Of a stretch of 64,000 bases of DNA, positions 1 through 64,000 are shown in pieces (the first letter of the stretch is position 1; every line of letters begins with the position of its first letter). The stretch spans positions 1,115 to 65,114 of the forward strand of contig JAGWBW010000008.1 of the NCBI GenBank assembly GCA_021295695.1, in the 5' to 3' direction. Under the pieces are notes generated by a model, which worked only from the letters and a program-made list of their open reading frames with translations, did not search any database and was not told the origin of the DNA. A program made the position numbers and the translations under genes. Origin of the DNA: Candidatus Latescibacterota bacterium (GTDB taxonomy: Bacteria > Latescibacterota > UBA2968).

Positions 1-269
1 GTCGGTGCTGTGACCGGGCTGATCAGGTGCGGTTGATCGGGGTCGGCCGTGTTGTTTAAGAGGTCGTCAAGTGAGAGACGCGGCGCATTGCGGGTATCGA
101 TTGACTCTACTGTGGATGCAATGCCATTTTTATTCCCTCCGTGGCGGTAATAGAGGTCGTGTAGCGAAGCCGGGTGTGGGGCGCAGGCCGTGAGATCAAA
201 GATATCGTCGTCTTTGACAAGTCCCAGGCGAGATCCTTGTTCGGGTTGTGTGAATTGCAATAGTTTCAT
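1..269 (-). CDS. Fumarylacetoacetate hydrolase family protein (AraD1-like), N-terminal part
   Basis: The ATG at 269 is preceded by a GAGG ribosome site, and the frame stays open for 89 codons to the window edge, so the C-terminus is missing. The start MKLLQFTQPEQGSRLGLV followed by a VKDDDIFDLT stretch resembles the N-terminal cap of FAH-type and AraD1-type proteins, which open with a beta-hairpin of this kind before the catalytic fold. The metal-binding core that would prove the family lies outside the window. The gene diverges from the short-chain dehydrogenase at 396. Family membership is moderately sure; the substrate is unknown. Confidence 0.55.
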   Translation of the reverse strand, partial: MKLLQFTQPEQGSRLGLVKDDDIFDLTACAPHPASLHDLYYRHGGNKNGIASTVESIDTRNAPRLSLDDLLNNTADPDQPHLISPVTAP

Positions 270-395
270 AGTTGCCTCGGTGATTGTGGGATGGGAAACA
301 AGAATAGTTATAATTGGAGTACCTGTAAAGCAGATTTATCATTCGCGATTGCGCGATTTTTTTTGCATATTGAGGGACAAAAGGAGGCGGGTCTT

Positions 396-1175
396 ATGGC
401 AATAGCACTGATTACGGGCGCGTCGAGTGGTATTGGTTTGGAATTGGCGCGGGTGTTTGCGGCTGATGGGGTTGATGTGATTTTGTCGGCGCGGTCCGAG
501 GATAAGTTGCACGCGCTAGCAGGAGAAGTGCGGGAGAAGTATGGTGTGAAGGCCAGGGTGATTGTGGCTGATTTGTCGGTGCCGGGCGAGGCTGAGAAGG
601 TTTATGATCGGGTCGTGGAAATGGGATGGGATGTGGATTATCTGGTGAATAATGCCGGGTTTGGGGTCTATGGTTTTTATGCGGAAACAGATTGGATGGC
701 CGAAGCGGATATGTTGCAGGTGAATATTGTTGCTTTGACGCATTTGACCAAATTGTTTTTGCCTGGTTTGATTGACAGAGGTCGGGGAAAAATTTTGAAT
801 GTGGCTTCGACTGCGGCGTTTCAACCGGGTCCGAGGATGGCTGTGTATTTTGCGACCAAAGCGTATGTGCTGTCGTTTTCAGATGCGATTGCCAATGAGT
901 TAAAGGGCACGGGGGTGAGCGTGACTGCGCTGTGTCCAGGGGCAACGGAGACGGGGTTTCAAGATGCTGCGGGTGCAACGGGTTCGCGTTTGTTTGATAT
1001 GCGCGGATTGCCCACGGGTGCCGATGTGGCAAAATATGGGTACAGAGCTATGCAAAAGGGAAAGCGCGTGGCCATTCACGGGTTGACCAGTAAGATATTG
1101 GCTTTTACTGTGCGCTTATTGCCCCGACGGATTGTTGCCGCAACGACAAGAGCGTTGATTGCGAGGAGTGATTAA
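396..1175 (+). CDS. Short-chain dehydrogenase/reductase (SDR, DltE/YqjQ type)
   Basis: 259 residues, starting at the ATG that follows AGGAGG (382-387); an upstream in-frame ATG at 291 lacks such a site. The NAD(P)-binding TGASSGIG motif sits at residues 7-14, an NNAG motif around 84-88, and the catalytic YFATK near 150-156 after an STAA serine region. The long C-terminal helix with basic residues fits COG0300 SDRs, which act on lipid-like or small carbonyl substrates. No dedicated partner is visible; an RDD membrane protein follows after 87 bases and may be co-transcribed. The exact substrate cannot be read from the sequence. Confidence 0.88.
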   Translation: MAIALITGASSGIGLELARVFAADGVDVILSARSEDKLHALAGEVREKYGVKARVIVADLSVPGEAEKVYDRVVEMGWDVDYLVNNAGFGVYGFYAETDWMAEADMLQVNIVALTHLTKLFLPGLIDRGRGKILNVASTAAFQPGPRMAVYFATKAYVLSFSDAIANELKGTGVSVTALCPGATETGFQDAAGATGSRLFDMRGLPTGADVAKYGYRAMQKGKRVAIHGLTSKILAFTVRLLPRRIVAATTRALIARSD

Positions 1176-1262
1176 GCGAGTGCATCTGCCTGTGTGTGGT
1201 TTGCAGATAGGAAGCGGTCCAGTTGCAGGCGCTCGGCATGGTTGGAATTGAAAGGTGAAGAT

Positions 1263-1793
1263 ATGTTGATGCAAAGCGAAATCGCCGGTATGGGACGGCG
1301 TCTGTTGGCAACGGTGCTGGATTTTGTGATTTTGCACCTTGCTTTGACGGTGGTCCTGCGCAATATGTTGCTACCGCCTGCGGGCGTCTGGATGGTGGAT
1401 TTTATTTTTATTGTTGTGTATTCCGCAATGTTTTTGGGGATTACGGGCCAGACGCCGGGCAAAATGTTATTGGGGTTGCGCGTGATTGATGCACAGGGTG
1501 GCGGGTTGAATTATGGGCAGACGTTTCGGCGTGCAGTGGTGAAGTGGTCGCCGGTTTTTGTGCTGTTTATTGTGATGGCTGTGTTGACGCCGGAAGAGGT
1601 GTACCAGGGTCCCGCGGCTGGGGAAGTGATGGATACCGTTGAAGTTGATGCACAATCGGCTCTGTTTTCATCGGTAGCGATGGTGATCGGCACGGTGGGC
1701 TGGTTGGTGTTGATTTACGCGGCGCGCCGCCATCCCGATGGGCAGGGGATTCACGACCGCGCGGCAGAGACGTATGTGATTAGAACGGGGTGA
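1263..1793 (+). CDS. RDD family membrane protein
   Basis: About 176 residues. The ATG at 1263 is chosen because AAGGTGAAG precedes it; an in-frame ATG at 1194 would add a charged, poorly conserved leader. The opening GMGRRLLATVLDF contains the R...D pair that names the RDD family, followed by hydrophobic segments at about 20-35, 40-60, 95-110 and 130-150. The TPGKMLLGLRV motif of this family lies between the second and third segments. RDD proteins are integral inner-membrane proteins, some implicated in cation exchange, most of unknown role. It converges on the GWxTD gene, with only three bases between the stop codons. Confidence 0.85.
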   Translation: MLMQSEIAGMGRRLLATVLDFVILHLALTVVLRNMLLPPAGVWMVDFIFIVVYSAMFLGITGQTPGKMLLGLRVIDAQGGGLNYGQTFRRAVVKWSPVFVLFIVMAVLTPEEVYQGPAAGEVMDTVEVDAQSALFSSVAMVIGTVGWLVLIYAARRHPDGQGIHDRAAETYVIRTG

Positions 1794-1796
1794 AAG

Positions 1797-4100
1797 TTAC
1801 CGGGTGCCAGGAATAAAAAAGACAGCATCTTTTTTTGTGCTCTGGTCGATATTTTTATCTGTGATTGTGAGTTTGAGGGTGTAGCGTCCGGGTGCGAGGT
1901 TGGTGAGGGGCATTTCGAGATAGGTGTTTTCGTCGGGGTTTATACCGACTTGATCAAAGCTGAGGCCAACGGCCTCGGTATTTTTTTCGCCCAATTTGGC
2001 GAGGAGGGATACGAGCGCGAAACCGGTTTCCTGGCGTTTTTGCACTTCGTAGGAGATGGTGTAGCGCGTTTGTCCAAATTCGTCGCGTTTGAGGTTGTAG
2101 ATTTCAAAGTAAACGTACATGGACATGCCGGGGGCAAAGGTTGCCGAGGGCTGCGGCTGAATGTAGAGGTCGCCGCGCACAAAGGATGTGTCGGGTGCGC
2201 GGTCCGCTTCGACGATGCGAGAGGCGACCTGGATGTCGCTCATCATCAGACGGCTTTTGTCGTGATAGGTCGGAAAGTGAAGATTGGGCTGGCGATAGGC
2301 GCCAATGCGGTTGGTATTTTGACGCCATGCTTCTACGGACAATTCATATTCGCCGGGTTCGGCGATGTGGCGCACGCTGCTCAGGGCTTGCAAACCGCGA
2401 CCGCGATGGTCGTCTGTGATGTCGATGGCCAATGCGCTTTTGGTGTTCTGAAAATCGAGCGCGCGGGGATAGATAAGCGCGGTGCGACGCTCGACGACCA
2501 CAGTGGTGTCCGGGTCCGTAGGCAGGGCCACATTGTCTAAAGGCAGGCCAAATATGACCTGTAATTCGGTTTTGTTCTCCGGGCCTCGAAATGTGAGGGT
2601 GTCGAAGTAAAAGTCGAGGGGTTCGAGCGTTTCTATGCTGTACAATTCGGGTTCTATTGCCGCGAGCGAGTGGGCGAGGGTGGCAGGGTTAAATTCGTTG
2701 AGGCGCTGAATCACGCTCATGTAAGAGCGCCCGGAGGACTCGGCATTGGCGAGATCTTCTTCGGTCAGCGATGGGACGGGGGCAAAATCGTAGTTCCCAC
2801 CCAAAAATTCATCGGTAAATGTAAATTCTGCGCCCTGTCCGAGGTTTTTGTATAGCCATACTTCCCAGGGTACAGAGGTCCAGCCACTGGTCGTTGTGAC
2901 GGGACGGTAGTCGGTAAAGCCCATATCGCCCACGCGGCCTGTGCTGCCTTGCTCCATGGTGCGAATCGGATAGACGGGACCGACGAAGTTGGCCTCAATG
3001 CCCGCATCGCCGTAAATTGCATACGCTCTTTGTTCTTGAATGCGCTGTACATCGAGTGGCACGATAGCATTGAGTTTTCGGGAGGTTGAGATATAGTCGG
3101 GTTCGCCATATCGGATGTAGATTTCTCCTCGGCGATCCCAGGGCCACTTTTTGCCAAAGTGGGTTCGCGCATGCCATACCCTGCGATAGTGCTCCGCCCG
3201 GCGCAGTGCGCCTCCTGAGGTTTTAAAGGGATCTTTTTGCAACCAGAAGCGTGTGAGAAAACGCTCGCGTTGTATTTTGTCGTCCGAAGCCGACGCGAGG
3301 CGGTAAGCGCGGGCTTCGGCTTTTGAGCCGATATAAGAGATGTCGTCAAAGAGGGGCTGTTCCTCTTTGGGTAAGGTCTCGATATAGCGTTGAAATGCCG
3401 TTAATGCGCCTTCGTGGTCGCGTCTTTGAATGAGGGCCTGGGCGAGCAATGGCAGTGCGCGGGGGTCTCGCATGCGAGATGTGATGTCTTCGAGATCCCG
3501 GTACTCTTTGGCTTCGTATAGCGCGTAGGCAAATTGGTATGCGGTCTCGTGATCTTCGGGGTTGCGTTCGAGGTATTTTGTGTAGTAGTAAAGTGCGACC
3601 TGATGCGCGCTGCCTTCTTCGCGATGGGCGCGAGCGAGCAGGAGATAGGGAGAAGACAGGTCGGGAAATCGCGCAATGATTTGCGAGGCTGCTTTTCGCG
3701 CGCGGCTTCCCGTATTTTCAAGTGCGAGCAGGGTTTTGATGAGGCGGTCGTGGGCGTCGGCATCTGTGGTGTCGATGGCGACTGCTTTTTCATAGTGTGA
3801 CAGCGCGCGGTCGGGTTTGTCGCGCAGGTTTTGGTAAACGCGACCCAGGCCCGTGTGGGCAATTGCGAGGTTGGGGTGCAAAGCGAGCGCATTTTGAAAG
3901 GCTGATTCGGCGCTGTCGGCTTCTTCAAGGCGCAAATAGAGCAGGCCCATGCGCACATAGCTCGCCGATGAATCAGACGCGGTAGCCAGATCTGCTTTCA
4001 ACCGGTTGATGACGTCGTGGAGGTCGCGGTTTTGCGCGAATCCCGTGCTTGCAAAACTGATGAGGAGCAGATAAATGGTCGAATAGAGAATTTTGATCAT
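1797..4100 (-). CDS. TPR and GWxTD-domain secreted protein
   Basis: 767 residues with an N-terminal signal peptide (hydrophobic residues 4-20 ending SFASTGFAQ). Residues 25 to about 255 form TPR-like helical repeats, e.g. ALHPNLAIAHTGLGRVYQ. From about 280 comes a GWxTD-type domain: FWLQKDPF, the YRRVWHARTHF region and GEIYIRYGEPDYI, a signature in which the usual GW is KWPW here. The C-terminal third is beta-rich with no motif I can name. GWxTD proteins are exported proteins of unknown function, common in FCB-group and Acidobacteria-like genomes. The gene stands alone on minus, divergent from the ptsN-like gene; AAAGGA precedes the start. Confidence 0.82.
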   Translation of the reverse strand: MIKILYSTIYLLLISFASTGFAQNRDLHDVINRLKADLATASDSSASYVRMGLLYLRLEEADSAESAFQNALALHPNLAIAHTGLGRVYQNLRDKPDRALSHYEKAVAIDTTDADAHDRLIKTLLALENTGSRARKAASQIIARFPDLSSPYLLLARAHREEGSAHQVALYYYTKYLERNPEDHETAYQFAYALYEAKEYRDLEDITSRMRDPRALPLLAQALIQRRDHEGALTAFQRYIETLPKEEQPLFDDISYIGSKAEARAYRLASASDDKIQRERFLTRFWLQKDPFKTSGGALRRAEHYRRVWHARTHFGKKWPWDRRGEIYIRYGEPDYISTSRKLNAIVPLDVQRIQEQRAYAIYGDAGIEANFVGPVYPIRTMEQGSTGRVGDMGFTDYRPVTTTSGWTSVPWEVWLYKNLGQGAEFTFTDEFLGGNYDFAPVPSLTEEDLANAESSGRSYMSVIQRLNEFNPATLAHSLAAIEPELYSIETLEPLDFYFDTLTFRGPENKTELQVIFGLPLDNVALPTDPDTTVVVERRTALIYPRALDFQNTKSALAIDITDDHRGRGLQALSSVRHIAEPGEYELSVEAWRQNTNRIGAYRQPNLHFPTYHDKSRLMMSDIQVASRIVEADRAPDTSFVRGDLYIQPQPSATFAPGMSMYVYFEIYNLKRDEFGQTRYTISYEVQKRQETGFALVSLLAKLGEKNTEAVGLSFDQVGINPDENTYLEMPLTNLAPGRYTLKLTITDKNIDQSTKKDAVFFIPGTR

Positions 4101-4242
4101 GGATAATCCTTTAAGTGTCGCATCAGTTTTTACACGCCTGTTTGGATTTTCGGTTTCTTTTAAACGTTAAACACTTTTGCCAAATTTCTCAATGACTTTT
4201 GCGACTTATGTGGCTGCACAGGTATAAATATATCTAATTTTC

Positions 4243-4271
4243 TTGACTTAGTTGAAGGGGCGTTTTATTTT
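4243..4271 (+). promoter_or_regulatory. Sigma70-type promoter for the ptsN-like gene
   Basis: TTGACT (4243-4248), a 17-base spacer, then TATTTT (4266-4271), about 75 bases before the ptsN-like start. The rest of the 4101-4346 gap is AT-rich and holds no other recognisable element. Confidence 0.5.
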
Positions 4272-4346
4272 CCGTCTAAAAGTGATGTGTGCGGATAGGC
4301 GCGCAGGCAGAAATGTCTATGCTCTCACTCGAATGAAAGGGCATTT

Positions 4347-4808
4347 ATGACGTTGATGGAGATTCTGTCGGGCAAATCGGTCATTATCGGGCTTAGGGGG
4401 CAAAACAAGCGGGAAATTCTCGAAGAGCTTGTTAATGAACTCGAAGTAGGCGATAAAATTACTGACCGTGATAAGGTGCTCCAGGCGGTTTTGGACCGCG
4501 AAGATATTATGAGTACGGGTATCGGGCACGGTATTGCTATTCCCCATGGGAAGTCGGAATATGCCACGACGCTGGGTGGTGTGCTGGGCATCAAGTCGGA
4601 AGGTATCAATTTTAATGCTTTAGATGGCAAAAAGACCTACATTTTTTTTCTTTTGGTCTCGCCTCTAAATGTATCGGGACCACATATTAAAGCCTTAGCG
4701 CGTATCTCAAGGGTGCTCAAAGGAGAGGATTTTAGACAGCGTTTGATTGGCATTCGCAATAGCGAGGAGGCTCTGGCGATTATTGAGGCAGAAGATAAGA
4801 AATACTAA
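4347..4808 (+). CDS. ptsN: PTS EIIA type-2 domain protein (PtsN/EIIA-Ntr-like)
   Basis: 153 residues, the usual size of a stand-alone EIIA-Ntr/fructose EIIA domain. The phosphorylatable histidine is His67 in GIAIPHGKS, and the helix-strand order and the LISP-like LLVSPLN strand match PF00359. ATG 4347 follows GAAAGG. These proteins accept phosphate from HPr-like donors and mostly regulate rather than transport sugar. No EIIB/EIIC, HPr or EI gene is nearby, which supports a regulatory role. Own promoter upstream and a strong terminator downstream make it monocistronic. Confidence 0.85.
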   Translation: MTLMEILSGKSVIIGLRGQNKREILEELVNELEVGDKITDRDKVLQAVLDREDIMSTGIGHGIAIPHGKSEYATTLGGVLGIKSEGINFNALDGKKTYIFFLLVSPLNVSGPHIKALARISRVLKGEDFRQRLIGIRNSEEALAIIEAEDKKY

Positions 4809-4834
4809 TAAATATCATAAGATTTGACCCTGCG

Positions 4835-4862
4835 CCTGCTTTTCTGCAAAGCAGGTTTTTTT
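4835..4862 (+). terminator. Intrinsic terminator after the ptsN-like gene
   Basis: Perfect 8-bp stem CCTGCTTT/AAAGCAGG with a 5-base loop, followed by seven T residues. It lies between the ptsN-like stop and the BatA-like start at 4878. Confidence 0.9.
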
Positions 4863-4877
4863 GTTTGAGTTTTTTTC

Positions 4878-6938
4878 ATGTTCGGTCTTTCATTTACAAA
4901 TCCGATGTTGCTACACGGTTTGTGGGCGGCACTGTTGCCACTTGTGATTCATTTGCTGAATCGGCGTCGTACAGTAACGGTGTCGTTTTCAAATGTGGCG
5001 CTTTTGCAAAAGCTCCAGCACGACCGCATGCGGCGGCTAAAGTTAAAGCATCTCGCGTTGCTCATTTTGCGAACCCTGCTCATTATTTTATTGGTGCTGG
5101 CTTTTGCGCGTCCGACTTTGAGCGGGGGCAGTAGGCAGGTGGGCGATGCGGGTACGTCGGCGTTTATTTTGCTCGATCGTTCGTTGAGCATGCAATACCG
5201 CACAGCAGAAGGCACATTATTTGAGCGCGCGCTTCGCAGGGTGCAGGCTCTGTTGTCCTTGTTTGATGAGCGCGACGATGTGCGTCTGGCACTGATCGAT
5301 AAAGGCGTCGAGGAGGTCGATGTGGGTTCGCCAGAGCGGTTGCGGTTGTTTATGGATGCGCTGCAGCCCGGATTTGGCAGTACAGATTTTGAGGCGGGAT
5401 TGCAATTGGCTTTGTCGCATTTATCCAGGTCGCAGATGCCCAACCGCGAGTTGTATTTTGTAACGGATCGCGCGTATAATGGATGGACCAATCTGCCCGA
5501 TACGCTGTCTAATTTGGACGGTGTATCGGTGTACATCATTTCCGAGCGGCCTTCTCAAGTTGCCAATATCGGCATTGGGCAGATCAATACCACTTCTCCA
5601 GAGGTCGGGCGTTCAACCGCATTGGGAATCGAACTGATCAATTATGGCGAAGCAAATCGAGGCGATGTGCCTGTGCAGATATTTTTGGATGGTCGGCGTA
5701 TTGGCCAGGATATTGCCCATGTACCTGCGGGCGGGCGTCGCAAATTGCATACGTCGTTTGTGCCCAAAACAGGGGGGGATGTTGCCCTGCGCGTGGAAAT
5801 AGGAAAGGACGATCTCGATGCAGATAACACGCGCGTGACGGTGTTGCGCGTTCCAGAGCGCGTTCGCATTTTGCTGGTGAGCGAGGCATCCCACGAGTCT
5901 TATTATCTCGCAGAGGCTTTGTCCGTTGTCTCAAGCGAGATGGTGCATGTTAAACCCGAGCGCGTATCAGATCAGGTATTAGAAGGTGTTGATGTGGTTT
6001 TTTTGTGCAATGTCGCGCGGCTTTCTACAGGTGCGATTGCCGCTTTGCAAAATCGGATATCGCGTGGGGGTGGTCTGGCTATTTTTTTGGGGGATCAAAT
6101 TGACGTCCGATATTATAATGAGCAGGTGTTGCCCGCGCTTTTTCCCGCCAAATTGCTCGGTACGCGGGGCGCGTTGTCGGGTGCTTATCAGGCTTTACAG
6201 ACGGTTTTGCCCGATCATCCCATGCTATCGGGTCTGGAACTCAAAGGGGCATTTCAAAGCCCGCGTTTTTTCGTTTCTTATCGGGTGTTGCCCGCACAAA
6301 ATGCACAGCCTGTGTTGTCCTTTGCTTCGGGGGCACCCGCGCTTATCGAGTCTCGCAAGGGCAATGGGCGCGTCGTGCTGTTTGCGTCTTCGGTGAGCGC
6401 GAGTTTGGGATGGAATGACGCGCCGCTTTCCGGTTTTTTTATTCCATTTGTACATCGCCTGAGTGGATATCTCGCGGCCGGGGCGTTTGGCCAATCTGAC
6501 TATCGCGTCGGTCAGGCCGTGTACAGAGATATCCGGCGGGAAAATGCTTCTGAAGCTGTTTTGCAAGCGCCAGGAGGAGAACCCAGAACAATTTGGCCTC
6601 AACAACGAGGCTTGCAATCGGTGTGGCCGGTTGGCGTGGTGGATGCGCCAGGGCTATGGGAGATTTTTGCGCGCGAGCGTGTCTCTGATCGCTTTGCCGT
6701 TCAGACTGATGCGCGCGAACCCGATTTGACCCCGGTTCCGATGGCGCGCCTCGAGGCTCTGTTTGGTAAAGACCACTTGCGCGTGGTGGATGGCGAGGTG
6801 GATTTGAAGGAGGCGATTCTTTCCCAAAGGCACGGTCAGGAGCTTTGGCGATGGGTGTTGTTGGCAGCCTTGATGGCGGTGGGCGCAGAGATGCTTATTG
6901 CGCAGTCTGCGCGCACGAGCCGCGGGACACAACCTTGA
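4878..6938 (+). CDS. BatA-like membrane protein with von Willebrand factor A domain
   Basis: 686 residues. The N-terminal 90 residues match the BatA domain (TIGR02226 type): a hydrophobic helix, HLLNRRR, then a second helix at about 60-76 (LALLILRTLLIILLVLAFAR). A vWA domain follows with the MIDAS motif DRSLS near residue 98. The middle is beta-rich, with a glutamine-amidotransferase-like fold possible at about 330-520, and a last membrane helix lies near the C-terminus. Bat-type proteins are usually next to MoxR AAA ATPases and DUF58 genes; none is in the window, so this may be a split-off member. The start is weakly supported; an in-frame ATG at 4908 is the alternative. Confidence 0.8.
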   Translation: MFGLSFTNPMLLHGLWAALLPLVIHLLNRRRTVTVSFSNVALLQKLQHDRMRRLKLKHLALLILRTLLIILLVLAFARPTLSGGSRQVGDAGTSAFILLDRSLSMQYRTAEGTLFERALRRVQALLSLFDERDDVRLALIDKGVEEVDVGSPERLRLFMDALQPGFGSTDFEAGLQLALSHLSRSQMPNRELYFVTDRAYNGWTNLPDTLSNLDGVSVYIISERPSQVANIGIGQINTTSPEVGRSTALGIELINYGEANRGDVPVQIFLDGRRIGQDIAHVPAGGRRKLHTSFVPKTGGDVALRVEIGKDDLDADNTRVTVLRVPERVRILLVSEASHESYYLAEALSVVSSEMVHVKPERVSDQVLEGVDVVFLCNVARLSTGAIAALQNRISRGGGLAIFLGDQIDVRYYNEQVLPALFPAKLLGTRGALSGAYQALQTVLPDHPMLSGLELKGAFQSPRFFVSYRVLPAQNAQPVLSFASGAPALIESRKGNGRVVLFASSVSASLGWNDAPLSGFFIPFVHRLSGYLAAGAFGQSDYRVGQAVYRDIRRENASEAVLQAPGGEPRTIWPQQRGLQSVWPVGVVDAPGLWEIFARERVSDRFAVQTDAREPDLTPVPMARLEALFGKDHLRVVDGEVDLKEAILSQRHGQELWRWVLLAALMAVGAEMLIAQSARTSRGTQP

Positions 6939-6972
6939 CTTTTGTAATTGGTGCGCGTATTTTTTGATTTTC

Positions 6973-6997
6973 ACGCAGGGCGGACACCGCCCCTACT
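6973..6997 (-). repeat. Short palindromic repeat, GTAGGGGCG family
   Basis: GGGCGG-ACA-CCGCCC (6978-6992) with CCTAC on its right side; on minus it reads GTAGGGGCGG..CCGCCC. Related copies are at 9502, 9561 and 9660. It lies between the BatA-like gene and topA and has no T-run, so it is not an obvious terminator. Confidence 0.5.
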
Positions 6998-7023
6998 TCA
7001 TTTGAATGAAAAAGGATGTTTTG

Positions 7024-9468
7024 ATGGCGAAAAATTTGATTATTGTCGAATCACCTGCTAAAGCACGCACAATTTCTCGATTTGTGGGCAAAGACTACAA
7101 AGTCGCTGCTTCTATGGGGCATGTGCGCGATCTTCCCGCACGCGAATTGGGCTTTGATGTGGAGAGTTTTGATCCCAAATACGTCGTGTCGCAAGACAAG
7201 CGCAGTGTGATTCAGGCGCTAAAAAAAGATATTAAAAAAGATACGACTGTGTATCTGGCAACGGACGAAGACCGCGAAGGAGAATCTATTTCGTGGCATC
7301 TGATTTCTGCACTCGGGCTCAAGAATCAGCCCATTAAGCGGATTGTTTTCCACGAGATTACCCAATCTGCGATTTTGCATGCGCTTGAAAATCCCCGCGA
7401 ACTGGATCAAAATTTGGTCGATGCACAACAGGCGCGTCGCATTTTGGATCGCGCTGTGGGCTATCAGTTGTCGCCTTTGTTGTGGAGAAAGGTAAAGGGC
7501 GGATTGTCGGCTGGGCGCGTGCAGAGTGTGGCGGTGCGGATTGTTGTTGATCGGGAACGGGAGATTCGGGCGTTTAAGCCAGAGGAGTATTGGAAAATTA
7601 AATCCGATTTTAAGGATCCCAAATTTCAGGCTGAATTGACGCGGCAAAATGGCAAAAAAGCTGCTGTCAAGAATGAAGCCGAGGCCAAAGCTATTGAAGC
7701 GAGTGCGCTGAAGGGGCAATTTGTCGTGGCAGAGGTGGTCGAGCGCGAGGGTGTGCGGCGGCCCGTGCCTCCGTTTACGACATCGACGTTGCAACAAGAG
7801 GCGTCTCGCAAGCTGAGTTTTTCCGTGTCGCAGACAATGCGGGTTGCACAACAGCTTTACGAAGGCAATTTTGAAATTCCCGGATATACCGGCGGTTTGA
7901 TTACGTATATGCGTACCGATTCGGTGAATTTGGCCGAGCAGGCGGTGAATCAGGCGCGGGAGGTGATCGCGCAGGAGTTTGGCCGGGATTATACTGTGGA
8001 GAAGCCCCGACAATTTGCCAATAAGACGAGAGGGGCACAGGAGGCACACGAGGCGATTCGTCCGGCGGATTTGTCGATTAAACCCGCCCGCGTCAGGGCA
8101 CATCTCGATCCGAGACAATTTCGGCTTTACGATTTGATTTGGAAGCGTACGTTGGCGACGCAAATGGCCGATGCGCGCATTGCCTATACAACGATTCGCA
8201 TTCGGGCTGGCGAAGCGGGGGAATTGATTTTTGAAGCCAGGGGACAGCGCGTTTTATTCCCCGGATTTTTGAGGGTTTATGCCGAGGGATCCGATAATCC
8301 AGATGCAGATGTTAGCAATAAAGATGTAATTTTGCCAAAGGTTGCAAAGGGGCAGGTGCTCAATTTGGAGAAGTTGCATTTAGAGCAGTTGTTTACCAAG
8401 CCGCCCGCGCGTTATACCGAGGCTTCGCTGGTGAAGAAACTCGAAAGTGAGGGTATTGGGCGTCCTTCGACTTATTCGCCGACGATTTCAACCATTCAGA
8501 GCCGGGAGTATGTGGAACGCACGCGGGATAAGAAACTCAAACCCACAGATATCGGCGAGGTGGTCAATGATTTTTTGACGGCGCACTTTCCCGATATTGT
8601 CGATTTGGGTTTTACGTCGCACCTCGAGGACGATTTTGACGAGATTGCTCAGGGCAAAAATTCATGGAAGGCGATGTTGGAGGGGTTTTATCCGCCGTTT
8701 AATAAGCGGGTGGAAGACAAAAAGTCGGTCGATAGAATTGGGCGCAAGTTGGGTAAAGATCCCAATACGGGGCGCGAGGTGAGTGTGAGTTTTGGGAAGT
8801 ATGGCCCCTATGTTCAGATTGGTAGTGCGGATGAAGAAGAAAAACCCTTGTTTGCATCTTTGCCCCCCGATCGGAGTATTTTTGATATTGAATTGGCCGA
8901 TGCTCTCAAGTGTTTTGAATTGCCGCGCAAACTCGGGCAAAATGATGCGGGTGATGAGGTGCAGGTCAATACTGGCCGGTATGGTCCCTATGTGCGAATA
9001 GGTCGCAACTTTTTTTCTCTGCCAGAGGGAGAGGATCTGTTTGAGGTGACGCTGGATCGCGCGCTGGAGATCGCGGCGGCTGAGGAAGATCGCAAAGCCA
9101 AAAATGTGATTCGCGATTTTGACGATTTCCAGGTGCTCAATGGGCGGTATGGTCCTTATATTCGCAAAGATGGTAAAAATTACAGGATTCCCAGGGGGAT
9201 GGATGCGGCGACATTAGACCGCGAGACGCTCGAAAAGCTCATGCAGTCCGGAGCGGGCGGCGGGCAGTCGCAGCAGGTGATTCACGATTTTGATGGGATT
9301 CAGGTTCTCGCCGGGCGCTATGGTCCTTATATCAAACACGATGGAAATAATTACCGCATTCCAAAGGACGTGGAGGCGTCGTCTTTGACAAAGGCGGCTT
9401 GCAAAAAAATTATCGCTGAGAACCCTGCGACGAATAGGAGAAGGTCGAGAAGAAGAAGTAGGAAGTGA
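7024..9468 (+). CDS. topA: DNA topoisomerase I (type IA)
   Basis: 814 residues, relaxing negatively supercoiled DNA. The start MAKNLIIVESPAKAR at 7024 is preceded by AAAGGA; an ATG six codons earlier is less likely. The Toprim acidic motif TDEDREGE is at residues 80-87 and the active-site tyrosine is Tyr295 in GLITYMRTDS. Instead of zinc ribbons the C-terminus carries four copies of the topoisomerase C-terminal repeat, each with a GKYGPYV/GRYGPYI core, the last two also with NYRIP. This is the common layout outside Proteobacteria. The final residues are basic (RRSRRRSRK). It appears monocistronic, followed by repeat-rich non-coding DNA. Confidence 0.97.
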   Translation: MAKNLIIVESPAKARTISRFVGKDYKVAASMGHVRDLPARELGFDVESFDPKYVVSQDKRSVIQALKKDIKKDTTVYLATDEDREGESISWHLISALGLKNQPIKRIVFHEITQSAILHALENPRELDQNLVDAQQARRILDRAVGYQLSPLLWRKVKGGLSAGRVQSVAVRIVVDREREIRAFKPEEYWKIKSDFKDPKFQAELTRQNGKKAAVKNEAEAKAIEASALKGQFVVAEVVEREGVRRPVPPFTTSTLQQEASRKLSFSVSQTMRVAQQLYEGNFEIPGYTGGLITYMRTDSVNLAEQAVNQAREVIAQEFGRDYTVEKPRQFANKTRGAQEAHEAIRPADLSIKPARVRAHLDPRQFRLYDLIWKRTLATQMADARIAYTTIRIRAGEAGELIFEARGQRVLFPGFLRVYAEGSDNPDADVSNKDVILPKVAKGQVLNLEKLHLEQLFTKPPARYTEASLVKKLESEGIGRPSTYSPTISTIQSREYVERTRDKKLKPTDIGEVVNDFLTAHFPDIVDLGFTSHLEDDFDEIAQGKNSWKAMLEGFYPPFNKRVEDKKSVDRIGRKLGKDPNTGREVSVSFGKYGPYVQIGSADEEEKPLFASLPPDRSIFDIELADALKCFELPRKLGQNDAGDEVQVNTGRYGPYVRIGRNFFSLPEGEDLFEVTLDRALEIAAAEEDRKAKNVIRDFDDFQVLNGRYGPYIRKDGKNYRIPRGMDAATLDRETLEKLMQSGAGGGQSQQVIHDFDGIQVLAGRYGPYIKHDGNNYRIPKDVEASSLTKAACKKIIAENPATNRRRSRRRSRK

Positions 9469-9501
9469 GAAGGGGGAAGTGTGAAGTGGGAAAATTAAGC
9501 C

Positions 9502-9528
9502 GTAGGAGCGGCATCCCTGCCGCGATTG
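9502..9528 (+). repeat. Palindromic repeat, GTAGGRGCGG family
   Basis: GTAGGA followed by the perfect 6-bp stem GCGGCA/TGCCGC with a 4-base loop. It is one of several palindromes in the 9469-9756 gap, which otherwise contains no gene. Confidence 0.5.
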
Positions 9529-9560
9529 GGGCTGGTGAGAAGGGTGAAGGATGAACAACC

Positions 9561-9584
9561 GTAGGGGCGAGGCATGCCTCGCCC
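9561..9584 (+). repeat. Palindromic repeat, GTAGGGGCG family
   Basis: GTAG followed by GGGCGAGGCATGCCTCGCCC (9565-9584), a perfect 20-base palindrome; it shares the GTAGGGGCG start with the neighbouring copies. Confidence 0.55.
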
Positions 9585-9659
9585 GTCATCGCAGCCCCTG
9601 CTTAAAATATGCAGAGCTTGCTCTTGAGGGGTTTAATCAAGGGGGCAGGCTATGGTGTA

Positions 9660-9717
9660 GTAGGGGACGGTCCCCGTGCCGTCCCGTGTGTCATCGCGGC
9701 ATGGTTTAAGCCGCGAT
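9660..9717 (+). repeat. Two adjacent palindromic repeats (GTAGGGG family and GTCATYGCGGCATG family)
   Basis: 9660-9685: GTAG with GGGACGG/CCGTCCC arms. 9690-9717: GTCATCGCGGCATG followed by GTTTAAGCCGCGAT, with GCGGC/GCCGC arms. Copies of the second family recur at 38953 (same orientation) and 41495 (opposite). The whole 9469-9756 stretch between topA and the AlbA_2 gene is filled by these elements. Confidence 0.55.
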
Positions 9718-9756
9718 CCAGAAGGTTTTGAAAGGCGGTGTGAAGCGGGGTGGTCT

Positions 9757-10938
9757 ATGGAATGGCATGATATTGCGCGGCGCATCAAAGCGGGCGAGGA
9801 TGGCAGTACGGAATTTAAACGCGACCTGAGAGAGTTCTCGGGAATCGGTCGGGCGATTTGCGCCTTTGCCAACGCGGAAGGTGGGCTGATTATCCTGGGG
9901 GTTGATGACCAGGGAACGATTGTCGGGGTGAGAGAGGATCCAGATGCGGTACAAGAACGGCTGACGAGTTTTCTGCATTCGGGATGTAGTGCGCCGGTTT
10001 CTGCGCGCTGTGGGCGGTACAATGATCCGAACGGATGGGTGCATTGGATTGAGGTGCCTCGCCAGCGGGGTTTTGAGCCGCTTCACTATCGAAGGCGCGT
10101 CTGGATTCGGCGCGAACGCAGCAGTGTGGAACCATCTTCTACCGAACTCCAAGAGTTGTACAATACTTTCGGTTTTATTTTGACGGAAGAACAGGTTATT
10201 CCGGCTGCGAGGATGGATGACATTGACCTCGACACATTTCGGGCCTTCCTGCGTACGCAGGGTCTCGATACAGAGGAGGAACCGCAGCCTGAGATCGCTG
10301 ACGATCTGTGCAATAGACGCATTCTAATTGAGTTTGATAATGCCCTATGTCCTACGCTTTATGGATTGATGGTGTTTGGCAAAGAGCCGCAGGCGCATCC
10401 GCAGACAACGAACTTTTTTGTCGAGTGTGTAGCCTATCTGGGCGAGGATCGGGCGTCGGATGTTATTCTCACCGGCGAGGGGAAGGGACGTCTTGAGGAG
10501 CAAATACGCCGGTCGATCGGATGGGTTCGAGGTTTGGGATGGACGGAGAGCTACCAGGGCATTGATCGAGAGGAGACTCCGCTGGTTCCCGAGAAGGCAT
10601 TGCGCGAGGCAATCGTCAATGCCGTTGTTCACCGGGATTACGCGATTACAGGGTCGAAGGTGATGCTCGAAGTATTCCGCGACCGTATTGATGTGACCAG
10701 TCCAGGGACGCTTCCAAATCACATGAGTGTCGAGAATGTTCGCTCGGGTGGGAATCCCCGATCCCGCAATGAGTTGATGGCAAATGCCATTCTCGTCGCA
10801 CGCTTGATGGAACAGCGAGGCCGCGGATGGCCTGTGATGCGGAGAGAGATGCGGGAGTTTAACGGTACTGAGCCAGAAATCGTGCAAGACGAGGGCGGGA
10901 AGTTTGTGCGGGTGACGTTTCGCAAAGCGGTAAGATAG
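9757..10938 (+). CDS. AlbA_2 (Schlafen-type) DNA-binding and ATPase domain transcriptional regulator
   Basis: 393 residues; ATG 9757 follows GGGGTGG. Residues 10-130 form an AlbA_2 domain: the GEDGSTEFKRD motif, then ICAFANAEGGLIILGVDD. Residues 255 to about 380 form an HATPase_c_4-like module with EKALREAIVNAVVHRDY (the conserved N-box helix), FRDRIDVTSPG and RSRNELMANAI. Proteins with this pair are annotated as ATP-dependent DNA helicase RecG-related regulators. They are frequent in mobile and defence-associated regions, and their biochemical role is poorly known. It heads a small accessory patch of toxin/antitoxin remnants. Confidence 0.82.
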   Translation: MEWHDIARRIKAGEDGSTEFKRDLREFSGIGRAICAFANAEGGLIILGVDDQGTIVGVREDPDAVQERLTSFLHSGCSAPVSARCGRYNDPNGWVHWIEVPRQRGFEPLHYRRRVWIRRERSSVEPSSTELQELYNTFGFILTEEQVIPAARMDDIDLDTFRAFLRTQGLDTEEEPQPEIADDLCNRRILIEFDNALCPTLYGLMVFGKEPQAHPQTTNFFVECVAYLGEDRASDVILTGEGKGRLEEQIRRSIGWVRGLGWTESYQGIDREETPLVPEKALREAIVNAVVHRDYAITGSKVMLEVFRDRIDVTSPGTLPNHMSVENVRSGGNPRSRNELMANAILVARLMEQRGRGWPVMRREMREFNGTEPEIVQDEGGKFVRVTFRKAVR

Positions 10939-10943
10939 AAATT

Positions 10944-11134
10944 ATGAAACCAAAGGTATATATCGAAACGACCATTATCAGCTATTTGACGGCGCGACCA
11001 ACGCATAATGTCGTGATTGCAGGGTGCCCACAGATCGATTACAAATCGAAACTGTATGTCGAAATGCAGGTTTTGAACCTGTGATTATCTGCACACCCGA
11101 TGAACTCATGGAGCTTGATCATGACGACGAATGA
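10944..11134 (+). pseudogene. PIN-domain toxin gene with large internal deletion
   Basis: The ATG at 10944 opens an intact PIN N-terminus, MKPKVYIETTIISYLTARP, whose acidic Glu belongs to the first active-site strand. Within about 26 codons the homology stops, and that frame ends at 11084. In the +1 frame a recognisable C-terminus of the same family runs from about 11039 (IETVCRNAGFEPVIICTP) to the stop at 11134. Full-length relatives are about 140-160 residues, so around 100 codons with the other catalytic acids are gone and the frame is shifted. The stop overlaps the next start (11121), as in intact relatives. The deletion is seen directly; the family assignment comes from recognisable ends. 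Confidence 0.78.
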
Positions 11135-11309
11135 TCCAATTGTTTCTGAAGTCCGAACAGCACGCGACAAACACGCAGCTCAGTTCGGCTACGACCTCAA
11201 AGAGATATTCCAGGATATTCAGAAAAAACAAAAGGCATCAGGTCGGAAATACGTGCAGTATCTATCTCGTCCGGCTATTGCAATAACAATTGCAACTTCA
11301 AACCAATGA
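11121..11309 (+). CDS. Small protein partner of PIN gene
   Basis: 62 residues starting MTTNDPIVSEVRTARDKHA, overlapping the end of the deleted PIN gene by 14 bases. Similar short proteins with an amphipathic helix and an ASGRKYV motif commonly follow PIN genes of this type and may be their accessory or antitoxin partner; that role is inference. An ATG at 11100 is in frame but lies inside the PIN remnant. The last 19 residues (from LSRPAIAIT) look less conserved and may have arisen by a frameshift. Confidence 0.55.
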   Translation: MTTNDPIVSEVRTARDKHAAQFGYDLKEIFQDIQKKQKASGRKYVQYLSRPAIAITIATSNQ

Positions 11310-11339
11310 TGCCAATTATTGATGAAAGGATATCTCACA

Positions 11340-11639
11340 ATGCGTTTTATTCAAATAAGAGACCTGCTACCATCCGAGGTTTGGGAAAAATTGGCTGATG
11401 AGCAGGAAATGGTAATCACGGCTCAGGGAAAACCCATCGCCATTTTGTCTTATGTTTCTGATGCTAATTGGGAGGAAACTCTGGCGGCTTTCCGTCGCGT
11501 GCGTGCGATTCAAGCCGTTGATGAACTTCAAAAGCAATCGGTTGAAAATGGTCTTGATAAGATGGATTTGGAAGAGGTAAACCGCGAAATCCAGGCCGTG
11601 CGAAAATCGACACATTATGATAAATGCTTGATTTTGTGA
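11340..11639 (+). CDS. Antitoxin of Phd/YefM-like fold, no toxin gene adjacent
   Basis: 99 residues from the ATG at 11340 (AAAGGA upstream; an ATG at 11319 is less likely). The start MRFIQIRDLLPSEVWEKL, then EQEMVITAQGKPIAIL, is the DNA-binding fold of Phd/YefM-like antitoxins that bind their own operator. The C-terminal half is helical and charged, as in toxin-neutralising tails. In relatives a PIN toxin gene follows directly; here 70 non-coding bases and a coiled-coil gene follow, so the antitoxin is orphaned. The terminal sequence after VRKS looks unrelated to the usual end and may mark where the partner was lost. Confidence 0.65.
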   Translation: MRFIQIRDLLPSEVWEKLADEQEMVITAQGKPIAILSYVSDANWEETLAAFRRVRAIQAVDELQKQSVENGLDKMDLEEVNREIQAVRKSTHYDKCLIL

Positions 11640-11709
11640 GTATATTACATATCTTTTTTGTATGAGTTCTCTATTGTTGATTGTTGGGATTCACTAAGGA
11701 GTTACCCAA

Positions 11710-12180
11710 ATGGCTGCTACAGAGGGAGGGTCTGCATTACTGGGCCTTGAAACGTATCTCAAGAATTTGGAGTCTTTCCAAGAGAACCAAATGGGAATTC
11801 AGGAGACCCAGGTTAATATATTGAAAGAATTGATGGCGAGTCGTACAGTTCAGAATGATATTTTGGAACGACAGGATAAGCGGATTGAACAAAATGAAAG
11901 GCATATCCGCGAGAATGAAAAAGCTATTGCTAATATTGATAAACGTCTGGTCAAAGTAGAAGCCACGGTTGATCGTATTGAAGCGGAACAAAAAGTATTG
12001 AGAACCTATGTGGATGATCGGTTTGATAAGATTGATGATCGGTTTGATAAGATTGACGAGAAATTTGACAGTATGCGCCAACTGATTTTTTGGAGTGTTA
12101 CAGGTAGTGTTGCTTTCTTAACAATTATGTTGGGGGTTATGACGTATATACTGAGAGTTACAACGCCTTTAATTCCGTAA
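11710..12180 (+). CDS. Coiled-coil protein with C-terminal membrane anchor
   Basis: 156 residues, with AAGGAG properly placed before the ATG. Residues 10-120 are an almost uninterrupted heptad coiled coil rich in Glu, Lys, Ile and Asn. One transmembrane helix follows at about 127-150 (FWSVTGSVAFLTIMLGVMTYIL). The stretch DDRFDKIDDRFDKID is a repeated heptad pair encoded by a 21-base tandem duplication. The layout resembles DUF1640-type or phage/TA-linked coiled-coil anchors, but no specific function can be given. It sits in an accessory patch. Confidence 0.6.
   Translation: MAATEGGSALLGLETYLKNLESFQENQMGIQETQVNILKELMASRTVQNDILERQDKRIEQNERHIRENEKAIANIDKRLVKVEATVDRIEAEQKVLRTYVDDRFDKIDDRFDKIDEKFDSMRQLIFWSVTGSVAFLTIMLGVMTYILRVTTPLIP
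12013..12054 (+). repeat. Perfect 21-bp tandem duplication inside the coiled-coil gene
   Basis: Two identical 21-base units (12013-12033, 12034-12054), each encoding DDRFDKI, three heptad-compatible turns. A length change here would add or remove one heptad without breaking the frame. Confidence 0.8.
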
Positions 12181-12319
12181 GAATTTTGCAGACGGACTTG
12201 ATACAGAAGAAGGGACGCAGATTTGAATTGCGACCTTTTTTCCTATCCAAAAATATTTTGAATCTGTAAAGCCCTTAAATGCGTATCCCGCGTCACATCA
12301 AAACCTGAAGATCGCTCCC

Positions 12320-13207
12320 ATGAAAACATCTATTACCCAATTCCTCACCCATCTATCGCGACAACGGCGATTGTCCGATCATACGTGTGCGGCATATAAA
12401 ACGGATCTGGATCAGTTCGCCGCTTTTTTGCATGGGCGTCAGGTGGATCGCGTGGAACAGATTGATCGGAATGCGGTACGGGATTTTTTGGGATTTTTGC
12501 ACAATAAGGGATTTGGCCGGCGGTCTGTTGCTCGAAAGCTGGCGGCGGTGCGAACATTTTTGAGTTATTTGTGCAATGTGGGCGATTTGGATCAAAATCC
12601 AGCACTCGATGTGCGCCCGCCCAGGCAGGATAAGACATTGCCCGTTTATCTGGATGTTGACGAAGTTGCCCGCGCGATGTCCCTGCCGTCGCCCAATACG
12701 GTGTTGGGATTGCGCGATCGGGCGATATTGGAGTTGTTTTATAGCGCGGGGATTCGGTTGCGCGAGCTTGCGGGTCTCAAAATTGAGGCTGTGGATCTGG
12801 CAGATAAACTGGTGCGGGTTGTGGGCAAGGGCAACAAAGAGCGATTGGTTCCTTTCGGGGAACCGGCTCGGGTCGCACTGGTGGCTTATTTGATGCGGCG
12901 GGAGGAATTGATTTCTGAACAGACGACGGATAGACGGCACTTGTTTTTGGCGCGCTCTGGGCGTCCGCTGAGTCCCAGCGGTATTCAAGGTCGCGTCGCC
13001 CGGTATTTAAGCAAAGCGACTGGACGGTCTTTGTCTCCCCATGCATTGCGCCACGCCTATGCAACCCATCTGCTGGATGCGGGTGCAGATCTCAATGCGG
13101 TGAAGGAATTGCTCGGTCATGCGAGCCTTTCAACCACACAGGTTTATACGCATGTGAGTGTTGAACGCTTGAAAAAAGCCTATCGACAAGCGCATCCACG
13201 GGCGTGA
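12320..13207 (+). CDS. Tyrosine recombinase XerC/XerD-like
   Basis: 295 residues, the normal size for Xer site-specific recombinases that resolve chromosome dimers. An N-terminal SAM-like core-binding domain (about 1-85) is followed by the catalytic domain with Arg146 (AGIRLREL), a VVGKGNKER lysine turn, His241 and Arg244 in HALRHAYATHLL, His267 in GHASLS, and the nucleophile Tyr276 in VYTH. All catalytic residues are present. The start is chosen as the ATG with the conserved N-terminal helix; no strong ribosome site is visible. It stands next to short repeats rather than a cassette array, so a chromosomal Xer role is likely, but an integrase of a lost element is not excluded. Confidence 0.88.
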   Translation: MKTSITQFLTHLSRQRRLSDHTCAAYKTDLDQFAAFLHGRQVDRVEQIDRNAVRDFLGFLHNKGFGRRSVARKLAAVRTFLSYLCNVGDLDQNPALDVRPPRQDKTLPVYLDVDEVARAMSLPSPNTVLGLRDRAILELFYSAGIRLRELAGLKIEAVDLADKLVRVVGKGNKERLVPFGEPARVALVAYLMRREELISEQTTDRRHLFLARSGRPLSPSGIQGRVARYLSKATGRSLSPHALRHAYATHLLDAGADLNAVKELLGHASLSTTQVYTHVSVERLKKAYRQAHPRA

Positions 13208-13212
13208 AAGGC

Positions 13213-13230
13213 AATTAGGAATTAGGAATT
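13213..13230 (+). repeat. Short tandem repeat AATTAGG
   Basis: AATTAGGAATTAGGAATT, just after the xer stop. It is a low-complexity intergenic tract of the kind that varies between strains. Confidence 0.5.
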
Positions 13231-13238
13231 GGGGAGCG

Positions 13239-14966
13239 ATGTACAACTGCGATAGCAGTTCATTAGGGATGAACAATGAGTGGGGATTGGCGATAAATAA
13301 ACAGGGAGGATTGGGGAAGGCGTCTCACGTCTCACGTCTCACGGTTTACCTTTTTTTTTGTTTTTTGATGGCCTGCGCGCGGCAGATGCCACCGCCGGGG
13401 GGACCGCCCGATAAAACGCCGCCGAGGGTGATTGATACAGTGCCTGCAGATGATTCTGTGCGAGTCGGGTTGGATACGCCGATTCGCATTCGCTTTTCTG
13501 AGGGGATGGATCGCAGGTCGGTCGAGCGGGCATTATTTATTTCGCCACAGGGTTCAGAGGAACCCGATTTTCGGTGGCGTGGGGATGTGTTGGAGATTCG
13601 ATTGCCCGATGGTTTGCAAGCCGAGCGAACATATCTGGTCACGGTGGGGCAGGAGAGCGCGGATGAGTGGCGCAACCGCATGCGGTCTTCTTATAGTTTT
13701 GGATTTGCCACGGGAGATCGCTTAAATCGCGGGGAACTCAATGGGCGGGTGTTGAAGTCTAAGGAGGAGAGGGGACAGGTTTTTGTTTGGGCTTATGATC
13801 TGTCTGGGGTGACGGCACCCGATCCGGGGAGAGACCGCCCCACTTATGTGACGCAGCCCGATGAAACGGGTCATTTTGTATTGCCGCGTTTGGGTTCTGG
13901 GAACTATCGGATATTTGCTTTTGGCGATCAGAATAATGATCGCACGTATTCATCTGGGGACTTGTTGGCACTGCCGCCCGGCGATGTGGCGTTTGCTGGT
14001 GAGGAGCGCGTTCGTCTGGGCGATCTCAAACTCGCGGTGCGCGATACGTCAGCACCTGCGCTCGTTGCTGCGCGCACACCCGATCAACAGCATATTTTGA
14101 TGCGATTTGATGAACCAGTGCGCGTTTGGGGCGTTGAAATAACCGACCTGTCGGTGTTGGAGACATATCAAGATCCCGTTGACTCGAGCGGGGTGGGGTT
14201 GATTACCGGACTGCAAACACAGGGTGTGGAATACAGGGTGCGGGTTGATATTGTAGATCGGTGGGGCAATCGCGATACCACAGATGCAACTGTGCGAGGC
14301 GATGGTACGCGCGATCGACGCGCGCCAGAGGTGTTGGTACGCGCACCGGCGGAGAATGCCGAGAATGTTTTGCCAACGGCTGTGATTCGCATGTTATTTT
14401 CCGATGCGATGCGCTTAGATCCCGTGTCCGACTTCTGGATAGCGTCGGATTCGACGGTTGTTCCGCAAGGGCATTTTGAATGGGTTGCGCCCAATCATCT
14501 CGCGTTTACGCCGGATGGTCTGTGGGCGAGTGGTGAGACGATTAGACTTAGTGGAAATCGCGAAAGGCTATTGGATATTGGCGGCAATGTCCTTTCTGAA
14601 CCGATTTCGTTTGTTTTTTCTGTGATGGACACCGCGGCTCTGGGGCACATTTCCGGGACGACGTCTTCTTCTGATGTGGTGATATGGGTGGAGGGATTGG
14701 CACATGACTTTTTCCGGGAACAGGTTTTGCAGGATACGACGTTTAGTTTGACAAATTTGCTTCCGGAGACGTATCGCATTTCTGGATTTTTAGATCGCGA
14801 TCGCAATGGTCAGTGGATGTCTGGACAAATCCATCCGTTTTTGCCCGCAGATCCTCTGGTCGCGCGTGCCGATACGGTAGAGGTGCGGGCGCGGTGGGAG
14901 ACAGAGGTCGGAAAGTTGGAATCCAAAATCTGGTGGATGTTGCCAGCCAGTGAGGAGAGTCCGTGA
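13239..14966 (+). CDS. Ig-like (Big_5) domain lipoprotein
   Basis: A hydrophobic stretch ending FFCFLMAC gives a lipobox, so the mature protein probably begins at that cysteine and is lipid-anchored. Directly after comes a proline-rich linker (PPPGGPPDKTPP) typical of FCB-group lipoproteins, then a Big_5 Ig-like domain (VPADDSVRVGLDTPIRIRFS). A carboxypeptidase-regulatory-like segment (FVLPRLGSGNYRIFAFGD) and a second Big_5-like domain with VLPTAVIRMLFSDAM follow. The start is uncertain: 13239 is the longest ATG, an ATG at 13269 also fits, and a TTG near 13310 after GGGAGGA would give a tidier signal peptide. The stop overlaps the next start (TGATG), so it is co-translated with the pseudopilin-like gene. 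Confidence 0.7.
   Translation: MYNCDSSSLGMNNEWGLAINKQGGLGKASHVSRLTVYLFFCFLMACARQMPPPGGPPDKTPPRVIDTVPADDSVRVGLDTPIRIRFSEGMDRRSVERALFISPQGSEEPDFRWRGDVLEIRLPDGLQAERTYLVTVGQESADEWRNRMRSSYSFGFATGDRLNRGELNGRVLKSKEERGQVFVWAYDLSGVTAPDPGRDRPTYVTQPDETGHFVLPRLGSGNYRIFAFGDQNNDRTYSSGDLLALPPGDVAFAGEERVRLGDLKLAVRDTSAPALVAARTPDQQHILMRFDEPVRVWGVEITDLSVLETYQDPVDSSGVGLITGLQTQGVEYRVRVDIVDRWGNRDTTDATVRGDGTRDRRAPEVLVRAPAENAENVLPTAVIRMLFSDAMRLDPVSDFWIASDSTVVPQGHFEWVAPNHLAFTPDGLWASGETIRLSGNRERLLDIGGNVLSEPISFVFSVMDTAALGHISGTTSSSDVVIWVEGLAHDFFREQVLQDTTFSLTNLLPETYRISGFLDRDRNGQWMSGQIHPFLPADPLVARADTVEVRARWETEVGKLESKIWWMLPASEESP
13321..13341 (+). repeat. Three tandem CGTCTCA heptamers
   Basis: Three perfect copies of a 7-base unit lie in what is read as the signal-peptide region of the Ig-like lipoprotein. 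A unit gain or loss would shift the frame upstream of the lipobox. Confidence 0.7.
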
Positions 14967-15355
14967 TGTTCTTTTGGAAATATCGAGATCAGTTGCATCA
15001 GGCGGGTGTTGTTATTGGTCTTGTGGTATTGATGTACGTGTTGTTGATTTATCAGTTTACATATCGCACACCCGAAGACGCAGAACGAGAACGCGCCCGT
15101 ATTATGTTGCAACGCATTGCGGCTCTACAACACGCATATCGCGCAGAATATGGCACTTATTTGCCTATTGATGAAAAAACTAACGGTCGTATTTTACAAC
15201 TCAATAACGCGCCCGGACGATTTCGCTATCGGGTGACCGTCTCAGAGGATGACTTCATGGCGTATGCGGAAGCGGATTTTGATCGAGATGGCAAAGCCGA
15301 GGTCTGGGTGGTGGATGCAAGGGAATCGGAACCGGTACTCAAACATGGGGATTAA
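14966..15355 (+). CDS. Pseudopilin-like membrane-anchored protein
   Basis: 129 residues; the ATG at 14966 overlaps the previous stop (a GTG three bases earlier is possible). One transmembrane helix at about 14-33 (VVIGLVVLMYVLLIYQF) is followed by a long helix, MLQRIAALQHAYRAEYGTY. This resembles the N-terminal helix and the QxAYxAExGTYP turn of type II secretion pseudopilins, but no prepilin peptidase G-F-T-L-E site is present. A beta-rich tail ends in an aspartate-rich FDRDGKAEVWV. A structural envelope role is inferred from its place between a lipoprotein and a secreted protease; not certain. Confidence 0.5.
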   Translation: MFFWKYRDQLHQAGVVIGLVVLMYVLLIYQFTYRTPEDAERERARIMLQRIAALQHAYRAEYGTYLPIDEKTNGRILQLNNAPGRFRYRVTVSEDDFMAYAEADFDRDGKAEVWVVDARESEPVLKHGD

Positions 15356-15358
15356 ATT

Positions 15359-17854
15359 GTGAAAAAAATGTGCGTTGTTGGCCTTCTGCTCGCTCTGTGG
15401 ATTGGTGCAGAGGGATATGTAATTCTTACAGAACAAAATTCTCGTGGACGTATTGTGATAAATCGCTGGTCACCTTCTCGGGCCGGGGCTGGTATTCCCT
15501 TTGTGGTCAATGCCGGGAGTTTTCCCTTTCCCGAGGCTGAGGTAGTACGGATTGCACAGCGTGGGTTTAACGACTGGGGCGGGGTGCCATCAGCATTTAT
15601 TACATTTGAATCTGAAGGTACAACGCAGATTGAAGCGTCGGGTGGTGATAATCGCAATGTGATTATTTACGATGCGACGGGAGAGGTTATAGGAGCACCC
15701 GAGGGTTCAGGGGTCATTGCCTTTGCACGGATCAACAATAACGACGATGGTTTTATTACGGATGTGGATATTGTTTTTAATGGGCGGGATTGGAAGTTTT
15801 CGATTGAGGAGAATAACACGCCTGAGGACCTGGTGGATCTTCAGGGTGTGATGACGCATGAAATTGGCCATCTTTTGGGGCTAGATCACTCTCCTCTGGT
15901 GGGAGAACCCGAAGAGCGGCCTACGATGTATCCCTATAATACGGCCTCGGCACCGCGCGAGGAGCGCTCTCTGGAAGCCGATGATCTCGCCGGGATAACG
16001 GCAATATACCCGGTGGAAGGGCTAACCGGCGGTGTGCGTGGACAGGTCCTGGATGCCGATGGCCCCACATTTGGCGTGCATGTGGTGGTTTATCAGGCGG
16101 GAACCGAGACGTTTGTCGCGAGTGCTCTGTCGGGGACAGCTGGCGACCAAAAGGGACCCAATGGCGATGGTCGGTATGAAATCCTCGGGTTGCCTCCGGG
16201 CGATTATCACATTGCGATTGAGCCACACCATCGCGTAATTTCTGCTGATAATTTTGGCGGTATTTTTCAGACGTTATATGAAGAAAGATTGGACAAAGAG
16301 TACTATAACAATGCGTTTTTGCAGACCGGTGCTCAGATTATACGCGTTGAAATCGATCGCGTGATAGAAAATATCGATTTCGCAATTGGGCCTTCTGTGG
16401 CGGGCGCGCCTTTTATTCGGGAGACTATTTTTCCGGCCAACACGCCCGATCCCAATGGTCCCTATCGCTTTTCGGCAAGAGTGACCGATGGTAACGGGGT
16501 GGCAACGGTTGAATTGCATTATCAGATCAATGGCGGGGGCGTACAGGTGCTGCCAATGACCCCCACGGGTAACGATATTTTTGCCGCTGAACTCGACGGA
16601 CAAAGTGTGGGGTCGAAGGTTGAATATCGGGTGATTGCGCGCGATGGCGATGGCAATGAAACGCCTTCGCCGCCACCTGAATTGCCCATGTTGCAATTCG
16701 ATGTGATATCCCTTTCTGGATCTCCCATACTTTTTGTCGCATTGCGAGATGCAGATGTCGTGGCCGCTATCGATATGGGACCAGGCGAAGAGGTGGCGCG
16801 CATTCCCACTGGCGCGGTGCCCTTGAGTGTTTTGATGACGCCAGATCAGCGCTATTTGTTTGTCGCCAATACGGGAGGGAGTGAAGGCACATCTGAGAAT
16901 CGGGTCACGGTTATCGAGACCTCTACGCATCAGGTGGCGGCGAATATTGAGGTTGATAATGCGCCTTTGGATCTCGCGTTGAGCGCAGATGGGCAGTTGG
17001 TCTATGTCACCAATTCACAGTCTAATAGTCTTTCGGTTATTGAGGTGGCGAGTTTGACTGTGCGTTCTCGTATTCGGGTGCCAGTTGCACGCGGCCCTTA
17101 TGGCGTGGCAATTCACCCAAATGGATCGCGGCTTTATGTCACAGATATTGACGGCGATCAAGTGCTGGTTGTCGATACCGCACGCAGGGCGACTGTTGGG
17201 CGCATTGATGTGATTGAGGAACCTCGATCACTGGTTATATCTGCGGATGGAAAGCGGTTATATGTGTCGGGGGGGGACTTCGGTGACGATGGCGGCGGCG
17301 GTGTTGCAGTGATTGATGCCGAGTCGGAGTCTGTGGTGACAACGATTCGTATGGATGGTGGGATATTTCGTCTCGCTTTATCGCCAGATGGTTCCCGATT
17401 ATATGCGACAGACCGCTTGAATGCCCAATTGATCGCCGTCGATGTGGCGCAAAACCGCGTTGTGAATAGCGTTCAGGTTTTGCCGGAAGGTGAGGAGACG
17501 CGCGATTTGTTTGTGTCGCGCGACGGGTCGCAGATATATGTGGCGAACCAGGAATCGAATGAGCTGGTTATTTTTGATGCGGAGTCGTTTCAGATTCTGA
17601 GAACGCTGAATTTTGAGGATAGACCGCGCGGTATCGCAGTGCGCTCTCAGCCCGCTGTGTTTCTGCCTTTGAAGGAGATAGCTGCTCAAGCGGATTTCGA
17701 TGGCAGTGGCAAGATCGACTTTGGCGATTTTCTTCTGTTTGTTGCTGCTTTTGGTTCTGAGAGTCCCGATGCGCGTTTTGATTTAAATGGGGATGGCCAG
17801 GTCAATTTCGGCGATTTTATTTTGTTTACCAGTGTTTTCGGAAGAACAGCGTGA
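15359..17854 (+). CDS. Secreted matrixin-type metalloprotease with beta-propeller and paired EF-hand tail
   Basis: 831 residues from a GTG at 15359 (ATG at 15368 is the alternative); residues 4-19 form a signal peptide. A matrixin-like catalytic domain carries the zinc site HEIGHLLGLDH (His167, Glu168, His171, His177) followed by a met-turn-like PTMYPY. Residues 222-330 look like a carboxypeptidase-regulatory domain, and about 345-450 is an Ig-like domain. About 455-770 is a YVTN-type beta-propeller with repeated LAVSADG/YVTN-style strands. The last 55 residues hold two EF-hand loops (DFDGSGKID and DLNGDGQVN), each followed by an FGDFxLF turn. The exported, calcium-dependent nature is inferred. 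Confidence 0.85.
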   Translation: MKKMCVVGLLLALWIGAEGYVILTEQNSRGRIVINRWSPSRAGAGIPFVVNAGSFPFPEAEVVRIAQRGFNDWGGVPSAFITFESEGTTQIEASGGDNRNVIIYDATGEVIGAPEGSGVIAFARINNNDDGFITDVDIVFNGRDWKFSIEENNTPEDLVDLQGVMTHEIGHLLGLDHSPLVGEPEERPTMYPYNTASAPREERSLEADDLAGITAIYPVEGLTGGVRGQVLDADGPTFGVHVVVYQAGTETFVASALSGTAGDQKGPNGDGRYEILGLPPGDYHIAIEPHHRVISADNFGGIFQTLYEERLDKEYYNNAFLQTGAQIIRVEIDRVIENIDFAIGPSVAGAPFIRETIFPANTPDPNGPYRFSARVTDGNGVATVELHYQINGGGVQVLPMTPTGNDIFAAELDGQSVGSKVEYRVIARDGDGNETPSPPPELPMLQFDVISLSGSPILFVALRDADVVAAIDMGPGEEVARIPTGAVPLSVLMTPDQRYLFVANTGGSEGTSENRVTVIETSTHQVAANIEVDNAPLDLALSADGQLVYVTNSQSNSLSVIEVASLTVRSRIRVPVARGPYGVAIHPNGSRLYVTDIDGDQVLVVDTARRATVGRIDVIEEPRSLVISADGKRLYVSGGDFGDDGGGGVAVIDAESESVVTTIRMDGGIFRLALSPDGSRLYATDRLNAQLIAVDVAQNRVVNSVQVLPEGEETRDLFVSRDGSQIYVANQESNELVIFDAESFQILRTLNFEDRPRGIAVRSQPAVFLPLKEIAAQADFDGSGKIDFGDFLLFVAAFGSESPDARFDLNGDGQVNFGDFILFTSVFGRTA

Positions 17855-17875
17855 TATGCGATAATCCCAAAGAAT

Positions 17876-17907
17876 AAAAAAAGCTCTGGAAATCCAGAGC
17901 TTTTTTT
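17876..17907 (+). terminator. Intrinsic terminator after the matrixin gene
   Basis: Stem GCTCTGG/CCAGAGC with a 4-base loop, flanked by A-run and T-run, so it may work in both directions. Confidence 0.9.
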
Positions 17908-17979
17908 CTTTTTAGCCTTAAATTGTGGTGTATATTGCAATGATGTGCGACTTTTTAGCTTTTTTACAAGGAGGAAGTA

Positions 17980-18843
17980 ATGACGTTTGGACAAGGTGAT
18001 TATGTCTATACGGTGCAGGAAAATTGGTGGACGTTGCCCGAAGGCTGGTCGTTTGGGTGGGTACCGGCGGTGGCTGTTGATTCGCAGGATCGCGTTTATG
18101 TGTACAGTCGTAGCGAGCACCCGATGGTGATATTTGATCGCGAAGGCAATTTTTTGTCTTCGTGGGGCGAAGATGTGTTAAAAGATGCGCACGGCATTTA
18201 TATCGATGCAGAGGATCACGTCTATTGTGTGGAGCGCAACACGCATTGTTTGCGGAAGTTTAGCTGTGATGGCGAGTTGTTGATGACGGTAGGGACGCCC
18301 GATCGGGAAGGCGATGAGGGTGAGCCGTTTCGGTTGCCGACCGATGTCGCGTTTGATTCTCAGGGGTTTATGTATGTGTCCGATGGGTATGACAATGCGA
18401 GAATGCACAAGTTTACACCCGATGGCGCGCTGATTAAGTCCTGGGGTGAACCGGGTACTGGGCCGGGGCAATTTGATCTGGTGCATAGTGTGCGGGTTGA
18501 TAAGGATGACCGTTTGTGGGTGGCAGATCGGAGCAATAATCGCATTCAGTTTTTCGATACTGAGGGCAATTTCCAGGGCGAGTGGACGGGCTTACACCAA
18601 CCCGATACCGTTTATATTGATGACGAGGATGGCGTGGTTTATATCGCAGAGTTGGAGCAGCGGGTGAGTATCTGGACGGTTGATGGCCAGAAATTGTCTG
18701 AGTGGGGGCGCGGTGTTGAAAGCGATATCCCGGGGGAGTTCAAAAAGTGTCCACACGGTATCTGGCTGGATTCACACGGCGATTTGTACGTGGGGGAAGT
18801 GCAGACAGATGGCCGATTGCAAAAGTTTATCCGGGAAAGATAA
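17980..18843 (+). CDS. NHL-repeat beta-propeller protein
   Basis: 287 residues with a very good ribosome site (AAGGAGGAAGTAATG). No signal peptide or membrane segment is seen, so it is probably cytoplasmic. At least five NHL repeats are visible, e.g. VAVDSQDRVYVYSR, IYIDAEDHVYCVE, VAFDSQGFMYVSDGY, VRVDKDDRLWVADR and IWLDSHGDLYVGE, which should close into a six-bladed propeller. This layout is shared with peptidylglycine-lyase-like and SMP-30-like proteins, but no catalytic residues can be named. Its own terminator lies upstream, so it begins a new transcription unit; the ubiA-like gene follows after 7 bases. Confidence 0.82.
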   Translation: MTFGQGDYVYTVQENWWTLPEGWSFGWVPAVAVDSQDRVYVYSRSEHPMVIFDREGNFLSSWGEDVLKDAHGIYIDAEDHVYCVERNTHCLRKFSCDGELLMTVGTPDREGDEGEPFRLPTDVAFDSQGFMYVSDGYDNARMHKFTPDGALIKSWGEPGTGPGQFDLVHSVRVDKDDRLWVADRSNNRIQFFDTEGNFQGEWTGLHQPDTVYIDDEDGVVYIAELEQRVSIWTVDGQKLSEWGRGVESDIPGEFKKCPHGIWLDSHGDLYVGEVQTDGRLQKFIRER

Positions 18844-18850
18844 GGCAGTG

Positions 18851-19708
18851 ATGCTTGAGGGTATTGTCACTTATGGCCGGATGATTAAATTCGGTCACAG
18901 TATTTTTGCTTTGCCATTTGCGCTTTCGGGCGCGGCATTGGCGGCGGCTGAACACGGGATTTCGTCCGCACAGGTGTTCTGGATTGTGGTGGCGATGGTG
19001 GGCGCGAGAAGTGCGGCCATGGGTTTTAATCGGCTTGTGGATCGAAAAATGGATGCGGCCAATCCGCGCACGGCCAATCGCGAGTTGCCCCAGGGGATTA
19101 TTTCTGCGGGTGCTGTGAAAGCCTTTGTGTGCGTTTTTTCTGCACTACTCGTTTTTGCGGCTTATAAGTTAAATCCTCTGTGTTTGATGCTGTCGCCCGT
19201 GGCATTGGGCATTGTGTTTTTTTATTCTTATACGAAGCGTTTTACGTGGGCTACGCAGCTTTTTCTCGGTTTGGCATTGTCGGTCGCGCCAGTGGGAGCG
19301 TGGATTGCCGTGACGGGGCAAATGGATGCGGAAATTTTGCTGCTCGGCGGCGCGGTGTTGATGTGGGTCGCGGGGTTTGACGTGATTTACGCCTGTCAGG
19401 ATGCCGAGTTTGATCAACAGTTTGGCGTGTATTCGATTCCGCAGAAATTTGGGATTGGTCCCGCATTGTGGATTGCGCGAATATTTCATCTGATTGCTTT
19501 TGGTTTGATGGTGGGCGTGGGTCAGGTGTTTGAACTGGGGATGATTTATGTAGCTGGCGTGGTGTGCGTGGGCGGTTTGCTGATTTACGAGCATTATTTG
19601 GTGAGACACCGGGATTTGTCAAAAGCGGGCATGGCGTCTTTGACGATGAATGGGGTGGTTAGTGTGGTGTATTTTGCGGGTACGCTGACCGATTTGTTGT
19701 TGTCGTAA
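18851..19708 (+). CDS. UbiA-family prenyltransferase (menaquinone type)
   Basis: 285 residues; ATG 18851 follows AAGG and keeps the normal family N-terminus (MLEGIVTYGRMIKFGHSIFALPFA); an in-frame ATG far upstream lies inside the NHL gene. Eight to nine hydrophobic helices are visible. The first magnesium/diphosphate motif is NRLVDRKMD, the second DAEFD within YACQDAEFDQQFG. Sequence style (FGHSIFALPFALSGA and ANRELPQG) is that of the UbiA-like enzymes often named MqnP, which prenylate the futalosine-pathway product. With the following ubiX-like gene it suggests a quinone side-chain/decarboxylation pair. Other mqn genes are not in the window. Confidence 0.85.
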   Translation: MLEGIVTYGRMIKFGHSIFALPFALSGAALAAAEHGISSAQVFWIVVAMVGARSAAMGFNRLVDRKMDAANPRTANRELPQGIISAGAVKAFVCVFSALLVFAAYKLNPLCLMLSPVALGIVFFYSYTKRFTWATQLFLGLALSVAPVGAWIAVTGQMDAEILLLGGAVLMWVAGFDVIYACQDAEFDQQFGVYSIPQKFGIGPALWIARIFHLIAFGLMVGVGQVFELGMIYVAGVVCVGGLLIYEHYLVRHRDLSKAGMASLTMNGVVSVVYFAGTLTDLLLS

Positions 19709-19734
19709 TCCGCTGTATATGGAATCCTGTTGCT

Positions 19735-20331
19735 ATGAAACGAATTACGGTTGCAATTACAGGAGCAAGTGGAGCTATTTATGCGTTGCGCACATTGCGT
19801 GCATTGCTGATGCGCAGGGTTGCGGTAGATGTGGTGATATCCGAATTTGGCTGGATGTTGCTGCGAGACGAGGCGGGCTTTGAGGGCAAACAGCAAAATT
19901 TTGGCGAGTTTATTCGAGAACGTTACGGTGTTTCGGTGGATAATATGGCACTGCATCCGCTTAAGAATCTCGCTGCAACGCTGGCGAGTGGTTCGGCACA
20001 GTCAGATGGCATGGTGGTGGTGCCGTGTTCGATGAAAACACTGGCGAGCATAGCACATGGATTATCGCGCAATTTGATTGAGCGCGCGGCTGATGTCACG
20101 TTGAAAGAACACCGCAAGCTCATCATTGTGCCGCGCGAGACGCCCATGAATTTGATTCAACTGCGCAATATGGTGGCGGTAGCCGAAGCGGGTGCTGTTG
20201 TGGTTCCGGCAATGCCAGCATTTTATCAAAAGCCGGAGACTTTCGATGATTTGGCAGATTTCGTCGTTGGTCGAATTTTGAGTTTATTGGGCATTGAGCA
20301 CGATTTGTATCCGGAGTGGGAAGGGAGTTAA
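19735..20331 (+). CDS. ubiX: UbiX-like flavin prenyltransferase
   Basis: 198 residues, the normal length. UbiX makes prenylated FMN, the cofactor of UbiD decarboxylases. Motifs present: TGASGAIYALRTL (FMN-binding N-terminus), VVVPCSMKTLASIAHG, and RETPMNLIQLRNM near the dimethylallyl-phosphate site. It follows the UbiA-family gene by 26 bases, so the two are probably co-transcribed for quinone synthesis. The stop codon region overlaps by four bases with the stop of the convergent RNB-family gene. Confidence 0.93.
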   Translation: MKRITVAITGASGAIYALRTLRALLMRRVAVDVVISEFGWMLLRDEAGFEGKQQNFGEFIRERYGVSVDNMALHPLKNLAATLASGSAQSDGMVVVPCSMKTLASIAHGLSRNLIERAADVTLKEHRKLIIVPRETPMNLIQLRNMVAVAEAGAVVVPAMPAFYQKPETFDDLADFVVGRILSLLGIEHDLYPEWEGS

Positions 20332-22472
20332 AAGCCGACCGCTGATAGCTGATGGCTTATTTCCGTAAAGTGTGCCCAGCCTTTCCAGCGATCAATACCC
20401 GTCAGGCGCAGGTCAATTTCGTCGCCTACTTCTACGGGATAACCCGGGTAGATGACTGTTTTGAAGGGGTGGTCGAGAAGTTCGACGAGGACACCGTGCA
20501 TTTTGTGGTGGAGAACAACGGCGCGAAATTCCCTGCCGAGTTGATTTTCCCATGATTGAAGTATTAAGTTGCGGGTATGGCGGTGAACCAGACCGTCGAT
20601 GAGGTCCTGCGTTTCCCACATGCGATAGCGCAGGGTATTGAGGTCGTCAACCGAGTAAAGAGATTGTTCGACTTGAAGATAGTGATCGATCTGGCGTTGC
20701 ATTACCAGGTCGGTGTATCGGGTGGTGGGTTGGGTGATGGGACAATAATGCGAAATGCCATAGCCGTGATGTGTTTCTGGTGTTGTGTCGAGGCCGATGT
20801 TCGGGGTTTGGCGGCGAAGTTCGTGGCGGCGGACGACGGGGTGGGGGATTTGTATGATGGACTCGATATTTTCAATGGGATCGCGCACTTCGTAAATCGC
20901 GGGGATATTTTTATTATCGCACCACCGACCAACAGCTATGCCAGCGAGCAGGGATAGTTCGCGGGCAATGCGAAGGGCGTGGTTTGGGGGGGATTGTTCC
21001 TCAGGGTCGAGACTGGCCGTTTGTCGCTTTTTTTCGAGGCGCGTGGATAATTGCGAGAAGAATTGTATGGCGCGGTGCTGTGGATGAGCGGGGTCGTTCA
21101 GTGCTCGATCGATGTTTTCAGTTGAAAGGTCTGCTTTGTTGATTGCGGTTGTTTGCGCGATACAAAAATCTTTGAGGTGACCAGCCCGGTTCACGCGCCA
21201 GAAGATGCTGAGTGCTGGATGCGTTTTGTCGCTTTGGAATTGGCCCAGGTCATGTGCAAAGCGCGTGGGCAGCATGGGAATGGGCTGATCGGGAAAGGGA
21301 ATATGTGCCATGCGCTCGGCGGCGTCGCGGTCGATGTGTGAATCTTTGGGAATGAGTGCGCCGATATCTGGAATGTGTACGCCAATTTCTGCGCCCCTAA
21401 AGAGCCGGCGGCGGAATGAGAGGGCAATGTCCGGGTGATCGGTAGGATGTATCACAAAGACGGGTTGTTTTTTGCGGTTGCCACAAGTGGGCGCGAGTGT
21501 TTCTGCCTGGCGGATGGCGAGGTCTGAAAATGCAGTTGGAACTTCGGCGCGGAGTAAGTCGAGGTTTTGATCGCGTTTCCAGACCTTTTTTTGTATAAGC
21601 AATTCGACTGCAGATTTTTGGCGATTTTTTTTGGTTTTGCAAATTTCAGAGATCAATGCCTGAGCTTGAGTTGCGTGTTGGGATTCGCTGCCCCACAATG
21701 CGTATTGTCGAATCTGTTCCAAATAGGTTTGCTGGCGCTGGGTCAGCGTGTGTTCTGCAATGGATTCGTCCTGATTTGCCATGGCGTGGATAAATTCTTC
21801 GCGTTCTTCATCCCGATCTTTTCTGCGGCTGTTGTGTTGACGGCGAAAGTATGCCTGATCAACCGTGTAGGGCGAATACGTGTTGGAAAATTGAGGTTGA
21901 AAATAAGTACAGGCATGGTGCAGGTGAAGATAGAGGGCGATCCACTGTGTGGCATCGCTTTCTGTGTTGTAGAAGAGGTCGGCGATTTCTGAAAGTGGAA
22001 GCGGGGTTGCAGATTCAACGGCGATTTCCCAGACGGCTTCGAGGTCTATTTCCCGGCTCAAAGCGCGGACGGCCATAGTGTAAGTTTTGAGTGGTACATC
22101 GCACGATGAGGTTCCGGTGAGATAAACGAGGTTGGTGTGGCGAAAGCGAAGGTGCCGACCATCTTCTGATAAAACTGTGATTTCGGAAATTTTGCGGGAT
22201 AGGACGGCCTGGCATGTTCCCAGGAGCAGACGCTTTCGAAAGCGAAACAGGACAATTTCATCTGGTACAGGTGTGCCGGGTAGTCTGCTTTTTGTATGGG
22301 TTGTATCCTGGGAAATCGGTATTCCATCTTCGCCCAGATGGCCTATATAACGCTCGTCGGGTTGGTCTTTGTGTTCATTTCGGATGATCAGACCGTAGAT
22401 GCGTTTGACCAGGCTGGCGTAGAAGTAGAGATAGCGATTGGAAATTGTGATTTCGCGTTTGGGTTTTTGCAT
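20328..22472 (-). CDS. RNB (RNase II/R) family protein with degenerate active site
   Basis: 714 residues; the ATG follows GAGG. The RNB fold is recognisable by EIGVHIPDIGALIPK followed by DRDAAERM and PIPMLP (residues about 362-402), and by the late motif TTRYTDLVMQRQIDHYL. A C-terminal S1-like OB domain covers about 645-705. In active enzymes the first block reads TIDxxxxRDxDDA and supplies the metal-binding aspartates. Here it reads IHPTDHPDIALS (residues 341-352), so the usual first Asp is His and at least one of the paired late aspartates is replaced. RNA binding may persist while hydrolysis is probably lost or reduced. It sits downstream of the DUF1501 gene behind a terminator. Confidence 0.8.
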   Translation of the reverse strand: MQKPKREITISNRYLYFYASLVKRIYGLIIRNEHKDQPDERYIGHLGEDGIPISQDTTHTKSRLPGTPVPDEIVLFRFRKRLLLGTCQAVLSRKISEITVLSEDGRHLRFRHTNLVYLTGTSSCDVPLKTYTMAVRALSREIDLEAVWEIAVESATPLPLSEIADLFYNTESDATQWIALYLHLHHACTYFQPQFSNTYSPYTVDQAYFRRQHNSRRKDRDEEREEFIHAMANQDESIAEHTLTQRQQTYLEQIRQYALWGSESQHATQAQALISEICKTKKNRQKSAVELLIQKKVWKRDQNLDLLRAEVPTAFSDLAIRQAETLAPTCGNRKKQPVFVIHPTDHPDIALSFRRRLFRGAEIGVHIPDIGALIPKDSHIDRDAAERMAHIPFPDQPIPMLPTRFAHDLGQFQSDKTHPALSIFWRVNRAGHLKDFCIAQTTAINKADLSTENIDRALNDPAHPQHRAIQFFSQLSTRLEKKRQTASLDPEEQSPPNHALRIARELSLLAGIAVGRWCDNKNIPAIYEVRDPIENIESIIQIPHPVVRRHELRRQTPNIGLDTTPETHHGYGISHYCPITQPTTRYTDLVMQRQIDHYLQVEQSLYSVDDLNTLRYRMWETQDLIDGLVHRHTRNLILQSWENQLGREFRAVVLHHKMHGVLVELLDHPFKTVIYPGYPVEVGDEIDLRLTGIDRWKGWAHFTEISHQLSAVGF

Positions 22473-22502
22473 GGTTTTGCCTCGTCTCTGTTATCCATTA
22501 GT

Positions 22503-22532
22503 AAAAAGCCCCGGTGTGTGACCGGGGCTTTT
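22503..22532 (-). terminator. Intrinsic terminator of the DUF1800-DUF1501 operon
   Basis: Perfect 12-bp stem AAAAGCCCCGGT/ACCGGGGCTTTT with a 5-base loop (22504-22532) and a U-run on the minus transcript. It separates DUF1501 from the RNB gene. Confidence 0.92.
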
Positions 22533-22556
22533 ATGGTTTCAGACGATGCTGAATGC

Positions 22557-23978
22557 TTAACGGTTTCGGTAGGCATCGACAAATCTCAGGAAATCGCTAA
22601 AACCAACTTTGCCATCGCCGTCTAAGTCGAATTTGGACTCGTTGCTGCCGAAAGCCTGTGTAAATTCGAGAAAGTCGTTAAAGTCGAGTTTGCCGTCGGC
22701 ATTAAAGTCAACTTGGGCGAGATCGAGCTTTGGCCTGAGAATGGGGACGTGCGAGGGATTGGATGAAAAGATGCTTGAGAGAATATTTTCTGGCACGTCA
22801 AACCACTGATTGAGCACCGAAGCATAGACATGGCGAAAGTCGTGATCGTAGTGAAAGTCACCGCGCCTGTCAACCCGTTCAAAGTTGGGTTGTGGACCTG
22901 CAATGCCCGCCTGAACCGATGTGCCAAAGAAGAACATGGGTGCTGATGTACCGTGATCGGTACCCGCGCTGCCGTTTTCTTTTGTTCGGCGACCAAATTC
23001 CGAAATGCTCATGCCAAGCACGCGATCTTGCAATTGGTGTTGCCGCAGGTCTTGAACAAAAGCCGTGACTGCTTCGTTGAGATATCTCATCAGGGTGTTG
23101 TGGCGGTTGAGCTGATTGGCGTGTGTGTCGAATCCGCCCAGTGAGACGAGATACACTTTGGACTGTAAGCCACCAGCGATCAACCGCGAGACCAGACTGA
23201 GTTGGTTGGCGAGCGAATTATTGGCGGGATATTCAACCCTGTTCGCGCCTTTATTTGCGGCATCCTGGACTTGTGAAGAGTATTGCAGGGATTCAAAATT
23301 GATGCGGCGGATAAAGTCGAGTTCAAATCCAGCCGGTGAGGGGATTTTACCGTCTTCGATAATTTGGTTGCCCCGCTCCACGAGATAGACAAATTGCCTG
23401 GGGTTGCGCAGTGCAATGCCCATAGCGCCGTTTTTGCCCAACAAGGCAAGGGAAAGCACGGGACCGATGTCAACTGCGAGAGGATGTTCTGGCAGGGTGT
23501 CTGGAAAGCCCGGGGTTTGGGATTCAAAATAGCGCCCCAGCCAACCGTCACTTAGAAATTCGCTGGAATCCGATGCAGTCATCCAGATGTCGGTCGAGCG
23601 GAAGTGCGATCGGTTGGGATTGGGATATCCCACGCCCTGCATGACCATCAACTGCCCTTCGTCATAGAGTTCTTTGAACCCTGTGAGTTGGGGGTGCAAA
23701 CCCTGTGTTGGGGTGAGTCTGAGGGCTTCTTGTTTTGTGATGTGGATTTTTGGGCGGGCCTGATAATAGGCATCGTTTTCAAAATTGACCAGGGTGTTGA
23801 GGCCGTCGTTACCGCCATTGAGGCGAATAATAACGAGGACGCGGTCGGTATCACTGAGGGCTGCTGCAGCCAGGGGCCCAACAGCTTCGGCGCGTCCATA
23901 AGCCCGCGTCATAAAACCGCCGAGTGCAAACCCGGCACCACCGCGGGTCGCATTTTTCATAAAGTCGCGTCTGTTCAT
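22557..23978 (-). CDS. DUF1501 exported protein with paired EF-hand tail
   Basis: 473 residues. The N-terminus MNRRDFMKNATRGGAGFALGG is a twin-arginine (Tat) signal. The DUF1501 core (sulfatase/alkaline-phosphatase-like fold) is shown by RVLVIIRLNGGNDGLNTLV, GYPNPNRSHFRSTDIW, SISEFGRRTKENG and TDHGTSAPMFFFG. Unlike typical members it carries about 60 extra C-terminal residues with two EF-hand loops (DFNADGKLD and DLDGDGKVG), each followed by FNDFLEF/FSDFLRF. The partner DUF1800 gene lies 39 bases upstream on the same strand; the pair is a conserved unit of unknown function in environmental bacteria. Confidence 0.9.
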   Translation of the reverse strand: MNRRDFMKNATRGGAGFALGGFMTRAYGRAEAVGPLAAAALSDTDRVLVIIRLNGGNDGLNTLVNFENDAYYQARPKIHITKQEALRLTPTQGLHPQLTGFKELYDEGQLMVMQGVGYPNPNRSHFRSTDIWMTASDSSEFLSDGWLGRYFESQTPGFPDTLPEHPLAVDIGPVLSLALLGKNGAMGIALRNPRQFVYLVERGNQIIEDGKIPSPAGFELDFIRRINFESLQYSSQVQDAANKGANRVEYPANNSLANQLSLVSRLIAGGLQSKVYLVSLGGFDTHANQLNRHNTLMRYLNEAVTAFVQDLRQHQLQDRVLGMSISEFGRRTKENGSAGTDHGTSAPMFFFGTSVQAGIAGPQPNFERVDRRGDFHYDHDFRHVYASVLNQWFDVPENILSSIFSSNPSHVPILRPKLDLAQVDFNADGKLDFNDFLEFTQAFGSNESKFDLDGDGKVGFSDFLRFVDAYRNR

Positions 23979-24017
23979 AACGAGCTCCTTCTGGAGGCTA
24001 ACAGGCAGGCCTCAAGT

Positions 24018-25490
24018 CTAATTCAGTTGATAGTCGGGCAATTCAAAGATGAGTTTGAGGATGTTCTTGATGCGTCGGGGTGCTGCAATCGCGTCGGGAT
24101 TCCAGTCATAGACATCGGCACCTTCGAGGAGCGTCTCCAAAAACATTTCCTGGCGATATTCGTCAACTGGAAAGGCGGTCAGGCACTCTCCCAGAGCACG
24201 GACGAGTTTTTCCGCGTCATAGGGTTCGGGAAATGCCTTGACGAATCCCACGGTATCCGGATTGATGATGGTGTAACGATTGGGATTGCGCGGTTTGGCA
24301 TCGACAATCTCGTCGGTCATTTTGTGGCGTTCGGGCAATGTGGATGTGCTGATCCAAATTCGATACCCCGGCCATCCGGCCACATTGGGCGGATCGAGCA
24401 GTTTCTGACCGAGCACCTGGGCGATATAGACGAGGTACTCGGAACTGATGCTCCTACCTCTGCCAGCTTTGAAACCGAGACTGCGCGCTGTGCCGGCGAC
24501 GAGTTCGACGGGATTCTTGATTTTGGCGCCGATGATAGCTGGATCGAAAAAGTGGGCACTTAAGAACAATGCCTTCAGCACAGGCTTGATTTCGTAGTTG
24601 TTGTCGCGCATGATTTGCGCGAGTTCCGAGACGACGTCTTTGTCTGGATGCTCATAGACAAATTCGCGGTAGAGTTTGCCGCATATAAATTCGGCTGTGC
24701 CTTCTTGCTGGAAGATGATGTCGATAATGTCTTGCTCATTGAAGTTGCCAGTTTGACCGAGGAAGGTCTTCTGGCCTTTGTCGAATCGATTCTCTCTAAA
24801 AGTGGGTTGTTTGCCTACGACAATCCAACCTGTGAGCGCGCGAGCCGCTTCTCCGATGTCGTGTTCTGTGTAGGCGCTGCCCTCGCCCAGGGTGAACAAT
24901 TCCATGAGTTCTCGGGCGTAATTTTCATTGGGTCTTCCCACTCTGTTGGTGTTGCTGTCGAGGTAGTAGATCATGGCGGGATCGCGCGTGACGCCCTCGA
25001 CGAGTGTTTTGAAATTGCCGACAGCGTGTTTGCGGAACAGGAAATTTTGGAGATACATCCACTGCGGGCGTCTGACATCTTTGGCCTGGGTGGCAAAGTG
25101 ATCGTGCCAGAAGATCACCATGCGTTCTTGAATTGAGAATCCCTGATTGACGATGAGTTCCATCCACCAGGCGCGGGTCTGGTCAACGCGCGCGCGCTCG
25201 ATTTTGCGCTGATCTGCATTGGGTTTTTGAAATGGATCTTCGTTGACCCAATTATCGGGTGGATTGGGGGGCAAAAAAGGTATTTCCAGAAGGCGATCTA
25301 CAACGGCTTCTGGCGTGCTTTGCACGGCTTCTGCTATTTCAGTTGGCCTTGGGCCAATCAGGGTGCGCCGCAAGAGGTGTGCCGCCCGGTGCTCGTTCCA
25401 CGGCTGTTCTGCCGAGGGGATATACGGTTCGAGTCCCGTGGATGCATACGCAAGTTTGGGCGCAACAGGAAAATGTTCGCGATTGGACAC
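24018..25490 (-). CDS. DUF1800 family protein
   Basis: 490 residues. Family signatures present: AAHLLRRTLIGPRPTEI near the N-terminus, RMVIFWHDHFAT, PAMIYYLDSNTNRVGRPNENYARELMELFTLG (described in two blocks: residues about 170-185 and 186-202), ALTGWIV, and the late NPVELV and PPNVAGWPG. DUF1800 proteins are long helical proteins with no proven activity, nearly always followed by DUF1501, as here. No clear signal peptide is visible at the chosen start, which follows GAGGAGG; relatives may be exported in complex with DUF1501. Confidence 0.9.
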   Translation of the reverse strand: MSNREHFPVAPKLAYASTGLEPYIPSAEQPWNEHRAAHLLRRTLIGPRPTEIAEAVQSTPEAVVDRLLEIPFLPPNPPDNWVNEDPFQKPNADQRKIERARVDQTRAWWMELIVNQGFSIQERMVIFWHDHFATQAKDVRRPQWMYLQNFLFRKHAVGNFKTLVEGVTRDPAMIYYLDSNTNRVGRPNENYARELMELFTLGEGSAYTEHDIGEAARALTGWIVVGKQPTFRENRFDKGQKTFLGQTGNFNEQDIIDIIFQQEGTAEFICGKLYREFVYEHPDKDVVSELAQIMRDNNYEIKPVLKALFLSAHFFDPAIIGAKIKNPVELVAGTARSLGFKAGRGRSISSEYLVYIAQVLGQKLLDPPNVAGWPGYRIWISTSTLPERHKMTDEIVDAKPRNPNRYTIINPDTVGFVKAFPEPYDAEKLVRALGECLTAFPVDEYRQEMFLETLLEGADVYDWNPDAIAAPRRIKNILKLIFELPDYQLN

Positions 25491-25594
25491 GGATGCTCCT
25501 CCTCTTGTTCAAAATTTTCGGGATGCTGTTTATATAGTGCAATATGATAAATTTACGCTATTAGAGCAAGTTAATATTTGTAAATACCGAAGCC

Positions 25595-25912
25595 TCAGGG
25601 AGAATACTTTGTGAGAGAATCGAGTAGGGCTTGTTGCGCCGCTAAATTTTTTTCCGATGCCGCGACAATGGTTTCCTGAAGCTCAATGCGGGAGTGTTCT
25701 ATTTTTTCTGCTTGTTCTTTTGGAATGTCCAACGCGATATTGCGACGAATTTCGCTTTGCAGGCTGTCGCGCAGGGTTTGCAGGCGGATGCGTTCTTCGC
25801 GCAGCGTCTGTTGAGCTTGTGAGACCTTCATTTTTTGACTTTCGAGAACGGGATTGGTTCCCGAACACGCGAAAATCAGGGTGATGGCGAGAAAGAAAAG
25901 AAATTGAGGCAT
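25595..25912 (-). CDS. Small coiled-coil lipoprotein
   Basis: 105 residues. Residues 1-16 form a signal peptide ending in the lipobox IFAC, so Cys16 should be lipidated. The remainder is a charged helix with heptad spacing (SQAQQTLREERIRLQTLRDSL and KIEHSRIELQETIVAA), so the mature form is a membrane-tethered coiled coil. It lies 8 bases behind the Rel/SpoT-like gene and is probably in the same operon. No family was recognised. Confidence 0.65.
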   Translation of the reverse strand: MPQFLFFLAITLIFACSGTNPVLESQKMKVSQAQQTLREERIRLQTLRDSLQSEIRRNIALDIPKEQAEKIEHSRIELQETIVAASEKNLAAQQALLDSLTKYSP

Positions 25913-25920
25913 AAGATCGG

Positions 25921-27345
25921 CTATTGAGATTGGCTATTGAAATAGTGCTGTATGTGACGGCGAGCGCGGTAGGTTTTAACGCGGCTGACCCAACTCTTTT
26001 TGGGATGTTGGTTCGGATCGGTATCAATTTCGACGGTGTCGCCCCAGGTAAGTTTGGAGAACGGATAAGCCCGCGCGCCGTTGATACGACCTCCTTTGCA
26101 TTGCAAGCCGAGGTCAGTATGCACGGCAAAGGCAAAATCGACGACGGTCGCATCTTCGGGCAATATAAAGGGATCACCTCTGGGCGTGAGTGCGACAATT
26201 TCTCGGGTAAAGAGAATGCGTTTGAGTTCAGTCATCAGGTGATGGGAGGCATCGGCGCGGTCGTACCAATCGACAAAATCGTGCAACCAGCGCGTGCGTC
26301 GCTCTTCGTGCTGTACATCTCCACGCAATGCGGCGATGCCAAATTCGCCCAGGCGATGCATTGCAGGGGTTTGAATGTGAAGTTCGTAGCGTTGATCCCT
26401 GTGGTGAACACGGGTATGCAGAGCCTGATAACCATTGCGTTTGGGCAGGGCAATAAAGTCTTTGAAACGCTCCATAACGGGTAGGAAGTGCTCGTGCAAA
26501 ATGCCCAAAGTCAAATAACATAGATGACGACGCGAGACAATGACTTCGATTGCGTATCGGTCCTGAATTTGATTGAGGGGGCGATGTTGCATTTTGCGGT
26601 AAATGCTGCTCAAGCTTTTCTGTTGTACGCGCACGCTTGTCCGCACGCCGTTGGCGTAGAGCAAGTTGCGAATGGTTTCCTGGAATTTCACGAGGTGTTC
26701 GGTCGGTTCTGTTCTAAATGCAGTATGTATCTGATTTGCAATGCGCGGTTCAAGAGAAAAAAGACTGCTGTCTTCAAGTTCGCGACGGATGCGGGCCATG
26801 CCCAACAGGTGCGATAGGGGCGCGTATATGTCAATGGTTTCTCGCGCAATGCGTTGCCGCCTGTGGAGTTCTGCAATGCCGTCGAGGCTACGCATGTTAT
26901 ACATGCGATCGGCCAATTTGAGAATGAGTACGCGCGGGTCTCGTCTGGCATGGGTGAACAGGTGTTGCAAGGTGGCAATACGCCGCATGACGCGGCCGGC
27001 TTTTGCTCCTTCTACTTTTGTAACGCCGCTGACGAGGGTGGCAATGGTTTTGCCAAAGGTGGGTTCAATGTCGTTGAGGGTCAGAGCAGAGTCTTCAACG
27101 GCGTCGTGCAATAGTGCTGCTGCCATCATTTCTGCGTCGCGTGCAAAGCCCAATTCAGAAGCCAGGATGAGTGCCACGCCGATGGGATGGGTGATATATG
27201 GTTGCCCGGCATCGCGGTCCTGGCCCTCGTGGCTGGCATTGGCGAAGTGATAGGCATGCCCGACGAGCGGATGATAGCGCTGGGGAATTTGTACCAGTAA
27301 TTTCCCCAGAGGCTCGCGTATGGCAATTTGGCGTTCGGTATTCAT
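25921..27345 (-). CDS. Rel/SpoT-family (p)ppGpp protein lacking the C-terminal regulatory domains
   Basis: 474 residues, against about 700 or more for full bifunctional Rel enzymes. An HD hydrolase domain (about 25-180) has ITHPIGVALIL and the metal-binding LLHDAVEDS. A synthetase domain (about 230-360) has QKSLSSIYRKM, DRYAIEVIV, FIALPKRNGYQALHT and ELHIQTPAMHRLGEFGIAA, with the expected Asp and Glu retained, though the usual EVQIRT reads ELHIQT. A TGS domain follows (VALTPRGDPFILPEDATVVDFA). No helical, zinc-finger or ACT domain remains. It overlaps the DinG-like start by four bases, so expression is coupled to that helicase. Confidence 0.85.
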   Translation of the reverse strand: MNTERQIAIREPLGKLLVQIPQRYHPLVGHAYHFANASHEGQDRDAGQPYITHPIGVALILASELGFARDAEMMAAALLHDAVEDSALTLNDIEPTFGKTIATLVSGVTKVEGAKAGRVMRRIATLQHLFTHARRDPRVLILKLADRMYNMRSLDGIAELHRRQRIARETIDIYAPLSHLLGMARIRRELEDSSLFSLEPRIANQIHTAFRTEPTEHLVKFQETIRNLLYANGVRTSVRVQQKSLSSIYRKMQHRPLNQIQDRYAIEVIVSRRHLCYLTLGILHEHFLPVMERFKDFIALPKRNGYQALHTRVHHRDQRYELHIQTPAMHRLGEFGIAALRGDVQHEERRTRWLHDFVDWYDRADASHHLMTELKRILFTREIVALTPRGDPFILPEDATVVDFAFAVHTDLGLQCKGGRINGARAYPFSKLTWGDTVEIDTDPNQHPKKSWVSRVKTYRARRHIQHYFNSQSQ

Positions 27346-30191
27346 GCTGCGCTCGCTTTGTCGAACCAGCTTTTGATGGCTTGTAATAAATGATCGGGTG
27401 CTCGAAACGCCCGATGTTGGACTGGCAATGCTTCGAGAAAGGCCCGTCCATAAAAGGTGGATAAAACCCGACTGTCGAAGACGATGACAATACCTCTGTC
27501 GGATTTATTGCGTATCAGGCGGCCAAAACCCTGGCGAAATTTGAGAATGGCTTCTGGTACGGAATAGTGTAAAAATGGATTTTTGCCCTGTTTTTCGAGT
27601 TCTTCCATGTGCGCTGCAACGAGGGGTTCAGATGGCACGGCAAAAGGCAGGCGAATAATACCCAGTATTTCAAGGGCTTCGCCGGGGATATCTACCCCTT
27701 CCCAAAAACTGTCGGTGCCCAGAAGCATTGCGCGGCGGTGGGTCTTAAAGCGGTCGGTAATGCTGCCGCGCGCACCGTCTATACCCTGGCCCAGGAGCAA
27801 GATGCCATCGGATGATAGATCGTTTTTAAGTGCGTCATAAGACTGGTTGAGCATGCTGTAGGACGTAAATAATGCCAGTGTACCCCGTCCGACTTCGCGT
27901 GCGAGATGGCGCAGCAAATCGTCAACGGCGCGTTGAAAATGAGGGGATTTGGGTGATGGCATAAATTGCGGTACGCAGACAAGGGCTTGTAAATCGTAGT
28001 CAAAGGGCGAACCAAGGCAACTTGTTTGCACGCGCCCGTCGGACATGGTGTCGAGCCCCATGCGCTGAAGAAAGTAGATGAGTTTGCCGCGAATGCCCAA
28101 AGTGGCAGATGTGAAGACAATGGTGCGCATTTTGTCGTAGAGCGCGTCGCGCAATACATTGGCGACGTGCAGAGGCGCAGAAAACAGGCGCGTGTCACTG
28201 CTGTTTTCCCGGGTTGGCAATTCGAACCAGTAAACGCATTGTTCGTCTTCGGGATGGGTCAAGTGATTGAGGGTTGCGATCAGGTCGCTGCATTCCTGTG
28301 CGCGCCCGTCGAGTTCGTTGACGAGTTCGTCCTGGTTGGGAAAAGTATCGTCGGGCAAGTCTTTGAGCCAGGCGCATAGATTTTTTAAGCTGCTGTTGAG
28401 TTCTGAGCTCGCTTCGGCAAAGTTCTCAAGGCTTTCACCAACCGCATTAAACGTGTTTTCACCCGGGCGATAGCGTTCTTTTGGCGTGTAGTAAAATTTG
28501 CGACTGCCCTGTTTGCCGTACAAAAATTCCGTGAGATCTTGAAAAAAGACCTGCGCTTTGAGATAGATGTCTTCGGCGGCGTTCACAGCCCGCCCAATGC
28601 CTGTGTCAAAGGTGGCAAAGATATTGTCTTTGAGATCGGCTACACCGATCCAGTGGCGCAATGCGGGCAGGGTGCCGGTGCTGTGAAAGCCCGGACTGCG
28701 CAGTTGATCGGAAAAATTTTTAACGTGCCATATATTGAGTTCGCGCCCCAAATATTGTGCGGCAATTTTTTCGATGTTGTGGGCTTCGTCCAGGATGAGG
28801 TCTTCGTATTCGCCCAGCACGGCATTTTCCGAGACGATGTCGGAAAAGAGCAGGGAGTGATTGACAACCACGATATGCGCTTTTTGGGCAGAGCGGCGCA
28901 CGGTGTTGGCAAAACACTGCCCGTTGGTGCGGCACTTTTGCGAGCGGCAATACCCCGAGTCGGAACACACTTTTGCCCAAAGGCCGGCATGGCGACGCAG
29001 ATCAAAGCCATTGTTTTCCGAAATGTCGCCGGTTTGCGTTTGTTCTGCCCATATAACGAGGGATAAGGCTCCTGCGCGCTCGTCTTCGGTAAAAAAGGTA
29101 TCGATATTGGTGAGTGCTGCATGCCACCGATTGAGGCATATATAGTTGCTGCGACCTTTGAGCAGGACATAGCTGAACGGTATATTCAGAGTGTGTTCGA
29201 GGTGGGGCAGGTCTTTGAAGAACAATTGTTCCTGAAGATTTTTAGTATTGGTGGAAACAATGATGCGGCGGCCATTTTGTGCGGCGTGGTGAATGGCAGG
29301 GGTGAGATAGGCCATGGATTTGCCCACGCCTGTGCCCGCTTCGGCGACGAGGAGATGGTTGTTGTTGAAGGCATCGGCAATGGCGCGCACCATTTCGATT
29401 TGTTCGGTGCGAACTTCATATTTTTCGGTTTGTCGGTCAAAGGTGCCGCCGGATTCAAACAGGGCGCAGAGCATGTCGATGTCGAGGGGGTCGCTGGTCT
29501 CTGATTCCGTTCGGGGTTCTTCGCCGCCCACATTGGAGAGGGGGAGGTCATTGATCCCGCCACCGCGAATGCGGCTCATAAATTCGCTTTTGGCCGCTTC
29601 ATTGCCCAGATCGACAAAGATATTGAGCAAGGCGTTATTTGTGCCTTGCAAAAGCTGTAGTATTTGTTGTTTGGTGCGAAATGAGGTGTCGCGCAAGATC
29701 TCGACGACGCCCGAGTATATGCCTGCGAGTTGCTCGGCATCGCAAAGTGCTTTGTGCTCCGCTGGGGATTCGGCTTGAAAAAAATCTGCAAGTGTATTCG
29801 CCCTGTGATCGGATAAACTGGGCAAGGCAACGCGGGCGAGATCGCGCACGCTGTGTATGTTGTTGCCAAAGGGCAGGCCAGAGGCTTCAGATAAAAAGCG
29901 GGTTTCAAATCGACCCTGATGTACGATGAGGGGATGATCGCTGGCAAAGGTCATAAAGTTTTCGATTGCCGCGTTGATGCGGGGTGCGTTTCTCACGTCT
30001 TTGAATGCTATGCCCGTCAGGCGCGTTGTTTCTTTGGGCACCCCCATTTTTGGGCGCACATAAGTCTGAAAGCGATCGACAATTTCGCCGTCTTTGACTT
30101 TGACGGCACCGATTTCGATTATTTCGGCTTCTTTTGGATTCAGACCCGTGGTTTCGAGGTCGAGGGTTATGAAGGTGTGGAGAATGGACAT
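27342..30191 (-). CDS. dinG: DinG-family helicase with N-terminal DEDDh exonuclease
   Basis: 949 residues. Residues 5-165 form a DEDDh 3'-5' exonuclease: FITLDLETTGLNPKEAEIIE (first Asp/Glu at 11 and 13), VHQGRFETRFL, and a late HKALCDAEQ histidine/aspartate. The helicase part has Walker A AEAGTGVGKS, the iron-sulfur cluster cysteines in CSDSGYCRSQKCRTNGQC, and DEAH in LILDEAHNIE. Motif VI comes from FRQGFGRLIRN. This is the layout of the Bacillus/Staphylococcus-type DinG rather than of E. coli. It probably starts the operon that includes the Rel-like gene and the lipoprotein; the divergent gap to 30352 holds the promoter. Confidence 0.92.
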   Translation of the reverse strand: MSILHTFITLDLETTGLNPKEAEIIEIGAVKVKDGEIVDRFQTYVRPKMGVPKETTRLTGIAFKDVRNAPRINAAIENFMTFASDHPLIVHQGRFETRFLSEASGLPFGNNIHSVRDLARVALPSLSDHRANTLADFFQAESPAEHKALCDAEQLAGIYSGVVEILRDTSFRTKQQILQLLQGTNNALLNIFVDLGNEAAKSEFMSRIRGGGINDLPLSNVGGEEPRTESETSDPLDIDMLCALFESGGTFDRQTEKYEVRTEQIEMVRAIADAFNNNHLLVAEAGTGVGKSMAYLTPAIHHAAQNGRRIIVSTNTKNLQEQLFFKDLPHLEHTLNIPFSYVLLKGRSNYICLNRWHAALTNIDTFFTEDERAGALSLVIWAEQTQTGDISENNGFDLRRHAGLWAKVCSDSGYCRSQKCRTNGQCFANTVRRSAQKAHIVVVNHSLLFSDIVSENAVLGEYEDLILDEAHNIEKIAAQYLGRELNIWHVKNFSDQLRSPGFHSTGTLPALRHWIGVADLKDNIFATFDTGIGRAVNAAEDIYLKAQVFFQDLTEFLYGKQGSRKFYYTPKERYRPGENTFNAVGESLENFAEASSELNSSLKNLCAWLKDLPDDTFPNQDELVNELDGRAQECSDLIATLNHLTHPEDEQCVYWFELPTRENSSDTRLFSAPLHVANVLRDALYDKMRTIVFTSATLGIRGKLIYFLQRMGLDTMSDGRVQTSCLGSPFDYDLQALVCVPQFMPSPKSPHFQRAVDDLLRHLAREVGRGTLALFTSYSMLNQSYDALKNDLSSDGILLLGQGIDGARGSITDRFKTHRRAMLLGTDSFWEGVDIPGEALEILGIIRLPFAVPSEPLVAAHMEELEKQGKNPFLHYSVPEAILKFRQGFGRLIRNKSDRGIVIVFDSRVLSTFYGRAFLEALPVQHRAFRAPDHLLQAIKSWFDKASAA

Positions 30192-30250
30192 GAAAAATAA
30201 AAAGATCCTGCTTTAAGTTGACTCTTTGAGTTCTGTGCAGTATCATAAAT

Positions 30251-30278
30251 GCCGACCGGTTTTGATTTTCCGATCGGC
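30251..30278. promoter_or_regulatory. Inverted repeat in divergent promoter region, possible operator
   Basis: GCCGACCGG and CCGATCGGC arms (one wobble position) around a 10-base T-rich loop, with no T-run after it on either strand. It lies 11 bases before the -35 box of the dehydrogenase-kduD operon, a plausible repressor site. Confidence 0.4.
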
Positions 30279-30288
30279 TCTTGGCGTT

Positions 30289-30318
30289 TTGACATGGTGT
30301 TAAATAATACATTACAAA
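30289..30318 (+). promoter_or_regulatory. Promoter for the dehydrogenase-kduD operon
   Basis: TTGACA (30289-30294), 18-base spacer, TACAAA (30313-30318), 33 bases before the start codon. GGAGGTG follows at the expected place. Confidence 0.5.
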
Positions 30319-30351
30319 GCCCTGAATTTCAAGCGTTATTGTGGAGGTGAT

Positions 30352-31368
30352 ATGAAAGCGTCTGTTTATCTGGGACCCGAGTGGGTTGAATTGCGCGATA
30401 TTGAGGAACCCAAACCGGGTGATGATGAGGTGCTCATCAAGGTGGCGCGAGCGGGTTTATGCGGCACGGATTTGCATATTTATCAGGGGCACATGGATCA
30501 GCGGGTGCAAATTCCTCTGGTGATGGGACACGAGATGTGCGGTGAAATTGTCTATGTTCCGAAAGATGCCGAGTTCAACGTGGGAGATCGGGTGGTAGTT
30601 GAACCCACGGTGGCATGTGGGGCGTGTGCGGCTTGCCGGCGGGGGCATCGGCATATTTGTCAGAATCTGAATTTTTTGGGGATTGACTCTGCGGGTGCAT
30701 TTCAGGCTTTTTGGAATGCACCTCTCGATCGCTTGCACCGCGTACCAGATGCACTGGACGACGATGCTGGCGCGCTTATTGAACCGCTTGCAGTCGCTGT
30801 CCACGATGTTCGGCGTGCCAAAGTGGAATTGGGTGACCGCGCGGTTGTGATTGGCGGCGGCCCGATTGGGATGCTGGTTGCAATGGCGGCGCGATTGGAT
30901 GGGGCCGAGGTGGTGGTTGCCGAAGTGAATCCCTTTCGTTTGGCAAAAGCGAGCGCATTGGGCTTTGAGATTGTGAATCCATTGGAAACAGATCTTCTCG
31001 CATATACAGAAGATTGGACCGAGGGTGCAGGCGCAGACCTCGTGTTTGAAGTTAGTGGCAGTGCGCCCGGCGCAAAGGTCATGACAGAGTTGGCGCGGGT
31101 TCGCGGAACCATTGTGCTGGTTGGAGTACACGCTGAACCACCGCCTGTGGATTTACAGCGTTTTTTTTGGCGGGAATTGCATCTGGTGGCGTGTCGCGTG
31201 TACGAACCCATAGATTTCGAGCGGGCAATTCGATTGGCGGCATCTGGCGCGGTGGATGTGAAGGCTCTGATTACGGATACGCTGCTGCTGGATGATGCGG
31301 CAAAAGGGTTTGAACAGATGGTGGCGGGAGGCGAGGTGATGAAGGTGCTTTTGGACTGTCAGGCGTAA
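30352..31368 (+). CDS. Zinc-dependent alcohol/sugar dehydrogenase (MDR family)
   Basis: 338 residues with GGAGGTGAT before the ATG. Catalytic zinc ligands are Cys37 in AGLCGTD, His60 and Glu61 in GHEMCG, and a later Glu in ALIEPLAV. The structural zinc site is complete: Cys89, 92, 95 and 103 (CGACAACRRGHRHIC). The nucleotide-binding motif is VVIGGGPIGML. The family oxidises secondary alcohols of sugars or amino acids with NAD(P). Its neighbour is kduD, 11 bases downstream, so the substrate is likely a uronic-acid or aldonic-acid derivative; that is inference from context. Confidence 0.88.
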   Translation: MKASVYLGPEWVELRDIEEPKPGDDEVLIKVARAGLCGTDLHIYQGHMDQRVQIPLVMGHEMCGEIVYVPKDAEFNVGDRVVVEPTVACGACAACRRGHRHICQNLNFLGIDSAGAFQAFWNAPLDRLHRVPDALDDDAGALIEPLAVAVHDVRRAKVELGDRAVVIGGGPIGMLVAMAARLDGAEVVVAEVNPFRLAKASALGFEIVNPLETDLLAYTEDWTEGAGADLVFEVSGSAPGAKVMTELARVRGTIVLVGVHAEPPPVDLQRFFWRELHLVACRVYEPIDFERAIRLAASGAVDVKALITDTLLLDDAAKGFEQMVAGGEVMKVLLDCQA

Positions 31369-31379
31369 CGGGAGTTATT

Positions 31380-32147
31380 ATGGGAATTTTGGAGCGGTTT
31401 GATTTGAGTGGTAAGACAGCGCTGGTGACGGGGTGTCGGCGCGGTATTGGTCGAGCTTTTGCCCTGGGGTTGGCCGAGGCGGGTGCCGATATTGTGGGGG
31501 TGAGTGCATCGCTGGCGTCGGGGAGTGAAGTAGAAGGAGATGTCGCGGCATTGGGCCGCAGTTTTCGCTCTTATGCATGTGATTTTTCCGATCGAGATGC
31601 TCTGAGGGCTTTTGTTGCACAGGTGAAAGCAGATGTCGCTCAGATCGATATATTGGTGAATAATGCGGGCACTATTTTGCGGGAACCTGCGGCGGATCAT
31701 CCGGATGATTACTGGGATAAAGTCATTGAAGTAAATTTGAACGCGCAATTTGTTCTCGCACGGGAGTTTGGCAAAGAGATGGTGGTGCGCGGGTGTGGCA
31801 AAATTGTTTTTACTGCGTCTTTGCTGAGTTTTCAGGGGGGTATTACAGTGCCGGGTTATGCCGCGGCCAAAGGAGGTATTGCAACTTTGACGATGGCGCT
31901 GTCAAATGAGTGGGCGAGCAAGGGGGTAAATGTCAATGCTATTGCGCCGGGCTATATTGCAACAGATAATACCGAAGCTTTGCGCAGTGATTCTGTCCGT
32001 TCTGAGCAAATTTTAGCGCGCATTCCCCAGGGGCGATGGGGGCAACCGGATGATCTGAAAGGCGCGTGTGTGTTTCTGTGTTCGGATGCAGCCAATTATG
32101 TCAATGGTGCGATTTTGACAGTGGATGGCGGATGGATGGGGCGATGA
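31380..32147 (+). CDS. kduD: 2-dehydro-3-deoxy-D-gluconate 5-dehydrogenase (SDR)
   Basis: 255 residues, matching E. coli KduD in length. KduD interconverts 2,5-diketo-3-deoxygluconate and 2-keto-3-deoxygluconate in pectin and alginate-type uronate breakdown. Diagnostic stretches are TGCRRGIGRAFALGLAEAG, DILVNNAGTI, SLLSFQGGITVPGYAAAKGG (catalytic Ser, Tyr, Lys) and NVNAIAPGYIATDNTEALR, followed by ARIPQGRWG and NGAILTVDGGWM. The SFQGG and ATDNT blocks separate KduD from other SDRs. It is coupled to the upstream dehydrogenase; no kduI or lyase gene is in the window. Confidence 0.86.
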   Translation: MGILERFDLSGKTALVTGCRRGIGRAFALGLAEAGADIVGVSASLASGSEVEGDVAALGRSFRSYACDFSDRDALRAFVAQVKADVAQIDILVNNAGTILREPAADHPDDYWDKVIEVNLNAQFVLAREFGKEMVVRGCGKIVFTASLLSFQGGITVPGYAAAKGGIATLTMALSNEWASKGVNVNAIAPGYIATDNTEALRSDSVRSEQILARIPQGRWGQPDDLKGACVFLCSDAANYVNGAILTVDGGWMGR

Positions 32148-32194
32148 AAAACGAATAGACGGAGCGGGGTATGAAGGCGAGTAATTCGAGCATG

Positions 32195-32250
32195 ACTGGC
32201 CGGTGAACGAGCCTGAAAAGCGGCTCGTTGTACACTATCCTCAGGCCAGT
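32195..32250. repeat. Nested inverted repeat in the kduD to aldo/keto reductase gap
   Basis: Outer arms ACTGGCC (32195-32201) and GGCCAGT (32244-32250) enclose inner arms AACGAGCC (32206-32213) and GGCTCGTT (32222-32229). No T-run follows. The rest of the 32148-32370 gap shows no gene. Confidence 0.6.
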
Positions 32251-32370
32251 TCATAGACGAATAGACGAATAACACACAGATTTTGGGGGATGGGTGGGGT
32301 TCGTTGATGAACTGCTGGCGCAGTTGTACCCCGTTCCGTAGATTCGCTCATTTTTAACCGGAGGTTCGAT

Positions 32371-33354
32371 ATGGAATACAGGCCGTTTGGAAAGACCGGG
32401 TTGGACGTTTCAGCGATTGGATTTGGGTGCTGGGAACTCGGTGGGAATTATGGTTATTTTGACGAAGGAGAGGTGATTGCGGGCATTCACAAGGCACTGG
32501 ATTTGGGGATTAATTGTTTTGATACAGCCGAAGGCTATGGGAAGGGGAAATCAGAGGCTTTGCTCGCGCGCGGCCTGGGGAATCGACGCAAGGATGTGAT
32601 TGTGGTGACAAAGGTCGGTATTGGATATACGGATTCGGGACGGGAGAAGGGGCGCGACAGTCGCAGAGATCGGATCATGGCGTCGGTAGAGAATAGTTTG
32701 CGGTTTTTGAATACGGATTATATCGATGTCTATTTGATTCACTGGCCCGATCGGCACACGCCTTTTGATGAACCAATGCAGGTACTGGACGATTTGATTC
32801 AGCAGGGCAAAGTGCGGTTTGGAGGGGTATCGAATTTCAAGGCGGAAGAGATTGATGCGTGCATGAAGACGCGGCGGGTAGATGTGGGACAATACGGCTA
32901 TCACATGTTTGATCGGCGCATGGAGAGAGATGTTTTTCCATATTGCGAAGCGCACGGCATTGGGATGATGGGATATGGTTCTCTGGCGCATGGGTTGCTC
33001 GCCGGGGCATTTGATGAGAATACGACATTTGATGCACAAGATTGGCGCTCTAAGGGCGGGTTGTTTAATATGCCTTTGTTTACAGATGAGAATTTTCCGC
33101 GCAATCTGAAGGTGGTGGAAGAATTAAAACAGATGGCAGCGGACCGCGGTACAGCTATATATCACCTCGCGCTGGCGTGGGTGTTATCCAATCCAGTGAT
33201 TAGCACCGCGCTGGTTGGCGTGCGTAAACCCGAGGAGGTGGTATCGAATATGGGTGCATTAGAGTTGACGCTGTCCGAAGACGATAAGTGCGCTATTGAT
33301 GCGATATTTGAGAAATACGGGGTGGATACGCGCCCGGATATATGGGTGGAGTAA
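32371..33354 (+). CDS. Aldo/keto reductase
   Basis: 327 residues with CGGAGG before the ATG. The catalytic tetrad is complete: Asp51 and Tyr56 (FDTAEGYGKG), Lys81 (VVTKVG) and His124 (LIHWPD). The NADPH-binding end is ALVGVRKPEEVVSNMGAL. The RMASVENSLRFLNTDYIDVY style matches oxidoreductases of the YajO/general stress 69 type, which reduce sugar aldehydes or other carbonyls. It is separate from the kduD operon by a gap with inverted repeats; the substrate is unknown. Confidence 0.9.
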   Translation: MEYRPFGKTGLDVSAIGFGCWELGGNYGYFDEGEVIAGIHKALDLGINCFDTAEGYGKGKSEALLARGLGNRRKDVIVVTKVGIGYTDSGREKGRDSRRDRIMASVENSLRFLNTDYIDVYLIHWPDRHTPFDEPMQVLDDLIQQGKVRFGGVSNFKAEEIDACMKTRRVDVGQYGYHMFDRRMERDVFPYCEAHGIGMMGYGSLAHGLLAGAFDENTTFDAQDWRSKGGLFNMPLFTDENFPRNLKVVEELKQMAADRGTAIYHLALAWVLSNPVISTALVGVRKPEEVVSNMGALELTLSEDDKCAIDAIFEKYGVDTRPDIWVE

Positions 33355-33395
33355 ACCTGAAGAGACGCAAAAAATGGGGAAAAGGCAATCTATAC

Positions 33396-33425
33396 TTGAC
33401 AAATCAAAGTATGCTGGACTATAAT
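33396..33425 (+). promoter_or_regulatory. Consensus sigma70-type promoter for the HU-like gene
   Basis: TTGACA (33396-33401), 18-base spacer, TATAAT (33420-33425): both boxes match the consensus exactly, consistent with an abundant nucleoid protein. Confidence 0.85.
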
Positions 33426-33505
33426 TAGGATAGCCTTCAGCCTATTTGCCTTCGCGGGGGTATAGGTTTGAGATTATAAATCCATTTTTACAAAGGGAGA
33501 GAGTT

Positions 33506-33829
33506 ATGCCGCAACCTGAAGCTGTAACAAAACGATGGAGCAAAGCCCAAATTGTAGGTGCAATCGCAGAAGGCACCGGTCTGAGCAAGAAAGATGTGGG
33601 TAGTGTTCTCGATGAATTGGACAGTGCCATTGAACGCCATGTCGCACAAGGTTCCGTCGGTGAATTTGTATTGCCCGGTCTGCTCAAAATCAAAAGGGTC
33701 GAAAAACCAGCCCGCGCAGAACGAGAGGGTGTCAATCCTTTCACTGGCGAAAAAATAACAATTTCAGCCAAACCCGCTTCGTCGGGCGTGAGAATTTCAG
33801 CTCTTAAAAAACTGAAAGACATGGTTTAG
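33506..33829 (+). CDS. HU-family DNA-binding protein
   Basis: 107 residues from the ATG at 33506, which has AAGGGAGAGA before it; an ATG 20 codons earlier lies within the promoter leader. The fold follows HU/IHF: SKAQIVGAIAEGTGLSKKDV helices, then LPGLLKIKRVEKPARAER and VNPFTGEKITI, the arm that usually carries the intercalating proline (NPFTGE here). The last residues SSGVRISALKKLKDMV match a group of HU-like proteins with a slightly longer arm. Consensus promoter and strong terminator make it a compact single-gene unit, probably highly expressed. Confidence 0.88.
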   Translation: MPQPEAVTKRWSKAQIVGAIAEGTGLSKKDVGSVLDELDSAIERHVAQGSVGEFVLPGLLKIKRVEKPARAEREGVNPFTGEKITISAKPASSGVRISALKKLKDMV

Positions 33830-33857
33830 CAATCGTCGCATTTAGGGAACCGTCGTG

Positions 33858-33888
33858 AAGCCCAGCCTTTTAAGGTTGGGCTTTTTTA
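33858..33888 (+). terminator. Intrinsic terminator of the HU-like gene
   Basis: Arms AAGCCCAGCCTT (33858-33869) and AAGGTTGGGCTT (33872-33883, one G-U pair) followed by a T-run. Confidence 0.9.
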
Positions 33889-33933
33889 TTTTTAACGTCA
33901 TGTGTGACTTCAAGGTCAAAGGTCAAATGAGCA

Positions 33934-33998
33934 CTGTCATTCTGAGCGGAGCGCAGCGGAGTCGAAGAATCTGCCTAGCGGCTTCCTCAGCATGACAG
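33934..33998 (+). repeat. 65-bp hairpin-type dispersed element
   Basis: CTGTCATTCTGAG at one end and CTCAGCATGACAG at the other are inverted copies with one mismatch in 13. The interior GCGGAGCGCAGCGGAGTCG with GAAGAATCTGCC is the wording of a widespread REP-like element. The rest of the 33889-34148 gap has no gene; it is AT-rich before the next ATG. Confidence 0.6.
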
Positions 33999-34148
33999 GG
34001 TGTATAGCGTATTTATTTTTAAAGTCACACATCGCGTTATTTTTATAATCACTTTGGGTATCTTTTGTGGGACTGGACAAAATACCGCGAAATGATTACT
34101 TTCAAAGTTGGAACTAAAAAGCGATAATCCAATCGCCAAGGAGGCAAA

Positions 34149-35090
34149 ATGCGGCGGTATATTATGGGAATATTCTTGATCGTGTTTGGGGTCTTATCGT
34201 GCTTGGCCGATACAACGGAGGCCGTTGAAGTCGTTCTCAAATCGGGTCGTGTTGTGCGAGGAGAACTGATTCGGGAGACCGCGACTTCTATTACGCTTCA
34301 GCTATCTTCCAGCCGGATCGAAATTTCCAAGTTGAGTATCAAAACAATTGATGGACGTTCTCCTTTTGAACGGCGCAGACCCCGTGCGGGAGTGTCTTCC
34401 GATAGTACAGGTAAAATGGAGGTACAAATTCCCGCAGGCCATTTTCTTATGGGAGATACCCAGGATAAAAATGCGCCTGTACACAATGTTTATCTCGATG
34501 CGTACTGGGTTGATACGCACGAAGTAACCAATGCCCAGTATCGCGAATTTGTGACGAGCACAGGGCATGCGGTCCCCCGGTATTGGGGCGAGGCCAAATA
34601 CAATGATCCCAACCAACCCGTTGTGGGTGTTTCGTGGAATGACGCCAATGCCTATTGTTCATGGAAGGGCAAACGACTGCCCACTGAAGCAGAATGGGAA
34701 CGCGCAGCACGAGGGGCGCAAAGCCGTCTTTACCCCTGGGGCGACCGTTTTGATGTCACGCGAACAAATACTCGAGAAACCCGAAACCGACGCCCGTTGC
34801 CTGTGGGAACCTTTCCCGAGGGTGCTACCAGTGAAGGATTGCTCGATATGTCGGGCAATGTGTGGGAGTGGTGTTGGGATTGGTTTGACGAAGGATACTA
34901 TCGCGTCTCTCTCCTCAATAATCCCACGGGCCCAGAGGCCGGGAAAAAGCGTGTCATAAGGGGCGGGGGCTGGAGTGCTCCACACATTCACATGGCCCGA
35001 CGGCGAGGTGAAAAGCCCGATAAAACCTATCCTTCTCTGGGTTTCCGGTGCGCCAGGTCGGATACTGAAGCACAGGCGAAACAAGAGTAA
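34149..35090 (+). CDS. Formylglycine-generating-enzyme-like (SUMF1) exported protein without the catalytic cysteines
   Basis: 313 residues with AAGGAGG before the ATG. A signal peptide (about 1-20) is followed by a short beta-domain (EVVLKSGRVVRGELIRETA), then a SUMF1 domain with IPAGHFLMGDTQD, HEVTNAQYREFV, PVVGVSWNDANAYCSWKGKR, LPTEAEWERAARG, GLLDMSGNVWEWCWDW, RVIRGGGWS and LGFRCAR. True FGEs have two copper-binding cysteines between the GGSW and the end; here the stretch reads SAPHIHMARRRGE with none. It is more likely a lectin-like or regulatory SUMF1 protein than a sulfatase activator. No sulfatase gene is adjacent. Confidence 0.8.
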   Translation: MRRYIMGIFLIVFGVLSCLADTTEAVEVVLKSGRVVRGELIRETATSITLQLSSSRIEISKLSIKTIDGRSPFERRRPRAGVSSDSTGKMEVQIPAGHFLMGDTQDKNAPVHNVYLDAYWVDTHEVTNAQYREFVTSTGHAVPRYWGEAKYNDPNQPVVGVSWNDANAYCSWKGKRLPTEAEWERAARGAQSRLYPWGDRFDVTRTNTRETRNRRPLPVGTFPEGATSEGLLDMSGNVWEWCWDWFDEGYYRVSLLNNPTGPEAGKKRVIRGGGWSAPHIHMARRRGEKPDKTYPSLGFRCARSDTEAQAKQE

Positions 35091-35105
35091 ATGGTGAGTT
35101 GAAAT

Positions 35106-35136
35106 AAAAAAAGCCGCTAATTAGCGGCTTTTTTTT
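35106..35136. terminator. Bidirectional terminator between convergent genes
   Basis: Palindrome AAAAAAAGCCGCTAA with TTAGCGGCTTTTTTT; it can end both the FGE-like gene (plus) and the GroES-like gene (minus). Confidence 0.92.
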
Positions 35137-35159
35137 CCGAATGACCATTTGGAAAACCA

Positions 35160-35579
35160 TCACAGGTCGAGGTCGTCCAAACCCTCCAGTTCATCCAATA
35201 CCTCGTCTTCGCCCACTACGGTATCCGACTCTCGAATCACAACGAGAATAGAAGCCTGGGGTACAATGAGATATTTCTCGCCTTCAAAAGAAATCTCCAT
35301 CGCGGCTTTTTGCAAAAATAAGGCAAAATCTCCTTTCTCAACTTGCAGAGGCAAATATCGCGGTTCTTTTGGAGAATTGCGCCATGGTTCATCGTCTGCG
35401 GGCGTTTCTGGCAGCGGCAGACCGGGCCCCGTGGCCATAATGCGACCACTCTGTACTTCCTCTTTTTCGACCACTGTTTGAGGTAAATAAAGCCCGACTT
35501 TGGTCCGCTCTTCCAAATCTTCCCGCTTGATCAAAACGCGGTCGCCAATAACGACGAGTTCTTTGTTTCCTATTTGCAT
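35160..35579 (-). CDS. GroES-like co-chaperonin family protein
   Basis: 139 residues from the ATG at 35579 (GAGAAG upstream); a longer frame to 35660 has no ribosome site and runs into AT-rich DNA. The Cpn10 fold is seen as VIGDRVLIKREDLEERTKVGLYLP, QSGRIMATGPG, GDFALFLQKAAMEISFEGEKYLIV and SILVVIRE. An insertion of about 20 residues (LPLPETPADDEPWRNS) lies in the middle, and an acidic tail (GEDEVLDELEGLDDLDL) follows. Standard GroES is about 95 residues and paired with groEL; none is here, so it may be a divergent second co-chaperonin. Confidence 0.8.
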   Translation of the reverse strand: MQIGNKELVVIGDRVLIKREDLEERTKVGLYLPQTVVEKEEVQSGRIMATGPGLPLPETPADDEPWRNSPKEPRYLPLQVEKGDFALFLQKAAMEISFEGEKYLIVPQASILVVIRESDTVVGEDEVLDELEGLDDLDL

Positions 35580-35695
35580 TGCATCTTCTCGCTTAAGTAA
35601 GTTCCGCATATATCCAAAAAATTGTCCGTCAAACTTAAAAAATTGTATCGCAAGTGTCAACAGTTTAGAGATAAAACAACTTTAATAATAAAGTC

Positions 35696-35724
35696 TTGAC
35701 AAATGGATGGATAAGGCATATTAT
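35696..35724 (+). promoter_or_regulatory. Strong promoter of the leader-holB-metG unit
   Basis: TTGACA (35696-35701), exact 17-base spacer, TATTAT (35719-35724). It begins transcription about 35 bases before the leader ORF start. Confidence 0.85.
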
Positions 35725-35767
35725 TTTTCACCGAGTTGCAAATAACTTTTGATTATGGAGCTGTTCC

Positions 35768-35863
35768 ATGTTGTTTTTTGTGCCGACAATGCAGATGCAG
35801 ATGCCCGTCACTGTACGGGCTGCGCGTGTTGTACATTCCCATTGTGAGCAGGAGCATGGATAG
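35768..35863 (+). CDS. Methionine-rich leader peptide upstream of holB-metG
   Basis: 31-codon ORF with GGAG (35757-35760) seven bases before the ATG. Met codons are at positions 1, 8, 10 and 12 (35768, 35789, 35795, 35801), the last three in an MQMQMP run; the peptide ends HSHCEQEHG and stops with TAG. It is too short to be a normal enzyme. It lies between a near-consensus promoter and an intrinsic terminator that directly precedes holB and metG. The pattern matches leader peptides of amino-acid attenuators, with Met as control residue and methionyl-tRNA synthetase as a target. The ORF is seen; the regulatory role is inferred. Confidence 0.6.
   Translation: MLFFVPTMQMQMPVTVRAARVVHSHCEQEHG
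35803..35820 (+). promoter_or_regulatory. Leader hairpin overlapping the Met control codons (possible pause/attenuator hairpin)
   Basis: Perfect 6-bp stem GCCCGT/ACGGGC with a 6-base loop; its left arm begins in the last control Met codon. A ribosome stalled there would open it, freeing the right arm (ACGGGC) to pair with GCCGT of the terminator. A second competing pair is ACATTCC (35833-35839) with GGAATGT (35904-35910), seven perfect pairs. Confidence 0.5.
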
Positions 35864-35892
35864 CGGATCATTTTAGTCGTTTGCATTATGAT

Positions 35893-35929
35893 AAAAAGCC
35901 GTTGGAATGTTCCGTTCCAGCGGCTTTTT
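35893..35929 (+). terminator. Intrinsic terminator between leader ORF and holB (putative attenuator)
   Basis: Arms AAAAAGCCG..TGGAA and TTCCA..CGGCTTTTT, 14 pairs around one T-G wobble, with a 7-base loop and a T-run. It ends 15 bases before the holB start codon, so holB and metG are transcribed only when it is read through or from an unseen promoter. Confidence 0.85.
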
Positions 35930-35944
35930 ATATGAGAGGTAATA

Positions 35945-36988
35945 TTGGAACGGGTGATTGGACAGGGGCGAGCGGTTCGGTTTTTGACCGAATTGATTGA
36001 AAGAGATCGAGTCCCACACGCGCTGTTGTTTTTGGGCACTTCTGGTACGGGTGCAGTGGCGGCAGCTTTGGATTTTGTGCAGGCATTGCATTGCCAGGCA
36101 GATGATGCTGTGGCCTGTAGGCGTTGTGCCGCCTGTCACAAGGTGGCAAATCTAAATCATCCAGATAGTACAATGCTCTTTCCTTTTTCTCGGAGCGTGA
36201 AAGAGGAAGTTAGGCAAGCCGCACTGCACGAGGTGTGGCAATCGCCTTATTACTATCCATTGCCCGACGACAATACGGCGATTACCATTGATCGCGTTCG
36301 GCAGATGCAGCGGCAGTTTACGCACAGTGCTTTTGCGGGGGGCTGGCGCACGACGCTTATTTTACACGCGAATCAAATGCGCGTAGAGGCAGCCAACGCC
36401 ATGTTGAAGACTTTGGAAGAACCGCCTGTTCGGTCGCTGTTGATTTTGATTGCATCCCATGGCGATGCGTTGTTGCCTACTATTGTGTCGCGGTGTCAGT
36501 TTGTAAAATTTCCAGCACTTTCACCGCATGATATCAGTGCCGAGTTAATGGTAAAGGACATTGATAAAACGACAGCAGATTTTATTGGACGCACATGTGG
36601 CGGCGATTTTCGCCGGGCATTGGATATGACTGACGGTCATATCTCAGATAGGCAAGATCGATCTTTTAAGTTTTTGGAAGCCTTGCTGTGGGGGCAGGAG
36701 GAGCGCACGTTTGAAGCACTTGCAAAACTCGACCGGCAAGAGGCATTGGATATTTTGGCAGGTGCAGAAATGTGGCTCAGGGACGCGCTGTTGTTGCAAT
36801 GCGATCGGGGTGATCATATTGTCCATGCTGCACAGGAGGACAATGTCGGGCGATTGGCGGAGGTTTTTGATCTCGATCACCTGACCGCAACGATAAAAAA
36901 GATTGAATCTTTGCGAGAGATGAACCATCGCAATGTGAATATGAATCTGGGCTTAATCTCGCTCTGGCGGCAGATGAAGTCCTTTTGA
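35945..36988 (+). CDS. holB: DNA polymerase III delta prime subunit
   Basis: 347 residues; the TTG at 35945 with GAGAGG upstream is the only suitable start. The clamp-loader fold is shown by RVPHALLFLGTSGTG (a P-loop without the usual Lys, normal for delta prime), the zinc module with HCQADDAV-ACRRC-AACHK (four cysteines), and ANQMRVEAANAMLKTLEEPP. The SRC motif TIVSRCQF of this subunit class is also present. It should take part in the gamma/tau-delta-delta prime clamp loader that places the beta clamp on DNA. It precedes metG by 14 bases and lies directly behind the Met-leader terminator. Confidence 0.93.
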   Translation: MERVIGQGRAVRFLTELIERDRVPHALLFLGTSGTGAVAAALDFVQALHCQADDAVACRRCAACHKVANLNHPDSTMLFPFSRSVKEEVRQAALHEVWQSPYYYPLPDDNTAITIDRVRQMQRQFTHSAFAGGWRTTLILHANQMRVEAANAMLKTLEEPPVRSLLILIASHGDALLPTIVSRCQFVKFPALSPHDISAELMVKDIDKTTADFIGRTCGGDFRRALDMTDGHISDRQDRSFKFLEALLWGQEERTFEALAKLDRQEALDILAGAEMWLRDALLLQCDRGDHIVHAAQEDNVGRLAEVFDLDHLTATIKKIESLREMNHRNVNMNLGLISLWRQMKSF

Positions 36989-37002
36989 GTGGGTGTAGAA
37001 AA

Positions 37003-38889
37003 ATGGGCACATTTTATATTACAACACCGATTTATTACGTCAATGATGAACCCCATATCGGACATGCGTACACGACGATTATGGCCGATGTGTTGTCGCG
37101 TTTTCATCGCCTAACTGGCGATGATGTGTTGTTTTTGACCGGTACGGATGAGCATGGGCAGAAAGTGGATGAGGCTGCGAAAAAACGCAATCTGTCACCG
37201 CAGGCACATGCGGATGAAATGGTGATGCGATTTCAGGCGTTGTGGGAGATCTTAAATATTTCAAACGATGATTTTATTCGCACAACCGAAGCGCGGCACA
37301 AGCGCGTTGTCTCCGAGATTTTGCAACGCATTTACGATGCGGGCGAGATCTATTCCGACAATTACGAGGGCTGGTATTGTGTCCCAGACGAGCGGTTCTG
37401 GACAGAAAAGGACCTGGTTGATGGGAATTGTCCGGATTGCGGGCGGCCGACGGTGAAGATTTCGGAGAAAAATTACTTTTTTAGAATGAGCAAATACCAG
37501 GACTGGCTCATTGAGTATATTGAGACACATCCCAATTTTATTCGACCGGAAAAGCGGCGCAATGAGATCCTCGGGTTTTTGCGTCAACCGCTGGGCGATT
37601 TGTGTATTTCTCGCCCCAGGGCGCGTTTGGAATGGGGGATTCCGCTTCCTTTTGATGAAGATTATGTCTGTTATGTGTGGTTCGATGCGCTGATCAATTA
37701 TATTACGGCACCAGGTTATATCGCCGATGATGCGCGTTTTGAGCACTGGTGGCAGGCGTCTTGCCATCTGATAGGCAAGGATATTTTGACCACGCATTGC
37801 GTGTATTGGCCCACGATGCTCAAGGCGATAGGTGTGTCATTGCCCAAAACGATTATGGGACATGGTTTTTGGCTCGTGGATGAGACAAAGATGGGGAAGT
37901 CGCTGGGCAATGCGATCCGGCCTCTGGATCTGGCGGATAAATACGGCGTGGATGCGTTTCGGTATTTTCTGGTGCGCGATATGACGCTGGGGCAAGATAG
38001 CGATTTTAGCGAAGAGGCTTTTGTCCAGCGTTATAATACCGAGTTGGCGAATGAATTGGGCAATTTGCTCAATCGATCGGTGGTGATGGCTGCGCGGTAT
38101 TTGGATGGGGTTGTGCCTGAGGTTGATGGTGATCATGCGGCACTCGACGCTTTGAAAGCGCAGACGGAGGAGACGCTCAATGCGGTGGGCAAAGCTATTG
38201 ATGCGATGAATCCCAATGCAGTGCTGGATGCGGTTTGGCGATTGGTGCGGGAGGCCAACCGGTTTGTCGAGGTGCAGGCGCCGTGGCATTTGGCGAAGGA
38301 CGCATGCAAAAGGGCTGAGCTTGAGGTGACGATTTACGCGCTGTTGGAGACCATGCGACAACTGGCCGTGTTGCTATTTCCTGTGATTCCTTCAAAGGCG
38401 TGTGAGATTTGGCGGCAACTCGGCGCAAAGGGTTCGCCGGAAGATGTTCATTTGGATGACTTAAAATCATGGGGAGGTCTGGATGCCAATTTGCAAGTTG
38501 CACCTGGCGATCCGGTGTTCCCGCGTATTGAGGAGGTCAATGTGGCAGAAGAAAAAGCGCAAGAAGATTTGATTTCTTTTTCGGAATTTCAGAAGCTCAA
38601 GTTGCGCGTGGCAAAAATTGACGCAGCCGAGCGCGTGAAAGGTGCAGATCGCCTGTTGCAGTTGCAAATTAGTTTGGGCGATGAGCAACGCCAGATCGTC
38701 GCAGGGATTGCTGAATATTATGAGCCGGAAGCACTCGTTGGGCAGCAGATTGTGGTGGTTGCCAATCTGGAACCCGCGACTATTCGCGGTGTCGAATCCC
38801 AGGGTATGCTGCTGGCGGCTTCTGATGATAACGACCTCACACTCGTAACGCCAGATAGTGAGATTAGTGATGGGGCTGAGGTTAGTTGA
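37003..38889 (+). CDS. metG: Methionyl-tRNA synthetase
   Basis: 628 residues from the ATG at 37003; a longer frame upstream overlaps holB. Class I signatures: HIGH in EPHIGHAY and the KMSKS loop as TKMGKSLGN. TGTDEHGQKV marks the MetRS active site. The connective-peptide insertion has one CPDCG pair, so it is the single-knuckle form. The C-terminal 110 residues are a tRNA-binding (Trbp111/CsaA-like) OB domain (FQKLKLRVAKIDAAERV). It charges tRNA-Met. The upstream Met-codon leader is a natural regulator for it. Confidence 0.96.
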   Translation: MGTFYITTPIYYVNDEPHIGHAYTTIMADVLSRFHRLTGDDVLFLTGTDEHGQKVDEAAKKRNLSPQAHADEMVMRFQALWEILNISNDDFIRTTEARHKRVVSEILQRIYDAGEIYSDNYEGWYCVPDERFWTEKDLVDGNCPDCGRPTVKISEKNYFFRMSKYQDWLIEYIETHPNFIRPEKRRNEILGFLRQPLGDLCISRPRARLEWGIPLPFDEDYVCYVWFDALINYITAPGYIADDARFEHWWQASCHLIGKDILTTHCVYWPTMLKAIGVSLPKTIMGHGFWLVDETKMGKSLGNAIRPLDLADKYGVDAFRYFLVRDMTLGQDSDFSEEAFVQRYNTELANELGNLLNRSVVMAARYLDGVVPEVDGDHAALDALKAQTEETLNAVGKAIDAMNPNAVLDAVWRLVREANRFVEVQAPWHLAKDACKRAELEVTIYALLETMRQLAVLLFPVIPSKACEIWRQLGAKGSPEDVHLDDLKSWGGLDANLQVAPGDPVFPRIEEVNVAEEKAQEDLISFSEFQKLKLRVAKIDAAERVKGADRLLQLQISLGDEQRQIVAGIAEYYEPEALVGQQIVVVANLEPATIRGVESQGMLLAASDDNDLTLVTPDSEISDGAEVS

Positions 38890-38952
38890 GAAAGGTGAAA
38901 GGTGAGAGGGACTCACACAAAGCCTCAAAGATACAAAACGTTAAAGGCGATT

Positions 38953-38985
38953 GTCATTGCGTGCGGCATGGTTTTGAGCCGCAAT
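38953..38985 (+). repeat. Palindromic repeat, GTCATYGCGGCATG family
   Basis: GTCATTGCGTGCGGCATG followed by GTTTTGAGCCGCAAT, with GCGGC/GCCGC arms. Same family as 9690-9717 and 41495-41520. It fills most of the metG-GNAT gap. Confidence 0.6.
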
Positions 38986-39053
38986 CTAGCTGGGGTATGA
39001 CTTATGCCACGATGCAGTAGTCGCTCTATTCGCATAACAAAGGGATAGCCCAG

Positions 39054-39581
39054 ATGAATCAACCGGAGATTACAATTCGCCCACTGCGGCTCAGCGATGC
39101 AGCAGCAGTACAGTGCTATGCCTCTGATAAACGCGTTGCGCGTACTACCACTATACCTCAGCCATATCCGGAAAATGGTGGAGAGACTTTCGTCAGGAAA
39201 GGCGTTAGAGCACATAGAAATCGAGAGGCTTTCTTTTTTGCTATAGTTGCAGATGGCGATATGATTGGGGTGGTAGAACTCGGGGCAGTTGACTACGAAA
39301 AACGCAGCACCCGGTGTGATTTCGGAATCGCATCGTCGCACTGGGGCAAGGGAATCACAACCAGGGCTGTTGCGCTCGCGCTACACTATGCGTTCTGTGA
39401 ACTCGGTATGGAGATCGTTCATTCGGCTTGCCTGAAGCGCAACTCGGCTTCCGCTCGTGTTCTGGAGAAGAATGGATTTCAGAAGACGGAAGGGTTTATC
39501 TACAATAGTTCTAAGTTCGAGAACGAACCCGCACGACGGTTCCAACTGACTCGACAAGCGTGGATGGCGGTGCAAAAATAA
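39054..39581 (+). CDS. GNAT acetyltransferase, RimJ/RimL type
   Basis: 175 residues. The GNAT fold is seen in ITIRPLRLSDAAAVQCYASD, ADGDMIGVVELGAVDY, a CoA-binding loop SSHWGKGITTRAVALALHYAF (R/QxxGxG/A variant HWGKG), and SACLKRNSASARVLEKNGF near the C-terminus. Such enzymes acetylate N-termini of ribosomal proteins or small amines. Upstream AAAGGGA is somewhat distant from the ATG. It begins a second accessory patch with toxin-antitoxin and methyltransferase genes; the substrate cannot be inferred. Confidence 0.85.
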   Translation: MNQPEITIRPLRLSDAAAVQCYASDKRVARTTTIPQPYPENGGETFVRKGVRAHRNREAFFFAIVADGDMIGVVELGAVDYEKRSTRCDFGIASSHWGKGITTRAVALALHYAFCELGMEIVHSACLKRNSASARVLEKNGFQKTEGFIYNSSKFENEPARRFQLTRQAWMAVQK

Positions 39582-39597
39582 AAATTAGGGGAATGAC

Positions 39598-39753
39598 ATG
39601 AAACTAAAAGTCATCATTCATGAAGCAGAAGAAGGTGGATACTGGGCAGAAGTTCCATCAATTGAGGGCTGTGCGACTCAAGGAGAGACTTTTGACGAAC
39701 TGCTCGAAAACATTTATGAAGCGGTTGAAGGCTGTTTATCCGTACGGTGGTAA
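39598..39753 (+). CDS. HicB-like antitoxin, truncated
   Basis: 51 residues: [20 protein letters not shown], then [21 protein letters not shown], the HicB N-terminal RNase-H-like fold. Relatives continue for about 15-25 further residues with a conserved strand; here the protein ends abruptly at CLSVRW. The sequence style differs from the next hicB gene, five bases downstream, so this is a separate copy rather than a recent duplicate. No hicA of its own remains. Function is doubtful. Confidence 0.6.
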
Positions 39754-39757
39754 AACA

Positions 39758-39964
39758 ATGAGACAAGTGATTATTTATCCGGGTGAAGATGGCTATTGGG
39801 TCGCTGAATGCCCCAGCTTGCCAGGTTGTATCAGTCAGGGAGAAACAAAACAGAGAGCTATCGCCAATATCAAAGAGGCCATTGAGGGATACGTTCTCAC
39901 TCTTGAGGAAGATGGATTGCCGGTTCCCGATGAACACTTTGAAGCATTGGTCTTAGCTGTATGA
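39758..39964 (+). CDS. hicB: HicB-family antitoxin
   Basis: 68 residues from the ATG at 39758: MRQVIIYPGEDGYWVAECP followed by LPGCISQGETKQRAIANIKEA, the classic single-domain HicB. It neutralises the HicA mRNA interferase, whose start overlaps its stop (ATGA, 39961-39964). Order hicB-hicA, with the antitoxin first, is one of the two known arrangements. An in-frame ATG at 39620 would run through the upstream hicB fragment and is rejected. Confidence 0.83.
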   Translation: MRQVIIYPGEDGYWVAECPSLPGCISQGETKQRAIANIKEAIEGYVLTLEEDGLPVPDEHFEALVLAV

Positions 39965-40182
39965 GCAGATTACCCAGGACTTCAGGAGGAGACTGCGTCA
40001 AGGCACTTGGCAAAGTTGGATTTTACCTGAAGCGACAGCATGGAAGTCATCTGATTTTGCGTCGAGATGATCCCTTTTCTCAGGTTGTAGTTCCCAACCA
40101 TAGGGAACTGGACAGAGGTACTTTGCGTGCCATCATCAGACAATCAGGTCTTAGTGTAAACGAATTCGTGCGTTTATTGTGA
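39961..40182 (+). CDS. hicA: HicA toxin (mRNA interferase)
   Basis: 73 residues. The double-stranded-RNA-binding-like fold is seen as GDCVKALGKVGFYLKRQHGSH, with the active histidine in GSHLILRR, then VVVPNHRELDRGTLRAIIRQSGLS. HicA cleaves mRNA and tmRNA and is held inactive by HicB. It is coupled to hicB by a 4-base overlap. All expected elements are present, so the pair is probably functional. Confidence 0.86.
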   Translation: MSRLPRTSGGDCVKALGKVGFYLKRQHGSHLILRRDDPFSQVVVPNHRELDRGTLRAIIRQSGLSVNEFVRLL

Positions 40183-40218
40183 AGTTGCATTGGTGAAGAG
40201 AGTAAGTGGAGGGAGTAC

Positions 40219-40440
40219 ATGGATAACGAAGAGTTTCAGAAAAAGGCACAAAAGGCGTTTGAGAATGACACCACGAAACTCAGAATTGAAAGGAAGATAC
40301 ACGACCATTTGCGTATCATTGGTCACGGAGGTCACCAACGTAAAGAATGGTTCTTGACAAACGAAGATTCCGTAGAGTCAACTGCCAACCTCTTGGGTCT
40401 CAAGCTCCACTATAAACATAATCCTGAGACTGACGATTAG
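40219..40440 (+). CDS. Small hypothetical protein preceding a DNA methyltransferase
   Basis: 73 residues with GGAGGGAG before the ATG. It is strongly charged, His- and Lys-rich (IERKIHDHLRIIGHGGHQRKEWF) with an acidic end (HNPETDD). No family was recognised. The methyltransferase gene begins 32 bases later on the same strand, so the two may belong together, but no restriction-enzyme motif is seen in it. Confidence 0.5.
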   Translation: MDNEEFQKKAQKAFENDTTKLRIERKIHDHLRIIGHGGHQRKEWFLTNEDSVESTANLLGLKLHYKHNPETDD

Positions 40441-40472
40441 TCAGCACTTGTATCTCGCATGAAACTGATCGT

Positions 40473-41438
40473 ATGAACAAAAAATATCTGGATAAAATTA
40501 CACAGGGCGATTGCCGGGACCATATTCCACACCTGACGGATAATAGCATTGAACTCTTCCTATCGGATATTCCTTATGGTATCAACCTAAGTGATTGGGA
40601 TGTGTTGCACGGCAACACGAACTCGGCACTGTTGGGACAGTCGCCCGCGCAGGTTGGGAAGTCTGCCTTTAAGCGGCGAGGCAAGCCCATCAATGGTTGG
40701 TCTCAGGCTGATAGGAATATCGGAATTGAGTATCAGCAGTGGTGTCAAAGTTGGGCTGAATTGGTTTTTCCGAAACTGAAAAATGGGGCTTCTATCTTTG
40801 TTTTTGGCGCACGGCGCACAATACACCGTGTCGTCAATGCATTTGAAGATAGTGGTTTTCTTCTCAAGGACATGCTTGCTTGGAAAAAAGGATCGGCACA
40901 CCATCGCGCTCAGAGGGTGAGCATTGTCTTTCAACGGCGCGGATTGGAGTCTGAGGCCGAAGCCTGGCAGGGCTGGCGTTTGGGGAATATGGCACCTGTA
41001 TATGAGCCGATAGCCTGGTTTGTGAAGCCCTACAAAATTGGTGGGACCATCGCCGACAATGTCCTCGATCACGGTGTGGGCGCGATGAATATAGAAGCGT
41101 GTCAGATTCAGGGGACGAGTCCAACAAATCTCCTTGAGTTTGGTTTCCAAAAGAGCGAACAAAAAATTCACGAGGCACAAAAGCCCCTAAAGCTTATCGA
41201 ATTTCTTATCAAACTTACAACGAGAGAAGGTCAGGTGGTGCTGGATCCGTTCATGGGAAGCGGTACTACGGCTATTGCCGCTAAACGACTTGACAGACAT
41301 TTTATTGGCTTTGAGATCGTACCGGCGTTCCATCAGGGTGCGCTTCAAAGGCTGGATTCAGAATGTGGCACGGAATACACAGAAGTCTCTGAGGCGTTCC
41401 AGCCAATGCTTTTTGAGAAAGCAGAAGATGAAGTGTGA
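40473..41438 (+). CDS. DNA methyltransferase (N4-cytosine/N6-adenine, beta class)
   Basis: 321 residues. Motif IV is SDIPYGI (D/S-P-P-Y variant with Ile at the second place); motif I is VVLDPFMGSGTTAIAAKRL near residue 250. In this order (catalytic motif first, SAM-binding FxGxG last) the enzyme is of the beta class. Between them lies a region with KMSK-free LLKDMLAWKKGSAHHRAQR that may be the target recognition part. No restriction endonuclease gene is adjacent, so it is either orphan or part of a degraded R-M system. Confidence 0.85.
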   Translation: MNKKYLDKITQGDCRDHIPHLTDNSIELFLSDIPYGINLSDWDVLHGNTNSALLGQSPAQVGKSAFKRRGKPINGWSQADRNIGIEYQQWCQSWAELVFPKLKNGASIFVFGARRTIHRVVNAFEDSGFLLKDMLAWKKGSAHHRAQRVSIVFQRRGLESEAEAWQGWRLGNMAPVYEPIAWFVKPYKIGGTIADNVLDHGVGAMNIEACQIQGTSPTNLLEFGFQKSEQKIHEAQKPLKLIEFLIKLTTREGQVVLDPFMGSGTTAIAAKRLDRHFIGFEIVPAFHQGALQRLDSECGTEYTEVSEAFQPMLFEKAEDEV

Positions 41439-41494
41439 CGTTACGCAGTATTTCATATGAGACATCGCTGGATTACTGTCGTTGTGCTGCGCGT

Positions 41495-41520
41495 GGCGGC
41501 TTTAAGCATGCCGCAATGAC
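41495..41520 (-). repeat. Palindromic repeat, GTCATYGCGGCATG family (inverted copy)
   Basis: On minus the sequence reads GTCATTGCGGCATGC followed by TTAAAGCCGCCAC, matching the copies at 9690 and 38953. It lies in the 41439-41610 gap, which otherwise has no gene. Confidence 0.6.
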
Positions 41521-41610
41521 AACCGCCGTTCGTCACACCGGCGCAGGTCGGAGTCCAGTAGTTTTGAGTATTTGAAAAATTACCATTGTCTCGATTTTCA
41601 GGATTTTTTT

Positions 41611-42378
41611 ATGCTTGTTGATTCACACGCACATTTGATGTTTCCACAGTTTCAGCAGGATCTGGACGATCTGCTCGCCCGGGCGAGGACTGCAGGAGTG
41701 GAGCAGATCGTGAATGTGGGGACAAATTTGGATACGAGCCGTGCGTCTATTGCTCTTGCTGAGGCAGAAGCTGATGTATATGCTTCGGCGGGGTTTCATC
41801 CATCGGATTCTGCAAAGGCGGATGAGTCGGCTTTGAAAAAGTTGCCCGCGCTTTTGAAGCATCACAGGGTTGTTGCGGTTGGCGAGACGGGGTTGGATTT
41901 TTATCGCAATTACGCGCCGCGCGAGGTTCAGGAACGAGTGTTTCGGGCACATATTCGTCTGGCGAGGGAGATGGGCCTGCCGCTGATTATGCACAGTCGG
42001 GGAGCTGAAACGCGGGTGTTAGATGTGTTGGCGGAAGAAGGCGGATCGGAGGTGGGCGGTGTGATGCATTGTTTTGGGGGGGATGTCGAAGGAGCCAGGC
42101 GTGCGGTGGATCTCAATTTTTATCTGGGTTTTGGCGGTATTGTCACTTTCAAAAATTCGGGCGCGTTGAAGGTCGCATTGGATGTGCCCGCTGAGCGATT
42201 GCTTTTGGAAACGGATTGTCCGTTTCTGGCACCTGTGCCAAAACGCGGCAAGCGCAATGAGCCAGCGTATGTGCGCTATGTCGCCGAGTGCCTGGCGGAT
42301 GCTGGACGTGGGGATACTGAAGATGTGTGTCGGCAGACAACGCAAAATGCTCAGACCTTGTTTGGGTTGACATCGTGA
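41611..42378 (+). CDS. tatD: TatD-family DNase
   Basis: 255 residues from the ATG at 41611 (AGGA upstream; a longer frame from 41572 has no site). Metal ligands: HxH in DSHAHL (His6, His8), Glu in VGETGLDFY, His in IMHSRGA, His in VMHCFGG and Asp in LLLETDCPFLAP. TatD proteins are metal-dependent 3'-5' nucleases acting in DNA repair or RNA quality control. The stop overlaps the rsmA GTG start by four bases, a common gene pair in bacteria. Confidence 0.93.
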   Translation: MLVDSHAHLMFPQFQQDLDDLLARARTAGVEQIVNVGTNLDTSRASIALAEAEADVYASAGFHPSDSAKADESALKKLPALLKHHRVVAVGETGLDFYRNYAPREVQERVFRAHIRLAREMGLPLIMHSRGAETRVLDVLAEEGGSEVGGVMHCFGGDVEGARRAVDLNFYLGFGGIVTFKNSGALKVALDVPAERLLLETDCPFLAPVPKRGKRNEPAYVRYVAECLADAGRGDTEDVCRQTTQNAQTLFGLTS

Positions 42379-43151
42379 AAACAAAGACGCGGCTGGGCCA
42401 GCATTTTCTCACAGATGGCGCATCTATCGAGCGAATCGTAGAGGCTGCACAGATTGATAAAGAGGATCTGGTCGTAGAAATTGGTCCCGGACGAGGTGCA
42501 TTGACTGGACTCCTGATTGAGCAGTCAGATCGGGTGGTCGCTATTGAGGTTGATAGGGATTTGTGTGATCTGCTTTCTAATCGATTTGGTTCGCGGTTAA
42601 AAATTGTATCAGATGATGTGCGGCGGGTTAATTTGCCCGCGCTTGTTGGAATTGAAAAACGAGAAAAGGTGGTTTTGGTGGGCAATTTACCTTACCATAT
42701 CACGGGTGCGCTCATCAGGCAAATTACGGATGCTCGAAGGGTTTGGAAACGCGCTGTGATTACGGTGCAGCGTGAGGTGGGGCAACGCATGATCGCGCCG
42801 CCGGGTAGTAAAATATATGGCGTGCTGTCGATTGTCACACAGGTGCGGTGTGTCGCAAAACGGTTGTTTGATCTGCCTCCTGCGCATTTTTATCCGCCGC
42901 CCAAAGTGCATTCTTCTGTGTTGGTGCTGGATTTTGAAGCGAATTCTGCTTATGATATTGCAGATGAGAGGCGTTTGTTTGGCGTGGTGCGCGCCGCATT
43001 TCAGCAGCGGAGGAAAATGGTGCGCAACGCACTTGCTGGCCTCGTGGATGACGAGATTTTGATAGAAGCGAATATCGATGGTCGAGCGCGTCCTGAAACC
43101 ATATCAATAGATGGATTTGAACGGATTTGCCGTGCATTGGCTATGAGATAG
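42375..43151 (+). CDS. rsmA: 16S rRNA dimethyladenosine transferase
   Basis: 258 residues; the GTG at 42375 (GTGA overlap with the tatD stop) gives the conserved start TKTRLGQHFLTD. SAM-binding motifs VVEIGPGRGALT and VVAIEVDRDL and the catalytic motif IV VGNLPYHITG are intact. RsmA (KsgA) dimethylates two adenines near the 3' end of 16S rRNA, a step in small-subunit assembly. The C-terminal helical domain with RAAFQQRRKMVRNAL is complete. Confidence 0.95.
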   Translation: MKTKTRLGQHFLTDGASIERIVEAAQIDKEDLVVEIGPGRGALTGLLIEQSDRVVAIEVDRDLCDLLSNRFGSRLKIVSDDVRRVNLPALVGIEKREKVVLVGNLPYHITGALIRQITDARRVWKRAVITVQREVGQRMIAPPGSKIYGVLSIVTQVRCVAKRLFDLPPAHFYPPPKVHSSVLVLDFEANSAYDIADERRLFGVVRAAFQQRRKMVRNALAGLVDDEILIEANIDGRARPETISIDGFERICRALAMR

Positions 43152-43172
43152 TTTTATAGAAAGGGATTTCTT

Positions 43173-44093
43173 ATGCCCATTCCAAAGTCAGACAAGATCT
43201 GGTTTAATGGGAATTTTGTAGGTTGGGACGATGCCAAAGTTCACGTGCTGTCTCATGTGGTGCATTACGGTTCGAGTGTTTTTGAGGGGATACGGTGTTA
43301 TCATACCGAAAGAGGACCGGCCTGTTTCAGGCTGCGAGATCATGTGAAGAGGCTTTACGATTCGGCCAAAATTTATCGCATGGAAATTCCCTATACGGAA
43401 GATGAACTGGAAGCGGCTATTTTGGAGACGATTCGCATTAATAAATTGCAAGCGTGTTATGTCAGACCTGTGGTTTTTCGGGGATTTGGTGAATTGGCCG
43501 TCAATCCAATGCCATGCCCGATCGAGGTGGTGATCGCGGTGTGGGAATGGGGCAAGTACCTGGGACCAGAAGCTCTGGAGAAAGGCGTGTCGGTTCGGTT
43601 TGCGTCGTGGAATCGCCTGGCACCCAATACCATGCCTTCGCTTGCCAAGGTGGCGGCAAATTATATGAATGCACAACTGATCAAAATGGAGGCGATGGCC
43701 GATGGATATGCCGAGGGTATTGCTCTGGATACACAGGGTTATGTGAGCGAAGGTAGCGGCGAGAATATTTTTATGGCGAAGAATGGGCAGATTTACACGC
43801 CTTCTACCGGGTCGTCTATTTTGCCCGGTATTACGCGACATTCGGTTATTACACTTGCCCGAGATTTGGGACATACGGTGACGGCGCGACCAATTCCACG
43901 AGAGTCCCTTTATATTGCCGATGAGGTGTTTTTTACGGGTAGCGCGGCAGAGATCACGCCGATCACGGCTATTGACCATATCGATGTTGGCTGTGGTTCT
44001 CGGGGGGAGATCACAAAGAAGCTGCAGGATGCCTTTTTTGCTGTTGTGGAAGGGCGTGCGGAAGACAAGCGCGGCTGGCTGACGTATGTTTGA
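43173..44093 (+). CDS. ilvE: Branched-chain amino acid aminotransferase
   Basis: 306 residues, matching IlvE in length. PLP is bound by Lys159 in [10 protein letters not shown]. Other blocks are [21 protein letters not shown] (given as two parts: [10 protein letters not shown] and [11 protein letters not shown]), [29 protein letters not shown] and [14 protein letters not shown]. It makes or degrades Val, Leu and Ile by exchanging amino groups with 2-oxoglutarate. It follows rsmA by 21 bases with a GAAAGGGAT ribosome site. Sequence and fold type IV of PLP enzymes make the call firm. Confidence 0.94.
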
Positions 44094-44116
44094 TGAGGTA
44101 AAAAAAGCTGATTGCT

Positions 44117-44923
44117 ATGAAAAATAAAAAAATTGCTGTTATTGGTGCAGGCAATATGGGGCGCGCGCTAATGGCCGGTTGGATTCGGTCGGGAGAGATC
44201 GCGCCTGAAAATATCACGGCGGTGGATCTGATTGCTGAGGTATTGGATCAGAGAAGGCGCGAGTTGGGTGTCCATGTTGCAGCGGATGCGCGCGAAGTGG
44301 TGGGCCATCAGGATATTGTGGTGTTGGGTGTGAAGCCGCAGTTCTGGAAGCAAACCGTTGTGGGATTTCGGGATTTATTGCACAGTGATCAGGTGATTAT
44401 TTCCTTCATGGCGGGTGTGCGAATTGCGGCATTGGAAGCGGAATTGGGGTCATTGCCCGTCGTTCGCGTGATGCCCAATATTCTGGCGCAGGTCGGTGCT
44501 GCGGGGTCGGGGATATGTGCGGGAACACATGTGGGTGAAGAGCAACTGAGTCTGGCACTGTCTCTGTTCAACGCGGTTGGCGCGGCAGTCGTTGTTTCAG
44601 AATCACAGATGGATGCGGTGACCGGGCTTGCGGGTAGCGGGCCTGCATATGTGTACGCGATAATCGATGCGCTGGCAGACGGTGGGGTGCGGTCTGGTTT
44701 ATCAAAGGATATGGCGTTGACACTGGCGACTCAGACCGTGCTGGGAGCGGCGCGTATGGTTGCCGAGAGCGGCGAACATCCGGCAATTTTGAAAGATCAG
44801 GTGACGTCGGCGGGCGGAACGACTATTGCGGGTTTGCACGCGCTGGAGCAGGGCGGTTTGCGCGCCGCTTTGATGGATGCTGTTTTGGCTGCGACAGAGC
44901 GGTCGAGTGGGTTGGGGGAATGA
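44117..44923 (+). CDS. proC: Pyrroline-5-carboxylate reductase
   Basis: 268 residues. The NAD(P)-binding GAGNMGRALMAGW opens the protein; VVLGVKPQFW, SFMAGVRIAALEAEL, VRVMPNILAQVG and the proline-binding VTGLAGSGPAYVYAIIDALADGG are all present. It also has the C-terminal DQVTSAGGTTIAGLHALE. It catalyses the last step of proline synthesis. proB lies 1.4 kb downstream in the same run, which supports proline biosynthesis as a theme. The ribosome site is weak. Confidence 0.95.
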   Translation: MKNKKIAVIGAGNMGRALMAGWIRSGEIAPENITAVDLIAEVLDQRRRELGVHVAADAREVVGHQDIVVLGVKPQFWKQTVVGFRDLLHSDQVIISFMAGVRIAALEAELGSLPVVRVMPNILAQVGAAGSGICAGTHVGEEQLSLALSLFNAVGAAVVVSESQMDAVTGLAGSGPAYVYAIIDALADGGVRSGLSKDMALTLATQTVLGAARMVAESGEHPAILKDQVTSAGGTTIAGLHALEQGGLRAALMDAVLAATERSSGLGE

Positions 44924-44924
44924 G

Positions 44925-45527
44925 ATGATTGCGATTGTCAATTATGGGATGGGGAATTTGCGAAGTGTTCAAAAGGCATTTGAACACGTTGGGGCGAAGG
45001 CTTTTATTGTCGATAGACCCGAGGATATCGATGCCGCCGAGCGCGTTGTGTTGCCCGGCGTTGGGGCGTTTGGCGATGCGATGAACAATCTGAAAACAGC
45101 GGGATTGATCGCGCCTATTGTAAGGGCTATCTCAGAGGGCCGACCTTTTTTGGGTATTTGTTTGGGATTGCAATTGATGTTTGCCGAGAGTGAAGAAATG
45201 GGGCAGTATCGGGGATTGGACATTTTGCCGGGAAAAGTGAAGCGTTTTCCCGAAGGGCAGCGCGTTCCGCAAATTGGATGGAATGAGGTACGAATTCAGC
45301 GCGATACATCACTTTTAGATGGCGTGCCCGATGGGTCTTATTTTTATTTTGTCCATTCTTTTTTTGTGGTGTCTGAGCGCGATGAAGATGTGGTGGGGGT
45401 GACGGATTACGGGATTGATTATGCGTCAATTGCCGGAAATGATCGGGCTTTTGGTGTGCAGTTTCACCCCGAGAAAAGTCAGGATGCTGGCTTGAAGATT
45501 TTAAAGAATTTTGCGGAGAAAGTTTAG
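44925..45527 (+). CDS. hisH: Imidazole glycerol phosphate synthase glutaminase subunit
   Basis: 200 residues from the ATG at 44925 (GGGGGAATGAG upstream). The glutaminase triad is Cys79 in LGICLGLQLMF and the His/Glu of QFHPEKSQ. The oxyanion strand PGVGAFGDAM precedes it. HisH releases ammonia from glutamine and passes it to HisF to make imidazole glycerol phosphate and AICAR. hisF starts one base after its stop, so the two subunits are made together. Confidence 0.95.
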   Translation: MIAIVNYGMGNLRSVQKAFEHVGAKAFIVDRPEDIDAAERVVLPGVGAFGDAMNNLKTAGLIAPIVRAISEGRPFLGICLGLQLMFAESEEMGQYRGLDILPGKVKRFPEGQRVPQIGWNEVRIQRDTSLLDGVPDGSYFYFVHSFFVVSERDEDVVGVTDYGIDYASIAGNDRAFGVQFHPEKSQDAGLKILKNFAEKV

Positions 45528-45528
45528 A

Positions 45529-46326
45529 ATGCTGGCAAGGCGAATTATCCCGTGTTTAGATGTGAAAAACGGTCGCAATGTGCGCGGGGTCAGGTTTTCT
45601 GCCGATAAAGACGCTGGCGATCCCATTGCGCTGGCGAGACGCTATGATGCAGAAGGCGCAGATGAACTGGTGTTTTACGATATTACAGCATCGGCGGAGA
45701 AGCGCGATATTGTCGGCAAACTCGTGCGGCGCGTGTCCGAAGAGGTGTTTATTCCCTTTACGGTTGGCGGGGGCGTTCGCACGTATCAGGATATTCGTAC
45801 AATTATCGAAGGGGGCGCGGAAAAAGCGTCAATCAATTCGGCTGCTGTACACACGCCTGAAATTATTACTCAGGGGGCCGAAAGTTTTGGGTCTCAGGCA
45901 ATTGTGGGGTCGATTGACGCAATTCGACGATCGGATCTCGATCAAATAGAGGATGTGCGCTGGGAAGTGGTCATCAATGGCGGACGCACATATACTGGAC
46001 GAGATGCCCTCGAATGGGCTGAAGAACTGGTGGATCGCGGCGCGGGCGAACTGGTTTTGAACAGCATTGATGCGGATGGCACAAAAGATGGATACGATAT
46101 TGAGTTAAATCGCATGGTTGCCGAGCGCGTGGATGTGCCGATTGTGGCGTCTGGGGGAGCTGGGGGGCCAGAGGATATGTACGCGGTGTTGTCCAAAGGC
46201 AAGGCGAGCGCGGCACTGGCTGCGTCGATTTTTCACTACAATCAATACAGTATTGCGGAAGTCAAAACGTATCTCGCAGAACGCGGGGTGCCAGTGCGCC
46301 CCAAAATCGAAATTGATTTGACATGA
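45529..46326 (+). CDS. hisF: Imidazole glycerol phosphate synthase cyclase subunit
   Basis: 265 residues from the ATG two bases after the hisH stop. Catalytic Asp11 ([10 protein letters not shown]) and Asp130 (SIDA) are in place, with phosphate-binding loops VGGGVRT, INSAAV and [12 protein letters not shown]. The product feeds histidine and, via AICAR, purine synthesis. No other his genes are in the window. Its stop overlaps the proB start (ATGA). Confidence 0.95.
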
Positions 46327-47480
46327 GTGGGACAAAAGAACACGAAATTGATCGCAAAGCCTTATTCGCCGATGTGCGGCGGGTGGTGGTAAAATTGGGC
46401 ACGCGGGTTGTGACGGCACATGGCAATACGTTGAATCTTGCGGTGATTGACCGCCTGGCCGTTGATGTGGCGTCTTTGGTCGCACGCGGTTTACAGGTGG
46501 CAGTAGTGACATCTGGAGCCGTTGGTGCCGGCATGGGGCAATTGGGGCTGAGTAATCGGCCGAGGCGTTTAGCCGATTTGCAAGCTACGGCTGCGGTGGG
46601 GCAGGGATTGGTGATGGATGCTTACAAACGGGCTTTTGAAGCATATGGTGTTTGGGTGGGGCAGGTGCTGTTGACATCGGATGATCTGGACAATCGCACG
46701 CGGTATGTGAATGCGCGCAATACATTGGATCAATTGTTTCGGTATGGTGTTGTGCCTGTTGTCAATGAGAACGACAGCGTGGCGGTAGAAGAATTGCAAT
46801 TGTCTGTGGGCGAAAATGATCGCCTATCTGCGATGGTGTCGCATCTGGTGGATGCGGACATGCTGGTGTTGTTGACCGATGTCGATGGGTTGTTTTCAGG
46901 TGATCCCGCAAAAGATCCAAACGCGCAATTGGTTCGGTTTGTGCGCGGGATGCCCGAAAAACTCTATGCAACTGTGGGGTCTTCGGGAAGTGCGTTGGGG
47001 CGCGGGGGAATGCGTACAAAACTCAGGGCAGCCGAGGCTGTGATGCAAGGTGGGCAGATGGCAGTGATTGCAAATGGATGTACAAACGGCTTGCGCGAAA
47101 TTTTGGATGGGACAGATTGCGGCACGTTATTTGTGGCGGATAATCGCAGTTTGAACAGCAGAGATTTGTGGTTGGCGCATTCTCGAAAGCGAGGGGGTGT
47201 GGTTGTAGATGATGGCGCAGTGGTTGCTTTGAGCGATGGAGGCAAAAGTTTGTTGCCTTCGGGTATTGTCCGCGTTATTGGCGATTTTGAAGTTGGCGAA
47301 CTCATTGGCGTAGAATCAGAACAACGCGTTGAGATCGCGCGCGGTTTAACGCGATTTAACGCCGGTGATGTGCGACGTATTCGCGGAAAGAAAACGCCAG
47401 AAGTTGCAGAAACTCTCGGAATTAATAATGGCGCGGTGGTTATCCACCGAGATGATATGGTGGTGTTAAATCGGAAGTAG
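46323..47480 (+). CDS. proB: Glutamate 5-kinase
   Basis: 385 residues; the ATG overlaps the hisF stop. An amino-acid-kinase domain has VVVKLGTRVV, VVTSGAVGAGM, VVPVVNENDSV and LTDVDGLFSGDP, with the GRGGMRTKLRAAEAV loop. A C-terminal PUA domain follows at about 290-370 (LPSGIVRVIGDFEVGELI and GLTRFNAGDVRRI). It phosphorylates glutamate for proline synthesis and is usually inhibited by proline. proA is not in the window. Confidence 0.95.
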   Translation: MSGTKEHEIDRKALFADVRRVVVKLGTRVVTAHGNTLNLAVIDRLAVDVASLVARGLQVAVVTSGAVGAGMGQLGLSNRPRRLADLQATAAVGQGLVMDAYKRAFEAYGVWVGQVLLTSDDLDNRTRYVNARNTLDQLFRYGVVPVVNENDSVAVEELQLSVGENDRLSAMVSHLVDADMLVLLTDVDGLFSGDPAKDPNAQLVRFVRGMPEKLYATVGSSGSALGRGGMRTKLRAAEAVMQGGQMAVIANGCTNGLREILDGTDCGTLFVADNRSLNSRDLWLAHSRKRGGVVVDDGAVVALSDGGKSLLPSGIVRVIGDFEVGELIGVESEQRVEIARGLTRFNAGDVRRIRGKKTPEVAETLGINNGAVVIHRDDMVVLNRK

Positions 47481-47505
47481 GACAACCGACATTGGAGATT
47501 GTGCT

Positions 47506-47874
47506 ATGCGCTCATTTTATCGGGGACAAAGTACGGTGTTGCCGGAAAACAGTCCGATCTTACCGGGAAGTGCAAGGCGACGCCTGAATAAATTTTTGAT
47601 ATTTGCACCCGTGGTGCTTTCCCTATATTTGTTTTTTGTAGGAGACAGTGGGATTTTCCAACTCATAATGCGCAAGCAGCAAATTGCCGCATTGAAACAG
47701 GAAATTTCAACTATTCGTCAGCAGAATGCCATGTTGGAACGCGAGGCAAAGCTGCTGGAAAACAATTTGGATGAGATTGAACGCATTGCTCGAGAGCGCT
47801 ATGGCATGGTGTATCTCAATGAATCAATTTATATGATCTATCCCAATCCACCAACAGCATTGGAGTCACCGTGA
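47506..47874 (+). CDS. Septum formation initiator (FtsB/DivIC-like) protein
   Basis: 122 residues. A short cytoplasmic part is followed by one membrane helix at about 30-47 (FLIFAPVVLSLYLFFVG). A coiled coil comes next (KQQIAALKQEISTIRQQNAMLEREAK region, about 58-92) and then the IERIARERYGMVYLNE motif that typifies FtsB/DivIC. These proteins form the FtsQLB complex of the divisome. The stop overlaps the recO start (GTGA). Confidence 0.82.
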   Translation: MRSFYRGQSTVLPENSPILPGSARRRLNKFLIFAPVVLSLYLFFVGDSGIFQLIMRKQQIAALKQEISTIRQQNAMLEREAKLLENNLDEIERIARERYGMVYLNESIYMIYPNPPTALESP

Positions 47875-48656
47875 TTTGCCAGACCGATGGGTTGGTGTTG
47901 CGCGGTTTTCGCATGAGTGAAAGCAGCAAGGTTGTGGTGTTGTTTTCTCGCGATTACGGCAAGTTGCGTTTGGTTGCCAAAGGCGCGCGGCGGCCCAAAA
48001 GCAAATTTGGCGCGAGTCTTGAACCCATGACATGGGGGCGCTATGTTTTTTATCGGCGGGATAATCGAGAGTTGCAAATATTGAGCGAAGGCGATATTGC
48101 ACACGCTTTTGAACCGATAAAACAACACTACGGTCGAATGGCAGCCGGAAGTGCGATATGCGAATTTCTGGACTATATTACCGAAGATGAAGACCGCAAC
48201 CCACTTTTGTTCAGTATTGCACTTGAAACGATGCAATGGGTGGGGGGTATTGCTGAAATAGCCCTGGATGTGCCGGTGTGGTATTTCCAGATTCGCGCTG
48301 CGGGTGCGGTGGGTTATCGCCCCCATCTGAGTGGGTGTGTTCAATGTGGTGCTCGGCTCCAGGGGCACCGCCTGGGGTTCAGTCCCGGCCTGGGCGGTAC
48401 ATTGTGTGGCAAGCACGCAGGGGCGGGTATGCGCGTACAGTTTGAGACGATAAATTTTATGGCGCATCTACAAGTGGGACGTCCCGACCGCATTGATCTT
48501 TCCCTCTTGCGGGGTGTAAACCGCGCAGAGGTGACGCGAATATTGCGCGCATTTTTTGACCAACACATCGAATCGCGCTATCGCCCCAAGGCACTGGATT
48601 TTTTTGAACGCTTAAGGGCAGCAGAACCTGCGGTGCCTTATGGCGCGGGGATATAG
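47871..48656 (+). CDS. recO: DNA repair protein RecO
   Basis: 261 residues from the GTG at 47871. An N-terminal OB fold has TDGLVLRGFRMSESSKVVVLFSRDYG and LVAKGARRPKSKFGASLEP. The helical C-terminal part has zinc-binding-type cysteines CVQCG and LCGKH. RecO loads RecA onto SSB-coated DNA with RecR. The four-base overlap with the FtsB-like gene indicates translational coupling. Confidence 0.88.
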   Translation: MICQTDGLVLRGFRMSESSKVVVLFSRDYGKLRLVAKGARRPKSKFGASLEPMTWGRYVFYRRDNRELQILSEGDIAHAFEPIKQHYGRMAAGSAICEFLDYITEDEDRNPLLFSIALETMQWVGGIAEIALDVPVWYFQIRAAGAVGYRPHLSGCVQCGARLQGHRLGFSPGLGGTLCGKHAGAGMRVQFETINFMAHLQVGRPDRIDLSLLRGVNRAEVTRILRAFFDQHIESRYRPKALDFFERLRAAEPAVPYGAGI

Positions 48657-48664
48657 GATTTGTG

Positions 48665-49195
48665 ATGAATCGACTTCTACAGCGATGGTTGGAGCGCGAA
48701 AAGCCACTATTTCCCAAATTGCGCGCTATTCCACTATTTCGGGAACTGAACCGCCGAGAGTTGCAGGCAGTGGTGCAACTTATAGAAATTTGCAAGTATT
48801 CAACAGGCGATGTAGTTTTTGAACAGGGTGCACCGGGAGACGGCGTTTATGTGGTGTTAAAAGGGTGTGTAGAAGTGATTCAAAAGGATGGTGAAGATGG
48901 CGATAAAGTGCTGCTTACCCAATCTAAATCCGGTTCCTTTTTTGGTGAAACCGCACTTTTGGAAGGTGTGCCGAGAACGGCAGCGGCAGTTGCGGCAGAA
49001 GATACCAAATTGGCACTTTTTTCACGAGACGTCCTGTACCAATTGGCGGAACAGCGACCGCACCTGGGGGTAAAAATCGCCATTCAACTTTCGCGGATTG
49101 TCGCCGAGCGATTGCGGCAAACCAATCACAGTTTGCAGGCTGCCCGAGATGAGTTGGCGGCTAAACAAAAAGAGGACGGGGGAGGCGAGTCATGA
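48665..49195 (+). CDS. Cyclic-nucleotide-binding domain protein
   Basis: 176 residues; the ATG at 48665 follows AGGA (a GTG three bases earlier is possible). A cNMP-binding fold spans about 20-140: LFRELNRRELQAVVQLIEI, YSTGDVVFEQGAPGDGVYVVLKG, a phosphate-binding cassette SFFGETALLEGVPRTAAAVA, and KLALFSRDVLYQL. No DNA-binding helix-turn-helix follows, only a coiled tail, so it is not a CRP-type transcription factor. It overlaps the AI-2E-family permease start by four bases and may control it. Confidence 0.83.
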   Translation: MNRLLQRWLEREKPLFPKLRAIPLFRELNRRELQAVVQLIEICKYSTGDVVFEQGAPGDGVYVVLKGCVEVIQKDGEDGDKVLLTQSKSGSFFGETALLEGVPRTAAAVAAEDTKLALFSRDVLYQLAEQRPHLGVKIAIQLSRIVAERLRQTNHSLQAARDELAAKQKEDGGGES

Positions 49196-50715
49196 ATGAA
49201 CCCTCTTCTGGTGGCATGGGTACTGCTCAGATTTTGCGTATTGTGATTTTTTTTGGCCTCATCGTTGTGGCGGTCTGGCTATTATATACCATTCGGAATA
49301 CTCTGGCTCCTTTTTTTCTTGCGTTTGTGCTGTCGTATTTGTTAATGCCTCTGGTCGATTTGCTCGAGTCGTATCGCTTAAATCGTCTGGTTGCTGTGGT
49401 TGTGGTCTTAGTCTCTGTTTTTGCTATTGTGTTCATTCCGCTCATTGTGGTCGCGCCTGTGATTGTGCGCAGCACCGAGGATATGGTCGAGCGCATTGTT
49501 GGTGAACAGAGCACATGGTACTGTGTGGTGGAAAATACGGGCGATGCCGTAGTGACGATTGATCGTTTTCAGAGTGAACTCGAAGATTTTAAGGTTGATG
49601 GCCTGCCCCTGAAATTGGCACCCGGTGGGCGAGATGCAGAATCTCCTGTCTTTTCCTGGCCTCCTCAGGCTAGCCCAAAAGTGGTCGGTGGACGAGGTAC
49701 GCTGCGTGTGGTATTTTCTCCACAAGTATATGAGCCGCGTCAGGCGTTTTTGAAATTGTACGGTTTTTATGGTGGACGAGAAGATTCTATTGTGTTGACG
49801 CTGAAAGGGAATATTGAAGGTGTATCATCGGTTTCAGACTCATTGGCTATGGAACCTGAGGAGTCGGTTCAATTTGGGACATCAGAGATTTTAATATCGG
49901 CAACACAACATACGTTTGGGAAATACAAGCCGGGATATCTGGCAGTTGTAAAAACCTATATTGAAACCTTTCATGCCAGATTCGAAAAATGGATGCCTAT
50001 ACTCAAAGAATGGATGCCCCTGCTCGAGAGCAAAGATGTGGTTCAGGCGATAAATGCGCGTTTGCAGGTTGTCGCCACAGATTTGTTTAAAGAGACCCCT
50101 CGATTGGTCGGGCAATTGCTATCGGGACTTACATTTTTCATTATTGTGCCTTTTGTTTTGTTTTTCTTTTTGGGACAGGGCAGAACGATTAAGCGCGCGA
50201 TCATTGAGCAGGTGCCAAATCGATATTTTGAGCTGGTATTAAATCTGTTATATCGCATTGACGCGCAATTGGGTGGCTATATGCGCGGTATGGTGTTGTC
50301 TGTGATGATTGTCTCGCTTCTGTCAATTACCGGACTTTATATCATCGGGTTGGAACATTTTTTGCTGATTGGTCTTCTCGCGGGTTTGGCCAATGTGATT
50401 CCCTATCTGGGACCTCTGATTGGAATTGTTGCCGGTGTTGTTGCCGCTGTATTGCAATATTCCGCCCTGAGTTTTGGTGTGGTTCTGCCAGTGGTTCTTG
50501 TTTTTCTTATCGTACAGATTATAGATAATGTGTTTGTCGCCCCCGTCGTGGTTGCGCGCAGTGTTAATTTGCATCCTCTGCTCGTCATTTTTGCAGTGCT
50601 CGTCGGCAGCGAATTGTTTGGCGCAGTTGGTATGTTATTGGCCGTGCCCACAACAGCGGTGATTAAAGTATCTGTGCGGACGATTTATGAGGGGTGGCGA
50701 GGTTATTCGGTGTAA
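49192..50715 (+). CDS. AI-2E family transporter with inserted Ig-like (ASH-type) domain
   Basis: 507 residues, against about 350-370 for usual members. Membrane helices lie at about 12-33, 36-57 and 67-93, then at 308-328, 365-387, 390-425, 430-450 and 460-490. The family motif VIPYLGPLIG is at residues 402-411. Residues about 105-212 are an extra domain: CVVENTGDAVVTIDRF, LAPGGRD, TLRVVFSPQVYEPRQA and SIVLTLKGNIEG. These are the strands of an ASPM-SPD-2-Hydin-type Ig fold, placed where the family has only a short extracytoplasmic loop. Cargo is unknown; family members export small molecules or ions. Confidence 0.82.
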   Translation: MNEPSSGGMGTAQILRIVIFFGLIVVAVWLLYTIRNTLAPFFLAFVLSYLLMPLVDLLESYRLNRLVAVVVVLVSVFAIVFIPLIVVAPVIVRSTEDMVERIVGEQSTWYCVVENTGDAVVTIDRFQSELEDFKVDGLPLKLAPGGRDAESPVFSWPPQASPKVVGGRGTLRVVFSPQVYEPRQAFLKLYGFYGGREDSIVLTLKGNIEGVSSVSDSLAMEPEESVQFGTSEILISATQHTFGKYKPGYLAVVKTYIETFHARFEKWMPILKEWMPLLESKDVVQAINARLQVVATDLFKETPRLVGQLLSGLTFFIIVPFVLFFFLGQGRTIKRAIIEQVPNRYFELVLNLLYRIDAQLGGYMRGMVLSVMIVSLLSITGLYIIGLEHFLLIGLLAGLANVIPYLGPLIGIVAGVVAAVLQYSALSFGVVLPVVLVFLIVQIIDNVFVAPVVVARSVNLHPLLVIFAVLVGSELFGAVGMLLAVPTTAVIKVSVRTIYEGWRGYSV

Positions 50716-50756
50716 AAAAGGGGTGGGCTGATCGCTAATAAGGAGTAATGGAGACG

Positions 50757-53456
50757 ATGAAGAATAAAGCTTTGGAGCGTGCCTACGATCCAAAAGATAT
50801 TGAGAAGACGTGGTATGATTTCTGGTACAGGAAGGGATATTTTCGCCCGGAGTTTCGCGCGACAGGTCCCGCCTATACGGTGACGATTCCGCCGCCCAAT
50901 GTGACGGGGGAGTTGCACATGGGTCACGCGCTACAGCACGCGATTCACGACGCGATGATTCGGTACAAGCGGATGCAGGGATTTCGCACGTTGTGTTTGC
51001 CCGGTACGGATCACGCGGGTATTGGCACACAGATGAAGGTGGAGCAAGAGATCTGGGAAAACGAAAAAAAGACGCGCCGCGAAATTGGGCGCAAAGCTTT
51101 GTTGAAGCGGATATGGGCCTGGCGGGAAAAATACGGCAGTACAATTTTGCGACAGTTGCGCGAGTTGGGCTGTAGTTATGATTGGTCGCGTGAGCGATTT
51201 ACAATGGATGAGGAGTACGTTCGGGCGGTGTTGGAGACATTCGTGCGTTTTTACGAGAAGGGCTGGATTTATCGGGGCAAACGCATGGTGAACTGGTGCC
51301 CACAGTGTGGTACTGTTATTTCCGACCTCGAGGTGGAAGAAAAAGAGGTCGATAGTCACCTGTGGCATATTCGGTACAAAGGGATAGATGCTGCGCCCGA
51401 TGTAGTTGTGGCGACAACGCGTCCGGAAACCATGCTGGGGGATACCGGGGTGGCGGTGCATCCATCTGATGTGCGATGGCGCGATGCCGTGGGTAAAATG
51501 GTGATGTTGCCGCTTATGGAACGCCCCATTCCCATTGTGGCAGATGACTATGCCGATCCAGAAATGGGGAGCGGTGCAGTGAAGGTGACACCGGCACACG
51601 ATCCCAATGATTACGAGATAGGACAGCGTCACGATTTACCCGAGATATCGGTTATTGGGCTGAACGGCCAGATGACGGAGAATGCGGGTGTTCACGCCGG
51701 GCAGGACCGGTATGCGTGTCGCAAGGCGGTAGTCGAGGCACTCGGCAATTTGGGTTTGATAGAAAAAATTGAGGATTATACCCACGCGGTGCCGCATCAC
51801 GATCGCTGTGGCACGGTGATTGAACCGATGCCAATGGAGCAGTGGTTTGTGGCGATGCGCGATTTGGCCGATTTGATTTTGCCCTTGATGCGCGAAAAAA
51901 AGATCGCTTATGTGCCGGATAGGTTTCGGGAATATTCGATTGAATGGCTGGAGAATATCCGCGACTGGTGTATTTCGAGGCAACTGTGGTGGGGACATCG
52001 CATTCCGGTGTGGACGTGCGAAAATTGTAGTGAGGTGATTGTGAATGCAGAGCCGCCCGAAGTGTGTACAACGTGTGGCAGTCAGCAGTTGATGCAAGAC
52101 CCGGATGTGCTCGATACGTGGTTTTCCTCGGCGCTGTGGCCTTTTGCAACACTGGGTTGGCCCGAAGATACAGAGGATTTGAAGCTGTTTCACCCGACAG
52201 ATTTGATGATTACGGGGCGGGATATTTTGTATCTGTGGGTGATTCGGATGATTATGACGGCTGTCGAATTTGTGGGCGAGATTCCGTTTCGGACGGTGCT
52301 GGTTCATCCAACAGTGCAAACGCGCGATGGCAAGCGCATGAGCAAGTCACTGGGTACTGGGATTGATCCGCGCGAATTGATCGAACGCTATGGCGCAGAC
52401 GCCACGCGCCTGTCGCTTTTGTATCAATGCGGTAGTTCGCAGGATATTCGGTTCGATGCCGATGTGAAGGACAATAAGTTGCAAGATTCGCCTATCGCTG
52501 AAATGTGCCGCAATTTTTGCAACAAAATCTGGAATGCGGCGCGGTTTGTGCAAATGAATCTGGATGATCGCGATATCCGCGATGTGGCGTTGCAGACGGT
52601 ACCCAAGCCGGTTACAGACCTTTCTGATCGGTGGATTTTGAGTTTGTACAATCGCACGGTGTTGCAGGTTACAGAGGCTTTGGAGGCGTATCGCTTTGAC
52701 GAAGCGGCGCGTGCGCTGTACGATTTTGTGTGGAGCGCGTATTGCGATTGGTATGTGGAGATGGCGAAAGTGCGCCTGTATGGCGATGATCCAATCGCCC
52801 GTCAAACTGCGCAGTCGATTTTGTGTGTTGTATTTGAAGGCACATTGCGCCTGCTACATCCTATCGCGCCTTTTATTTCTGAGGCGTTGTGGCAAACATT
52901 TCCACGCGAAGGCGAAGCACTTATTGTCGCGTCCTGGCCCAAATGCGACAAAACGCAATTTGATAAAGCAGCAGAGCGAGAAATGGCTTTGATGCGGGAT
53001 GTGGTAGGTGCTGTGCGCCATATTCGAGGCACAATGCGTATTCCACCGGGTAAGCGCGTGGATGTGGTTTATAAGACGAATTCTGAGGAGGCGCGTGCGA
53101 TTTTGACGTCTGTTCAGGACTATATGAAGGCGTTGGGGCGCATTGAAAATTTGACCCTCGGTGCGGCTTTGGAACGTCCGGCAGCGTCTGCGAGTGCTGT
53201 AGTCGGCGATGTGGAAATTTTTGTGCCTCTGGCTGGTGTGATTGATCTCACTGTGGAACGCCAGAGATTGGAGAAGGAGATTGGAGGATTGGAAAAGGCA
53301 CTGGGCGGATTGGAAAAGAAGTTGAGCAATGCGGGTTTTTTGAACAATGCCCCTGCAGAGGTCGTGACAAAAGAGCGTGAGCGCGAGCGCGAATATCGGG
53401 AGACGCTGTTGAAGTTGCGGGAAAATTTCGCGGTGCTTTCAGAGACCGGTAATTAA
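50757..53456 (+). CDS. valS: Valyl-tRNA synthetase
   Basis: 899 residues from the ATG at 50757, 11 bases after AGGAG; the in-frame ATG at 50748 is only two bases from that site. Class I motifs: PPPNVTGELHMGHAL (HIGH) and DGKRMSKSLGTG (KMSKS). The editing domain has TTRPETMLGDTGVAV and the specific PAHDPNDYEIG. WCPQCG and WTCENC..CTTCG are zinc-knuckle pairs. The C-terminal coiled arm (VERQRLEKEIGGLEKALGG) is present. It charges tRNA-Val. Confidence 0.97.
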   Translation: MKNKALERAYDPKDIEKTWYDFWYRKGYFRPEFRATGPAYTVTIPPPNVTGELHMGHALQHAIHDAMIRYKRMQGFRTLCLPGTDHAGIGTQMKVEQEIWENEKKTRREIGRKALLKRIWAWREKYGSTILRQLRELGCSYDWSRERFTMDEEYVRAVLETFVRFYEKGWIYRGKRMVNWCPQCGTVISDLEVEEKEVDSHLWHIRYKGIDAAPDVVVATTRPETMLGDTGVAVHPSDVRWRDAVGKMVMLPLMERPIPIVADDYADPEMGSGAVKVTPAHDPNDYEIGQRHDLPEISVIGLNGQMTENAGVHAGQDRYACRKAVVEALGNLGLIEKIEDYTHAVPHHDRCGTVIEPMPMEQWFVAMRDLADLILPLMREKKIAYVPDRFREYSIEWLENIRDWCISRQLWWGHRIPVWTCENCSEVIVNAEPPEVCTTCGSQQLMQDPDVLDTWFSSALWPFATLGWPEDTEDLKLFHPTDLMITGRDILYLWVIRMIMTAVEFVGEIPFRTVLVHPTVQTRDGKRMSKSLGTGIDPRELIERYGADATRLSLLYQCGSSQDIRFDADVKDNKLQDSPIAEMCRNFCNKIWNAARFVQMNLDDRDIRDVALQTVPKPVTDLSDRWILSLYNRTVLQVTEALEAYRFDEAARALYDFVWSAYCDWYVEMAKVRLYGDDPIARQTAQSILCVVFEGTLRLLHPIAPFISEALWQTFPREGEALIVASWPKCDKTQFDKAAEREMALMRDVVGAVRHIRGTMRIPPGKRVDVVYKTNSEEARAILTSVQDYMKALGRIENLTLGAALERPAASASAVVGDVEIFVPLAGVIDLTVERQRLEKEIGGLEKALGGLEKKLSNAGFLNNAPAEVVTKEREREREYRETLLKLRENFAVLSETGN

Positions 53457-53459
53457 AAC

Positions 53460-53939
53460 ATGTCTGAACATTTGGAAGTAAAGCTCGGAAAATTGCTTCG
53501 AGAACGAGGCTGGACTATTGCAGTCGCAGAAACCACAACAGGGGGGTTGATCAGCGCCCGCATTGTTTCGGTTCCGGGTAGTTCGGCTTATTATGAGCGG
53601 GGGGTTATTGCGTATAGCGCGTTGTCCAAATGCGATATGCTGGGGATAGATGTGGAGGTGATGGATACGTACGGTGCAGTGAGCGCAGAAGCCGCGTGCG
53701 CAATGGCCAAAGGCGTGCGAAAAGTGAGTGGTGCAGATTTGGGCTTGGCCGAGACCGGGATCGCAGGTCCCATTCGCGGTCGGTCGGCCAAGCCCATCGG
53801 TACGGCGTATATCGCACTTGCCGGTGCAGAAGGTGTGGTGTGTAAAGATTTTCGATTTGATGGGGGGCGCGATGCGATTCGCAATGAGATATCAGATGCT
53901 GCCCTGCAAATGGTGATTGAGGCGGGAGAAAAAAGTTGA
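53460..53939 (+). CDS. CinA C-terminal domain (PncC-like) protein
   Basis: 159 residues, three bases after valS. The fold is shown by VAVAETTTGGLISARIVSVPGSS, VIAYSALSKCDMLGI, GAVSAEAACAMAKGVR, GLAETGIAGP and GTAYIALAG. PncC hydrolyses nicotinamide mononucleotide to nicotinate mononucleotide in pyridine-nucleotide recycling. In most members the first motif reads AESCTGG; here it is AETTTGG, with Thr in place of the Ser. Activity is therefore less certain than the fold. The usual partner recA or pgsA is not adjacent. Confidence 0.85.
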   Translation: MSEHLEVKLGKLLRERGWTIAVAETTTGGLISARIVSVPGSSAYYERGVIAYSALSKCDMLGIDVEVMDTYGAVSAEAACAMAKGVRKVSGADLGLAETGIAGPIRGRSAKPIGTAYIALAGAEGVVCKDFRFDGGRDAIRNEISDAALQMVIEAGEKS

Positions 53940-53984
53940 TAACTGATGTTACGCAGTTTATGAAAAAAACTTCATTTTACCACC

Positions 53985-54023
53985 ATATCTTGTATATCTT
54001 ATTTCAAATAAATCACAAGATAT
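53985..54023. promoter_or_regulatory. 9-bp inverted repeat before the STAS remnants
   Basis: ATATCTTGT (53985-53993) and ACAAGATAT (54015-54023), perfect arms 21 bases apart in AT-rich DNA. No gene lies in 53940-54128; it may be an operator or a recombination scar. Confidence 0.35.
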
Positions 54024-54128
54024 AGAGTCGCTGCATAATATCAACTGATAACTTGATTTTTTGGGCGTTCAGCCGTATTTTCAGTGCCCTGCGCGATATT
54101 CAATGAGTTTTGGGTTTTGGAGGTTTGT

Positions 54129-54450
54129 ATGAGAATTTCGGAAAAGATCCGCGGCGATGTCGTTGTCTTAACCCTGTCGGGTGAATTGATGAGCGGTCCC
54201 GAAGTTGCCCCATTTCAAGATCATATTAAAAAACTTGTAAATGAAGGTATGAAAAAAGTGGTGGTTGATTTTTCCAGGGTGAGATGGTTTGGCAGTGACG
54301 ACGTTGCGTGGTGAAGGCGGCGATTTGAGATTGACGGGCGTTACCAGGAAGATTGAAAGTATTTTGATGGTTACGCAGTTGGCGAATATTTTTAAGACCC
54401 TACCTACGGTAGATCGAGCCGTGGAAAGTTTTGCAGATAATGACGCATAG
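54129..54450 (+). pseudogene. STAS-domain (anti-sigma factor antagonist) gene, copy 1, broken
   Basis: The ATG with GGAGG upstream opens MRISEKIRGDVVVLTLSGEL, then the core VVVDFSRVRWFGS that carries the phosphorylatable-Ser region. There the frame breaks: the original reading ends after DDVAW, while the true continuation (TLRGEGGDLRLTG, then IFKTLPTVDRAVESFAD) is in another frame to 54450. About ten codons around the conserved Ser loop are missing. Intact relatives work in partner-switching control of sigma factors. The second copy at 54499 shares its sequence at the core. Confidence 0.75.
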
Positions 54451-54498
54451 CAATTTTTTTTGGTCGTTCAATTTTTGGAAGAGTTGTGCGCAAAATTG

Positions 54499-54836
54499 AT
54501 GAGAGTGAAAGTTGACATTCGCGATCACGTCGCGGTTTTGACTGTATCGGGTACCCTGATGAGCGGTCCTACAGTCGTTCCTTTTCAGCACTATGTCGAA
54601 GAGGTCATGGCCGATGGCATTACAAATGTCGTGGTCGATTTTTCCAGGGTGAGATGGTTTGGCAGCACGATGTTAGGCGTGTTGGCGGTCAGCCTGGAGA
54701 TGTTGAGAAATGCCGAAACCGGATGGAGAGTTTGATGATGGTCGGAAAATTGTCGTCGCATTTTCGCACGTTGGAATCCGTTGATGCGGCTATCGAAAGC
54801 TTTGTATCCGATCCACCGGTGAGACGAGAAACGTAA
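54499..54836 (+). pseudogene. STAS-domain gene, copy 2, broken
   Basis: Opens MRVKVDIRDHVAVLTVSGTL and keeps an intact core with VVVDFSRVRWFGSTMLGVLAVSLEML, including the Ser-Thr loop. It stops after ETGWRV; the rest (ESLMMVGKLSSHFRTLESVD to RRET) continues in another frame to 54836. About ten codons corresponding to the GGDLRLTGVT strand of copy 1 are lost, a different deletion from copy 1. The truncated 78-residue form could still fold partly, so some function cannot be excluded. Confidence 0.72.
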
Positions 54837-54880
54837 ATTGCCCCAAAATTATCATCCGTATTTCGCAAACAAAAAAGGGG

Positions 54881-54920
54881 TGCGATTATATCGCAATCCC
54901 TCATCGGCCCGGCGATGAGG
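54881..54920 (+). promoter_or_regulatory. Two adjacent hairpins in the 5' region of the transglycosylase gene
   Basis: TGCGAT-TAT-ATCGCA (54881-54895) and CCTCATCG/CGATGAGG with a 6-base loop (54899-54920). No T-run follows, so a 5'-leader structure or a binding site is more likely than a terminator. Confidence 0.4.
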
Positions 54921-54947
54921 CTATATCATTGAAAGGAGACACATCGT

Positions 54948-57080
54948 ATGTTGCATCGTATGATCCCCTTAGCACTGATGTTCTTATGTGCTTTTGTACA
55001 GTGCAGCGAAAAACAACCCATATCTGCACCACCCAAATACACTGGCGATCTTCCGCAATTGCAGGCTCGCGGCGCGTTGCGGGTAATCGTCCGTCCAGAT
55101 CCAATCACCTATATGCCCCGGCAGGCGGAACAAGTGACGCTCAACTACGATATTGCCCGCGGTCTGGCCGAAGTACTCAAGCTGAATCTGGAGATTGTAA
55201 AGGTCACAAGTTATTCACAGATGATGGAAAAATTACTGATAGGCGAGGGCGATATTGTCGCCTCCAGCCTGACAATTACGCCAGAGCGGGAAGCGCATGC
55301 GGCGTTTTCAGTGCCATATCTCTACGTGGATGAATATCTGGTTACGGCGTCTGGTGACAGTTTGCCCGAGAAAATTGCAGATCTCGCTGGTATGGCGATC
55401 AGCGTGCGGCGGTCCAGTTCGTACTATCAGACCCTGGTCAAAATTCAGCAACAGGTTCCGTCTTTGAACATCCACACTGTACCGGAAACGCTCAGTATCG
55501 AGAACTTGCTGGAAGGGGTTGCAAGCGGCAAATACGCAGCGACCGTATCCGACGCGCATTTGTGGCACGCCCTGTCTGGCTATTACGACAGTTTGGTCAC
55601 GCCGATAGTACTGGCTGAAGATCGTCCGCTCGCCCTGATGATGCGCCCAGGCGATACACAGCTCAAGGTCAAGGTAGATGAGTATTTGCTGGCACATCAA
55701 TTTACGCGCCACCGCCAGCAGACATTTACCGACGATCTGACGGGCCTGAAAGAACGCCGTCGGTTGCGGATGATCACGCGCAATAATGCGATGACGTATT
55801 TTATTTATCGGGGGCAGCAGATAGGGTTCGAATACGAGCTTATGAAGCGATTTGCCTCGCAGCACGACCTGCGTCTCGAAATTGTCATCCCGAATAGTCA
55901 CGCCGAATTGTTGTCGTATTTGAATGAAGGTAGGGGCGATGTCGTAGCTTCGGCAATGACCATCACTGAGGTGCGGCAAGAGCAGGCGGCATTTACGCAA
56001 CCCTATAATGAAGTGAGCGAACTAGTGGTGGTACATGCGGATGGCGATTCGATTGCCAGCCTTCAGGATTTGGCCGGGCGGACGATACATGTGCGCGCCA
56101 GTTCTTCGTTTTATACGACTCTGATGGCGTTGCAGGATTCCATCAAAGGTCTCGAGATTGCGTTGGTGCCCGACAATGTAGAAACCGAAGATATTTTAGC
56201 CGGGGTTGAAGAGGGTCTTTATGACCTCACGCTGTGCGATTCCAATTTGCTCGATATAGAACGCGCTTATGGACGCCGCCTCAAAGCCGCTTTGAGTATA
56301 AAGCCCACAGCGCTGGGCTGGGCGGTTCGCAAGGACAATTCAGACTTGCTGGCGGCACTCAACGAATATATAAAAGAAGAAAAAGGCGGTTTGTTTTTTA
56401 ATATAATGAAAAAGAGGTATTTTAAGAGCACGCGCGCTGTCGCCAGAGCCAAAGACTCAATGCGGGTCGGGCTGAGCGGTCAGTTGTCGCCTTATGATGA
56501 ATTGGCAAAAAAATACGCCTCTCAATACGGACAGGACTGGCGGTTGATTACCGCACAGATGTACCAGGAATCCAGATTTGATCCAGCGGCTGTTAGCTGG
56601 GTCGGCGCGCAGGGGCTGATGCAGGTGATGCCGAGCACGGGAGAGGATTTGGGTTTTACCGATCTTCACGAACCTCAGGAGAGCATACACGCGGGGGTGA
56701 AGTACATGCACCAGCTCATTAACCGGTTCGATCACAAGCTCCCGATGGAAGTGCGGATTCGATTTGCGCTGGCCTCTTATAATGTGGGATACGGCCATGT
56801 GCTCGATGCCCGTCGCCTGGCGCGGGAAATGGGATGGGATCCCAACCGCTGGTTTGGCAATGTGGAACAGGCGATGCGCTTGCTGTCCCAACCGGACTAC
56901 TACGAGCGGGCGCGATACGGTTTCTGCCGAGGCGGTCAGCCCGTACACTATGTCAAAAATATTCAGAATTTCTACGATGCTTATGTCGAAATCCTGAATA
57001 CGACAATACCTGCAAAGGCAACTCAGCCGCTTAGCTCGGGCTTCTTTGGATCTCCGCCTGCTACAGAAGATCGTCGCTGA
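54948..57080 (+). CDS. Membrane-bound lytic transglycosylase (MltF-like) with two solute-binding domains
   Basis: 710 residues with AAAGGAG before the ATG. The signal peptide ends in a lipobox (FVQC), so it is a lipoprotein. Residues 40-245 are one SBP_bac_3 domain (RGALRVIVRPDPITYM, GDIVASSLTITPEREAHAAFS) and 255-480 a second (RRRLRMITRNNAMTYFIY, GDVVASAMTITEVRQEQAAFT). About 510-650 is an SLT domain with catalytic Glu541 in QMYQESRFDP, AQGLMQVMPST and ALASYNVGYGHV. E. coli MltF has a single binding domain of this type; the second is an addition. The binding domains probably sense murein fragments or other ligands and tune wall cutting. Confidence 0.85.
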   Translation: MLHRMIPLALMFLCAFVQCSEKQPISAPPKYTGDLPQLQARGALRVIVRPDPITYMPRQAEQVTLNYDIARGLAEVLKLNLEIVKVTSYSQMMEKLLIGEGDIVASSLTITPEREAHAAFSVPYLYVDEYLVTASGDSLPEKIADLAGMAISVRRSSSYYQTLVKIQQQVPSLNIHTVPETLSIENLLEGVASGKYAATVSDAHLWHALSGYYDSLVTPIVLAEDRPLALMMRPGDTQLKVKVDEYLLAHQFTRHRQQTFTDDLTGLKERRRLRMITRNNAMTYFIYRGQQIGFEYELMKRFASQHDLRLEIVIPNSHAELLSYLNEGRGDVVASAMTITEVRQEQAAFTQPYNEVSELVVVHADGDSIASLQDLAGRTIHVRASSSFYTTLMALQDSIKGLEIALVPDNVETEDILAGVEEGLYDLTLCDSNLLDIERAYGRRLKAALSIKPTALGWAVRKDNSDLLAALNEYIKEEKGGLFFNIMKKRYFKSTRAVARAKDSMRVGLSGQLSPYDELAKKYASQYGQDWRLITAQMYQESRFDPAAVSWVGAQGLMQVMPSTGEDLGFTDLHEPQESIHAGVKYMHQLINRFDHKLPMEVRIRFALASYNVGYGHVLDARRLAREMGWDPNRWFGNVEQAMRLLSQPDYYERARYGFCRGGQPVHYVKNIQNFYDAYVEILNTTIPAKATQPLSSGFFGSPPATEDRR

Positions 57081-57097
57081 GGCGCCACCCCTTTTTT

Positions 57098-57131
57098 CAG
57101 GTAGTGCTCTGTTTTTTTAGAGCACTACCTG
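57098..57131. terminator. Hairpin terminator between the transglycosylase gene and thiC
   Basis: Perfect 13-bp arms CAGGTAGTGCTCT/AGAGCACTACCTG around a T-rich 8-base loop. It serves convergent genes; the T-run after the stem is weak on plus. Confidence 0.75.
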
Positions 57132-57165
57132 TTCTTATTTCTCGATTTTATTTTTCCTTTCTGCC

Positions 57166-59165
<2,000 letters not shown>

Positions 59166-59183
59166 TATTGAACGGATGGTGAG

Positions 59184-59220
59184 ACCACTTTTCGACTCTA
59201 TGCGAAGGGTGGTTTTTTTT
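59184..59220 (+). terminator. Riboswitch-linked terminator before thiO
   Basis: Arms ACCACTTTTCG and CGAAGGGTGGT (two G-U pairs), 8-base loop, then eight T. It sits 15 bases before the thiO start: the expression platform of the plus-strand riboswitch. Confidence 0.9.
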
Positions 59221-59234
59221 ACCTTGAGGCTGTG

Positions 59235-60371
59235 ATGGCACAAAAGCGCGTGCTCATTGTGGGTGGTGGGGCGATTGGGCTGGCGATTGGCTGGCGGTTG
59301 GCGCGTGCGGGGTCTGCTGTGGTTCTGTTTGATCGGGGTCGCGTTGGGCACTCGGCGAGTTGGGCTTCGGCGGGTATGTTGTCGCCGCTGTCAGAGGTGC
59401 AATTTGAAGAGGAAGATCTGTTGCATCTCGGCCTGAAGGGGCTGGCGGTTTATCCTGAATTTGTTGGTGAATTGGAAGCCGAGACCGGGTGTTGTGTGGG
59501 CTATCGCCGCGATGGGGTGCTGCTGGTGGGCATTACGCAAGACGATCTGGAGTACTTAAAATTTCGGTATCGCTATCAGCGCGATTTGGGATTGTCTGTG
59601 ACCTATCTCTCGGGCGATGGGGCGCGGGAACGGGAGCCGCACTTGTCGGCTCAAGTGAGTGCTGCTGTGTGGTGTCCAGGCGATCATCAAGTGGATAATC
59701 GGCGTCTGGTAATGGCATTGAAGAAGGGGCTTGTGGCGGCAGGTGGCGAGGTGTTTGAAGAGATGGGGGTAGATGAACTTTTGATAGATGGGACGCGTGT
59801 GCGCGGGGTGCGAGTTGGCGAGGATATTATCGAAGGCGATACAGTGGTGCTGGCTTCGGGATGCTGGTCGCGTTTGATACCGGGGTTGCCCGATTGTGCC
59901 AGGCCTCCGGTGCGACCCGTGCGCGGGCAGATTATGCGCCTGGTGATGACGGAGGATTTTGCGCTCAATACGATGGTCTGGTATTCGCGGGTAGCGACTT
60001 CTACGGTGGCGTATCTCGTGCCCAAGAATAATGGGCATCTCGTTTTGGGTGCTACGTCAGAAGAGATGGGGTTTGATGAAGATGTGACCGCAGGGGGGAT
60101 GTTTGAGCTGTTGCGCGCCGCGTGGGAAGTGGTGCCGGGGGTTTACGATTTGCCCATGGTTGAGTCCACGGCGGGGTTGCGTCCAGGTAGCCGAGATGAC
60201 GCGCCTATTTTGGGCAAGACGCCTGTTGAGGGTTTAATTATGGCAACAGGCCATTATCGGAAAGGTATTTTGCTGATGCCGTTGACTGCGCTATCTATTG
60301 CCGAAGTGATTTTGGAGGGGCGTACCCCAGCACTTATTCGGCCTTTTGGGATTGACCGATTTGGATTATGA
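59235..60371 (+). CDS. thiO: Glycine oxidase ThiO
   Basis: 378 residues from the ATG at 59235 (TTGAGG upstream; GTG three bases earlier possible). The FAD-binding motif VGGGAIGLAIGW opens the protein, followed by GHSASWASAGMLSP and, near the C-terminus, STAGLRPGSRDDAPILG and GHYRKGILLMP. ThiO oxidises glycine to the imine (dehydroglycine) used by ThiG to build the thiazole ring, in aerobes in place of ThiH. Its place at the head of thiS-thiG confirms the role. Confidence 0.93.
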   Translation: MAQKRVLIVGGGAIGLAIGWRLARAGSAVVLFDRGRVGHSASWASAGMLSPLSEVQFEEEDLLHLGLKGLAVYPEFVGELEAETGCCVGYRRDGVLLVGITQDDLEYLKFRYRYQRDLGLSVTYLSGDGAREREPHLSAQVSAAVWCPGDHQVDNRRLVMALKKGLVAAGGEVFEEMGVDELLIDGTRVRGVRVGEDIIEGDTVVLASGCWSRLIPGLPDCARPPVRPVRGQIMRLVMTEDFALNTMVWYSRVATSTVAYLVPKNNGHLVLGATSEEMGFDEDVTAGGMFELLRAAWEVVPGVYDLPMVESTAGLRPGSRDDAPILGKTPVEGLIMATGHYRKGILLMPLTALSIAEVILEGRTPALIRPFGIDRFGL

Positions 60372-60374
60372 CCC

Positions 60375-60581
60375 ATGCAACTTACAGTGAATGGTCAAAA
60401 GCAATCAGTGGATGATGCGTCAACGCTACTCGATTTGCTGATTGAGATGAATATTGGTACTGAGCAAAAGGGCATTGCCGTGGCTCTGAATACCGAGGTC
60501 GTAGCGCGGGCAATGTGGGCAGATACGCGGTTGTGTAATGGTGACCGGGTGGATATTATTCACGCGGTTCAGGGAGGGTAG
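60375..60581 (+). CDS. thiS: Sulfur carrier protein ThiS
   Basis: 68 residues with a ubiquitin-like fold ([21 protein letters not shown]) and the required C-terminal Gly-Gly (HAVQGG). It carries the thiocarboxylate sulfur to ThiG. The activating enzyme ThiF is not in the window. It lies three bases after thiO. Confidence 0.93.
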
Positions 60582-60604
60582 CGGGGAATAACTGTGAGGG
60601 TATT

Positions 60605-61381
60605 ATGACTGGAGATTTTAAGATAGCAGGCGTAACATACCGTTCAAGATTGCTGATAGGCACTGCGCGTTATCCCAATATGCAGGTGATGTTGAAGTCT
60701 ATTGAAGCCAGTGGCGCAGAGATTGTAACGGTGGGCATCCGGCGGCTCAATATGAATGAAGAATCTGGCGAGGGGGTTCTCAATTTGCTCGACCGATCGC
60801 GGTGCACTATTTTGCCAAATACTGCAGGATGTTTTACGGCTCAAGATGCGGTGCTTACTGCGCGGTTGGCACGTGAAGCGCTGGAAACCGATCTGATTAA
60901 GTTAGAGGTGATTGGCGATGAACGCACTTTGTTTCCAGATGTGGTGGGGTTACTCCAGGCTGCCGAGATACTGGTGAACGATGGGTTTACTGTGTTGCCC
61001 TATTGCAATGACGATCCCATTACCTGTAAGAAATTGGAAGATTTGGGGTGTGCCGCTGTGATGCCTCTGGGTGCGCCCATTGGTTCGGGAATGGGGATTC
61101 GGAATCCGTACAATATTCAGATTATTTTGGATTCGGTCAATGTGCCGGTTATTGTCGATGCGGGTGTGGGGACCGCCTCGGACGCTGCTCTGGCGATGGA
61201 ATTGGGTTGTGATGGCGTGTTGTTGAATACGGCAGTGGCAGGTGCGCGGCATCCGGTGAAGATGGCGATGGCAATGAAAAAAGGTGTTGAAGCCGGACGG
61301 TTGGCTTTTGAAGCTGGGCGGATTCCCAGAAAGCTGTACGCAACGGCTTCGACAGCGATGGAAGGACGGGTGGAAGTGTGA
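60605..61381 (+). CDS. thiG: Thiazole synthase ThiG
   Basis: 258 residues. A TIM barrel whose Schiff-base lysine is Lys99 in [10 protein letters not shown]. Other blocks are [61 protein letters not shown] and [15 protein letters not shown]. It condenses deoxyxylulose phosphate, dehydroglycine and ThiS thiocarboxylate to the thiazole. The stop overlaps the GTG of the next gene. Confidence 0.96.
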
Positions 61382-61992
61382 ATTCATTACCACCTCTCTA
61401 TCTGATTGCCGATCGGGCAACGTGCGGTGATCGACCAATGATGGATGTGCTCGCGCGTGCGATGGATGCCGGGGTGCGGCTGGTGCAGTTGCGGGAAAAA
61501 AATCTGGATAGAGATGTGTTAGAAGCTCTGGCTGAGCAGGTGTTGTCGTTGATGGCGCGTTATGATGCGATGCTGTTGATTAATGCAGCAGTAGATATTG
61601 CCGTGAAGATTGGCGCGCAGGGTGTGCATTTGCCAGGTGGTGCATTGCCGCGGGTGGTTCGAGGTCGGGTCGAGCCGTCATTTTTAATTGGTTATTCCGC
61701 GCATACCCATGCGGAATTAGATTGCGCTGGTGGGGCAGATTTTGTGACGTATAGCCCCATTTTTACACCGGGGTCCAAGCCCGGGTATGATGGTGTGGAA
61801 GTAGGGCTTGAGGGGTTGGCGAATGCGGTGACGCATTTTCGCTTACCCGTTTACGCGTTGGGGGGGATTACGCCTGATCGCGCAGCCAAATGTCGCACGA
61901 CGGGATGTGCGGGCGTCGCGGTGATGTCGGGTATTTTGGCTGCGAAATATCCGGCCAAGGCGGTATGTGAATTTTTGAAGGTATGGGAATGA
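61378..61992 (+). CDS. ThiE-superfamily protein, probably thiazole tautomerase (TenI-like)
   Basis: 204 residues from the GTG at 61378 that overlaps the thiG stop. The TMP-synthase barrel is clear ([48 protein letters not shown]). Two magnesium-binding positions of true ThiE are lost: the ND of VNDRVD is NA in LLINAAVD, and the acidic HLGQDD is HLPGGA. An SAHTHAEL segment recalls the TenI His loop. The canonical ThiE is encoded 0.8 kb downstream, so this paralog is better read as TenI, which aromatises the thiazole made by ThiG. Position right after thiG fits. Confidence 0.7.
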
Positions 61993-62771
61993 AACAAGCC
62001 TTGACAATTGCGGGTTCGGATTCTGGTGGTGGCGCGGGCATTCAGGCTGATTTGAAGACATTTCATGCCCACGGCGTGTTTGGCCTGTCTGCGATTACAT
62101 CGGTTACTGCTCAAAATACGCAAGAGGTGCGTGCGGCTTGTGATTTGTCCGAAGAGATTGTTCGCGCTCAGATAAGTGCTGTGTTTGACGATTTTGAGAT
62201 TGCTGTGGTGAAGACGGGGATGTTGTCTTCGCGTGAGATTGTAGAGGCTGTGGTCGATGAGTTGACAGTTCGCAATGAGCAACCGCTTGTGGTCGATCCG
62301 GTGATGATTTCGACGAGTGGATTTTCGTTGCTCAAGGACGATGCGATACAATGCGTTATGGACCGCTTGTTGCCACTCGCTACCGTGGCGACGCCGAATT
62401 GTCACGAAGCGGAATTGTTGAGTAAGAAAAAAATAAAGACGCGAAAAGATGCCGGATTTGCTGCGCGAAAAATTGCCGATTTGGGCGCGTGTGCCGTGCT
62501 GGTGAAGGGGGGGCATTTGGAGGGGACAGCAGTGGATGTGTTGTGGGATGGGGCGTGTGAAACGATTTTTGAAAGTGAACGTATTGATACCGGGAATACA
62601 CACGGGACAGGTTGTACATTGGCATCGGCGATAGCGGCCAATTTTGCGCTGGGATACGGGTTGTGCGATGCAGTAGATAGGGCAAAAAATTATATTACCG
62701 AAGCTATCCGACATGGCTTAAATATTGGCAAGGGCAAAGGTCCTGTGAATCATTTTTTTTTTCGACTTTAA
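61989..62771 (+). CDS. thiD: Hydroxymethylpyrimidine/phosphomethylpyrimidine kinase
   Basis: 260 residues; the ATG at 61989 overlaps the previous stop (ATGA), with GAAGG upstream (61976-61980); an ATG at 61983 is in frame. Ribokinase-fold motifs are ALTIAGSDSGGGAGIQADLKT, VVDPVMISTSG, VATPNCHEAELL and the catalytic-Asp region NTHGTGCTLASAIAA (usually DTHGTGC with Cys). It phosphorylates HMP twice to HMP-PP for ThiE. Confidence 0.94.
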   Translation: MKQALTIAGSDSGGGAGIQADLKTFHAHGVFGLSAITSVTAQNTQEVRAACDLSEEIVRAQISAVFDDFEIAVVKTGMLSSREIVEAVVDELTVRNEQPLVVDPVMISTSGFSLLKDDAIQCVMDRLLPLATVATPNCHEAELLSKKKIKTRKDAGFAARKIADLGACAVLVKGGHLEGTAVDVLWDGACETIFESERIDTGNTHGTGCTLASAIAANFALGYGLCDAVDRAKNYITEAIRHGLNIGKGKGPVNHFFFRL

Positions 62772-62772
62772 C

Positions 62773-63393
62773 ATGAAAAAAATTGGCAGACTTCACGTCA
62801 TAACCGATGTTGTTTTGCAAGATCGCTTTTCACACGTAGCACTGGCACAAATGGCTGTTGCTGGCGGAGCAGATACCATTCAGTTTCGGCAGAAAGAGGG
62901 TTCGACTCGCGCGTTGATTGAGACCGCCATTGCAATGAAGAATGCGTGTGGCGATGTGCTTTTGATTGTGAATGATCGGGTTGATGTGGCGATTGCCGCA
63001 GGGGCAGATGGGGTGCATTTGGGACAAGATGATTTTCCCATTGAAAAGGCACGCGATTTGCTCGGGGAAGATGCGGTGATTGGCGGTACGGCAAAGACGC
63101 TTTCACAGGCGCAGCAGTGTATTGCTGACGGTGCGGATTACATCGGTTTTGGTCCAATTTATGCAACTGGTTCAAAAGCCGATGCGGGCATGGTGAAAGG
63201 TCTGGAAGATCTGCGCGAGATGGTCAATGGGGTACGTATGCCAATTATTGCTATTGGGGGTATTGGAATAGAAAATGCTGGCGAGGTGATGCACGCAGGG
63301 GCGCGCGGCATTGCGGTGATTTCAGCGGTGTGTTGCCAGCCCGATCCCACAGAGGCGACCCAAAGGTTGGTGGATCAAATTTTAAAAAAATAA
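62773..63393 (+). CDS. thiE: Thiamine-phosphate synthase
   Basis: 206 residues, one base after thiD. All catalytic parts are present: FRQKEGSTRALIE, LIVNDRVDVA with the Mg-binding Asp, GVHLGQDDFP, IGGTAKTLSQA, FGPIYATGSKADAG and IAIGGIGIENAGEV. It joins HMP-PP and thiazole phosphate to thiamine phosphate, the last step before phosphorylation to TPP. It ends the riboswitch-controlled operon. Confidence 0.93.
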   Translation: MKKIGRLHVITDVVLQDRFSHVALAQMAVAGGADTIQFRQKEGSTRALIETAIAMKNACGDVLLIVNDRVDVAIAAGADGVHLGQDDFPIEKARDLLGEDAVIGGTAKTLSQAQQCIADGADYIGFGPIYATGSKADAGMVKGLEDLREMVNGVRMPIIAIGGIGIENAGEVMHAGARGIAVISAVCCQPDPTEATQRLVDQILKK

Positions 63394-63396
63394 AAT

Positions 63397-63837
63397 TTAT
63401 TCCAGGTGTTCAACATCTGCTTTATCTTGCGTGCGACCAGATGCTTTTTTGTTGCGAATCAGATCCTCTCTGCCAATAAAATTTACCTCATGCGCTCCAT
63501 AGCGACCGCGTATCTGATAGTTTTCAGCTTCTTCAAAAGTCACGCCATCAATTTCATTCAGGAGATCAATTTGTACAGGAGCAATACCAAATTGAATGAT
63601 GTTGCCTATTTTTTTAAAGAGGCTTAGGGGTATTTCAGATTCAGAAAATCCAAACGCTAATAATGATTTTCGCAATTTGTCGATATTTTCTTGCGTTCGC
63701 GCATAGAAGATATCAATGTCTTTGGTGAAACGCGGATGGCCGTGGAATGCAACCGCATATCCACCTATAATCATATAGCGCACATTATTTTTTTCTAAAA
63801 ACCCTAACAGTTCTTCGAAGTCGGGCTGGGTAGTCAT
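63397..63837 (-). CDS. Nucleotidyltransferase-fold protein (DUF6036/MNT-like)
   Basis: 146 residues. The nucleotidyltransferase core shows as VRYMIIGGYAVAFHGHPRFTKDIDIFY, i.e. GG followed by DxD (DID), then a later Asp in VQIDLLNEIDG. Such proteins, often with a small partner, occur in toxin-antitoxin-like and resistance settings (AbiEii, MNT). The gene lies tail to tail with thiE (three bases between stops) and overlaps the small gene upstream by 53 bases. Confidence 0.75.
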   Translation of the reverse strand: MTTQPDFEELLGFLEKNNVRYMIIGGYAVAFHGHPRFTKDIDIFYARTQENIDKLRKSLLAFGFSESEIPLSLFKKIGNIIQFGIAPVQIDLLNEIDGVTFEEAENYQIRGRYGAHEVNFIGREDLIRNKKASGRTQDKADVEHLE

Positions 63838-63955
63838 ATAGAAATTTTCCGGATTGGATGCGCAATTGCTCTACAAGGTCGAGGCGTTCTTCGGACGTAG
63901 AGGCCTGATTTTCTTTTTTTCTTTTTTCGTGTAGCTTTTTTATTGTGATTTTCAT
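63785..63955 (-). CDS. Small partner protein of the nucleotidyltransferase
   Basis: 56 residues from the ATG at 63955 (GGAG upstream; an ATG at 63970 is also in frame). Highly charged helix at the start (MKITIKKLHEKRKKENQ), then SEERLDLVEQLRIQSGKFLYDYP, and a basic end RRTVRVFRKK. Short proteins of this type regularly precede nucleotidyltransferase genes; a shared function is likely but unknown. The coding overlap with the next gene suggests translational coupling. Confidence 0.6.
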   Translation of the reverse strand: MKITIKKLHEKRKKENQASTSEERLDLVEQLRIQSGKFLYDYPARLRRTVRVFRKK

Positions 63956-64000
63956 GGCGTGTTTCTCCATTTTTTGGTTGTGATCAAATATAGGTACGAT

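Follow-up and report, generated by a model that had tools for sequence, protein, structure and literature searches.

A conserved attenuator-like leader in front of holB and metG in Candidatus Latescibacterota

The window analysed here is a 64,000-nucleotide stretch of DNA from a Candidatus Latescibacterota bacterium (contig JAGWBW010000008.1). On its forward strand holB, encoding the delta-prime subunit of DNA polymerase III, and metG, encoding methionyl-tRNA synthetase, follow each other and are preceded by a leader with a promoter, a short open reading frame (ORF) and an intrinsic terminator. The features of the locus, including the two strands of the main stem (regions 1 and 2) and the two antiterminator helices (A1 and A2), are as follows.

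35696..35724, + strand: promoter, TTGACA (35696-35701), 17-base spacer, TATTAT (35719-35724); kept in 11 genus genomes, TTGACA-N17-TATCAT in genomes G014 and G013
35757..35760, + strand: likely Shine-Dalgarno sequence GGAG of the leader ORF, 7 bases 5′ of the ATG; GGAG or AGGAG in the genus, AAGGA in G014
35761..35770, + strand: region 1, 5′ strand of the rod stem, which holds the leader start codon and pairs with 35855-35866
35768..35863, + strand: leader ORF of 31 codons, MLFFVPTMQMQMPVTVRAARVVHSHCEQEHG, from the ATG at 35768 to the TAG at 35863; an ORF of 29-37 codons lies at the equivalent place in three genera
35789..35803, + strand: codons 8, 10 and 12 of the leader ORF, all Met; 10 of 11 genus genomes keep the run, and G009, G014 and G013 do not
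35803..35820, + strand: apical hairpin GCCCGT-N6-ACGGGC (6-bp arms 35803-35808 and 35815-35820); arms invariant in 11 genomes, different sequence in the other genera
35851..35857, + strand: 5′ strand of antiterminator helix A1, GGAGCAT, which pairs with 35907-35913
35855..35866, + strand: region 2, 3′ strand of the rod stem, overlapping A1 and A2
35861..35866, + strand: 5′ strand of antiterminator helix A2, TAGCGG, which includes the leader stop codon and pairs with 35899-35904
35893..35929, + strand: intrinsic terminator GCCGTTGGAATG-TTC-CGTTCCAGCGGC with a T run; stem all but invariant in three genera
35934..35939, + strand: GAGAGG, resembling a Shine-Dalgarno sequence for holB, 3′ of the terminator and 5′ of the start codon
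35945..36988, + strand: holB, DNA polymerase III delta-prime (TTG start codon; PF13177, 3.6e-43, and PF09115), first gene past the leader
36985..38889, + strand: metG, methionyl-tRNA synthetase (PF09334, 1.6e-111), second gene

The promoter, the 31-codon ORF with good ribosome spacing, its three Met codons, the 6-bp hairpin and the strong terminator just before holB and metG had been proposed in a preliminary description of this DNA, and all of them were found in the window genome as described there. The overall attenuator-like layout of promoter, ORF and terminator before holB is real and conserved in three genera. Among 15 promoter-like matches in 7 kb the promoter of the holB leader ranked first, with 11 of 12 consensus positions, and no second sigma-70-like match on the forward strand was present between it and holB in the 7 kb scanned. 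Transcription of the leader would start near 35730. The distance from the terminator to the start codon of holB is only 15-38 bases. The TTGGAA/TTCCA part of the terminator is unique to the holB leader. A further strong palindromic terminator at 35106-35127 (AAAAAAAGCCGCTAATTAGCGGCTTTTTTT) has the same GCCG/CGGC base, so this base is probably common in the window genome.

The order promoter, ORF, terminator and holB is common to all 11 genomes of the genus and to two more genera of the family, represented by G013 and G014; in each of these genomes the leader locus occurs once and lies before holB. The nearest named record for HolB is OX638329.1, with 92% identity. A covariance model built for the genus (R1) gave a single match per genus genome, always at the holB leader, and no match in G014 or G013, so the homology of the leaders in these two genomes is based on promoter, terminator, place and partial sequence. 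The interval between promoter and terminator folds as a rod there as well, with a sequence unlike that of the genus. The terminator pattern AAGCCGTTGGAA-N-TTCCANCGGCTT was found at a single locus in each genome of the genus, in G013 and in G014 and was absent from all remaining relatives searched. The gene upstream of the leader is a divergent Cpn10-type gene in the genus, whereas in G013 and G014 it is tsaB-rimI on the same strand (these names were assigned by inspecting translations), and in the sister family f2 an acetyltransferase frame reaches straight to holB and the leader element is absent. Since the upstream genes differ, the leader element goes with holB. In the window the Cpn10-type gene (35163-35579, - strand, 139 aa) has a Pfam match that is split in two, as if by an insertion.

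On the downstream side, the operon of the genus and that of G013 include metG. In G014 the gene behind holB is a metG remnant, which matches residues 423-633, contains five in-frame stops and has lost the catalytic part, and a different metG with 36% identity is located on another contig, an apparent gene replacement. The remnant lies at 2552-3217 of locus L014 (G014:C549:7507-8166), and its tRNA-binding domain is readable as a 147-aa ORF.

Identity per segment was measured against G009, the most distant member of the genus. It amounts to 32% in the intergenic DNA 5′ of the promoter, 94% in the promoter, 89% from the Shine-Dalgarno sequence to the start codon, 50% in the Met-codon part of the ORF, 95% in the apical hairpin, 66% in the remaining ORF, 93% in region 2, 90% in the next 18 bases and 97% in the terminator. 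The segment past the leader stop codon (35867-35884, GATCATTTTAGTCGTTTG) is almost invariant in the genus and offers the terminator arm an alternative pairing register, which G009 favours.

In the three genera the leader ORFs begin 39-47 bases from the 5′-end of the transcript and end within or beside region 2, with TAG as stop codon in the genus and TAA in G014; no obvious Shine-Dalgarno sequence of the leader ORF was found in G013. Of the shuffled leaders, 9-16% per lineage contained an ORF that spans 25 codons or more and ends near region 2, which makes a chance origin of the matching position in three lineages unlikely, if not overwhelmingly so. Within the genus the ORF showed no coding signal, with 5, 11 and 9 changes at the three codon positions, 8 of the changes being synonymous and 14 not. 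A peptide sequence free of visible selection is as expected where translation alone matters, and would also fit an ORF that is not translated; translation of the leader ORF is presumed.

Folding of the transcript 35728-35932 yielded -75.4 kcal/mol (z -5.5 versus shuffles). The whole leader forms one long rod, which the preliminary description had missed, of ~165-195 nt closed by its own ends, with the terminator in addition. Its main stem is made by region 1 with 35855-35866, and the bases of Met codons 8 and 10 also form part of the rod stem. The rod has several bubbles, one of them an internal bubble near nucleotides 42-55 flanked by conserved strands, and base-pair covariation inside the genus is almost nil.

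The best competitor of the terminator is the pairing of 35851-35866 (GGAGCATGGATAGCGG) with 35899-35913. Its helices A1 and A2 together reach -18.6 kcal/mol (p ~0.02 versus shuffled leaders), and because both overlap region 2, the rod and the antiterminator are mutually exclusive. The two pairings named earlier, ACGGGC with GCCGT and ACATTCC with GGAATGT, both exist and are kept in the genus with wobble-tolerant changes, but they are absent from G014 and G013. The broader idea of a competing antiterminator thus survives in a pairing that had not been listed, one that excludes the terminator and is kept by compensatory change between genera. In the combined alignment of the genus and G014, 98.6% of the cells of A1 are paired. 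G014 carries two double compensatory changes in this helix (G-C to A-U and A-U to U-A), and a G-U pair is replaced by G-C in G014 and by A-U in G002; G009 has one mismatched pair and may use another register. An 8-bp equivalent of A1 is present in G013, which MAFFT does not align in register for A1 and which was left out of the pair count. A2 is kept in the genus, and three of its six pairs are kept in G014.

In the genus, G014 and G013 alike, the best partner of the terminator left arm and loop lies at the place of region 2, and for the strand of each clade the most favourable partner is the terminator loop of that clade (-9.9, -10.0 and -10.9, versus -5.5 to -7.1 with the loops of the others). 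A duplex test with a 45-base window that was picked after looking gave shuffle p values of 0.014 for the genus, 0.02 for G014 and 0.115 for G013, or ~0.002 when combined by Fisher's rule for this same window. When region 1 was masked in simulated folding of the nascent RNA, the pairing of the terminator arm with the 3′ strand of the rod rose from 0.00-0.31 to 0.47-0.78. The masked-state pairing was weakly significant against shuffled 3′ windows (p 0.04-0.23), and the shift is partly generic, as shuffled windows pair with a free terminator arm about half the time. Once the transcript is complete, the terminator is in every case the thermodynamically favoured structure, so any switch between the pairings inside the cell would have to be kinetic.

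The leader of the holB operon is thus a real, conserved and attenuator-like element, and its most likely role, at roughly even chances, is to control the operon in cis by attenuation of transcription, through the short leader ORF. The promoter would yield a leader of ~200 nt. By default regions 1 and 2 would pair in the rod, the terminator would form and most transcripts would end just before holB. A ribosome on the leader ORF, short of the stop codon, would keep region 1 unpaired and leave region 2 free; the free strand (35851-35866) would then base-pair with the terminator, at its left arm and loop, so that the terminator would be blocked and RNA polymerase could enter holB-metG. A ribosome at the stop codon would instead occupy region 2 and restore termination. 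The signal for such an attenuator is probably not methionine in particular, and slow translation or initiation in general would be the simplest guess. That a translation-state-dependent attenuator couples holB, and with it the delta-prime subunit of the clamp loader, to ribosome activity and to no single amino acid is offered tentatively, as a possible but somewhat doubtful extension. Each of the tests in support of the attenuator is modest on its own. Against it stand the loss of half of A2 in G014 and the broken A1 pair in G009, as well as the lack of a coding signal in the ORF and, in G013, of a Shine-Dalgarno sequence.

The specific proposal of the preliminary description was a ribosome-stalling attenuator that senses methionine for metG, with a shortage of charged Met-tRNA causing ribosomes to stall at Met codons 8, 10 and 12. 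Three Met codons at alternate positions in 10 of the 11 genus genomes and an operon that includes metG in the genus and G013 speak for it. Among the relatives, G014 and G013 keep an ORF, but the Met run is missing in both and in G009: the number of internal Met codons is three in the 10 genus genomes, two in G009 (where one Met of the 8/10/12 run remains and the other two are lost), one in G014 and none in G013. Control codons matching the operon are therefore not conserved, and no other shared codon run was found across the genus, G014 and G013. No other part of the ORF is as poorly conserved as the Met segment, and region 1 would lie outside the stretch covered by a ribosome at codons 8-12. 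For the ATG repeats kept within the genus, their location in the rod stem strands, where codons 8 and 10 are paired, is a simpler reason; a striking run of control codons in one genome can thus be a by-product of stem pairing. In G014, moreover, promoter, ORF, terminator and a compensated A1 helix are retained despite the decay of metG. As the leader outlives metG there and the Met codons are lost, methionine sensing for metG is disfavoured and is considered very improbable. Literature searches on leader peptides of metG and on attenuation of holB-metG returned nothing relevant.

The main rival of the attenuator is a separate gene for a small rod-shaped RNA, either 6S-like or of an unknown kind, that has its own promoter and terminator; holB would then be expressed by leaky read-through. 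A closed rod of this length with a consensus promoter and conserved strands around a bubble would fit such a gene, and so would the facts that no 6S RNA was recognised elsewhere in families f1-f4 and that the RNA outlives metG in G014; this persistence agrees equally well with an attenuator and with an RNA that has an independent function. However, neither the Rfam 6S model nor R2, a model built from the 6S-like RNAs of the phylum, matches the rod, even though distant families of the phylum do give 6S-like matches of 23-33 bits. For RF00013 there was no match at E up to 10 in the rod or in its own genome, and a search with R2 returned nothing in families f1-f4, so that a 6S identity of the rod is not supported. 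A small RNA would also leave unexplained the matching ORF and the pairing that competes with the terminator, and its position would always happen to be directly before holB; we regard it as rather unlikely. Still less probable is a partial terminator that is fixed and unregulated and merely keeps holB-metG at a constant low level, the ORF and the alternative pairing being due to chance. The high stability of the terminator and the weak individual statistics for ORF and pairing speak for it, but region 2 and the following bases are 90-99% conserved, more than a plain terminator needs, and the compensatory changes in A1 and the agreement of ORF position in three lineages likewise speak against it.

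In ribosome-mediated attenuation, which has been described in terms of regions I-IV and of the part that a ribosome at the stop codon plays (PMC1183508), classical attenuators are reported before the aminoacyl-tRNA synthetase genes trpS, leuS and pheST (PMC1262725). Like the attenuators of amino acid operons (trp, his, leu, ilv, pheST), the holB leader has a promoter, a short ORF, an alternating antiterminator and terminator, a terminator just before the first gene and a stop codon near region 2. Unlike them, it has no conserved control-codon run for one amino acid, its region 1 holds the start codon in place of control codons, its first gene encodes a clamp-loader subunit and it survives the loss of the synthetase gene. 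Because the layout is that of these attenuators and the control codons are not conserved, the leader would function like a ribosome-mediated attenuator and is not classed as an amino-acid attenuator. Also similar to the proposed attenuator is bmrB-bmrCD of Bacillus subtilis, in which ribosome-mediated attenuation through a small ORF and alternative stem-loops answers ribosome-targeting antibiotics (PMC4191407), that is, translation inhibitors and not one amino acid. In bmrB-bmrCD, however, the terminator lies inside the coding part of the leader, and a drug transporter is the target.

6S RNA (RF00013) resembles the holB leader as a ~200-nt rod with its own promoter and terminator and an internal bubble at a similar distance from the 5′-end, but the holB leader is unmatched by RF00013 and R2, tied to holB and, in three genera, endowed with an ORF at the matching place. 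In the distant Latescibacterota families f5 and f9, loci L038, L039, L040 and L041 carry 6S-like RNAs that are full-length (176-178 nt) but score below the Rfam cut-off. The T-boxes of Firmicutes synthetase genes likewise place a terminator/antiterminator switch before a synthetase operon; here, region 2 of the genus contains a UGGA, but neither G014 nor G013 has kept a UGGN at that place, and no T-box match was obtained in Rfam at gathering or at E up to 10. A tRNA mimic was rejected as well, with no match and no conserved CAU in the hairpin loops.

The holB leader is a candidate for a conserved regulatory RNA that has no Rfam entry, and gene regulation has hardly been studied in this phylum; if the leader is an attenuator, it would be an RNA switch that directly links translation to the replication machinery via holB in Latescibacterota. 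At gathering and at E up to 10, Rfam models matched only TPP elsewhere in the window and, by chance, the terminator hairpin. The TPP riboswitches form a pair, back to back on opposite strands, at 58898-58987 (- strand) and 59084-59179 (+ strand).
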